A stretch of DNA of 36,466 nucleotides from a virus: positions 1 through 36,466 of IMG/VR virus record IMGVR_UViG_3300042377_000446. One strand, 5' to 3'. How positions within the stretch are numbered: the stretch's first letter is position 1; each line of letters begins with the position of its first letter. Below, one piece after another: positions 1 to 36,466 of this stretch. The position numbers and the translations under genes were made by a program. Under the pieces are notes generated by a model. The model did no database searches, was not told the origin of the DNA, and saw only the letters and a program-made list of their open reading frames with translations.

Positions 1-207
1 CGTGCCTGCCGTGCCTGCCGTGCCTGCCGTGCCTGCCGTGCCTGCCGTGCCTGCCGTGCCTGCCGTGCCTGCCGTGCCTGCCGTGCCTGCCGTGCCTGCC
101 GTGCCTGCCGTGCCTGCCGTGCCTGCCGTGCCTGCCGTGCCTGCCGTGCCTGCCGTGCCTGCCGTGCCTGCCGTGCCTGCCGTGCCTGCCGTGCCTGCCG
201 TGCCTGC
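1..207. repeat. 9-bp tandem repeat, 23 copies, at the left edge
   Basis: Twenty-three head-to-tail copies of CGTGCCTGC run from base 1 to 207 with no mismatch that I can see. The unit is a multiple of three, so the array stays open in several frames. On the + strand it reads as repeated Val-Pro-Ala and continues into an open tail that stops at 257-259. The array touches the first base of the window, so its true length is unknown and the assembly may have ended here because it could not cross the repeat. Confidence 0.97.
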
Positions 208-259
208 CCTAGCTAGCCGCGCCCCGAAAAAAACTGAATTTTTTTCGCCAAAATCTTAA
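2..259 (+). CDS. Possible C-terminal part of a truncated protein with Val-Pro-Ala repeats
   Basis: A frame open from the left edge encodes about 22 Val-Pro-Ala units, then a short basic tail (LASRAPKKTEFFSPKS) and TAA at 257-259. If real, it is the 3' end of a gene that starts outside the window. Proline/alanine-rich repeats of this kind act as flexible linkers or tails, but nothing here names a function. The internal methionine-equivalent codons are just the GTG of each repeat, so no start can be chosen. The frame may equally be a by-product of a 9-bp satellite, because a 9-bp unit without stops is open automatically. The tail contains the AT-rich inverted repeat at 225-247, which is unusual inside a coding region. 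Confidence 0.25.
   Translation: MPAVPAVPAVPAVPAVPAVPAVPAVPAVPAVPAVPAVPAVPAVPAVPAVPAVPAVPAVPAVPAVPAVPALASRAPKKTEFFSPKS
225..247. terminator. AT-rich perfect inverted repeat, possible bidirectional terminator
   Basis: CGAAAAAAA (225-233) and TTTTTTTCG (239-247) form a perfect 9-bp stem with a 5-base loop. On either strand the stem ends in a T-run, as in short bidirectional terminators, but it contains only two G-C pairs, so it would be weak. It lies at the end of the possible repeat protein and before the first replication gene. Confidence 0.25.
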
Positions 260-339
260 CTAAGCAATATATGGGACGCAAAAAATTGAGCTTTACCCCA
301 CCCCCCTAAAAAAAGTAAAATAAATTCTTGCGCTGCATC

Positions 340-403
340 CAAATTTGTATAGAGTGTGTGCGCTGACTTATTGTTTGCCTATAGAGTTGACTATAGAAAT
401 TAA
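340..403. promoter_or_regulatory. Candidate operator/promoter region of the first early gene
   Basis: This part of the 184-base leader before the first gene holds an inverted copy of the phage element (CAAATTTGTATAG, 340-352) and a partial direct copy following TTGAC (TTGACTATAGAAATT, 387-401). CTATAGA also occurs twice, at 379-385 and 391-397, with a 12-base period. Related elements lie at 2942-2958 and 5156-5172, each just upstream of another early gene. I see no clean -35/-10 pair at standard spacing, so the element is better supported as a binding site than as a mapped promoter. Confidence 0.4.
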
Positions 404-442
404 AAATTAAATGCATCCCCGTTTTCTAGGTGCTTCATCCCC

Positions 443-2926
443 GTGAAGGTCAACCGCTTGGAGAAAGGGGGTGCGCTTTTTTTACCAGTTATGAATGAAA
501 ATATACTACACTTACCACACCATTTGCGCGATGAAGCATCCAAGCTACCAGAGGGACAGGAATACACCATTTTAACTTTGCCACCAGAGGGGGAAGGGCA
601 TAATGTGGGGCTTTTGAAAGTAGCTTCCATCTGCTATAAGATGGGGGTTGAGTTTGAAGATACGGTTGCCCACTTAGCTAATATCTATTCATCCGACAGA
701 CCAGACCACAACACCGCGCCACGCAGGGCAGCACTCAAAATATGGGGCGCAAAAGGGGAAATGCAAGCGGGAGAGGGGAAAGAAAAACTTCCAGACCTTT
801 CAGAAGAAATGCTTCTACGTTTCCGCAGAATGACACAAGCGGAGGTGATTGAAAAAACCCCACACAAAACAAACATCAAACCCACAGCGATATTAAAAAA
901 CCTTTTTCAAGCAGATGAAATCATCAACATCCAGCATGGCAAGCTAGAAGCGGGAACTTTGGTGCATGTCCGTGACCTTGAAAAAAACTTCCCAGCCGAT
1001 GAACTAGCTACCTATAAATTTCTAAACCCATCTATATTTAAGAAAGTTGAGGGTGTCCTAATCCCCGATGGGGACGGAGGGGAGAAACTATCTACCCGAT
1101 GCAATGCCAACGTGAAGGAACGTCCTTACATGTTGCTAGAGATAGACAGCAAAGATGAAGCATTGATTGAACGCTTCACCTCCTTCGCCATGGAACTAGC
1201 TAAATTCATCCCGCTCAAACTTGTTGTCGATACGGGCAATAAATCACAGCACTTTTGGTTTGATGCCCGTAACGCCGAACCCAAAGAGGTATCAGCTATC
1301 TTTGCGCTAGCTTGCCAGCACGGGGCAGATAAACAAATGGGGGTGCGCTCACAGATTGCACGGATGCCCAACGTATCAGCTTCCGATGAAGGGAGAGCAG
1401 CACAGCGGGTGATTTACTATGATCATAGTAATACTAGCTATCCAAACCCGCAGGGGCAGTGGGACGTAGTGGGGTTTGAAAAATTCATCAACTCTGCCAA
1501 GCAGTTAGATTTTTATTATTTCGGTGAGCGTTCTAAGTATTACATGCAATCCAATAACGCCACATGGATTTCGCTGAACAACTCTAGCTTGAACCGTCAG
1601 CTAGCTAAGGTGGGTTTCCGCCGCACTTTGTTGGAGGGGGAATTATTATCCCCTGTTGACGATATTATTTCATCCATCGAAACGGACAAATCTATCGAAG
1701 CAGCATTGCAAGGCGCATCTGGCAGACATGCGGGTTTCTACATGGAGAACGGATTTAGCTATCTGGTATTGAAATCCCCCACGATAATCAAACCCCGCAA
1801 AGGGCAGTGGGACACCATTAAGGATTTCCTTACCCACATGTTCGACCATACCCCCGAACAACTAGCTATCTTTTATGCATGGTGCAGTTCGTCAGCTAAG
1901 GACTTCCGCAACGGGGGCAAGCGCAGATCACTATTTAGCCCAGCGCAGTTTCTTAATATATTAGGTGAACCCAACTCTGGCAAATCACTACTCCTAAAAT
2001 ACATCCTACCATTTCTTTTCGGTGGACGTTCAGCGGATGCAGATGACCTATTCAGTGAAAAAAGTGTGTCCTTTAACTCTGACCTTTTTCAATGCGAACT
2101 ACTCTATTTAGATGATACCGACATTCTTTTGACTGACCACAAATCGCGGCACAAGTTTGGAGAGAGAATCAAAAGCTACACCGTTGGTGCTGGTGGCAAC
2201 TATCATCAGAAGTTTGGTGACAAGATACCCATTGCCCCGTGGTGGCGCATGGTGCGGATGATGAACCTAGAACCCGCTACGTTAGATACATTGCCCCAGC
2301 TAGATGAAGGGGTAGCTGACAAGCTAATCTTGCTCAAAGCTAGAAGCATGACGGGTGGACTCATTGACACCACTACAGCAGGGTGGTTTAACCCAGTGCG
2401 TGACCGTATCACAAGTGAACTTCCCGCTTTCCTTCATTTTCTGTTAGAGGAATTTTTCATTGATGCAAACATAGCTGACCCGATTAAACGCTTTGCAGTC
2501 AAAAGCTACCACAACCCAGCTATTGTAGATTTGCTGAACGCAGATTCACCCGAACGCTTCCTACTACAAAAAATCGACAAGGAAGCATCACACCAAATGT
2601 TTACCCCTTGTCTTTTTGGTGAAGATGATTCTCTTATACCTACCCCGTGGGAGGGAACATCTAGCGACCTTTACACCATACTCATAGAAGTTGGCTCAAA
2701 GAACTCTCAGGAGCGGTTTAAGCGCACTTGCCCTTCCCCTCGCGTATTGGTGAACCAATTACGCCAACTAGCTAAGGAACAACCCTCACGCTTTAATTAT
2801 TCAGGGGATGATCATAATGACATTACCCCTAAAAAGAAGAATGGAATTTTCTATTGGCGCATTGCTCCTTTTCAGCTTGTTGAGGAAAAAGAAGAAAAAG
2901 AAATAAATGATGAAGATTGTATTTGA
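443..2926 (+). CDS. Primase-helicase: AEP-like N-terminal part with D5/SF3-type helicase
   Basis: Likely replicative primase-helicase of 827 residues from GTG 443, or 811 from ATG 491. The C-terminal half has a Walker A motif, GEPNSGKS (residues 508-515), and a Walker B motif, LLYLDDTD (553-560, acidic pair 557-558), followed by a conserved-looking helicase core with PQLDEGVADK; this matches D5/DUF5906-type phage helicases. The middle resembles an archaeo-eukaryotic primase: an LLEID acidic strand (about 235), then a TG-N-K-S-Q-H segment (264-270) and an ARMPN strand. The start is uncertain: neither GTG 443 nor ATG 491 has a good ribosome site. An 11-codon frame (411-446) with a typical A-rich leader precedes and overlaps GTG 443. 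The protein ends in the acidic tail NDEDCI, shared with other early proteins. The helicase call is firm; the primase call rests on motif resemblance. Confidence 0.85.
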   Translation: MKVNRLEKGGALFLPVMNENILHLPHHLRDEASKLPEGQEYTILTLPPEGEGHNVGLLKVASICYKMGVEFEDTVAHLANIYSSDRPDHNTAPRRAALKIWGAKGEMQAGEGKEKLPDLSEEMLLRFRRMTQAEVIEKTPHKTNIKPTAILKNLFQADEIINIQHGKLEAGTLVHVRDLEKNFPADELATYKFLNPSIFKKVEGVLIPDGDGGEKLSTRCNANVKERPYMLLEIDSKDEALIERFTSFAMELAKFIPLKLVVDTGNKSQHFWFDARNAEPKEVSAIFALACQHGADKQMGVRSQIARMPNVSASDEGRAAQRVIYYDHSNTSYPNPQGQWDVVGFEKFINSAKQLDFYYFGERSKYYMQSNNATWISLNNSSLNRQLAKVGFRRTLLEGELLSPVDDIISSIETDKSIEAALQGASGRHAGFYMENGFSYLVLKSPTIIKPRKGQWDTIKDFLTHMFDHTPEQLAIFYAWCSSSAKDFRNGGKRRSLFSPAQFLNILGEPNSGKSLLLKYILPFLFGGRSADADDLFSEKSVSFNSDLFQCELLYLDDTDILLTDHKSRHKFGERIKSYTVGAGGNYHQKFGDKIPIAPWWRMVRMMNLEPATLDTLPQLDEGVADKLILLKARSMTGGLIDTTTAGWFNPVRDRITSELPAFLHFLLEEFFIDANIADPIKRFAVKSYHNPAIVDLLNADSPERFLLQKIDKEASHQMFTPCLFGEDDSLIPTPWEGTSSDLYTILIEVGSKNSQERFKRTCPSPRVLVNQLRQLAKEQPSRFNYSGDDHNDITPKKKNGIFYWRIAPFQLVEEKEEKEINDEDCI

Positions 2927-2958
2927 CATTTTCTAAAAACCCTATACATATTTGTTTG
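2923..2958 (+). promoter_or_regulatory. Candidate promoter with the repeated early element
   Basis: TTGACA (2923-2928) overlaps the stop codon of the primase-helicase gene. CATATT lies 18 bases further on as a possible -10, and it sits inside CTATACATATTTGTTTG (2942-2958). That 17-mer matches the element at 5156-5172 with one difference, and both are followed within a few bases by a run of C. It would drive the two DUF6283-like genes and perhaps the nuclease. The alternative reading, a TTG to CATATTTG pair 21 bases apart as in Bacteroidota-type promoters, is also possible. Confidence 0.45.
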
Positions 2959-2992
2959 CCCCCCTCAAATATAACTAACCAAAAAGAAAAAT

Positions 2993-3439
2993 ATGTGTCA
3001 ACCTACTGAACAAAACAACCAAATGAACGTATGCTGTGGACAATGCCCATTTGCACGTAGCACCCCTAAAGAATACCTTGATACCAGAGGGCAGAACGGG
3101 GAACGCTTTGCAGGGCAATCCATCGGTGCATTTGCGCTACCATGCCACATGCGTAGTGAATTTGATGAATTTAGAACGAACCCACATGCCGCCCCTCTTT
3201 GCGCTGGTGCTGCCAAGTTTCGCGCCAACATAGAAGTAGCTGATAAATTATCTCCCCGCCTTGGACGCTTGCCAGCAGACACCGTGAAGGTCTTTGCTAG
3301 CCATGCAGAACTTCTAGCACACCACGAAGGAATCAGTATTGAGGAAGCTCAAATTAAACTAACGAAGAAATCTGTTAGAGAGATGCTAGCTGATGAACTT
3401 CAAAAAGCAGGGGTGCAAGTTATCTCGGTCAACTACTAA
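2993..3439 (+). CDS. DUF6283-like cysteine-rich small protein (first of two paralogues)
   Basis: A 148-residue protein with an ordered Cys pattern: C15-x2-C18-P-F, C51-H52 and C70-A-G-A. The gene 12 bases downstream has the same series (CxxCPF, CH, CAGA), so the two are paralogues or descend from a duplication. The motif set matches my memory of DUF6283, a family of small phage and actinobacterial proteins of unknown function. The cysteines and the histidine probably bind a metal ion. A C-terminal extension of about 70 residues, mostly predicted helix, is missing from the neighbour. ATG 2993 follows an A-rich leader without a Shine-Dalgarno sequence. Its position between replication genes suggests an early role in nucleic acid metabolism or host takeover, but no activity can be assigned. 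Confidence 0.75.
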   Translation: MCQPTEQNNQMNVCCGQCPFARSTPKEYLDTRGQNGERFAGQSIGAFALPCHMRSEFDEFRTNPHAAPLCAGAAKFRANIEVADKLSPRLGRLPADTVKVFASHAELLAHHEGISIEEAQIKLTKKSVREMLADELQKAGVQVISVNY

Positions 3440-3451
3440 CTAACCTACCAA

Positions 3452-3784
3452 ATGAACTACGATCTAACACAACCTTGTGACAACTGCCCTTTTCGTTCGG
3501 ACGTAACCCCTTACCTACACCCCCAACGGATAAGGGAAATAATAGGGCAAGAGTTTTCTTGCCACAAAACAACCACGTGCAAGGGGCGGGACAACTCACA
3601 CCCCAAAGCGCAACACTGCGCGGGTGCTTTAATCCTCCAAGAGAAGATGGCACAACCACACCAAATGATGCGGATAGCTGAACGCTTAGGGATGTATGAC
3701 CGCACCAAGCTAAAGATGGATGCACCCGTTTATGACGGGGTGGTAGAAATGCTAGTCGCCTACACAACAAAACACACCAAATAA
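3452..3784 (+). CDS. DUF6283-like cysteine-rich small protein (second of two paralogues)
   Basis: A 110-residue protein carrying P-C9-x2-C12-P-F-R, F-x-C37-H38-K-T-T, C43 and H-C56-A-G-A-L. This is a fuller version of the motif series in the preceding gene and a better match to DUF6283. The spacing of the Cys/His residues suggests one structural metal site, which is inference. It starts 12 bases after the upstream stop (leader CTAACCTACCAA) and ends 8 bases before the next start, so the three genes look co-transcribed. No catalytic motif is recognisable. The second copy lacks the C-terminal extension of the first. Confidence 0.78.
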   Translation: MNYDLTQPCDNCPFRSDVTPYLHPQRIREIIGQEFSCHKTTTCKGRDNSHPKAQHCAGALILQEKMAQPHQMMRIAERLGMYDRTKLKMDAPVYDGVVEMLVAYTTKHTK

Positions 3785-3792
3785 ATAAAAAC

Positions 3793-5094
3793 ATGACCAA
3801 ACCAAAAGAAGAATGGAAAACAAAGAAAACCCTAGCTATGGATGTTCTCGATGAAGAACTACATTACGACTGGGGCGCGAGTGCCGCAAAGCAATGGAGA
3901 ACTTGCAAAGGTTCAGTAGCTTTCATCAATGAAGCGAAAGCTGATAAGCTAATCCCTAAAGAAACCACATCTGTCTATGCAGAGGAAGGGGTAAAAGCAC
4001 ATAGCTATGCTGATAATTATCTCAAAGGTGAAATCACCCGTGATGATATTCCCACTGAATTTTTGGAACACCTTGAAGGTTACATTCAGCTAGCAGAGGA
4101 AATTGCTTTAACCAAAGGCAACCATGGGTATGTATTCACCGAGCAACGCATCCCTTATTTTTACAACGACACTGAATATGGAACGGTTGACTTTGCCGTA
4201 GCTACCGAAGAAAAAGTTACTATCCTTGATCTAAAATATGGGGTGGGGGAAAAGGTTGATGCATTTGAAAATAGCCAAATGTCTATCTATGCGTTGTCCT
4301 TAATGAAATACCTTTCCCGCAAGTTCAACATTCGATTTACTATGAACACAGTAATTTCGATGAACATCTACCAACCGCGTCATCGTTCGTTCGATGGGAT
4401 AGCTGAGACGTGGGAAGTTAGCTACTTTGATTTATGCAAATATGGTGCAGAGATCGAAGCTGACTACAAAGAATCAAAACTAGCCAAGTCCAGCGACCTT
4501 AACCCCTCCTACGATGCTTGCCGTTTTTGTGATGCTCGCCGCATTTGCATAGCTAGAGTAGCTAAGATGTTTGATGGCATCCCCGATGAACTCAACCCGA
4601 TTAAGAACAACGTAACAACCGAATCTATTAAAGAAATGAAAAAGAACATGATGGAGATAACTGATGCAGTCCGTGTGCGCGTTGCCGCAGTGGGCAAGGA
4701 GATAGCTAAGTATTTTGAAGAACTCAATGAAGATTCTTTAGAACGCATTGAGCAAGGTGCTAAGATTGATGGGTTGAAAACGATTGATGGCGGCAAAGGC
4801 AACCGCAAGTGGGGCAACAATGAACCCCAAGCAGATAAGCTACTACGCAACATCCCTGCCGCTGATCGCTATGCCCCTAAAAAACTTCTATCACCCGCTC
4901 AAATTGAGAAAGTGTTAGCCAAAACAGGTGTGCCAGTTGACAAACAATCCGCTCGGTTTATTACCCGCTGGAAAGAGTTAGTGCAGCAACCAGATGGTGC
5001 GCCGAAACTCGCGTTAGCAAGTGACCCAAAACCCGCACGTGTTGTGGCTATTGATAGCTTTGAGGATGAATTAGACGAAGGTGACTGCATCTAA
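3793..5094 (+). CDS. DUF2800 Cas4/RecB-like PD-(D/E)XK nuclease with probable Fe-S cluster
   Basis: A 433-residue predicted DNA exonuclease or end-processing nuclease. It has the RecB-family series: E65-G-x3-H70, GTVDFAV (D133), ILDLKYG (D146-x-K148) and Q162-M-S-I-Y-A. Four cysteines are placed as in Cas4 and AddB, one early (C38) and three in the block C243-x2-C246-x5-C252, so an Fe-S cluster closing the nuclease domain is likely. DUF2800 proteins are common phage replication/recombination genes and are often encoded near DUF2815 ssDNA-binding proteins, as here. The last 130 residues contain a helical region and end in the acidic tail DELDEGDCI. ATG 3793 is taken because it follows the upstream stop closely; ATG 3838 is an alternative. 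Activity on DNA is inferred from the family. Confidence 0.85.
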   Translation: MTKPKEEWKTKKTLAMDVLDEELHYDWGASAAKQWRTCKGSVAFINEAKADKLIPKETTSVYAEEGVKAHSYADNYLKGEITRDDIPTEFLEHLEGYIQLAEEIALTKGNHGYVFTEQRIPYFYNDTEYGTVDFAVATEEKVTILDLKYGVGEKVDAFENSQMSIYALSLMKYLSRKFNIRFTMNTVISMNIYQPRHRSFDGIAETWEVSYFDLCKYGAEIEADYKESKLAKSSDLNPSYDACRFCDARRICIARVAKMFDGIPDELNPIKNNVTTESIKEMKKNMMEITDAVRVRVAAVGKEIAKYFEELNEDSLERIEQGAKIDGLKTIDGGKGNRKWGNNEPQADKLLRNIPAADRYAPKKLLSPAQIEKVLAKTGVPVDKQSARFITRWKELVQQPDGAPKLALASDPKPARVVAIDSFEDELDEGDCI

Positions 5095-5149
5095 AAACCC
5101 TTGTAGAATATAGGGAAAAAAAATAATTAAAAATAATTGCAGAAAAAAG

Positions 5150-5178
5150 TTGACACTATACAAATTTGTTTGTATTCT
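5150..5178 (+). promoter_or_regulatory. Sigma70-like promoter with overlapping palindromic operator
   Basis: A perfect -35 TTGACA (5150-5155), a 17-base spacer and TATTCT (5173-5178) make the best promoter-like sequence on the + strand. The spacer consists of CTATACAAATTTGTTTG (5156-5172), which contains the perfect palindrome ACAAATTTGT. A protein bound there would block polymerase. A C-run follows at 5179-5184. It lies 58 bases upstream of the gene at 5236. Confidence 0.6.
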
Positions 5179-5235
5179 CCCCCCGCAAACAATTTGCAAA
5201 CAAACTAACCATACAAAAAAAAAGAAAAAATTATT

Positions 5236-5796
5236 ATGAAAATGAACCAACCAGACAACAGTAACAAAGGATTGAATGAGCAAGAAAAAATTGCCATGTC
5301 GATCACACACCACATTGGTAAAACAGTAGAACCAATCTGCATTGCCATTAACGCTATTGCTGAAAAAATCCTTGCCGATAAAATGGGTGGAGGTGAATTT
5401 TTCCCACACGTGTTTTATGTTTCTCATAATCGTGTGTGCGTTATGATTCTTGTCAAAGAAGATATTGTGAAAGAGTGTATGCCAACACCCGAACAAAATA
5501 CTCATATCTCTGCCATGCTTCACCCGCTAGCTGAGATTCTTAGTGTAAACCCAGAGTGGCACAACCATGTGATATGCATCAACGCTGTTGGGTTTGGTAT
5601 CTACAACACAACCATGCACGGGGATGTAACCAACTTGCAAGATATGATAGAACTGCATGACCAAAAATCGGTGGAAGCATGTGAAGCTATGCTAGCTAAT
5701 ATGGGGCAAGGAGAGGAAAAGAAATTCACCCCCTCCATCCCTGCACTGCCATCATTGAATAACTCCAACCCATTCCCTAACAACTTTAGAAACTGA
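5236..5796 (+). CDS. Hypothetical early protein
   Basis: A 186-residue protein that I do not recognise. It has an N-terminal polar segment, then a predicted mixed alpha/beta region with hydrophobic strands (HVFYVSHNRVCVMILV, HVICINAVGFGIY) and a Pro/Asn-rich tail (IPALPSLNNSNPFPNNF). There is no signal peptide or membrane segment. It stands alone between a good promoter (5150-5178) and a good terminator (5824-5853), so it is probably a separate transcription unit that is strongly and perhaps controllably expressed. That arrangement would suit a regulator or a host-directed early protein, but this is inference from context only. Start ATG 5236 has an A/T-rich leader; the next Met is two codons later. 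Confidence 0.72.
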   Translation: MKMNQPDNSNKGLNEQEKIAMSITHHIGKTVEPICIAINAIAEKILADKMGGGEFFPHVFYVSHNRVCVMILVKEDIVKECMPTPEQNTHISAMLHPLAEILSVNPEWHNHVICINAVGFGIYNTTMHGDVTNLQDMIELHDQKSVEACEAMLANMGQGEEKKFTPSIPALPSLNNSNPFPNNFRN

Positions 5797-5823
5797 ACAT
5801 AGTTTTTATCCCCTCCACGAATC

Positions 5824-5853
5824 GCCTTACCAGTTGAATCTGGTAGGGCTTTT
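5824..5853 (+). terminator. Rho-independent terminator
   Basis: GCCTTACCAG (5824-5833) and CTGGTAGGGC (5840-5849) form a 10-bp stem with one T-G pair and a 6-base loop (TTGAAT), followed by TTTT (5850-5853). It lies 28 bases after the stop of the 186-residue gene. The T-tract is short but the stem is strong. Confidence 0.7.
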
Positions 5854-5918
5854 CCAGTGAGAAGCAAAAGCACTAATGCCTAGCTAATCAATTCAACAAA
5901 ACAAACTGTAAATATATT

Positions 5919-6533
5919 ATGCAACTAAAAATTAAAAATTGTCGGTTATCATTTAGCAACCTCCGCAAGCCTTACGTGCCTAAGACGGGCGACCCAAAGT
6001 TTACCTTCACGGGTATCTGTTCACCAGATACGCAAGTGGAAGTGAACCTTGGTGGGGGTAAAGAACTACTGCCATACACCAAGTTTTCCAAAGTGGTGGA
6101 TGCTGTGTGTAAGGAGAAGTGGGGCAAGACCCCAGCCAAGCTAGAAATGTATGTCTTTGCGAAAGCAGATATGCAAGTCGGCAGTCGTGGTGCTAAGGTG
6201 GATGAAGATGGGGAATACTATGACGGTTATGACGAAAATACTTGGTTTTTTTCCGCTGGAACAAAAGTAGCTGATGCCCCCACTGGTATCATGGTCATTG
6301 ATCAAAAGCGCGAACCCCTCCCTGCTGCCGCTGGTCATCCTATCAACGGGGATTATGTCAACGCAATCATCAACGTGTTCGCTTACGAATACGAAGGTAA
6401 GAAAGGCATTTCAGCTAGCCTTGAAGCTGTGCAGTATCTCCGCAAAGGGATTCCGTTCGGTGCAGAGAAGGTTGGCAAAGATGCGTTCGATGACGAACTT
6501 GAAGACGAAGACATGGATGATGACAGCATCTAA
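5919..6533 (+). CDS. DUF2815 single-stranded DNA-binding protein
   Basis: A 204-residue protein matching DUF2815, the T7 gp2.5-like phage ssDNA-binding family. The N-terminal RLSFSNLRKP and the following G-x-P-K-F-T-F-T-G-I segment are typical of the first strands of its OB fold. The tail (about residues 190-204) is strongly acidic and ends MDDDSI. In gp2.5 and bacterial SSBs the acidic C-terminus recruits polymerase, helicase and other partners, so the same role is likely here. Related endings occur on the primase-helicase, the DUF2800 nuclease and the partial gene at the right edge. It probably coats unwound DNA during replication and recombination. The leader (ACTGTAAATATATT) lacks a Shine-Dalgarno sequence. 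Confidence 0.82.
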   Translation: MQLKIKNCRLSFSNLRKPYVPKTGDPKFTFTGICSPDTQVEVNLGGGKELLPYTKFSKVVDAVCKEKWGKTPAKLEMYVFAKADMQVGSRGAKVDEDGEYYDGYDENTWFFSAGTKVADAPTGIMVIDQKREPLPAAAGHPINGDYVNAIINVFAYEYEGKKGISASLEAVQYLRKGIPFGAEKVGKDAFDDELEDEDMDDDSI

Positions 6534-6576
6534 GATTTCTAGCTAATTATCAACAACCAACAACCAACAGAAAATT

Positions 6577-7020
6577 GTGAACATCACCATTGAAATCCCA
6601 GCACTTGATCGGTTATGTGCCATCCTTGAAAAAGGTGTGGCAATCCCCTCAATCAGTCACCGTGCTGTAGAAACCCCAGCTAGCCCTGCCCCTGTGGTTG
6701 CTACTCCCCAAGAGGAAACTCCAAAGGAAGAAGCACCCTACGTGACTAAGCGCAACAAGGCAAAGAAAGAGGAAACTCCAAAAGAGGAAACTCCAAAAGA
6801 GGAAACTCCAAAAGAGGAAACCCCGAAAGAGGAAACTCCGAAAGAGGAAATCACCGTTGATACACTTGCTGACCTAGCACGTGAATACATCGGTGCTAAT
6901 AGTCCTGCCCACTTGCGTAAGCTATTGGATGAAGCAGGGATTAAAGGAGAGAAAATCACCACGTGTGATAAGTCTTTCTACCCTGCCATCAAAGCAGCAT
7001 TAGTTAAAGCTATCGGGTAA
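6577..7020 (+). CDS. Hypothetical protein with KEETP repeats and a small C-terminal helical domain
   Basis: A 147-residue protein starting at GTG 6577 (MNITIEIPALDRLCAIL). It has three parts: a short N-terminal helix, a Pro/Glu/Lys linker with five exact-length KEETP units, and a C-terminal segment (VDTLADLAREYIGANSPAHLRKLLDEAGIKGEKITT). The C-terminal part resembles the small helical domain that I recall in phage proteins encoded beside DUF2815 genes, where it also follows a Lys/Glu/Pro linker. Function is unknown; a DNA- or SSB-associated accessory role is only a guess from position. It begins 43 bases after the SSB gene behind an ACCAACAACCAAC leader and is probably in the same operon. The structured RNA candidate follows it. 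Confidence 0.72.
   Translation: MNITIEIPALDRLCAILEKGVAIPSISHRAVETPASPAPVVATPQEETPKEEAPYVTKRNKAKKEETPKEETPKEETPKEETPKEETPKEEITVDTLADLAREYIGANSPAHLRKLLDEAGIKGEKITTCDKSFYPAIKAALVKAIG
6766..6852 (+). repeat. 15-bp in-frame tandem repeat (KEETP)
   Basis: Five full units of AAAGAGGAAACTCCA with only third-position changes (6766-6840) plus a partial sixth unit that leads into the C-terminal domain. The near identity points to recent expansion or contraction by slippage. The product is a charged flexible linker. Confidence 0.9.
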
Positions 7021-7059
7021 GGGTAAACCCCCAGCTAGCTAGCTAACCAAACGCTGACA

Positions 7060-7290
7060 TGCCGTTAAGTATGTCACCACACTCGCGCTCATTGCATTGA
7101 GGGCATGACTTAACCGTCGGACAGACCTCTGGCGCAAGGCATTGCATCCAAGTCAACGCGCCATGAGCGACCTGAACAGTGGGTGCGAGTGTGGTAGTTT
7201 AATCTAGGTGGTAATAACCAACGCCACTCCTCGCAAGGGACAGTAAAACGCGGTCGCAAGCCGAGTTGGTGGTGCAACTCCACCTCACAA
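7060..7290 (+). ncRNA. Candidate structured non-coding RNA with pseudoknot and twin GCAA hairpins
   Basis: This 307-base gap between genes has no convincing reading frame but strong RNA-like pairing. Stem A pairs 7064-7075 with 7112-7124 (12 pairs, one bulged G at 7117). Stem B pairs 7076-7094 with 7177-7195 (19 consecutive pairs, three of them G-U). Its 5' strand lies in the loop of stem A, so the two make a pseudoknot. A 6-bp hairpin pairs 7130-7135 with 7158-7163. Downstream, 7217-7222 pairs with 7265-7270 and encloses two hairpins of the same design (7228-7240 and 7251-7263): three pairs, a bulged U, and a C-G pair closing a GCAA tetraloop. A last hairpin, 7263-7268/7275-7280, competes with the enclosing stem. 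It matches no RNA class I know: it lacks tRNA, tmRNA and RNase P signatures, and I see no group I core. The strand is assumed from its neighbours. Confidence 0.6.
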
Positions 7291-7327
7291 CCAACACTAA
7301 CACAACCAACACTAACACAATTATTAT

Positions 7328-7537
7328 ATGGAGAAGAATGAAGAAGAAATGATGTATCTTGTAGGGCAGATTAAACAAATTGTTGACTCTGATACCAACG
7401 GTGTGCGCTACCTAGCTGAACAACTGAGTTCATACAACTTGGAAAACCAGTTATTGAAGCACGTCAAAAACCCTTTGCCAGATATGCCAGCAAACAACCC
7501 ATGCCCCGTTGATGAAAATGGGGATGCTATCTATTAA
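7328..7537 (+). CDS. Small hypothetical protein
   Basis: A 69-residue acidic protein (MEKNEEEMMYLVGQIKQIV) with an N-terminal amphipathic helix and a Pro/Asn-rich C-terminus (PLPDMPANNPCPVDENGDAIY). I do not recognise it. It follows the structured RNA with a leader of repeated ACCAACACTAACAC and ends 26 bases before the DNA polymerase start, so it is probably co-transcribed with the polymerase. No motif suggests a function. The consistent early-gene leader supports it as a real gene. Confidence 0.6.
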   Translation: MEKNEEEMMYLVGQIKQIVDSDTNGVRYLAEQLSSYNLENQLLKHVKNPLPDMPANNPCPVDENGDAIY

Positions 7538-7563
7538 CCTTTAACCCCAGCAAAAAGTTCATC

Positions 7564-9837
7564 ATGTATCACCTAGACTATGAGACATATAGCCCCGAGG
7601 ACATTAAAGTTGTCGGTGCGTTTAAGTATGCTGCACACCCCGATGCAGAAATCCTTGTTATGTCCATAGCTAGGAATGATGAACCCCCTGCCACTTGGTC
7701 TGTCTTAGATAAGAACCCTGCCGCTATTGCCCTGCTGCGGGAAGCAGTTGATTCTGGTGAACCCATTTGGGCGCACAATGCACAGTTTGAATATGCCGTC
7801 TCAAAGAACCTATTCACCAAGACGTTTGGATTTGAACCCCCAGCACTTGAGCAATGGCACTGCACAGCTAGCTTGTGCCGTTTGGCGGCAATGCCTAGTT
7901 CGTTGAAGGATGCAGGGGAATTTCTCAAGCTACCCGCACAGAAAGACACCGATGGAACACGATTGATAAACCTTTTTTGCAAACCCCGCAAACCGTCTAA
8001 GCTAAACAAAGCTACACGGATATTCCCTGCCGATGCACCCGAAGATTTCCAGAAGTTCGTGGGCTACTGCGAACGGGATGTGATAGTCGAGCGGGAGATA
8101 CATTCTATTTTAGCCCGATTGGGCAAGCAGAACCACCCGACCATAGCTAGCTACCATGCAGACCTACGGATGAACGATAGGGGCATACCGCTTAACGTCG
8201 AAGCATTGCAACATGCCCTAGCATTGATCAGTGAATATACTGAAAAGCTGATTCCCATTTTCCAATCCCAAGTAGCACACCCCACCAATAGCGTCACACT
8301 GCCCGTCACGACCACGCGCAAGATTCCTAAGCGGGTTTCCCTTTCCGAAGGGTTCAACCCCTCACAAGGGGAAATGATGAAGGTATGGATGAAGACTCAA
8401 GGTTTCTTTGGGGATGATCTACAAGCGGAAACTGTAGAGCAATGGTTAAAGAAACCCCTTGTGGATTATCTGACCCCAGCGGGGGTTGCTGCACTGCAAA
8501 CATATTCTCTAATCGGTTCGGCAGCAGTAAAGAAAATCCCAGCTATGCTGAACATGGCAGAATCCGATGGACGTGTGCGCGGGGCGTTACTGGTCTATGG
8601 TGCAGAGAGAACCCACCGTTGGACAGGCAAAGGGATTCAACCCCAAAACTATGCACGTCCCACCATTACGTTCTCCGATCTAGCTTATCAATTTATTTGT
8701 GGGAAAGCTAGCATTGCTGAGATTGAGGAAGTGTTTGGTGATTTATTCCCCGTCATGGTTAGCTGTGTGAGAAACTTCATTCAACCCCCCAACGGGCAGA
8801 TGGTGTTGCAAGCTGACTACGCTTCTATCGAAGCACGGATAGCACCGTGGTTGGTAGGTGAAGAAAAAACTTTGGATGCGTTCAGACGTAAAGAACCGAT
8901 CTATGAGAACATGGCAGCATTGATCTTTGGTGTGGTAGCTAGCATGGTTTCCAAAGCGCAACGGTTCATCGGCAAGCAAGCAGTTCTTGGGTGTAGCTAC
9001 AATATGGGCAGACCAAAGTTCAGGGCTACTTGCGAATCCTACGGGTTCGTTCCCACCGATGAAATGATTGAGGATTATAAACCTAGACATGAAGGGTTTG
9101 TAGAACGTGCGCTAGCTAAGACCCGCAAAGAAATCGAACGGAAGTATTCTGCCGATGGACGGGACGTTCCCTCTAAGTATTTGGAGGATGGTTATGTTGC
9201 CACCCGCACGATGAAGGATAATAATTGGTCAACCCTGCACCCTGAAACAAAAGCTGAGTGGATAAACTTTACCTATGATGATCTAGCTGACCGTGCCGTT
9301 TCGCGTTGGCGCATTGAGAACCCCAAGATAGTTTCGTCATGGCGGCAAATTGATGATGCTGCAAAGAAAGCTATCAACTCCCCCAAAGAGATATTCACTG
9401 TGGGCAAGTTGTCATTTGCCTATATCCCCATAGCTAACTTTGATGCGCTATGCATTAAACTCCCATCTGGTCACTACCTCGTTTACCCCCATGCGGCAGT
9501 TGTGCCTAACGAAAGTAAGGGCTGGGGGACACAGATTAAGTTTTGGGGTGTCGTGCCTAATTCGGGCGGCACTTGGGGTTGGTGCTACACCTATGGGGGC
9601 AAGCTACTTGAGAACGCAACGCAAGCCACAGCGGGGGACGTTATGCGGGAAGGTTTACTTGCAGCGGAAGCAGCAGGGTATCAACCTTTTATGCTAGTCC
9701 ACGATGAAATGTTAGCCTATCAACTTGAGGGGCAAACACATGAAGAACTTTGCAAGCTACTATGCACCATGCCCGATTGGGCGAAAGGTCTTCCTCTGGA
9801 AGCAGAAGGTTCAACGATACTACACTACAAAAAATAA
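7564..9837 (+). CDS. Family A DNA polymerase with 3'-5' exonuclease
   Basis: A 757-residue replicative DNA polymerase. The exonuclease motifs are present: D5-x-E7 (LDYETYSPED), a Exo II block (AHNAQFEYA, residues 70-78) and Exo III (YCERDVIVE, D172). The polymerase motifs follow: motif A LQADYASIEAR (D418), motif B K464-x2-R-x3-G-K with GCSYNMG, and motif C V-H713-D714-E715. Both metal-binding aspartates, D418 and D714, are intact. There is no 5'-3' nuclease domain. It probably copies the phage genome with the primase-helicase and DUF2815 protein. Phage polymerases of this length with this exonuclease start are common beside DUF2800/DUF2815 genes. No RNA polymerase gene accompanies it in this window, unlike in T7. 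Its stop overlaps the next start as TAATG. Confidence 0.95.
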   Translation: MYHLDYETYSPEDIKVVGAFKYAAHPDAEILVMSIARNDEPPATWSVLDKNPAAIALLREAVDSGEPIWAHNAQFEYAVSKNLFTKTFGFEPPALEQWHCTASLCRLAAMPSSLKDAGEFLKLPAQKDTDGTRLINLFCKPRKPSKLNKATRIFPADAPEDFQKFVGYCERDVIVEREIHSILARLGKQNHPTIASYHADLRMNDRGIPLNVEALQHALALISEYTEKLIPIFQSQVAHPTNSVTLPVTTTRKIPKRVSLSEGFNPSQGEMMKVWMKTQGFFGDDLQAETVEQWLKKPLVDYLTPAGVAALQTYSLIGSAAVKKIPAMLNMAESDGRVRGALLVYGAERTHRWTGKGIQPQNYARPTITFSDLAYQFICGKASIAEIEEVFGDLFPVMVSCVRNFIQPPNGQMVLQADYASIEARIAPWLVGEEKTLDAFRRKEPIYENMAALIFGVVASMVSKAQRFIGKQAVLGCSYNMGRPKFRATCESYGFVPTDEMIEDYKPRHEGFVERALAKTRKEIERKYSADGRDVPSKYLEDGYVATRTMKDNNWSTLHPETKAEWINFTYDDLADRAVSRWRIENPKIVSSWRQIDDAAKKAINSPKEIFTVGKLSFAYIPIANFDALCIKLPSGHYLVYPHAAVVPNESKGWGTQIKFWGVVPNSGGTWGWCYTYGGKLLENATQATAGDVMREGLLAAEAAGYQPFMLVHDEMLAYQLEGQTHEELCKLLCTMPDWAKGLPLEAEGSTILHYKK

Positions 9838-10166
9838 TGAATACACCAAAGTCTAACTTACCAACTAAGAAGCGCATCTTTTCTGATGTTACTTCTGTCT
9901 CGCGCGGGGCGGCTATAGTCCTAGCTAATGCAGGGTTCACAAACAAAGATTCCATTGTGGTTTCTTGGTCACTGCTCAACCGTTTTATCCGTGACAAAAT
10001 AATCACCGAGAAAGAAACAAAGCAGTTGATTCTGTTAGAACTATTTCGCACTGATAGCGAGTCCCCACGGGATGAAATTATCTACCGTCTAATTAACTAC
10101 CTCACTGCCATTGATAAACTTGAAGTCAAGAAACGGATAGCTAAAGAAACTGGCATCCACATTTAA
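9837..10166 (+). CDS. Small hypothetical helical protein
   Basis: A 109-residue protein whose ATG (9837-9839) shares one base with the polymerase stop codon (TAATG), a typical coupled start; the longer in-frame extension inside the polymerase gene is not needed. It is basic at the N-terminus (MNTPKSNLPTKKRIF) and otherwise helical (SLLNRFIRDKIITEKETKQLILLELFR, then DEIIYRLINYLTAIDKLEVKKRIAKETGI). It has no recognised domain. Tight coupling suggests an accessory role with the polymerase, or simply compact packing. It ends before a 166-base gap that shows hairpins. Confidence 0.65.
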   Translation: MNTPKSNLPTKKRIFSDVTSVSRGAAIVLANAGFTNKDSIVVSWSLLNRFIRDKIITEKETKQLILLELFRTDSESPRDEIIYRLINYLTAIDKLEVKKRIAKETGIHI

Positions 10167-10191
10167 CAACACACCAACTCCACTCAATGAA

Positions 10192-10272
10192 AAGCAAATA
10201 TATTTTCCATGTGAGTATAGTCACATCTTGCAGAATCTATCTAATCAGTAGGGTTACTGCTGACATTTGCTT
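10192..10272 (+). ncRNA. Possible small structured RNA or leader in a 166-base gap
   Basis: The gap 10167-10332 has no gene. An 8-bp stem (AAGCAAAT 10192-10199 with ATTTGCTT 10265-10272) encloses two hairpins: ATGTGA/TCACAT (10209-10214/10221-10226) and CAGTA/TACTG (10246-10250/10255-10259). The overall shape is a three-way junction. It is not a tRNA: there is no T-loop and no 7-base anticodon loop. TCACA occurs again at 10275-10279 and could pair with TGTGA instead, which would allow a switch. It could be a leader controlling the nuclease/helicase genes. Confidence 0.3.
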
Positions 10273-10332
10273 AGTCACACGTTTGACGGGGGATTCTTAC
10301 AATGAGTTTTCAAAATTATTAAAAACAAAGTT

Positions 10333-10692
10333 ATGAGTGAATCCGCTTTGGAAAAAAGAGTTGTGAAGCTAGCTAAGTCTATGGGTATCTACACCCGTAA
10401 GTTCACATCCCCTAGTCATCGTGCTGTGCCTGACCGCATCTTTATTTATGGCGGGGGGGTTCTATTCATTGAGTTCAAAGCACCTAAGAAACTGCCCACT
10501 GATTTCCAATGGGTAGAGATTGAAAGTATTTTGCTCCGTGGTTGTTCAGCTACTTTTGTTGACAACTTCAATGATGCTGAAATGCTAATAAACCGACTCC
10601 ACCATGGGGGGTATGAAATTGAGGATGATCTTTTCTACACATGCAAAAACATCTTTAAGAAACATAACCCCTCTAGTAGTATTTCACTATGA
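10333..10692 (+). CDS. VRR-NUC domain nuclease
   Basis: A 119-residue single-domain nuclease. The family signature is clear: an N-terminal helix with E7, then V-P33-D34-R-I-F, then FIE47-F-K49-A-P (the E-x-K active-site strand) and Q59. This is the PD-(D/E)XK fold of the VRR-NUC family, whose phage members may cut structured or branched DNA. Length is typical of stand-alone phage copies. Its stop overlaps the next gene's start by four bases (ATGA), so it is translationally coupled to the SNF2-type helicase, a pairing I recall from many phage replication modules. Together they may process replication or recombination intermediates. The exact substrate is unknown. Confidence 0.9.
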   Translation: MSESALEKRVVKLAKSMGIYTRKFTSPSHRAVPDRIFIYGGGVLFIEFKAPKKLPTDFQWVEIESILLRGCSATFVDNFNDAEMLINRLHHGGYEIEDDLFYTCKNIFKKHNPSSSISL

Positions 10693-12119
10693 AGTTCACA
10701 CCCCGCTACCACCAGCAGTTAGGAATAGACCACTTAGGCAACAACTCCTATGCGGCTTTATTTGCTGGCATGGGGTTGGGCAAAACCGCAATGGTTATCG
10801 AAAGGCTAGCTAGGGATTTAGCCGATGGTCACACCAAAGGCATCCTAGTAATTGCCCCCCTGCGGGTTTCGTTATTCACTTGGGCAGATGAAGTAGCTAA
10901 GTGGGATAACTTCAAGTTCATCAAGGTAGTGTCGCTACGCACACCAGAGGGTATGGCAGAGTGGAACAAAGGGACACCATGCATTTACACCATGAACTAT
11001 GAGTCTATAACTATCCCGCGCACATCGCGCATTGGTGAACTGACCGATAGTGGAATCCTAAAAAAGATTCTTCACGGGAAAAAAGCGTCCGATCTTCCCG
11101 TTGATACCGTGGTGTGGGATGAACTTAGCAAAGCTAAAAATCCACGCTCAAAAAGGATTCAATTTTTCAGACGCTACAGAAATAAATTTGTGCGCCACTG
11201 GGGTTTAACAGGCACACCTATCCCCAACTCGTATCAAGATATTTTTGCACAAATCCGTTTGTTAGATGGGGGTCAAACATTTGGCACGGTCATGGGAAAT
11301 TTCAAGCAGCAATACCTAGAACCGTTAGACTTCCATGAACGGCAGTGGGGGGTTCGGAAAGATTGCATTGGTGCGATTGAGGACAAGCTAGCTACCATTG
11401 CTTTAACCCTGCGCTCAGAAGATTATTTAGACATCCCACCCGTGCGGGTTATTGACGTGCCAGTGAAGCTACCCCCCAAAGCGAAAGCTATCTACTCCAA
11501 GTTGGAGAAAGAATTTATCATCAAGCTAGATGATGCCACCATCACCGCAGTCAACAAAGGTGTCCTTGTCGGTAAGCTACAGCAAGTCCTAAGTGGTGCG
11601 GTCTATGCCACCAACGAGGATGATATACTTGCCGTTGGGGAAACCAATGTGGTCACTCATATCCACGATGCAAAAGTTGATGCGTTGAAAAAGCTATTCA
11701 ATGAGCAGGGTAAAAAACCCATGCTGGTAATCATCCGATTCAAGCATGAACGTGATAGGATTTTGAAAGCTATTCCAGAAGCAAAAGCATTTCACTCTGA
11801 TTTGCTAGCTAGTTGGAACGCTGGGAAAATCCCCATGATGGTTGCACACCCCCTATCCATGTCGCATGGGTTGAACATGCAGAGTGGGGGCAGTAGGATT
11901 TGTTGGGTTACACCCCCCTACTCAAGTGAGGAATATGACCAGACCAACGCTAGGCTAGCTAGAACGGGTCAGGACAACGAGACGCAGATATTCCGCTTAC
12001 TCGTAGAGGGAACGCTGGATGATGCGGTTGTAGCAGTCCTAGAGTCAAAACTAGAAACACAGGGGGGATTCATGAAGCACCTAGCCAACAAGATTAAAAC
12101 CCTGCAACGTGCGCGATGA
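10689..12119 (+). CDS. SNF2-type (superfamily 2) helicase/translocase
   Basis: A 476-residue ATPase with intact SF2 motifs: Walker A GMGLGKT (27-33), Ia IAPLRV (55-60), motif II DELS (144-147, in place of DEAH), motif III LTGTPIPN (173-180) and motif VI around Q418-T-N-A-R-L-A-R-T-G-Q (418-428). It has the compact size of phage SNF2-type proteins encoded after VRR-NUC, with which it overlaps by ATGA. It probably moves on double-stranded DNA to remodel protein-DNA complexes or branched intermediates; strand separation is not assured for this group. It is the last gene of the + strand block. Its TGA (12117-12119) directly abuts the stop codon of the convergent lysin gene. Confidence 0.9.
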   Translation: MKFTPRYHQQLGIDHLGNNSYAALFAGMGLGKTAMVIERLARDLADGHTKGILVIAPLRVSLFTWADEVAKWDNFKFIKVVSLRTPEGMAEWNKGTPCIYTMNYESITIPRTSRIGELTDSGILKKILHGKKASDLPVDTVVWDELSKAKNPRSKRIQFFRRYRNKFVRHWGLTGTPIPNSYQDIFAQIRLLDGGQTFGTVMGNFKQQYLEPLDFHERQWGVRKDCIGAIEDKLATIALTLRSEDYLDIPPVRVIDVPVKLPPKAKAIYSKLEKEFIIKLDDATITAVNKGVLVGKLQQVLSGAVYATNEDDILAVGETNVVTHIHDAKVDALKKLFNEQGKKPMLVIIRFKHERDRILKAIPEAKAFHSDLLASWNAGKIPMMVAHPLSMSHGLNMQSGGSRICWVTPPYSSEEYDQTNARLARTGQDNETQIFRLLVEGTLDDAVVAVLESKLETQGGFMKHLANKIKTLQRAR

Positions 12120-12623
12120 TCACCCACGGATGCGAATACGTGCTTTGACTTGCGAAACTAAGCGGGTCTTCTTAGCCACTACGTTACCTTCCCTTGAGCC
12201 AGCAGCATTAGTATTACCATCTATGGTTTGAACTTTTCCATCTGCTGCGTCAGCTAAAGCAATGCCAATGTGGGAGAACTTAAAAATCACAAGATCACCT
12301 TTTTTAATGTCCCACGTTGACGGGTTCATCATTGTGTTTGTGCTGGCATCCTGAGCTAGTGACCAATCAATAAACCCAAACGCACTGGCAGTAGTGGGAC
12401 GTTTGAAAGTAATTTTTCGCCCAGCTAGCACAACCAGAAAAACCCAGCAGACAAAGGAAGCACACCACGCATAACCATCATCCCCTGCTGCGCCCCCATT
12501 GGGGTCATAGCTATCAGCATCAAAGAATGGTTGTAGTGCTTTACCTTTATTGTTACCACCACTTTCTTTTACACCTAGTTTAGTGAGTGCTGTAGCTACT
12601 AATGCATCTGCTATAGTTATCAT
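12120..12623 (-). CDS. CHAP-domain endolysin
   Basis: A 167-residue predicted peptidoglycan hydrolase. The CHAP core is visible: Y-A-W-C54-A-S-F-V (nucleophile Cys54), GDLVIFKFSH118-I-G-I (His118) and IDGNTN (134-139), which gives the third polar residue. CHAP enzymes cleave amide or peptide bonds in the cell wall. There is no signal peptide or separate binding domain, so release depends on a holin; two holin-like genes lie just upstream in the same operon. It is the last gene of the late block. Its stop TGA is adjacent to that of the opposing helicase, so the two share a TGATCA palindrome. Confidence 0.88.
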   Translation of the reverse strand: MITIADALVATALTKLGVKESGGNNKGKALQPFFDADSYDPNGGAAGDDGYAWCASFVCWVFLVVLAGRKITFKRPTTASAFGFIDWSLAQDASTNTMMNPSTWDIKKGDLVIFKFSHIGIALADAADGKVQTIDGNTNAAGSREGNVVAKKTRLVSQVKARIRIRG

Positions 12624-12635
12624 ATTTTTATTTGG

Positions 12636-12806
12636 TTAGTCTTTGTCGCTTGTTGGTTGCTGGGCATACTTCGGTTTGATTACTACCGTGCCAGTTGGTG
12701 TGAGGGTGTATTCACCATACTTACCTTCATAGACTACCCCGCAACCGTTGAGGAAGCACATAACGACCAGCACCAAAGCTGAGAAAATTGAGAATCTTGC
12801 TTTCAT
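12636..12806 (-). CDS. Small lipoprotein, possible spanin-type lysis protein
   Basis: A 56-residue protein: MKARFSIFSALVLVVMCFLNGCG is a lipoprotein signal peptide, with positive charges, a hydrophobic stretch and the lipobox L-N-G-C22. Some 34 residues would remain after processing (VVYEGKYGEYTLTPTGTVVIKPK, then a polar tail). Its start overlaps the stop of the upstream DUF1353-like gene by four bases (ATGA) and its end lies 12 bases before the endolysin start, so it sits inside the lysis cluster. The position and lipid anchor fit an outer-membrane (Rz1/o-spanin-like) lysis protein, though I see no partner i-spanin and its short length leaves the role open. A C-terminal membrane helix is absent, so it is not a unimolecular spanin. 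Confidence 0.72.
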   Translation of the reverse strand: MKARFSIFSALVLVVMCFLNGCGVVYEGKYGEYTLTPTGTVVIKPKYAQQPTSDKD

Positions 12807-13285
12807 AATAATGTCATTCTTACACCTTGTTTATCATGTCCATAGAACTTCTGCCCGAACATTTCCACAGCTTCAAAGTATTGGTTAGCTAGCTCAAACC
12901 CATCATCCTCCATGATGCAGAGGAATTGATAGTTGCAGTCGAACATGTCCCACTGCCCCACTTCTGCGAACTGGAATAGGATGTCATGGAAAAAAGAACC
13001 CCGTCGAGATTTTGCAAAGTCGGGTGTGCCTAGCCAGAACCCAACACGGTCAGTGCCGATGTAACGCTTCGGTGAAGAACCATTCCATGCGTAGTCCTCA
13101 CTGGCATAAAGATGTCCTTTGCGAATCCATGCGCGTAGCTTGCCATCGGATGAATAGAAATTAGCATCTGGGTGTCTAGCTAGTCTGCCCCTTAGCTTAT
13201 GAGAATTTACAGCAGTCGTTACATAGCGATATGTTCTTTTACCCTCGCTGACTGGCAGCAATTTTCTGTAGTGGAATTCAGGCAT
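12803..13285 (-). CDS. DUF1353-like protein in the lysis cluster
   Basis: A 160-residue protein with a block YAWNGSSPKRYIG (about 65-77), then GTPDF and GSFFHDILFQF (about 97-108). The order N/D-G-x-S, T-P and H-D recalls DUF1353, a phage and bacterial family of unknown function sometimes found among late genes. The His-Asp pair and upstream polar residues could form a catalytic or metal site, but none is proven. There is no signal peptide or membrane segment. It is followed by the lipoprotein gene with ATGA overlap and preceded, 3 bases away, by a holin-like gene. A role in lysis or cell-wall processing is suggested by position only. Confidence 0.65.
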   Translation of the reverse strand: MPEFHYRKLLPVSEGKRTYRYVTTAVNSHKLRGRLARHPDANFYSSDGKLRAWIRKGHLYASEDYAWNGSSPKRYIGTDRVGFWLGTPDFAKSRRGSFFHDILFQFAEVGQWDMFDCNYQFLCIMEDDGFELANQYFEAVEMFGQKFYGHDKQGVRMTLL

Positions 13286-13288
13286 AAA

Positions 13289-13486
13289 TTATTGGTCAAT
13301 CCTACTTGGTGTCTGGTCAATGTAGCTTCGTGCTGTTATTAATCCTGTCATTGCCACGGAAAGCATGAATGATACAGTCTCGCGCCAATCGGTGAAATTG
13401 ACGGTTGCCAATCCCGCACTGGCACTTGTTCCCATTGCGATAAGAATGTATAGGGATAACCTTGCACTAGATTGCTTTTGATTCAT
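13289..13486 (-). CDS. Holin-like membrane protein (second)
   Basis: A 65-residue protein from ATG 13486 (MNQKQSSARLSLYILIAMGTSASAGLATV) with two predicted membrane segments: about residues 10-29 and 37-57 (VSFMLSVAMTGLITARSYI). The start is set by the ATGA overlap with the upstream gene; a longer frame to 13531 exists but would run deep into that gene. Size, two transmembrane segments and position between another small membrane protein and the lysin fit a holin or an antiholin. The C-terminus is polar (DQTPSRIDQ). Sequence family not recognised. Confidence 0.62.
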   Translation of the reverse strand: MNQKQSSARLSLYILIAMGTSASAGLATVNFTDWRETVSFMLSVAMTGLITARSYIDQTPSRIDQ

Positions 13487-13677
13487 TTCTTTTTCTTCAA
13501 TAGGTTGCAGAGGGTGACGATGGAAACGCAAATCAGCAGCATTGTCGAAGACGTTTTTAACGCCCAGTCTAATTGTTCTTGGAATTGTGTGATAACGCCC
13601 AATGAAGATGCAGCAATTCCTATTAAACCATTAACTATATTATAAGTTGCACTGTGTTCTTCAATCATAAAATTCAT
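13483..13677 (-). CDS. Holin-like membrane protein (first)
   Basis: A 64-residue protein with two predicted membrane helices, IVNGLIGIAASSLGVIT (about 14-30) and TMLLICVSIVTLCNLL (about 45-60), separated by a short polar loop, and a basic end KKKK. This is the outline of a class II holin. It overlaps the next holin-like gene by ATGA. Two small membrane proteins in tandem often form a holin/antiholin pair, and which is which cannot be told. The 89 bases upstream hold an AGCTAGCT array and no gene. Confidence 0.65.
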   Translation of the reverse strand: MNFMIEEHSATYNIVNGLIGIAASSLGVITQFQEQLDWALKTSSTMLLICVSIVTLCNLLKKKK

Positions 13678-13766
13678 TCTGCTTCTAGCCCAACTGGTGA
13701 ATCCATAAGGGGGTGATAAATTACAAAGTAGAGCTAGCTAATTAGGCAGGGGGAGAAACCACAACC

Positions 13767-14117
13767 CTACAGTTTCGCGCCAATGGTCACTGTGCCGTCA
13801 GGGTTTGCTGTAAACTCATGGGTAGGCACTAGAATGTCTGGTGTGATCTTTGCTTCTGTAGCAATGTCCACGATCAGCTTGGTTAGCTTGCCGTGTGCAG
13901 AAAACATAGATACTGCACCTTTGCCAAATACATCGACTGCTTCTTGTGGAGTCAGTGATGGATTGTGCCAGATTTCATTCATTGCGCCTTTCTGAGACGT
14001 GCAAAGTTCTCGATAGGTCTTTTGCCCTAACATGTCAATGCGTTGTTTCAATGCGCCGATTGCCTGTGGTTTCGGTAGCACAGGATTTGTAGTTTCGTTT
14101 TTGATATTTAATGACAT
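13767..14117 (-). CDS. Hypothetical late protein
   Basis: A 116-residue protein, mostly helical in the middle (ALKQRIDMLGQKTYRELCTSQ, then LTPQEAVDVFGKGAVSMFSAHGKLTKLIVDIATEAK) with a short C-terminal strand region (HEFTANPDGTVTI). I do not recognise the family. It lies between the accessory tail proteins and the holin-like genes. It stops with TAG, so amber recoding is not in use in this phage. Its position would suit a small virion or lysis-timing protein, which is a guess. Confidence 0.65.
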   Translation of the reverse strand: MSLNIKNETTNPVLPKPQAIGALKQRIDMLGQKTYRELCTSQKGAMNEIWHNPSLTPQEAVDVFGKGAVSMFSAHGKLTKLIVDIATEAKITPDILVPTHEFTANPDGTVTIGAKL

Positions 14118-14146
14118 ATAATTTTATTTGTTTGAAATGTTAAAAA

Positions 14147-14836
14147 TTAGTAAACTCGAAAGACTAATGTTGAATTAGCAATGACCGTGACTTCTACTGT
14201 TTGCCCCGCAGATAGACCCGCTGGGGCTGAACCAGCAAAATTTCCTGCCGTTGTTATCCAAGTAAGCAAAGAAATACCTGCTGTATTGTCACAAGTTAGA
14301 TAGAATACTGAACCCACACTGGTAGAAAATCCATTAGTATCAAGATCAATAATTACTACCGCAGTGCCGCTTCCAATGTGGTAATAGTACGATTTAGAAT
14401 TGGTAGTGGGCGTAATTGTAAGTGAGTTATAATTACTAGCAGCAGTATGTTCACTACCAATAACTAAACCACCAGAGTTCACCGTGATTTGCCCTGCGTT
14501 GTTAAAATTTCCAACATTATTATAAAGATTAAGATACTCACTATAGACATAATCTGCATCTGCGTATTGAGTCCAAGCAGCACTATTCACTGTGCTATCA
14601 CTACAATACAAAACCGCATGGACTGACTGTGATGTATCAAACCACTTAGGAAAAAAAGATGCAACTGAAAAACCAAGTGATATATCATCATATATTGTCG
14701 GTGAACGGTTTGCAATAACGTATGTTACAAAACCAGCGGCATTGTAAAACCAGTATTCACCACCATTTTTAACGACAACTTTACTATTGTCAGATGATTC
14801 AATAGCACTAGCAGTTTTTTTAGATAGGATGCTCAT
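14147..14836 (-). CDS. Probable accessory tail/receptor-binding protein
   Basis: A 229-residue protein rich in Ser, Thr, Asn, Tyr and Gly with almost no Lys or Arg after residue 30, an outline typical of beta-rich phage tail proteins. The central region (QITVNSGGLVIGSEHTAASN) has short alternating strands, and the C-terminus (GQTVEVTVIANSTLVFRVY) looks like a beta-sandwich edge. It overlaps the preceding 99-residue gene by ATGA and follows the tail fibre gene, so a role in host attachment is likely. No family assigned. Confidence 0.6.
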   Translation of the reverse strand: MSILSKKTASAIESSDNSKVVVKNGGEYWFYNAAGFVTYVIANRSPTIYDDISLGFSVASFFPKWFDTSQSVHAVLYCSDSTVNSAAWTQYADADYVYSEYLNLYNNVGNFNNAGQITVNSGGLVIGSEHTAASNYNSLTITPTTNSKSYYYHIGSGTAVVIIDLDTNGFSTSVGSVFYLTCDNTAGISLLTWITTAGNFAGSAPAGLSAGQTVEVTVIANSTLVFRVY

Positions 14837-15132
14837 TTTGTTTGAACTAGGTGTTTAACAATAGCTACTTTGATACTAGTGCTACCAGTAGCACCACTCA
14901 CGGACACACGGCAGATGATAGATGGGGCGCGGAAGTCTGCTTCAAAAGGTGCAGTCCAAGCACCACCACTTACTGCGTTGAATGTATTACCAGCGTCCAT
15001 GCGGGTTTTTAACGTCAGTGTTGCACCGCTAAAAACGCCAGTGGTGATAAGCATGTGTTCAGCACCGAGAGTAGTAGGGAAATCGTAGTCCCCATTAGTT
15101 GTTAGAATAGGAGGATTAGGAAGCGCACTCAT
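14833..15132 (-). CDS. Small putative tail-associated protein
   Basis: A 99-residue beta-rich protein (NGDYDFPTTLGAEHMLITTGVFSGATLTLKT and RAPSIICRVSVSGATGSTSIKVAIVKHL). The alternating hydrophobic pattern suggests a small beta-sandwich, as in capsid-decorating or tail-attached modules. Its stop overlaps the next gene's ATG (ATGA), so the 99- and 229-residue proteins are probably made in similar amounts and may interact. Placed just after the tail fibre gene. Family unknown. Confidence 0.6.
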   Translation of the reverse strand: MSALPNPPILTTNGDYDFPTTLGAEHMLITTGVFSGATLTLKTRMDAGNTFNAVSGGAWTAPFEADFRAPSIICRVSVSGATGSTSIKVAIVKHLVQTK

Positions 15133-15209
15133 GATTTATTTTTTATTTGGTGGAGTTAAAAGTAGAAACGATTGATAAATTGAATTAGCTAGCTAGGCAA
15201 GGCTTAATT

Positions 15210-16640
15210 TTAGAACTGATAAGATATATTCACTTTCCCTGCTGTGAAGGTATTTGTGCCAGATCGAGTTAGCTTCACCGTATCAAGTTCCCCTGATAGG
15301 GTTTTTGTGCCACCACCTACAGCAAAAGTAGCTGTGCCACGTGCCATTGAATGAGAAGAAACCCATGTGTTGTTCTCAAGGCGGGTGAGGGTCAGAACTC
15401 CTGAACATGCAGCAGTAGAAGCACTAAAGACCACAAACCCCGAAGTGCTTGTAGATTCAGTAGACCGTGACCCTGATAGAGATACATAACCCGTTGTAGC
15501 TACCACACCCCCATCACCGATCTGGATTAAAAAGTTATCCGTAAAAGAAAGAGTAACCCCATCAAACATGATGGTAACTTGTTTAACCCCCGCTGGGATG
15601 CTAGCGAAAGAAAACTCTGTTCCAGATGTGGTATTCTGGGCAGTAGCTAGAACAATCTCACGTGACTGACTTTCCTTAGACACCAAAGCGCAACCCCATT
15701 TAGAGGTTACAGAGTTATAGACCAAACGGACAACTAGCACTTTTGATACCGCTGTCGTAGTGGGTAGAATTTCACCAACAGATTCAAAGCTAGCACCCCA
15801 TGAAATAGTCCGTGCAGTGCCGTTATCTTTGATGCGGTAAATGAGTTCGTCAAAGTTGTTAGGTGTCCCTGTCAACCCACTTGTCATTGATGTGATGTTC
15901 GCGGCTAGTGCGGTAATGGTGACTGCATCATAGCTATCAGTGTTCACTGTAGGGGTAGCAGAAGAAGCTACGGTTAAAGTGCGCTTTGTGATGCGTTTAT
16001 TTGTTAGGGTTTCTACCCCCGTCAAAGACGCTTTGGTTGCAATAGCAGCAGTGTAAACGCCAATGTGGGCAGTAAGGGCAGCATCAACTGCACCAACTTC
16101 TGAATCGACATAGGACACATCTGCTTTTGAATCAACCAACGCTTCAAAGGATGGGTCAACTGTGAGTGCTAGCTGGGCAGGGGTTATCAATAACATTTCC
16201 CCTGTGACATCATCAAAGAAAAAGGTTTTCCCCAATCGTTCGCTAGCTATCGGCAGTGCGGTTGCAAAATCTACATCCTCCCCTAATGGGAATGAAAGTG
16301 GCTTGCCCCCGTCGATGTATTCCAATTCCTGTGCAATCAAAGTCAGCTTGTTAAGTGCTGCCCGTATGTCAATCGCGGATGGAGTAGTGTTGTTAGGAAA
16401 TGCCCCAATCTGGGTTTTTGGGGTTCTCCGATATAGGATAACCGACTTATCAACCGCGACCGCAGTGGTGGTTAAAAAACCAGATGGGGTAACAATAAAG
16501 TTTCCCGTCTCAACCCCGTCAATAAATAGATGTAGGTCTTCATCATCCAACCACTGTAGCGTAATGGGGTAGGGGACTACGGTAGAGTTGTTCCCTATAT
16601 ATGCTTCAAAAACTTTATCCGTTGTGATTGTGGATGGCAT
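15210..16640 (-). CDS. Tail fibre protein with T7-type N-terminal attachment domain
   Basis: A 476-residue tail fibre. Residues about 8-120 (EAYIGNNSTVVPYPITLQWLD, VILYRRTPKTQ, ALNKLTLIAQELEYIDGG) match the T7 gp17 N-terminal domain that fixes the fibre to the tail tube. A helical neck follows (SFEALVDSKADVSYVDSEVGAVDAAL), and the distal part is Ser/Thr/Gly-rich beta structure with no chaperone domain that I can identify. The distal part should set host range. At 476 residues it is shorter than T7 gp17 (about 550). It is separated from the upstream ejection-protein gene by 47 bases that include a 16-base palindrome (16655-16670). Confidence 0.85.
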   Translation of the reverse strand: MPSTITTDKVFEAYIGNNSTVVPYPITLQWLDDEDLHLFIDGVETGNFIVTPSGFLTTTAVAVDKSVILYRRTPKTQIGAFPNNTTPSAIDIRAALNKLTLIAQELEYIDGGKPLSFPLGEDVDFATALPIASERLGKTFFFDDVTGEMLLITPAQLALTVDPSFEALVDSKADVSYVDSEVGAVDAALTAHIGVYTAAIATKASLTGVETLTNKRITKRTLTVASSATPTVNTDSYDAVTITALAANITSMTSGLTGTPNNFDELIYRIKDNGTARTISWGASFESVGEILPTTTAVSKVLVVRLVYNSVTSKWGCALVSKESQSREIVLATAQNTTSGTEFSFASIPAGVKQVTIMFDGVTLSFTDNFLIQIGDGGVVATTGYVSLSGSRSTESTSTSGFVVFSASTAACSGVLTLTRLENNTWVSSHSMARGTATFAVGGGTKTLSGELDTVKLTRSGTNTFTAGKVNISYQF

Positions 16641-16654
16641 GGTGCGAGTAGTTT

Positions 16655-16670
16655 AGCTAGCTAGCTAGCT
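16655..16670. repeat. TAGC palindromic array (AGCT x4)
   Basis: AGCTAGCTAGCTAGCT is a perfect 16-base palindrome in the gap between the giant ejection-protein gene and the tail fibre gene. Similar arrays occur in other gaps at 211-216, 7033-7044, 13734-13741, 15186-15195, 36225-36238 and 36317-36346. Confidence 0.9.
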
Positions 16671-16687
16671 GATGGCAAGGAGGATAT

Positions 16688-19600
16688 TTAATTATTTTCT
16701 TCCTCCAATTTTTCTTTTGCGCGTTGGGCAGTTTCCTTCAACGACATGTTTTGCAGTCGGGTTGCTTCCAAATTGTATTTTTTAACTTTCGCACGGGTAG
16801 CTGGGGTAACATGGTTTTCATACGCTTCCACTGCTTCTTTTGCAACAGTAACCTTCATTTTGTCGATCTCCCGTTTCTCATTTACCTTGAGCTTTAGCTT
16901 GGAAACTTCATTCAAAATACCAAGGGTTGCTGCCGCATCTTTCAGCATCAAACGTGCTTGCCGTTCGTTCAGGGTTTCCTTGTCACCTGTGATGTTCCCC
17001 GCAGCTAGATTTGCTTCCGCAGCAGATTTGTACTCATAGAGTTCAGTGACCGATTTAGGGGCAAAAGAACCACGCCCCATTGGGGAAAAGAAAGTCCCTA
17101 CAACTGGGATGTCAGAGAAGTTAAATTCTGTTTCCTCAACGGGTGTAGAACCACGACCAAAGAGGGCAACAGCATCCATGCCTGCCCCACCTAGCGACTT
17201 TCTGATAACATGATCAATCTCACGTGGGGACACATGAAACATTTCCCCCAGCTTGATAGATAGCTTGGTGTTGTGACTGCCATATTGCAACTTCCTAAAC
17301 CCATCTACCGACAATCTTTCTTCATCAGCAGGGATAATTTTACGATCAAAGAAGGTGTCTTCGTTAGCCCCAAGTTCATAGGGTATTGCTACCGCTACTG
17401 GAAGGGTGGTGGGTAACAAACTACCCATCATCATAAGTGCCATTTCTTTTGCCGCTTCGGGGTCATTTTGGTGCAACGAATCGAGAAGTGCCATAGGCAT
17501 AGCCATAGCTAGACCATCCATCTCAAACGCCCGTGGGATGCGTAGGAGTTCTTCACGGGTAGAACCATCTGGCATTGGGATAGAAACAGGGATGTAAGTG
17601 AAGCGATACTTTTCAGAAGCAGGCATTTGAATCCACCATTCTTCATCCTTATACGAATACCAAAGGCTTGCTGCTATCCCTGCTTTCACAAGCATTTTCA
17701 AACCAAAAGTTAGCTTGTTTCTGTGAAACGCATCATAGTGAGAACGAATCCCTTGAATCTGTGCATTTGAGAAAGGCATGATTTGATTTAACAATCGCAT
17801 GTTAGACCCAGCGGCACTAAAATTAGTTGTGACTTCTTTGGCAGCGACCATCAATTTCTGTGCAATTTCTGGGGTTAAAGCATCGGTCTTAGGATTCCAC
17901 CCAATTTCCCTAGCTAGCAATTTCATTTCAGTAATACGGGTAGCTGATTCCGCATATTGAAACACACCACGGATGTAGTTTAGAAGTTCGTTAGGGTGTC
18001 TTAAACGGGTAATTTTCCCGTGAAATAAACGGTCTGCTGCGTCTTTCGTGTGGTTCAAATCTGCACCTAGTGATGATGCCATCTCCAACCCCAAACGATG
18101 ATAGAGTTGTCTCCATTCATCATTCATAAAGGTGTTACCAGATAAACCAGCAATGAGGTTTGTTTTCATGGTGTCTGCCCATGTAATAGCAATGCGCCAA
18201 AAGCTAGCTTCTGAACGGGTGTTATAGTAGAGGGTGGAAAAGTCCCTAGCTGGGTTTGTTGCCATAGCGAAACTTGCACGATACCCAGTTGTTCCCAGTT
18301 TGAAAAGTTGGTTGGGTTTTGCGATAATCCAGTTGAACAAAGCAGAATCAACCCTGAATGTTTCCATGCCCATGATAGCATTATAAGCAGTGCGGTTCAC
18401 CTCAAACCAACGTCTCTTGCCTTCAAAGAATATGGGAATAATGGGATTCTCTGTTTTCTTTGTGGGCATGTATGCTTCACCCCAAAAAGTGATAAGTTTG
18501 TCACCTTCATCTGCCCTAGCTATTTTTTCTTTCGCATCCTCAAGCGCATCAAGCGAATCACCATCCTCAATTTCTTTTGTTATTGCATCAAGTAAATCAA
18601 CAACTGATCTATGTGCATCAGGGATTTTATCAATTTCAACTTCAAATATGACATTGCTCAAGTCTGGGACATGCTTAACAAGGGTGAGAAGTTGCTCTAC
18701 CACTGCGCGTTGGTTAGCACGTAGAACAATGCCACGTGCATTGTGAATCATACTTTCAAACGGGTCTTGAATACGACGAGAAGAACCAACTAAATGTTTT
18801 ACCAGTGCGCCACCCAAAGCGTTTGGGGGTCTGTTTGAGTAGTCGTTAGCTATAGCTTCAAATTCACGGAATAGCGGGATGTAGTCACCAGCATCATGCT
18901 TGCGAATACGTGCAACTACCTCTGCATAATCAGCACTAGAATCCGCTGCATATTGCAGAACCCGATCATTCCATTCATAGATTTTTTGGGCAGTTGATTC
19001 AAACTCTGGTGTCCCTAGTTCTTTGATAATGTGGTTAGCATCATTAAGGGATAAACCCGATTCCCGTGACACCATATTGCCATATTTATCTTTACGCCAC
19101 GCTGCAATAGCTAGGGTTCTTCTAGCCCATAAATAAATGGACAAATCTTTCCGTCTTTGCTTGGTATTGAAGTTAGCTAGGATATATTTTAAGGAGGATT
19201 TTTTACCAAACCCATTTCCCACCCAGTCGCGGTGTTCATTTTCAACCATCCCTTTGACAACTGCATCATGCGTTGCTGCCAACTGGGTTGCTGTTGCGAA
19301 AGGATCAACACTTAATTTCCCCCGCCCTCTGTATTTGCTGATCGCTTCTTGGGTAATATCCTTGAGCGGGTATAAAGCATCAACATATTTGCTAGCTAGA
19401 GTTTCCACAAAGCTAGAAAAATTTAATGCTGCTACTTGTGCCGCGTTGGGTTTCCCAACTATGCCAGCGTAACCACGGTTTAATGCACCTTGCAATGCAT
19501 AGTCTTTCGATAGCTTTTGCAACTTGGCATAAGCCTTAGCTACTTTGGGGTTTGCATCTAACACATTTGTAGTGAACCACGCATGGGTGGCGGGGGCTAT

Positions 19601-22600
19601 GTCTGCCATGTCGTGAACTCCTTCAAGCAACATACGGGTATATTCTGCAAAACCCTCTGATAGCAGGGTGTTAGCTGGGGCAGCATTGCCATAAAGGGCA
19701 GTTCCCAAGTGTGCTAACTCACCGCGCATTGTGTTAGAGATTTTGCGAATCTTAACCCACTTGTCATCCCCAATCGAACCTTCTAAAAATTGGTCTTCAA
19801 TAGCATGACCGACTTCGTGAAACACGGTTGTTACTCCACCGTTTCGGCGCACACGGATGATACGCGCGGCTAGCCAATAAGAACCATTTGCGTTCTTTCC
19901 AACTTTCTTTTTGCCAAAGCGGATAGCAGTAGTGCTACCAATCGCTTTGAGAATATCTATTGCTGCTTTAGTAAGTTCTGGGTGTGCTACAGCTCTACGG
20001 ACGTTGCCCACGTTTTCCACCTCCAATGTCCATCGGATAGGTTGCGCCCCAATCTTATGACCGTACGCGGCAGGGTTGTCTAGCACTGCACCCGCAAGGA
20101 AACTCTCTGTGGTTGCTTCCTGTAGCGTCCGTGGTGCGCCTTTGTAGTCAATCGTGTCGGTAGTAGCCCAACCTTCGGGGTTCATTGACAGTGCCACTTC
20201 TGCCGCTTCTGCCGCCCCACTGGTGGTAACAGATTTTTCTCCATTAGTTACTACAATTTTCCCATCTGGGGTAGCTACGAATTTCACGTTCGGTGCTACC
20301 CCCATAGGTGCTGGGGTGTCCCCTAGTTTCTTGCTGGTTTTTTGCCCACCAAGTTTAGTTGTGTCCCCTGAATTTTGGGTTCGCCCGTTGGCGGGGGCGG
20401 CTTGCTGTGTAGCAACAAATGATTTTCTAATGTCAGCGATTGCACTAGCTAGTTCGGGGGTTTGATCGGGTAGTTGTTCCAACCAATCAATGTAGCTATC
20501 TAATTGTTCCTCAGAATCAATTCTCTCCATTTGAGATAAAACCGTTTCCATTGTTTCTTGCACATTGGTATCAGGGTTAGTAAAAACAATGTTGCGAGTA
20601 TCATTACTAGCTTTGCCCACCCATGCATGGAGGTTTTCTACTGGGGACACATTTACTACGTTTGTAGTAGTTGGTGCGCTTGCCACGTTGGAGCTAGTAT
20701 TCGGGGCAGCACTTGGGGCATTGATGTTAGAAGAAGTCTCACCCATTACAACAGGGGTGCTAACACCATTAGTGGATGAAGTTTCACCCATCACTGCTGG
20801 GTTGCTAGCAATGCTGCTAGATGTGTTTTGGGTGTCCACGTCCTCCCCCATGTTGAAATTTAACACACTGCTCAACCGTGCGATAGATGCGTCTGATTTA
20901 GACGAACTACTTGTAGCTATGCTTTCTTGGTCAGCAGGGTTAGAAATTCTGGTGAACCCATGCTCCTTAACAAAACTTTCAACAAAACTCATTTTTTCAT
21001 CAAGTGCCATTTCACTCATTTGTTCTATGTCCTCTGGGGCAAGACCAAGTGCGGCTAATAATTCGGGGTTAGCTAGGTTGCTATTGAGCGCACGTCTATC
21101 CAAATAATTACCTACCGACTTGCCACCCATACCAACCAACACAAGGGGTATCATACCAAATGCAACTTCGGGTGAGTTCATGATCAACTCATTTAATCTG
21201 CCATCTTTCCCAAAAAGGTTCACATCAGGCATGTCTTCGTCAATGGCAGCATAGATTTTTTGCGTCACTGGCATCATCCCATCTTGGGCAAACTCAGTCA
21301 CAGTTTCTAACGCAAGGGTAGAAACAAATTTCCCTATGAAGGACTTTGCTTTGGGCATGTTCTTGAACAGCAACTCAGCTTGAACTTTAGATAGCGCAGT
21401 GTAAGCCAATGCTGCAACTTGCGCCCCACTGTTGAGTTTCTCCCAATCGGCTTCGGGTGCTTGTGCGCGTAGGTCAGCTAGGTTACGTTCCGTTTGTGCA
21501 GCATACACTAGAGGTAGTGTTAGGTTGCTCATGGACAATGCCATTTCGGGTAGTGAATCTATCGTGTAGTAAGCCCAGTTTTCAGGATTCCATTTGCCCC
21601 AAAAATTCTTGGTGGTCTTCACCTTAGCTACTACCTCGCGCCATTGGTTAAGCTGTGTCCCATAAGCGGCAGCAAGTTCCATTTTATCAGTCACCCCAAG
21701 TAGGTTTTTTCTTTCTTCTGGTGTTAGCTTGCGCTTCTTAAAATTACCGTCCCCAACGGTGGGCAACCAATCTGCTTCTTGATACTCAGTGGGGGAATAC
21801 TTGCCCCGCCCCAGTGGGGAAGCACCAGAAAGTTCACGTAGGGTGTCGTATTGATCTCCTTTTTTGTTGGTGTCCCACACCCACACATCTTCATTGCTAG
21901 CTAGAAGTTTTCTTGCTTCTTGCATATTGGATTTCACATAGCCAGCATCTATTAAATCTGCAAACCCCTTAGTGGCACGTCCCCAACTATTGCTAAGGCG
22001 ACCCATGACGGTATCTATGTTTTGCCCATTTGCTGCTGCCGTTTCTGCCATCATGGTAACTGCCATCCCAAAATCATCTTTGCCTAATTTAGCTAGCGAC
22101 ATTGCTGCTTCCTCAAGGTCAATGTATGGTTCATCATCAAACACCATAGGTGTCCCACTGTCACGTGAGATAGTGTTAAAGGCTTTTCTAACAAAAGGCT
22201 TTAGGTGTCCCGCTTGTTTTTCCATCTCAAGCTGTGCCACGTTGTTAGCCTTGCGGATTATCAATCTCTCAGTGTCCGATAGCTTAGAGAACTTTTCCTC
22301 AAGTTGGTCTTCAAATTGCTTTTGGGTTTCTTTCTTCATCCCCATGAAGGAAGAAATCGCGTTATTGCTAGCTTCAACTGCGACTTCTTTTTGCCGCTTG
22401 TCTTCTGCTAAAACGTGTTGCCCCCAACGTGATACAGCATCGAAAGTTGATTCTTCTTCCCCAGCTTTTATTGCTTCCCGCAGTTGGGGTTCTGCAAACC
22501 CAGAGCTAATTTCACGCTCAGAAAAGCCCATGAGTTCCATGGCTTTTCTGTTAGTAAAATCCTCCCGTGGATTGTAATAATTAGCTAAGGTACTTTCCTT

Positions 22601-23044
22601 CATGATGGTGTATTCTTCAAAATCACCACTGGTTTTTAGCATTGAATCAAATGTTGCATCATCCGCAGAGTGCCATTTCATCATGCCAGAAGCAAGTTTC
22701 ACAGCGGATTGAGCTTTTTTTCTGGCAGCAATTTCCTCACTATAACCGAAGGGGATATGCCCCGTTTGGTTGACTTTCTTTTTGTATTCAGCTAGCTTTG
22801 TTTTTGTGTCCTGTAACTCCTGAACCATCAGGGTTCTATCTTTTTTGACAGGGGCATTTACAATATCGACCACATTTTTGCTGATATCTGAAATAGTGGT
22901 TGACTGCTGAACAACATCTTGTTGGGCAATCTCAGCTTGGGTTTTCTCAAACTTATCAAGCAGTTGGAGGGCAACCCCATCTGCTTCCATTTGGTTTTTG
23001 CTTGCAGTAAAATCGTAGCTAAGAACTGAACTTTCATCGGTCAT
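16688..23044 (-). CDS. Giant internal virion/ejection protein with HEVGH metallopeptidase and LPD38-like region
   Basis: A 2118-residue protein in the position of T7 gp16, the last of three internal virion proteins, so it is probably ejected with the DNA. It has an N-terminal helical/coiled region rich in Gln, Glu and Lys; a Ser/Thr/Asn low-complexity linker (about 740-810, repeated V-M-G-E-T-S-S); a zinc-peptidase motif H1076-E-V-G-H1080 with a candidate third ligand in S-E1130-G-F-A-E1134-Y; and a helical region at about 1575-1820 (GTTGYRASFAMATNPARDF, then a long MPFSNAQIQGIRSHYDAF segment) that resembles LPD38 of phage polyvalent proteins. I see no lytic transglycosylase, which T7 gp16 has. 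The start codon overlaps a 9-bp hairpin. The protein may cut cell-wall crosslinks or host proteins on entry; target unknown. Confidence 0.85.
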   Translation of the reverse strand: MTDESSVLSYDFTASKNQMEADGVALQLLDKFEKTQAEIAQQDVVQQSTTISDISKNVVDIVNAPVKKDRTLMVQELQDTKTKLAEYKKKVNQTGHIPFGYSEEIAARKKAQSAVKLASGMMKWHSADDATFDSMLKTSGDFEEYTIMKESTLANYYNPREDFTNRKAMELMGFSEREISSGFAEPQLREAIKAGEEESTFDAVSRWGQHVLAEDKRQKEVAVEASNNAISSFMGMKKETQKQFEDQLEEKFSKLSDTERLIIRKANNVAQLEMEKQAGHLKPFVRKAFNTISRDSGTPMVFDDEPYIDLEEAAMSLAKLGKDDFGMAVTMMAETAAANGQNIDTVMGRLSNSWGRATKGFADLIDAGYVKSNMQEARKLLASNEDVWVWDTNKKGDQYDTLRELSGASPLGRGKYSPTEYQEADWLPTVGDGNFKKRKLTPEERKNLLGVTDKMELAAAYGTQLNQWREVVAKVKTTKNFWGKWNPENWAYYTIDSLPEMALSMSNLTLPLVYAAQTERNLADLRAQAPEADWEKLNSGAQVAALAYTALSKVQAELLFKNMPKAKSFIGKFVSTLALETVTEFAQDGMMPVTQKIYAAIDEDMPDVNLFGKDGRLNELIMNSPEVAFGMIPLVLVGMGGKSVGNYLDRRALNSNLANPELLAALGLAPEDIEQMSEMALDEKMSFVESFVKEHGFTRISNPADQESIATSSSSKSDASIARLSSVLNFNMGEDVDTQNTSSSIASNPAVMGETSSTNGVSTPVVMGETSSNINAPSAAPNTSSNVASAPTTTNVVNVSPVENLHAWVGKASNDTRNIVFTNPDTNVQETMETVLSQMERIDSEEQLDSYIDWLEQLPDQTPELASAIADIRKSFVATQQAAPANGRTQNSGDTTKLGGQKTSKKLGDTPAPMGVAPNVKFVATPDGKIVVTNGEKSVTTSGAAEAAEVALSMNPEGWATTDTIDYKGAPRTLQEATTESFLAGAVLDNPAAYGHKIGAQPIRWTLEVENVGNVRRAVAHPELTKAAIDILKAIGSTTAIRFGKKKVGKNANGSYWLAARIIRVRRNGGVTTVFHEVGHAIEDQFLEGSIGDDKWVKIRKISNTMRGELAHLGTALYGNAAPANTLLSEGFAEYTRMLLEGVHDMADIAPATHAWFTTNVLDANPKVAKAYAKLQKLSKDYALQGALNRGYAGIVGKPNAAQVAALNFSSFVETLASKYVDALYPLKDITQEAISKYRGRGKLSVDPFATATQLAATHDAVVKGMVENEHRDWVGNGFGKKSSLKYILANFNTKQRRKDLSIYLWARRTLAIAAWRKDKYGNMVSRESGLSLNDANHIIKELGTPEFESTAQKIYEWNDRVLQYAADSSADYAEVVARIRKHDAGDYIPLFREFEAIANDYSNRPPNALGGALVKHLVGSSRRIQDPFESMIHNARGIVLRANQRAVVEQLLTLVKHVPDLSNVIFEVEIDKIPDAHRSVVDLLDAITKEIEDGDSLDALEDAKEKIARADEGDKLITFWGEAYMPTKKTENPIIPIFFEGKRRWFEVNRTAYNAIMGMETFRVDSALFNWIIAKPNQLFKLGTTGYRASFAMATNPARDFSTLYYNTRSEASFWRIAITWADTMKTNLIAGLSGNTFMNDEWRQLYHRLGLEMASSLGADLNHTKDAADRLFHGKITRLRHPNELLNYIRGVFQYAESATRITEMKLLAREIGWNPKTDALTPEIAQKLMVAAKEVTTNFSAAGSNMRLLNQIMPFSNAQIQGIRSHYDAFHRNKLTFGLKMLVKAGIAASLWYSYKDEEWWIQMPASEKYRFTYIPVSIPMPDGSTREELLRIPRAFEMDGLAMAMPMALLDSLHQNDPEAAKEMALMMMGSLLPTTLPVAVAIPYELGANEDTFFDRKIIPADEERLSVDGFRKLQYGSHNTKLSIKLGEMFHVSPREIDHVIRKSLGGAGMDAVALFGRGSTPVEETEFNFSDIPVVGTFFSPMGRGSFAPKSVTELYEYKSAAEANLAAGNITGDKETLNERQARLMLKDAAATLGILNEVSKLKLKVNEKREIDKMKVTVAKEAVEAYENHVTPATRAKVKKYNLEATRLQNMSLKETAQRAKEKLEEENN

Positions 23045-23073
23045 GGGGGTGAGTCTAGCTAACCCACCCCCAT
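23043..23073 (-). promoter_or_regulatory. Hairpin that buries the start codon of the giant ejection-protein gene
   Basis: In the - strand mRNA, AUGGGGGUG (23073-23065) pairs perfectly with CACCCCCAU (23051-23043), a 9-bp stem with a 13-base loop. The last two stem bases are the A and U of the start codon at 23044-23042. The first stem strand also starts with an AUG followed after three sense codons by UAG. The upstream gene stops at 23092, 19 bases before the stem. Initiation may need the stem to be opened. Confidence 0.55.
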
Positions 23074-23091
23074 AAAGTCAAGAGTGTATTC

Positions 23092-24705
23092 TTATTGTGG
23101 GGGGGGCAGCATCATTGGTGAACCATCAATAGGGTTCGGGAGTATATCAACTCCATTGATGATAGCGTTAGCTTTATCCTCCGCTTCTTTTCGTGCTTTC
23201 TCCGCGGCAGTCATCCCGACTTTGCTACTAGGGCTAAGTGTGTCATAGGTGTAGGGTTTCTTTGCTGCTTCTTTTACCCGTGCTAAAACACTTTTTAACA
23301 CAGTTGGTTGGGATTTAGCAATGTGCATCCTAACATCCTCTACAGAGGGGGTTTTGTCCCCTGCTTGATTCAAAAAACGATCTAGTTCACGTTCCATGGC
23401 GGCACGATAAAGATTGCCAAAAACTAACCGATTACCCACTTTAGTAGCTAGTTCTTTTTTCGACCACGTGGATAAACCATATTCATCTACTGCCGATGCT
23501 TCACCCGCAGTAGCTATGCCACTCATAGCGGTATAATTATCTTTGATAAGCTCAATTCCGATAGCACGTGGGGTTTCAGTCGCTTTTTTAATTTGCTCTC
23601 GTGCTTTCTCTATATCAGTGCTACGCAAGCTAGTTGGGTCAGCGGTATAGAGGAAACTTTTTAATGCCCCTAAACCCTCACGTCCTTCATTAGCTAGAAC
23701 TATTGATTGTGCATTGTCATGGATTCTACCAAATTCTTCCATGTTGATTTTTCCATCGGCAAAATTTTTCATCCCATTCACAACTGGGTCAATAATTGCA
23801 TTTTTTTCCTCAAAACTCATGGGTTTCACACCCCTGAAATTAGCTAACACTGCTTTTCGCAAAGCAGGGGAAATGTCGGGGTAATCATTCTCAAGGTCTT
23901 TTTCAAGTTCCTGTTCGTTTTTGTAATACCCACTGGCAATGCCATATTGGAGGTTAGCCATAGCGTTCTTCTCACGCCGCACTTTTTCTGATCGGGCTTT
24001 ATCCATGAGTTCGCCCCGTTGGTTTGGTGAATACTCTGAATCATACTCCCCCGCGCCGAGTTTATCTATTAACCCTTGTGGGTCATCACGCATGATTTGT
24101 TCCATCGCGGATTGCTTTTTCTGCCCTTCAATAGCTTGGATTTGAGCAGCACCGTCCAACTGGGTGTAAAGCCCAGTTGCCACACCGTGTTTAATTTTTT
24201 CAATCGCACCATCAAAATTTTCAACCCCAACGTCATCTTTGATGTCAAGCTCAAGAAACCCTGTAGCTTGCCGACGGTTTTCTTTCAAAGCATTTGCACT
24301 AATGGATAGAAGACTTTGCCCAGAGAACTCTTTGAATTGTTCTTGAACGGTACGAAGCACCACTGGGGGGACAGACATACCGTTCTTTTCACTGAGGGTG
24401 CTTTCAAAACTAGCTAACCTTTTTTCCCATTCGGTTGTCCATTGAGCAGGGTCAATTTTGTTAGACATTATTTCCTCATTGAACTTGGCTTGCAGCGTTC
24501 TCATTTGCCGCGCACGTTCACGGACATCTGAATCATTGCGGATGTTCTGAGCTTCATCAACAAAGTGTTTGACGGTATCGAGTGCGCCACCCACCGAACT
24601 AATCAATGCCCCCACTGCTTGCCCAGTGCGATTAAATGCCCCTTGTGGCATGTCTATCCCTTGGAAGGGGGTTACTACTTGAGTGTATGAAGGTATTCTT
24701 GCCAT
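23092..24705 (-). CDS. Internal virion protein, T7 gp15 position
   Basis: A 537-residue, strongly helical protein (LQAKFNEEIMSNKID, EWEKRLASFESTLSEKNG, KAREQIKKATETP) beginning MARIPSYTQVVTPFQGIDMPQGAF. Such short N-terminal segments followed by long helices are common in the middle ejection protein of T7-like phages, which builds the channel across the periplasm. It ends with a Pro-rich tail (PNPIDGSPMMLPPPQ). The assignment rests on gene order (178-residue protein, this one, then the giant protein) and composition more than on a signature. It probably sits in the core inside the capsid and is released with the genome. Confidence 0.72.
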   Translation of the reverse strand: MARIPSYTQVVTPFQGIDMPQGAFNRTGQAVGALISSVGGALDTVKHFVDEAQNIRNDSDVRERARQMRTLQAKFNEEIMSNKIDPAQWTTEWEKRLASFESTLSEKNGMSVPPVVLRTVQEQFKEFSGQSLLSISANALKENRRQATGFLELDIKDDVGVENFDGAIEKIKHGVATGLYTQLDGAAQIQAIEGQKKQSAMEQIMRDDPQGLIDKLGAGEYDSEYSPNQRGELMDKARSEKVRREKNAMANLQYGIASGYYKNEQELEKDLENDYPDISPALRKAVLANFRGVKPMSFEEKNAIIDPVVNGMKNFADGKINMEEFGRIHDNAQSIVLANEGREGLGALKSFLYTADPTSLRSTDIEKAREQIKKATETPRAIGIELIKDNYTAMSGIATAGEASAVDEYGLSTWSKKELATKVGNRLVFGNLYRAAMERELDRFLNQAGDKTPSVEDVRMHIAKSQPTVLKSVLARVKEAAKKPYTYDTLSPSSKVGMTAAEKARKEAEDKANAIINGVDILPNPIDGSPMMLPPPQ

Positions 24706-24723
24706 AATTTTAGAATTTTGTTT

Positions 24724-25260
24724 TTATCCTAGGACACCAAAAGCATCTGACCCGTAGCGATCATAGTCAGATTTTAGATCCGCGGCAAAGCTAGTTACAC
24801 CTTTGATGCCCGTAGCTAAGTAGCTAGGAAGTTCAGATTTTTTCCGTTGGGTTTCGGAAAACTGACTCATGCGTAGTTGGTCATAGTAGCTAGAAATTTG
24901 GTTGAACCCTTGAGTAACTCCTTGATTGATACGATCATCAAGCCGTGATTCAATCTCACCAAAAACGGCAAGCTGTGTGCCTGTTGAATCGAACCCACTT
25001 GCTGCGTTGTTGACGCGCACTTGAGATAACTGCCGCTGACGTTCGATAAGTTGCCGTCTTGTATTTTCACTAAGGGTTGCACGTTCGGCATTAGCTTTCT
25101 TTTGAAGTAGCTGTTGTTGATATTTCGCTTCTGCTTTACTAGCTACAGATGATGCTTTTTGCGCGTAAAGGGCAGCACCAGTAGAAACCACCGCAGTAGC
25201 GGCAGTTATAGCAGTGCCATAAGTGGTTAAAAAAGAAGCGATTGCTGGAACGGCGACCAT
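24724..25260 (-). CDS. Internal virion protein, T7 gp14 position
   Basis: A 178-residue protein with an Ala/Thr-rich N-terminus (ASFLTTYGTAITAATAVVSTGAALYAQ) that could enter a membrane, then a long helix rich in Gln, Lys and Arg (AKYQQQLLQKKANAERATLSENTRRQLIERQRQLSQVR) and a conserved-looking A-S-G-F-D-S-T-G segment. These are features of gp14-like proteins that form the outer-membrane part of the ejection channel. It directly precedes the gp15- and gp16-position genes and follows tail tubular protein B, the usual T7 order. The gp14 assignment is a family-level inference. Confidence 0.78.
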   Translation of the reverse strand: MVAVPAIASFLTTYGTAITAATAVVSTGAALYAQKASSVASKAEAKYQQQLLQKKANAERATLSENTRRQLIERQRQLSQVRVNNAASGFDSTGTQLAVFGEIESRLDDRINQGVTQGFNQISSYYDQLRMSQFSETQRKKSELPSYLATGIKGVTSFAADLKSDYDRYGSDAFGVLG

Positions 25261-25281
25261 AGTTTGTAAATAGTTAGATGT

Positions 25282-27795
25282 TTAGTTAGATATTTGTCCA
25301 GTTGCGCGGATAGCTAAAATAGACAATGGAAATGGTTGTGTTTGGCGAATTGTTATTGCCGCTTTTCGTTCCCATGTCGAGTGTATATTTAATTTCACAT
25401 CCCCAGACGCTAGCGGCATAGGTTCACCATTGGGGATTTGTCCTTGCGGGTTCACCACATTTGTCCAGTTAATCCCGTCTTGAGACACTTGCCCCCCAAG
25501 TGAATTACGGAAACGAATGGTTGCTTCTGAGATGTTGCTTTTTCTCCCAATCGTCCCTTGCTCTAGCGGCATGGTTTTGATAGTGGAAGTGTAAGGCAAC
25601 CCGACAGTGGCGTAAGAAACCTCTTTCGGAAGTGTTAGAGTTCCCGCTGAAACAGTGTAACTGCCAATGGGTTCACCATCTGCAAAAACTTCTACCTCCC
25701 TGCCATTCAGGTAATCAAGGTCAGTTAAGGTGTCAGAAGGTGTAACAAACTCAAAATACTTGGACGCATCGAGAAAAACCAACTCATTCACATTGTTGTC
25801 TTCTTCTTTCCGCATCATATCTGGGCTAAGAAACTCTATTGCTTGATTGCCATCACGATTCACCACGATGTAAACAAGGTCATTTTCATACCCCCCAACA
25901 GCACCTTCATTCCCTTGACAAGTCCCAGTAGATGTTATTTCCCCGTCAGTGACCCAGCGTGTCCATCCCACAATGTTTTGTGATCTTTCATAAGTTAGCA
26001 AAGCAAGTTCACCTCCCACCACAAGGTAAAGAGTGGCATCGGGAGTTTGATTCGATGCCATTTGAGTTACCCCATTACGTGTGATGTGACTAGCTAGCTG
26101 GGTAAGATCAACACTTATGTAGGTGTCTATCCCATACTCGTTACTAGCTAACTCATTTATTTTTCTCCCTGCGTTTTGAAGGAAAAGAACATTATTTTGT
26201 AGCGGTAATGCAGAGAACCCTTTTTTTGAGCCATTGCGAACTTGTCTGTTAATTGCATTGCTTTCAGGGGTGACCGACTGCCCCTCTGGGGATGTGATAG
26301 ACCACACACCAGCAGATGTTCCCACTAATAGTGCTGAGTGTGACACCATCCAGCAGATGTTTTCAAACTCCGAAGCAGAAACCTCAAGGTCTAACCCCCC
26401 ATCAGCTAGCGTGGTAAATGTAAAATCGTACGGTGCTGCAGTTCTGCTACTCCAGATTTTGTTAGGTTTTAGCCTAGTTCCCCCAAAAAATAAGCGACTT
26501 TGGTGAAAAGTCCCACAGTTAGCATAACCGTTACGAGGGTTAAAAGCATCTTCATACCAATCCGTCGTGGGGTTGGTAGATTCAAATTCTTTCTCTGTTG
26601 TGACTGTCACCGTGGTAGGGGTTGGGCTAGCTGTAACTAACCCATAACCGTAGTAAGAACTGGCAAATGCTGTTAATGTTAATCGTGAATCCGCTGTTGA
26701 AGCAAGGTCTAAAACAATTACTCTGTATAACGCATCAAGCGCAGGGTCTTCTACATCTTTGACAAGAAAATTTTTGTCATTATCTGATATGAGAACTCTA
26801 ACAGGAGAATAGTTAGCACCTCCATCATAGCTACGTTCAATCGCATAAATGCCGCGCCATACATCGAATGTTTCAAACTCCCATTGGTCATCAACCTCCA
26901 CGGGGGAAATCAACACTGCTCCTTGCATAAAAAATGCAGGGTATTGGTCTGGGTCATTGTTGCCACTAACATAGTCAGTAGCAAAGTTATAGTTTTGTAG
27001 CAGAGTGAAATACTGACGGTTAGCTACTGGGGTCACACCCGCATATTTTCCTAAAGTGCGAGAATACCCAGTGGAAAGTGTAACTATCGCCCCTGCCAAG
27101 TAGTTACCACCAGAAAGGTTTAGGGTTGAGTAGCCCACTGCGATAAAAGTAGCAGTCTTGACATTTTTTGGTGTCTGTGGTCGAACATGCCCCAAACGGA
27201 TTCTACTGCCCACCCACGACGAGTCAAAGATACTTTCGGAAGAAGTGACAGTGACAGTGCCAGAAAGGGCAGAAACGGAAAGCTGAGTGCCAAGGGGGGC
27301 ATCCTCAAGAGTTTGCCAGATGCGTTCTTGCCAATTAAAAGGAACAACTTGCCAAGCAGATAAATTCCCTGCTGCGCTATCATACCGCACTAAATGTGGT
27401 TCAACGTCTGGGTGTGTCACAACAACGGTATCACCCCGTTGAGCAAAATGTAGTCCAAATACTTGATCAGAACTCCATGGGGTTACAAAGGTATAAGGAT
27501 TATCACCAACATCAAGTAAGCACCCCCCTTGATGGAATACCCGCATATTATAGTCACCGAACTCCAAAACGAAATTATCATTGATGAAGTTAAACCCTTG
27601 AAGTCTTGAAAGTTTATCTTGGTCAATGGTGGGGTAAGAGTGCAAAAATCCAGCACGTCTTGTCATACCTCCCGCGCGCAGAATACGGACGTTTTCAGCA
27701 GTCTCACAACCCATCTGAACTTTCTGTAGGTCGATGCGCCCAAAAAGTTCATCAGATAATTCCCCTGAGTTGAGTGAGATTTTAGTAGTTTCCAT
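25282..27795 (-). CDS. Tail tubular protein B (T7 gp12-like nozzle)
   Basis: An 837-residue tail nozzle protein. Its start (METTKISLNSGELSDELFGRIDLQKVQMGCETAENVRILRAGGMTRRAGF, given here only as a landmark) carries the pattern typical of phage tail tubular protein B: a gelsolin-like opening, a G-E-L-S segment and R-x-G-G-x-x-R-R-x-G. It has alternating beta-rich blocks through the rest, ending AIRATGQISN. In the T7 virion, six copies form the nozzle below the adaptor ring. It starts 14 bases after the tubular protein A gene stop, as usual. Confidence 0.88.
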   Translation of the reverse strand: METTKISLNSGELSDELFGRIDLQKVQMGCETAENVRILRAGGMTRRAGFLHSYPTIDQDKLSRLQGFNFINDNFVLEFGDYNMRVFHQGGCLLDVGDNPYTFVTPWSSDQVFGLHFAQRGDTVVVTHPDVEPHLVRYDSAAGNLSAWQVVPFNWQERIWQTLEDAPLGTQLSVSALSGTVTVTSSESIFDSSWVGSRIRLGHVRPQTPKNVKTATFIAVGYSTLNLSGGNYLAGAIVTLSTGYSRTLGKYAGVTPVANRQYFTLLQNYNFATDYVSGNNDPDQYPAFFMQGAVLISPVEVDDQWEFETFDVWRGIYAIERSYDGGANYSPVRVLISDNDKNFLVKDVEDPALDALYRVIVLDLASTADSRLTLTAFASSYYGYGLVTASPTPTTVTVTTEKEFESTNPTTDWYEDAFNPRNGYANCGTFHQSRLFFGGTRLKPNKIWSSRTAAPYDFTFTTLADGGLDLEVSASEFENICWMVSHSALLVGTSAGVWSITSPEGQSVTPESNAINRQVRNGSKKGFSALPLQNNVLFLQNAGRKINELASNEYGIDTYISVDLTQLASHITRNGVTQMASNQTPDATLYLVVGGELALLTYERSQNIVGWTRWVTDGEITSTGTCQGNEGAVGGYENDLVYIVVNRDGNQAIEFLSPDMMRKEEDNNVNELVFLDASKYFEFVTPSDTLTDLDYLNGREVEVFADGEPIGSYTVSAGTLTLPKEVSYATVGLPYTSTIKTMPLEQGTIGRKSNISEATIRFRNSLGGQVSQDGINWTNVVNPQGQIPNGEPMPLASGDVKLNIHSTWERKAAITIRQTQPFPLSILAIRATGQISN

Positions 27796-27809
27796 ATAGG
27801 TGTTTTGTG

Positions 27810-28490
27810 TTAGTCCTCAAAATAATTTGGGTTTCTGCTAGACTGGTATCTAGCTAGCAAGGTGGGACTGCCCCCACGTTGATCATGGTAGTTTTCCCCT
27901 GATTGATCTTGCACTGCATCGTAAAATTGAGCGTTCGGAAGTGCAACACGTTCATAGATTTCAAGGAAGTTATTCCCCATGCGAGAGTTGTCAGCTATTG
28001 CCCCACACAAGTAGTGAGCAAGCAAGCGACTTACTGCCGCAGTAAAATGAGGTGTCCACGTTGTAGGGTCTTCACTTTTGGAAATGTAGTATAGTCCAAG
28101 GTATAATTCGTTAGACCATACATCACGCCCGATAATAGCAAACCCATCTACCTTAGTTGAACCATAGACCGCAGTAGGGGTGGGGTCTTCTATTGTCACA
28201 CTGGGGATTTCACCAAGGATTAAATCTAAGACGCGCAAGCAATCTACAGGCAATGCATGAATATATTGAAAGTTACCAAATGGGGTTTCATTGACACGTC
28301 TAGCTAACGGGGTGGCACGTTTGGCGAATGTCCATCGGTGTGCGGCAAGAACCTCATTTTTAGCTTGCTCATAGAACAAAGCACAATAGCTAGCTAGCGG
28401 GTCATTCATTTGTGCTTCTTCATCCAAACGGGTGATTCTACGATCTCCGATGTGGGACAAAGCTAAATTACATACATCTACTGGACTCAT
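27810..28490 (-). CDS. Tail tubular protein A (T7 gp11-like adaptor)
   Basis: A 226-residue adaptor that joins portal and nozzle. The opening MSPVDVCNLALSHIGDRRITRLDEE, a short helix pattern with ALSHIG, is typical, as are the later LFYEQAKNEVLAAHRWTFAKR and HYLCGAIADN segments. The length matches the T7 gp11 family (about 200). It precedes tubular protein B by 14 bases and is separated from the putative decoration gene by a 14-bp hairpin, so it may be expressed at a lower level than the capsid genes. Confidence 0.88.
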   Translation of the reverse strand: MSPVDVCNLALSHIGDRRITRLDEEAQMNDPLASYCALFYEQAKNEVLAAHRWTFAKRATPLARRVNETPFGNFQYIHALPVDCLRVLDLILGEIPSVTIEDPTPTAVYGSTKVDGFAIIGRDVWSNELYLGLYYISKSEDPTTWTPHFTAAVSRLLAHYLCGAIADNSRMGNNFLEIYERVALPNAQFYDAVQDQSGENYHDQRGGSPTLLARYQSSRNPNYFED

Positions 28491-28505
28491 GTGGATATTA
28501 AATAA

Positions 28506-28544
28506 TAAAGGGTTGGGATAGGCAAGCCAAATCCCAACCCTTTA
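28506..28544 (-). terminator. Strong 14-bp hairpin between decoration and tail genes
   Basis: TAAAGGGTTGGGAT (28506-28519) pairs perfectly with ATCCCAACCCTTTA (28531-28544), with an 11-base loop that contains GGC-AA-GCC. On the - strand it is followed only by a mixed A/T stretch, so it may be a partial terminator or an RNA-processing block that reduces tail gene expression. On the + strand a TTTTTT run lies a few bases after it, so it could also stop antisense transcription. Confidence 0.55.
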
Positions 28545-28568
28545 CGGTTATTTTTTAGGGTGTAGGAA

Positions 28569-29012
28569 TTACTCAGCTACAGTGTAGGCGATATTGAAAT
28601 ACAACACTACCGCAGCAGTCATAGCAGCACCAGCGAGGGTAGCTACAAGTGAACGACGTGTGGTGTTTACATAAAACCCTACATTGCTAGCAGTGAGGTG
28701 CTTAATTCCCGCAGTAGATACCGCAACGGCAGAGCTAATAGCAGAAGTTTCACCAGTGAACCCGATTGCAAGTGTAGTTGATGCTCCCGCTGTTGCGCCC
28801 ACGATGGACGAAAGGGCAGGGATAATTGTAGCACCAGCAGGGACTTTTACGATTTCAAAAGTATCAGCAATAGCAGTTCCAGCGGGAACAGTTAGCTTAC
28901 CTTGAAGAAAACGGATGCCACCCGAAATAAGGGCAGCATCAGCAATAAGACTACCAGCTTTAGCAGCAGCAGTTTCTTGAGCGGTTAGAGTATCAGATTT
29001 GAAGTTAGCCAT
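28569..29012 (-). CDS. Putative capsid decoration (head-associated) protein
   Basis: A 147-residue Ala/Thr/Ser/Gly-rich protein (LTVPAGTAIADTFEIVKVPAGATIIPALSSIVG) of beta-rich type, just after the major capsid gene. The P-A-G-T/A-x-I-A-D-T-F-x-I opening recalls small phage decoration or head-fibre proteins with repeated P-A-G loops. It lies between two strong hairpins (29057-29091 and 28506-28544), so its mRNA could be expressed separately at high level, as suits a major virion protein. The role is inferred from composition and position. Confidence 0.65.
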   Translation of the reverse strand: MANFKSDTLTAQETAAAKAGSLIADAALISGGIRFLQGKLTVPAGTAIADTFEIVKVPAGATIIPALSSIVGATAGASTTLAIGFTGETSAISSAVAVSTAGIKHLTASNVGFYVNTTRRSLVATLAGAAMTAAVVLYFNIAYTVAE

Positions 29013-29056
29013 ATAATTAGTAAGTTAAAATTTTAATTGGTTGGTTGTGTGCCAAA

Positions 29057-29091
29057 TGGGGGAGGTAATTAAACCTTAGCTACCTCCCCCA
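29057..29091 (-). terminator. 11-bp GC-rich hairpin between capsid and decoration genes
   Basis: TGGGGGAGGTA (29057-29067) pairs perfectly with TACCTCCCCCA (29081-29091) over a 13-base loop. No T-run follows on the - strand, so a full terminator is doubtful; a transcript-processing or stabilising structure, or partial attenuation, fits better. Confidence 0.5.
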
Positions 29092-29109
29092 AATTAACAC
29101 GTATGGAGA

Positions 29110-30030
29110 TTATACAGATTCGTCAGCTTTGATAATGACTACACCTTTTTCTTCTTCACGGGTTGCACCCCCAGTGAATTTGAAGCGGATGCGATCACCA
29201 CCAGTGTCACGGTCTTTCCAAACATCCGTCTCAGCTTTTGCCCAGTCACCGTAGGTAACTTTGGACTTGAGCCACATCGGGATGTCCTGAATGTTGCCAG
29301 TCTTACGGCTAGCTAACCCAGTGGTAACCATCAGCTTAACGCCAAAGAAGGATTCCAAAACACCAGTGTCGAAAGGCTTGCCACCAGCGAACGAACGGAA
29401 GTCCGAACTTGTGATGACCGACTCTTTCCAGAGGTTGAGAAGCGACTTTGGAGAAGCAGCAAGGCAAAGCATGTCAGCACCCTCAAGCACTGAATCTTGA
29501 CCCCATGCATCATTGTCCATGAAAATGCGTACTGCTTCCATGATTTTTGCCGAGGTTAGACCAGTGTTTGAACCAGTGAAGTTTACAGCTACCGTTTGGC
29601 TTGCACCAAGGGAAACCGTGGTCATAGCTTCCTCCGCGCCGTTACCAACAGTGGCAGTGTCAAGCATACCTGCAAACATGATTTCTTCCATTTTGCGCTC
29701 ACCCGCTTGCATTAAACGCATTGCGGCTTGCGGCATAGGAACACCAATTTTGTCAAGTTTCCAACCGTCATCTTCGTCAAACTTCACTTTCTTATTGAAA
29801 GAACGTGGAAAGAGGAAGCGTCGAGCAGAATCAAGCTCAACGGCAGGGGAGTTTTCGTGACGTGCAGTTTTTTCCTCAAGATTGAGGATACCAATTTGTT
29901 CAATAGTTGCATAACGTCCAGCGCAATCAGGCTTGAAGGTTACATAATTTTTGATGACGTTGTGTTTTTTGGAAAGCAGAGCTTTCCACTGTTCACCGTA
30001 TGAGATACGGGCATGTTCATGTGGAGACAT
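29110..30030 (-). CDS. Major capsid protein
   Basis: A 306-residue protein in the capsid position, after the scaffold and before decoration and tail genes. It starts MSPHEHARISYGEQWKALLSKK and contains RFLFPRSFNKKVKFDEDDGWKLDK and a helix ALMRLMQAGERKMEEIMF-like segment, then WKLDKIGVPMPQAAMRL; the central and C-terminal parts (DMLCLAASPKSLLNLWKESV) suggest an HK97-type fold. It resembles proteins I recall as Phage_capsid_2; the family name is from memory. It has its own promoter candidate (30200-30228) and a hairpin-rich leader, in keeping with the highest late expression. Confidence 0.82.
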   Translation of the reverse strand: MSPHEHARISYGEQWKALLSKKHNVIKNYVTFKPDCAGRYATIEQIGILNLEEKTARHENSPAVELDSARRFLFPRSFNKKVKFDEDDGWKLDKIGVPMPQAAMRLMQAGERKMEEIMFAGMLDTATVGNGAEEAMTTVSLGASQTVAVNFTGSNTGLTSAKIMEAVRIFMDNDAWGQDSVLEGADMLCLAASPKSLLNLWKESVITSSDFRSFAGGKPFDTGVLESFFGVKLMVTTGLASRKTGNIQDIPMWLKSKVTYGDWAKAETDVWKDRDTGGDRIRFKFTGGATREEEKGVVIIKADESV

Positions 30031-30199
30031 ATTATTTGTGATAAGTTGGAGTTAAGATAAACGATTTGTTAGATAATTTTCTTTTTCCGATTTGTCTTGT
30101 CACCCATGGTGGGTTCTCACAAGTGAGATTATCCACATGAACCAAAAAGATTCGTTAGAGAAAAATTTATTTAGTGTGCAGAACACACCGAACGGGGGA
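30031..30199 (-). promoter_or_regulatory. Structured leader of the capsid mRNA
   Basis: The 169-base leader between the promoter candidate and the capsid start holds three hairpins in a row: GTGTG/CACAC (30174-30178/30184-30188), TCTCA/TGAGA (30113-30126) and ACCCA/TGGGT (about 30102-30115, partly overlapping the previous). It contains two 12-codon frames but no gene. Such 5' hairpins often protect abundant phage mRNA from decay. Confidence 0.4.
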
Positions 30200-30228
30200 A
30201 TAAAATCAGCTATCTAGCTAGATGTCAA
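30200..30228 (-). promoter_or_regulatory. Promoter candidate for the capsid gene
   Basis: On the - strand, TTGACA (30228-30223) is followed by 17 bases and TTTTAT (30205-30200), then a C-run. The -35 is perfect and the -10 keeps four of six consensus bases. The layout (TTGACA, 17 bases, C-run after the -10) resembles the early promoter at 5150-5178. It lies directly after the terminator at 30241-30270 in the direction of transcription. Confidence 0.5.
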
Positions 30229-30240
30229 CAAAAATAATTA

Positions 30241-30270
30241 ACCCCCACCAAAAATTATTTCGGTGGGGGT
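30241..30270 (-). terminator. Terminator between scaffold and capsid genes
   Basis: ACCCCCACC (30241-30249) and GGTGGGGGT (30262-30270) form a perfect 9-bp GC-rich stem with a 12-base loop. On the - strand it is followed by TTAATTATTTTTG, a moderate T-rich tail. It lies 50 bases after the scaffold stop and would end the packaging/portal/scaffold transcript before the capsid promoter. Confidence 0.65.
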
Positions 30271-30320
30271 ATTATCCGTGCTGTTGGAAAACCCAGACAA
30301 ACAACAGCAAGAGTGTTTAG

Positions 30321-31235
30321 TTACTGCGCTGACTCTAAAATGAGACGGTTGTATTGGTCTTGCGCGGCTTTATGATTTGCATGGGAGTTATCATAAAATG
30401 CAGCATTGTGGGGATTCTGAGGGTTGTTCAGAATGTCCTGTGCCTGACTGAGTTTGCTTTCCGCAGATGCCCCTGCTGCCCCCAAACCGATAGCTTTCAT
30501 AGTTGAGGGTTCAATCTTCTGATGAAGTTTAGCTAGGGAAGTGACCAAGTTGACGTTCTGAATTAAGTCTTCAGCCGAAAGGTTCAAACCCAACATGTCA
30601 TGCGCGGCTTTTGCATTAGCTATGGTAGTATCATAGTTTTGCGCGCCAACGATCTGTGAGATTTTTCCCTTAGCTTCCTCAACTGCTGCAAAGCGCATAT
30701 CAGCAAATGTCTTTACTTCATTTGCCGCTTGCTCAATTTGAAAAGCAATGAACTTGTTAGTGATCTCTGGTGAGATTTTATTCTCTAACGCATACTTAGC
30801 TACTTGAGCAACAAGGTTATCAGGGACAACAACACCTTCTGGTAGGGCATCTGGTAGTTTGATTGCTGCTTTGTATGCTGCTTCATCCGCTGGTAGTGTG
30901 GCAACCCCCGCTTCTTGTAGCTTTTTAGCTAGGTCAGCACGTTCTTGGTTGAGACGTGTAATAGTAGCAGTTCCCTCCTTCACCGACTTGAAGACATCAG
31001 GGAGGTTTGTGAAGTTCAGACCCTTAGCATGTTCGCCCAAGTGGTCTTGATACCCTTGAGCAAAAGTCAAATCTGCGTTCACATACTGAGAGAAAGGAAT
31101 TTCATTTCCCCCCGCCGCTGGTGCTGGTGCTGCCGCGCCCCCTGCTGGGGGTGTTACCGCTGGTGCTGGTGCTGCCGCGCCCCCTGCTGGGGGTTCAACA
31201 ATAGCTTGATTAAATAACATCTGGTTTCGTTTCAT
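30321..31235 (-). CDS. Capsid assembly scaffold protein
   Basis: A 304-residue protein with no Cys or Trp, helical and charged, in the scaffold position between portal and capsid. The N-terminus has a Pro/Ala/Gly linker duplicated almost exactly (PPAGGAAAPAPA twice). The middle is helical (AKKLQEAGVATLPADEAAYKAAIKLP), and the C-terminus (HAAFYDNSHANHKAAQDQYNRLI-like) fits the small helical end that binds the capsid in T7 gp9 and similar proteins. Scaffolds direct shell curvature and leave before DNA fills the head. The call rests on position, composition and an internal A-A-Y-K-A-A segment common in such proteins. Confidence 0.78.
   Translation of the reverse strand: MKRNQMLFNQAIVEPPAGGAAAPAPAVTPPAGGAAAPAPAAGGNEIPFSQYVNADLTFAQGYQDHLGEHAKGLNFTNLPDVFKSVKEGTATITRLNQERADLAKKLQEAGVATLPADEAAYKAAIKLPDALPEGVVVPDNLVAQVAKYALENKISPEITNKFIAFQIEQAANEVKTFADMRFAAVEEAKGKISQIVGAQNYDTTIANAKAAHDMLGLNLSAEDLIQNVNLVTSLAKLHQKIEPSTMKAIGLGAAGASAESKLSQAQDILNNPQNPHNAAFYDNSHANHKAAQDQYNRLILESAQ
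31115..31194 (-). repeat. 42-bp period in-frame direct repeat in the scaffold gene
   Basis: Two copies of a 38-base sequence (31115-31152 and 31157-31194) are identical and lie 42 bases apart, encoding PPAGGAAAPAPA twice. The identity at every third position indicates a recent duplication in a linker region. Confidence 0.92.
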
Positions 31236-31269
31236 ATACTATAATTGTAGTAGTTTGTTGTTGGTTAGT

Positions 31270-31794
31270 TTAGCTCAAGTCAACACCACGATTTTTGTAG
31301 CGTTTGACAAAGATTTCTTTGGGCATATTTTGTCTTGCCCATTCGATAAAAGCAGGGGTCAGGTCACCCAAGTTGGGGTCTTGCAGTGGTGCTTTAGAGA
31401 GATCAATTTTATCAGAGAACCGTTCGGGTTCTTTCTCCCGTGACGGAGTTTTGTTTTGTTTGGCGATAGTGTCACGCAATGTAGCAATCTCCATTTGGAG
31501 GGATTTAATTAAGTTCTTTAGCTGGGCTACTGACAACTCTGGTGGGGGCGCATCATCAGTCTTCTCAACTGGGGGCGCATCATCAGTCTTCTCAACTGGG
31601 GGCGCATCATCAGTCTTATCCTCTGGCACATTGTCTAAATTTTTAACCACGCGAGTCACATGGTTTTGATATTTTTTGTAGTCATCCTTTACCCAAGTGA
31701 GACTTTCCTCCACTGGGTCATAGGTAGCTACATGATCTTCACCACGGGAAATTTCAAACTTCCCACCGACATTTTTTGCTGCGTAATTACTCAT
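31270..31794 (-). CDS. Hypothetical late protein with EKTDDAPPV repeats
   Basis: A 174-residue protein between the 85-residue protein and the scaffold. The N-terminal 60 residues are compact (VGGKFEISRGEDHVATYDP), then comes an acidic Pro-rich linker with repeated E/D-K-T-D-D-A-P-P, then a helix (LSVAQLKNLIKSLQMEIATLRDTIAKQNK, coiled-coil-like) and a basic C-terminus (EWARQNMPKEIFVKRYKNRGVDL). Phages of this type often have a small accessory gene here; it may act in head assembly. Family unknown. Confidence 0.65.
   Translation of the reverse strand: MSNYAAKNVGGKFEISRGEDHVATYDPVEESLTWVKDDYKKYQNHVTRVVKNLDNVPEDKTDDAPPVEKTDDAPPVEKTDDAPPPELSVAQLKNLIKSLQMEIATLRDTIAKQNKTPSREKEPERFSDKIDLSKAPLQDPNLGDLTPAFIEWARQNMPKEIFVKRYKNRGVDLS
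31544..31618 (-). repeat. 27-bp in-frame tandem repeat (EKTDDAPPV)
   Basis: Two full 27-base units (31544-31570 and 31571-31597) and most of a third, identical apart from the ends. It encodes a flexible acidic linker. It is one of at least three such linker repeats in this genome. Confidence 0.9.
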
Positions 31795-31818
31795 ATTATT
31801 CTCTGGATTAAAAAATTG

Positions 31819-32076
31819 TTAGATAGCTAAAAGCCAATCAATGATTTCTTTTTGTGCATCTCGACGTGCTGCCATTATACAGCAGTTCGCATGGGGAAAG
31901 TTAGCTAATTCCTCTACACGGAAAGATGGTTTGTTGTAGTCCCAAGTCTCCTTGAGAACCTCAACTGCATCATGGCGAATCTCTACAACGGTTGAAAATA
32001 ATCTGCGAACCCGTTCACGTTTTGCGCGTTGGTTCTGTCTTTCTTTTTCCTCTGGTGTTAGGTTGTCATCACTCAT
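31819..32076 (-). CDS. Small hypothetical late protein
   Basis: An 85-residue charged, helical protein (MSDDNLTPEEKERQNQRAKRERVRRLF) with a C-terminal helix (AARRDAQKEIIDWLLAI) and two Cys in sequence (H-A-N-C-C). It lies 12 bases after the portal stop. T7-like phages often carry a small gene at this place; some encode a head-assembly or host-range factor. I cannot assign it to a family. Confidence 0.65.
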   Translation of the reverse strand: MSDDNLTPEEKERQNQRAKRERVRRLFSTVVEIRHDAVEVLKETWDYNKPSFRVEELANFPHANCCIMAARRDAQKEIIDWLLAI

Positions 32077-32088
32077 AATGCTGTCTGG

Positions 32089-33774
32089 TTACATTTGTGG
32101 TTGTTGAGACATTGCTTGCTCTGTCATCTTGCTTTGAATAGCTGGGCTAAACTTTGCTGCGGTTTCTGCCATCTGGGTAGCTTGTTGTTGCTGCATCGCT
32201 TGTTGCTGCGCTTCAATCCGTTTGGTTATGATCTCAGCTACATCTTGCTCCGAACGCATGAATGGTGCTTTGAATCCAAATGCGCGGCACAACTCTCTGG
32301 CATGAACCGCAAGATCAAATTCATCAAGGATGTCAGGGTTGTATTGTGCAATCTTCTCAAGGCGGGTGAGGAACATATCACTGTTCTCCACTGCTTTGCG
32401 CTGTAGCACACGGGAAAGATTTGTTTGGAAAGTAACTTCTGGGTCAGGGATGTCCCACCCGTCCGAAGATGCTTTAGCTAGCTGGGGCGGAATGGGGGGA
32501 AATACCCCTGCGCGGAGACAGATACCAAAAAGCCTACGTGCCAAAATGGGTTTCATGTCAGATTCAAACCGTGCGTTGACACCTACGAAAAGCATCTCTG
32601 ATTGATCACGGATGGCGCGAACTTCTTCTGCCGTCATCTCCTTCTCAACCCTAGCTAGGTCTGCCCATAGCCCATGGTAAAATAATTTGCGAATCTGGGA
32701 TTGTTTGTCAGCTATGCGGTCTTTACCGAGAGGGTAGTTGCCCCCTGTTAGCCACTCGCGCACACCAACCCCACCAGAACCCGACATGCCCCCTGCACGA
32801 ACCAGAGTCTTCTGCCCTGCGCGCATGTCAATCTCACCCACCATACCCGCTTCTGCGATGACACGGGGGTTGATTTGAATGTCTAACAGAACGTCCAGTT
32901 GTTCTTGGAGGAAATTAACTTGTGCTGCTGCTGGCATCGCTTTGTAAGCAGGGGAAATGCCCCACTTAGAACCATCCATGCCCGATTGGAAGCGGGACAC
33001 AACTGCACAAAACTCATGCTGCCCACCTTCATTGATGACGTTTCTATCCTCAACGCAGATGTAGAACTCAGCGTAGGGCATGTTAGTGTTCTCCATCTTG
33101 GTTTTGTCCCGCTCAACGCGAGGTTTTACTACGTGCCAGATGGTAAATTTTTGTGTGTGGCGTTTGGTCTGATCAGCATACGCATTGAGAACCTTAGCAC
33201 CAAACGCTGCATCAGGAAACTCACGCATAAGCTGGGCAGCAGTAGCTTCAAACTTACGTCGAATTTCATCTGCTCTGCCGTCAAGGTCTTCTTCAAAAGT
33301 GTAAGTGCCAACGTGGGCATATTTGAATCGAAAAGGTGCATACTTGTTGCCTGTCTCGTATGCCATAAACATGCCCGTGCCAACTGTCGCGCGCTCAGTG
33401 TTGAGATCGGACTGCACAATCTGAAAGTTTGATTGGTTCAGTAGGTGAAGCACCCGTGCAGAACACTCTGCATACCACTCAACTACTTGTTCATCATTGG
33501 TAAAGTCATAAGTAGGTTTATAGGCTAGCCACTGCTCACCAGCGGGGGTAAGCTGGGCAGTCATCATGTTAGCTAGACCCTCTGCACTCTCAACGATGGT
33601 AGTGTCATGGATGCGGTCATAGTCCTGTGTAGGTGAACCCCCCCGTTGCCGTGTGATGTATGCATCTTTCGGGACGCACACATCTTTGATCGACTGCCAC
33701 CATGAGTCCATAGCGGAACGCTCAGACTCCCCTGTTTGGCATAGTAGTAGCTCAGTTGTTACGTCGATTGGCAT
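32089..33774 (-). CDS. Portal (head-to-tail connector) protein
   Basis: A 561-residue portal of the T7 gp8-like family (bacteriophage head-to-tail connecting protein). Landmarks are an N-terminal W-W-Q-S-I-K-D segment, YDRIHDTTIVESAEGLANMM (typical of the family), LAYKPTYDF, and a long C-terminal Gln/Met-rich tail (QQQAMQQQQATQMAETAAKF) probably from the crown. Twelve copies would form the ring through which DNA is packaged and leaves. Length matches the family (about 530-560). It follows a 59-residue gene and precedes the 85-residue gene, both closely packed. Confidence 0.92.
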   Translation of the reverse strand: MPIDVTTELLLCQTGESERSAMDSWWQSIKDVCVPKDAYITRQRGGSPTQDYDRIHDTTIVESAEGLANMMTAQLTPAGEQWLAYKPTYDFTNDEQVVEWYAECSARVLHLLNQSNFQIVQSDLNTERATVGTGMFMAYETGNKYAPFRFKYAHVGTYTFEEDLDGRADEIRRKFEATAAQLMREFPDAAFGAKVLNAYADQTKRHTQKFTIWHVVKPRVERDKTKMENTNMPYAEFYICVEDRNVINEGGQHEFCAVVSRFQSGMDGSKWGISPAYKAMPAAAQVNFLQEQLDVLLDIQINPRVIAEAGMVGEIDMRAGQKTLVRAGGMSGSGGVGVREWLTGGNYPLGKDRIADKQSQIRKLFYHGLWADLARVEKEMTAEEVRAIRDQSEMLFVGVNARFESDMKPILARRLFGICLRAGVFPPIPPQLAKASSDGWDIPDPEVTFQTNLSRVLQRKAVENSDMFLTRLEKIAQYNPDILDEFDLAVHARELCRAFGFKAPFMRSEQDVAEIITKRIEAQQQAMQQQQATQMAETAAKFSPAIQSKMTEQAMSQQPQM

Positions 33775-33812
33775 AGGATTGTTGATGGGGAAAAATTATT
33801 TGTTAGCTAGAG

Positions 33813-33992
33813 TTACCCAAGTGTTTGATCACCTACGGCAAGGGTCGTGCTGGATGCACCCGAACCACGGTAGCTGGAATAGAAACTGTTTTTGCGTCTG
33901 CGCTCAAGCTCTGCTTGCTTCTTAGCTATTGCATCCACCTCAACAACTTGGGTAGATGGTGGTGTCTTTAGTGTCTTTGGTGCGGATGACAT
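33813..33992 (-). CDS. Small conserved-type phage protein, 59 residues
   Basis: A 59-residue reading frame (MSSAPKTLKTPPSTQVVEVD, then KKQAELERRRKNSF, then S-S-T-T-L-A-V-G and a final L-G). It resembles small proteins that I recall next to portal genes in many podoviruses: a central K-Q-A-x-L-E-R-R-R helix and a C-terminal S-T-x-L...L-G. Its start lies within the end of the upstream 153-residue gene (53-base overlap in another frame), and it ends 38 bases before the portal start. Function is unknown. It is too short for many gene finders, but the pattern and tight packing make it likely real. Confidence 0.7.
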   Translation of the reverse strand: MSSAPKTLKTPPSTQVVEVDAIAKKQAELERRRKNSFYSSYRGSGASSTTLAVGDQTLG

Positions 33993-34401
33993 AGATTTGT
34001 TCTTTTATTTGTTGGAAATTGTGAACTTTAATGGGGTTTCTCCCGTTGCGTTGCCAAATTAGCTTGGGTAGTGGGGGTAACGCAAGCTCAAAAATTTTTT
34101 TTATGTCCCCTGCCGCGAAGATGACGTGCCATGCATCTTTTTTACGGGCAAACTGCCACAATGGTAAGTCCTTCTCCCACTCGATGTCAGCTAATGCGTT
34201 AAGGGCATCTATGTGGGTGCTTGAGTCCACTGGTCTAGCTAGCAAACAGTAGTCCACATCGCAATGGAACACCCCCCAACGGGAGCAAGCATCAATGTAT
34301 GCCCATAACCATTGGCTCAACCCCCCTGCATCCATCATCATCAACATGGTGGAGAATGGTGTATCACCCTTTAACGCTTTCAACGTGCTTACTTCCTCCA
34401 T
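33940..34401 (-). CDS. Hypothetical protein downstream of terminase, possible acyltransferase-like fold
   Basis: A 153-residue protein with a Trp-rich middle (SQWLWAYIDACSRWGVF) and a C-terminal part (AWHVIFAAGDIKKIFELALPPLPKLIWQRNGRNPIKVHNFQQIKE). That C-terminal pattern, in which a W-H-V-x-F-A-A-G strand is followed by a helix and an R-x-G-R-x-P-I segment, recalls GNAT-like DUF2833 proteins found near terminase genes in T7-like phages. I see no clear acetyl-CoA loop, so the name is tentative. It overlaps the terminase stop by 13 bases and runs into the start of the 59-residue gene. Confidence 0.65.
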   Translation of the reverse strand: MEEVSTLKALKGDTPFSTMLMMMDAGGLSQWLWAYIDACSRWGVFHCDVDYCLLARPVDSSTHIDALNALADIEWEKDLPLWQFARKKDAWHVIFAAGDIKKIFELALPPLPKLIWQRNGRNPIKVHNFQQIKEQIYVIRTKDTKDTTIYPSC

Positions 34402-36032
34402 TTCAACCCCCCTGCTAGTCGTGATTTAGTCGGTTCTTCATCTTCATCAGCATAGTTGCCCCCAAAGCTAGCTACTGCGCGCCCCACGGTGCGTGAGATC
34501 ATCCCCCGCTGCCACCCCTCCGCGAACGTCCGTAGCGCATCGCATCCATGAGAGTAGTCATCATGCACGGGTTCTAAGCTAGTCATCATCCCCCCTGCCG
34601 TTTCCGCTTGGTGGTAGTTCTCTATGCACTCAAGCAAGCTAGGGAACTCCTTTGAACCCCGTGAGAACTTCTCAGAGATAGCTAGCCTGTCAAAATAAAG
34701 GTAGGGGAAGGTGTCGCGCACATAATTTATCCCAGCCCACACCGACGAAATCTTAGGGATGGTCTGCACGTTAGCGAACCCCATCTCGCGTAGCACATCT
34801 ACCAACGTGCGCCCCGACTCCATTGACTTTCTACCCCCATCATGAGGTAAAATTATACGCACATCCTGAACCCGCTTTGCTGCCATCCACGTCTTGATGT
34901 AGTTGCCGTAGTGGGACACTGCTTCACGATGGTTGACGTAGTAGCCAACCACTCGTAACTCCTTCCCAACGGGTTGAATGAACACCAACGGCATCGCATC
35001 GTTGCGCCCAATGTCCATTGAGACAAAGACGGGCAACCCCTGTTCGATGGGTATGGTAGTAACCCTGCGTTCTGCCATCGCGCGGGACATCTCCGCTTCA
35101 TAGATCACACCCTCCATGGGGCTTTTGAAACATTCCTCCAACGTCGATGGGTATTCCCCGAACCGATTGTTACCCAACGGGAACGCTTCTTCCTGATACC
35201 AACGCATCTGCGCTTCTGTGCAAATAATGTTGTGAACCCCAGCTAACTCCATGAAGTAGTCCATCACCTCCCGTCTGATCGGTGACCCTGTGGGTGAACT
35301 GTAAACTGGGTCAGTGTGCCACGGGAAAAACATCACCCTCCAAGATCGGCTATGCTTCTCATTGTCTGGTGTCTCAAGCGCACTCTTGGTGTATTCCCAC
35401 AAATGCCCACGCTTGCCACCCTTCCATGTGGTTTCCACCACGGTTATCCCCTTACGTGCCGCTTGAATAGCACCCGTTTGGATTTCCTCAGATCGTTTGG
35501 GGTCAGCACATTGAATCCACCCCCATTCTGAAACGTGTAAAAAGTTACAGTTACCTCCCCGATACCCAGTGGAAGCATAGATGTGACTGTCAATGTCCTT
35601 CCCAACAGAGAAACTAAGGTGATCATCATTGCTTTTCTTCAACGTGATATTCTCCCGTAGGAACTCAGGTAGTTTTTCCACACTGATTTTGATAATGTTA
35701 GATAGCTTTTTAGACGCTTCTGCTTGGTTTCTGTCAACAATACCACCTTCAAACCCAGCGTTAGTTAGCGCATAGTCCTGCATCAAAATATCAATCCCAG
35801 TTGACATGCCCCGTCGTCTTGCTTTGGGGATAATGATGCGTTTGAAACCATCATCCACAATGCCCTTGAACACTTCTTCCTGTTCTGGGTAGGGTCTGAA
35901 TGGGATAATCTGCCCCGTGTCCTCCGATTTGATGTGGTAGAGATTTCTCAGCCGCCACCATGGGTTTTCCAACATGGACATCACATCGTTGGTATCTATG
36001 GGGGTGTCTTTGCTATAGATTTTCTTGCTCAT
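34389..36032 (-). CDS. Terminase large subunit
   Basis: A 547-residue packaging motor. The ATPase has a Walker A-like K70-A-R-R-R-G-M-S-T78 and a Walker B strand FLHVSEW (164-170) in which Ser precedes the catalytic Glu169 instead of Asp. The nuclease part has VSMD340-I-G-x-x-D345, a second acidic strand HDGGRKS and a final H-D-D-Y-S-H-G-x-D-A (about 505-515), as expected for an RNase H-like domain. It is the first complete gene of the late strand. No small subunit gene is visible in the window; it may lie in the missing part to the right. The start ATG 36032 has leader AACCAGACAATAAA. Confidence 0.92.
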   Translation of the reverse strand: MSKKIYSKDTPIDTNDVMSMLENPWWRLRNLYHIKSEDTGQIIPFRPYPEQEEVFKGIVDDGFKRIIIPKARRRGMSTGIDILMQDYALTNAGFEGGIVDRNQAEASKKLSNIIKISVEKLPEFLRENITLKKSNDDHLSFSVGKDIDSHIYASTGYRGGNCNFLHVSEWGWIQCADPKRSEEIQTGAIQAARKGITVVETTWKGGKRGHLWEYTKSALETPDNEKHSRSWRVMFFPWHTDPVYSSPTGSPIRREVMDYFMELAGVHNIICTEAQMRWYQEEAFPLGNNRFGEYPSTLEECFKSPMEGVIYEAEMSRAMAERRVTTIPIEQGLPVFVSMDIGRNDAMPLVFIQPVGKELRVVGYYVNHREAVSHYGNYIKTWMAAKRVQDVRIILPHDGGRKSMESGRTLVDVLREMGFANVQTIPKISSVWAGINYVRDTFPYLYFDRLAISEKFSRGSKEFPSLLECIENYHQAETAGGMMTSLEPVHDDYSHGCDALRTFAEGWQRGMISRTVGRAVASFGGNYADEDEEPTKSRLAGGLKWRK

Positions 36033-36355
36033 TTTATTGTCTGGTTGTTGGTAGGTAAGGGATTTTGCCCCTTGGGGAATTTACTTTTTTATATTTTTTT
36101 GGGGAAGTCAATTAGATAATTAAATGCTTAAATTTGCCCTTTTCTTGCGGGGTCGTTTTTATATTTTTAGAGGGGGAACGTCCGAATCACATCATAGCCC
36201 AGTCAACCCATGGCGGGGTGGCAGTAGCTAGCTAGCTATCTATCAGCTTTCCAGAGGAAAAGCACGCTCCGCGCCGCTTAGAATATAGCTTGCAGCACGC
36301 TGCCCCGCTGGAAATAGCTAGCTAGAAGGCTTGCAAGCTAGCTAGCACCACTTTT
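36033..36355. other. Gene-poor leader region upstream of the terminase gene
   Basis: These 323 bases hold no convincing gene. They contain AT-rich stretches (ATATAAAAA on the - strand at about 36150-36160 and 36085-36100), a perfect CCCC-TT-GGGG palindrome (36068-36077), a TAGC array (36225-36238), and a hairpin whose stem is itself TAGC sequence (36317-36346). A late promoter reading left is expected here. TTGACT occurs on the - strand near 36106-36111, but no clean -10 follows at normal spacing. Confidence 0.6.
36317..36346 (-). terminator. Hairpin after the right-edge gene, stem made of TAGC units
   Basis: GCTAGCTAG (36317-36325) and CTAGCTAGC (36338-36346) form a perfect 9-bp stem with a 12-base loop that contains the palindrome GCTTGCAAGC. 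It lies 10 bases after the stop of the partial gene on the - strand and is followed by TATTTCC, so it may act as a weak terminator. Confidence 0.4.
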
Positions 36356-36466
36356 TTAGATGCAGTCATTCGCGTCTTGCTCGATGTCCTGCTCGATGTC
36401 CTGCTCGATGTCCTGCTCGATGTCCTGCTCGATGTCCTGCTCGATGTCCTGCTCGATGTCCTGCTC
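36356..36466 (-). CDS. C-terminal end of a truncated protein with Glu-Gln-Asp-Ile repeats
   Basis: A frame open from the right edge reads repeated E-Q-D-I (36 codons), then E-Q-D-A-N-D-C-I and TAA at 36358-36356. The rest of the gene lies outside the window. The ending matches those of the primase-helicase (DEDCI), nuclease (EGDCI) and SSB (DDDSI). The last codons share a 16-base run with the nuclease gene (TGACTGCATCTAAAAA), so the similarity also holds in DNA. The shared tail suggests an early or replication-related protein, although it lies on the late strand. The repeat alone would be weak evidence; the tail makes it stronger. Confidence 0.6.
   Translation of the reverse strand, partial: EQDIEQDIEQDIEQDIEQDIEQDIEQDIEQDANDCI
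36379..36466. repeat. 12-bp tandem repeat at the right edge
   Basis: Seven full copies of GCTCGATGTCCT (36379-36462) and a partial eighth end at the last base of the window. The unit is a multiple of three and codes Glu-Gln-Asp-Ile on the - strand. Its true copy number is unknown because the window stops within it. Confidence 0.97.

Follow-up and report, generated by a model that had tools for sequence, protein, structure and literature searches.

A structured noncoding RNA shared by two unrelated phages and fitting no described Rfam family

The window analysed here, 36,466 nucleotides of viral DNA (IMG/VR record IMGVR_UViG_3300042377_000446), carries a 244-base structured element at 7049-7292 that is very probably a genuine functional RNA. 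Because no described Rfam family fits it, the element is a new family within a known kind, the structured noncoding RNAs of phages. A second copy of 206 bases lies in an unrelated phage, and the RNA was probably acquired horizontally as an accessory element. It is rare in what could be searched. Preprints and subscription papers fell outside the literature search, so a description may exist elsewhere.

Results

Position of the element and comparison with known families

The preliminary description of this DNA had placed an unrecognised structured RNA in a 307-base gap between the SSB and polymerase genes. The gap has that size (7021-7327) and lies between the ORFs at 6577-7020 and 7328-7537; its location is broadly right, although the ORFs that adjoin it encode 147 aa (upstream) and 69 aa (downstream).

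5919-6533: SSB gene (phrog_112), upstream of the gap
6577-7020, plus strand: 147-aa ORF directly upstream of the RNA, a conserved gene of the window's phage group
7049-7292, plus strand: structured RNA element, with ends set where similarity to the second copy stops
7286-7320, plus strand: tandem repeat of the 15-base unit CACAACCAACACTAA, 2.3 copies (Tandem Repeats Finder)
7328-7537, plus strand: 69-aa ORF directly downstream of the RNA
7564-9837: DNA polymerase gene (phrog_17), downstream of the gap

The CACAACCAACACTAA repeat forms the A/C-rich leader of the 69-aa ORF, and its first bases overlap the RNA element. Inspection of the plus strand near the RNA revealed no promoter- or terminator-like site.

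Searches with Rfam covariance models gave no match in the whole window at the gathering score, and Rfam 15 at E values up to 10 returned only a meaningless minus-strand folP match (12.4 bits against 99). The GOLLD, ROOL and HEARO models likewise had no match in the window. That the RNA could not be matched to tRNA, tmRNA, RNase P RNA or a group I intron, as first noted, agrees with the absence of any tRNA or tmRNA from the whole window in ARAGORN and of any Rfam match to the latter two. Comparison by blastn with 50,697 phage records and 72,556 plasmids produced nothing, or chance matches only. Folding of the whole gap gives z = -2.7, with none of 100 shuffles equally stable; for the second copy z is -3.9 (0 of 200).

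A second copy in an unrelated phage

The second copy lies at 6547-6342 on the minus strand of IMGVR_UViG_3300042868_004543 (L195), and was found with a pattern of the two hairpins of the 3' domain, which matched 25 places in viral contigs. Aligned by blastn with 7049-7292, it gives an E value of 1e-60, with 192 of 244 positions identical and 38 gapped, most of the gaps falling in one hairpin; most of the hairpin at 7115-7163 has been lost, and the 195 aligned columns outside it contain 12 substitutions. Similarity between the window and L195 ends sharply at both ends of the element, the flanking genes differ, and the DNA polymerase, at 22% identity, is the sole protein for which a match between these phages was found. 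In L195 the RNA precedes a helicase gene, on that gene's strand, and ends 19 bases before the next start codon (36 bases in the window). An HNH endonuclease gene is also present in this phage. A 13-codon reading frame at 7059-7100 is unlikely to be coding, because three of its four differences from L195 change the amino acid.

These two are the known copies of the RNA. No third copy came from two more patterns run on viral contigs or from one run on bacterial genomes: the pattern of hairpins with GCCACT, that of the joint and that used on bacterial genomes returned L195 again or chance matches, as checked in their sequences. The bacterial genomes thus contained no copy by that one pattern, and hence no host counterpart is known. 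As the patterns need 18-21 exact bases, diverged copies would be missed. A covariance-model search of 71 sources, 44 viral records and, from a single phylum, 291 bacterial genomes gave two weak matches of 18-19 bits, which we read as chance. The pattern GTTAAGTN{10,40}ACTTAACCG proved too unspecific as a copy finder. Pattern matches also arose on many planctomycete contigs (L223-L231; Rhodopirellula, Stieleria), where TCGCAAGCTGGAAGCTTACGCCACT-like units unrelated to the RNA stand in tandem.

Presence and absence among relatives

The L195 phage has a close relative, L245, which is largely collinear with it and has a helicase 97% identical; in the L245 record of 63.7 kb the 108-aa ORF and RNA of L195 are replaced by about 1.7 kb of different sequence, with no copy of the RNA elsewhere. 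The RNA was likewise missing from four phages related to that of the window (polymerase 59-67%), in records that may be fragments, so that absence there is not proof. Horizontal acquisition is suggested by the second copy in an unrelated phage, the sharp ends, the different flanks and the near relatives that lack the RNA.

The gene order shows a local rearrangement of the window where the RNA sits, because both neighbouring ORFs are placed differently in relatives. Counterparts of the 147-aa ORF precede the exonuclease gene in the four relatives (tblastn identities of 35-46% in L163, L164, L166 and L167), and in three of the four (L001-L003) the counterpart of the 69-aa ORF, at 41-44% over about 35 aa (tblastn), directly follows the SSB gene. 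We considered whether the 147-aa ORF is accessory cargo travelling with the RNA, and discarded the idea on the tblastn result, which makes it a regular gene of the phage group with another position in relatives. A 15-bp tandem repeat at 6766-6850 within this ORF encodes KEETP units; relatives sought through these repeats gave short, mostly low-complexity matches. In L001-L003 the gap from the SSB gene to the 69-aa counterpart (about 2660-2800) holds a G+C-rich hairpin at the site taken by the large RNA in the window, in L001 for example CCACTCTGCCCA-GCAT-TGGGTGGAGTGG.

A 19-pair stem conserved in both copies

The central feature of the element is a stem of 19 pairs, three of them G-U, which was found exactly as first described.

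7076-7094, plus strand: 5' strand of the 19-pair stem (helix search and shuffles), with one change in L195
7127-7167, plus strand: variable hairpin (7127-7135/7158-7167, 7164 bulged; sequence, fold and alignment), mostly missing in L195
7168-7176, plus strand: conserved joint CRACCUGAA, preceding the 3' strand (alignment)
7177-7195, plus strand: 3' strand of the 19-pair stem (helix search and shuffles), identical in L195

When the gap was shuffled 1,000 times at the dinucleotide level, unbroken helices reached 15 pairs at most. All 19 pairs are kept in L195, where the sole change turns C7078-G into U-G. The G-U pairs, which had been taken as a sign of selection on RNA rather than on a DNA repeat, exist only in the plus-strand RNA, in keeping with that view, and L195 retains elements of the fold.

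A crossing helix and its competitors

The 5' strand of the long stem does sit within a second helix, as had been proposed. The 3' strand of this helix, originally given as 7112-7124 in a 12-pair stem, is in fact 7102-7114, GGCAUGACUUAAC with G7107 bulged, the earlier coordinate being off by ten. The pseudoknot formed in this way gains one two-sided compensating change, although as a pairing of five bases with the loop of a hairpin (H1) and not as a 12-pair stem.

7056-7062/7069-7075, plus strand: hairpin H1, loop 7063-7068 (CGUUAA), directly 5' of the 19-pair stem
7064-7068, plus strand: 5' side of the crossing pairing, paired with 7110-7114
7110-7114, plus strand: 3' side of the crossing pairing, shared with a competing small hairpin

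H1 occurs in the minimum-energy folds of both copies; its stem bases are identical in the two, and its loop differs at 7067. The crossing pairing is GUUAA/UUAAC in the window and GUUUA/UAAAC in L195, so that A7067-U7111 becomes U-A, whereas the 12-pair version loses U7070-A7108 in L195. An H1-type hairpin of 7-8 pairs (7055-7062/7069-7076) uses the same bases as the 12-pair helix and has nearly the same energy, -9.2 against -9.3 kcal/mol for the latter folded alone. By our estimate the 12-pair helix would also be sterically tight, with 0 and 7 unpaired bases around a helical strand of 19 bases. Because H1 and the 12-pair stem share bases, H1 with the five-pair loop pairing is the arrangement favoured by the comparison.

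Overall, 50 of the 51 drawn pairs are kept in this one homolog and one is broken. With one two-sided change between two sequences, shuffles reach the pair statistic in 246 of 500 cases, a result compatible with chance. The compensating change sits where four of five bases (7107-7111) differ from L195, and the alignment at 7107-7114 is ambiguous, with a gap in blastn and none in MAFFT. Moreover, a small hairpin, UUAAGG/CCUUAA, present in the L195 minimum-energy fold, competes for 7109-7113; the pseudoknot thus rests on a single event, and it could be one state of a switch.

The near-invariant 3' domain

The 3' domain contains two hairpins of like sequence and several competing folds.

7206-7285, plus strand: 3' domain, with an outer stem (7206-7211/7280-7285), an inner stem (7217-7222/7265-7270), two hairpins and competing folds
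7228-7240, plus strand: hairpin UCC-U-C-GCAA-G-GGA (sequence), equally a 7-base UCGCAAG loop
7251-7263, plus strand: hairpin CGG-U-C-GCAA-G-CCG (sequence), with the same UCGCAAG loop
7268-7284, plus strand: possible T-arm-like hairpin GGUGG-UGCAACU-CCACC (sequence), competing with the outer and inner stems

Two hairpins of one design within a closing stem had been described, and the sequence NNN-U-C-GCAA-G-NNN and the six-pair ACCAAC/GUUGGU stem are indeed there; yet this is not the preferred fold, since with the extra outer stem it reaches -19.5 kcal/mol, whereas the minimum-energy alternative has -27.0 (ViennaRNA), a gap of 7.5. The domain hardly varies between the copies, with one difference in 114 bases (7170-7283) against eight in 63 (7049-7111; Fisher p 0.001), and for this reason covariation says nothing on the two-hairpin fold. 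No other pair of nearby hairpins with the same UCGCAAG loop was found in about 1.5 Mb of other loci.

T-loops have a U and an A at set positions. The two loops may be read either as GCAA closed by C-G, the U being bulged, or as loops of seven bases (UCGCAAG) whose U and A take the T-loop positions. The hairpin at 7268-7284, which is still paired in L195 (G7268-U7284), would be a third, T-loop-like in appearance.

Discussion

In both phages the RNA lies among replication genes, on the coding strand and before different genes. The reading we prefer, though with somewhat less than even confidence, is that of a self-contained accessory RNA passed from phage to phage, which would be co-transcribed with its neighbours, processed and active in trans. 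Since it showed neither a promoter nor a terminator of its own, it would be transcribed as part of the replication-gene mRNA, and then either cut out or left as a stable fragment, its survival being favoured by the long stem. It might act on a target that the two hosts share, for example a host protein, a ribosome component or a defence factor, with the near-invariant 3' domain as the acting part and the variable hairpin as a spacer.

The strongest competing reading is a leader that acts in cis on the next gene, riboswitch-like or controlling translation, whose 3' domain would hide or free the start region by switching between pairings. It has this standing because a start codon follows 19-36 bases after the end of either copy, and we consider it possible but less probable. 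With no terminator, the RNA would stay on the mRNA unless cut, and GUUGGUG (7265-7271) can pair either with the inner ACCAAC or with the CACUAAC copies of the leader (7295-7301 and 7310-7316). Neither phage uses Shine-Dalgarno sequences at its gene starts, so leader structure could matter. On the other side, every intergenic RNA of a compact phage precedes a gene closely, and the L195 leader is without the competing repeat. The downstream genes, the 69-aa ORF and the helicase, are unrelated, and relatives carry them in the absence of the RNA, which weakens this alternative and speaks against a leader specific to one gene.

A self-cleaving or catalytic RNA, for example of HDV-like topology, is distinctly unlikely. 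Theta ribozymes of that type are known in phages (PMC10879173), and the P1/P2/P3/P4 order can be drawn in the window with agreeing strand order and nesting: P1 as 7064-7070/7108-7114, P2 as the long stem, P3 as 7095-7097/7105-7107 with an L3 of seven bases, and P4 as the variable hairpin. P1 then has seven pairs starting with G, and a C stands first in the joint after P4. However, L195 breaks the P3 pair 7095-7107 (C-G to U x C) and the last P1 pair 7070-7108 (to U x C), no P1.1 is apparent, no Rfam ribozyme matches at E 10, and a P2 of 19 pairs, far longer than in those ribozymes, with a 5-base J1/2 would by our estimate misfit the compact fold. We therefore set the HDV-like ribozyme aside: the strand order, the P2 and the P4-like hairpin of the pseudoknotted core fit, but the second copy, with its broken P3 and shortened P1, does not.

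Equally unlikely is a selfish mobile RNA or DNA element without benefit to the phage, such as an intron-like or guide-RNA-like remnant. The sharp ends, the unrelated sites, the presence and absence among relatives and the HNH gene of the L195 phage are in its favour; yet no terminal repeats were seen, no nuclease gene adjoins either copy, each genome has one copy without a match to intron or HEARO models, and whole gene-block swaps by recombination account for the difference between L195 and L245. HEARO RNAs are omega-type guide RNAs beside HNH proteins. The element resembles them as a structured RNA in varied genomic contexts, but it matches no Rfam model, no IscB-like nuclease was seen beside it, and it has no repeat copies.

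An incidental structure, either an inverted repeat of the DNA or a fold arisen by chance in a spacer and carried along by recent recombination, would suit two copies with mostly invariant bases and a possibly fairly recent transfer, but is very unlikely in view of a stem that exceeds all 1,000 shuffles, the two z values, G-U pairs confined to the plus-strand RNA, and changes concentrated in the 5' part with 1 of 51 pairs broken.

GOLLD and ROOL are structured noncoding RNAs of diverse phages and prophages to which no function has been assigned (PMC12286853), and the element, likewise phage-borne, structured and noncoding, is of comparable status. They are longer, with many GOLLD RNAs above 800 nt, and are often found near tRNA islands, whereas the element has about 244 nt in a window without tRNA, is rare among the searched sequences and has no Rfam match. 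Extending our preferred reading, we regard as rather improbable the idea of a new class of phage RNA that unrelated phages trade and use in counter-defence or host takeover, whose switchable pseudoknot presents the near-invariant 3' domain and its two identical UCGCAAG loops to a host target. As phage genomes are compact, a noncoding element of 244 bases that is kept and exchanged is likely to be useful to the phages. Belonging to no Rfam family and having defined ends, it is short enough for synthesis and direct testing.

Other features of the window

The Shine-Dalgarno core is found in none of 30 leaders of the window, which are A/C-rich with 9% G, and the gene starts of the L195 phage are similar, which suggests that the hosts of both phages start translation without Shine-Dalgarno pairing. 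ACCAAC occurs in six of the 30 leaders, against a shuffle mean of 1.4; a count as high arose in 6 of 2,000 shuffles.

The palindrome TAGCTA is about tenfold over-represented in the window (212 on both strands against about 21) and is often extended to CTAGCTAGCTAG; TAGCTAGC has 47 matches against 0.5 in shuffles. The TAGCTA sites lie within genes and between them (for example 7033-7045, 16654-16669, 28387-28398 and 36225-36238), the motif is below expectation in the relatives with polymerases at 59-67%, and it resembles a genome-wide motif of the HIP1 type. The contig ends (1-208 and 36374-36466) consist of perfect or near-perfect tandem repeats, of 9 bp x 23 and 12 bp x 7.8, at which the assembly probably stopped.
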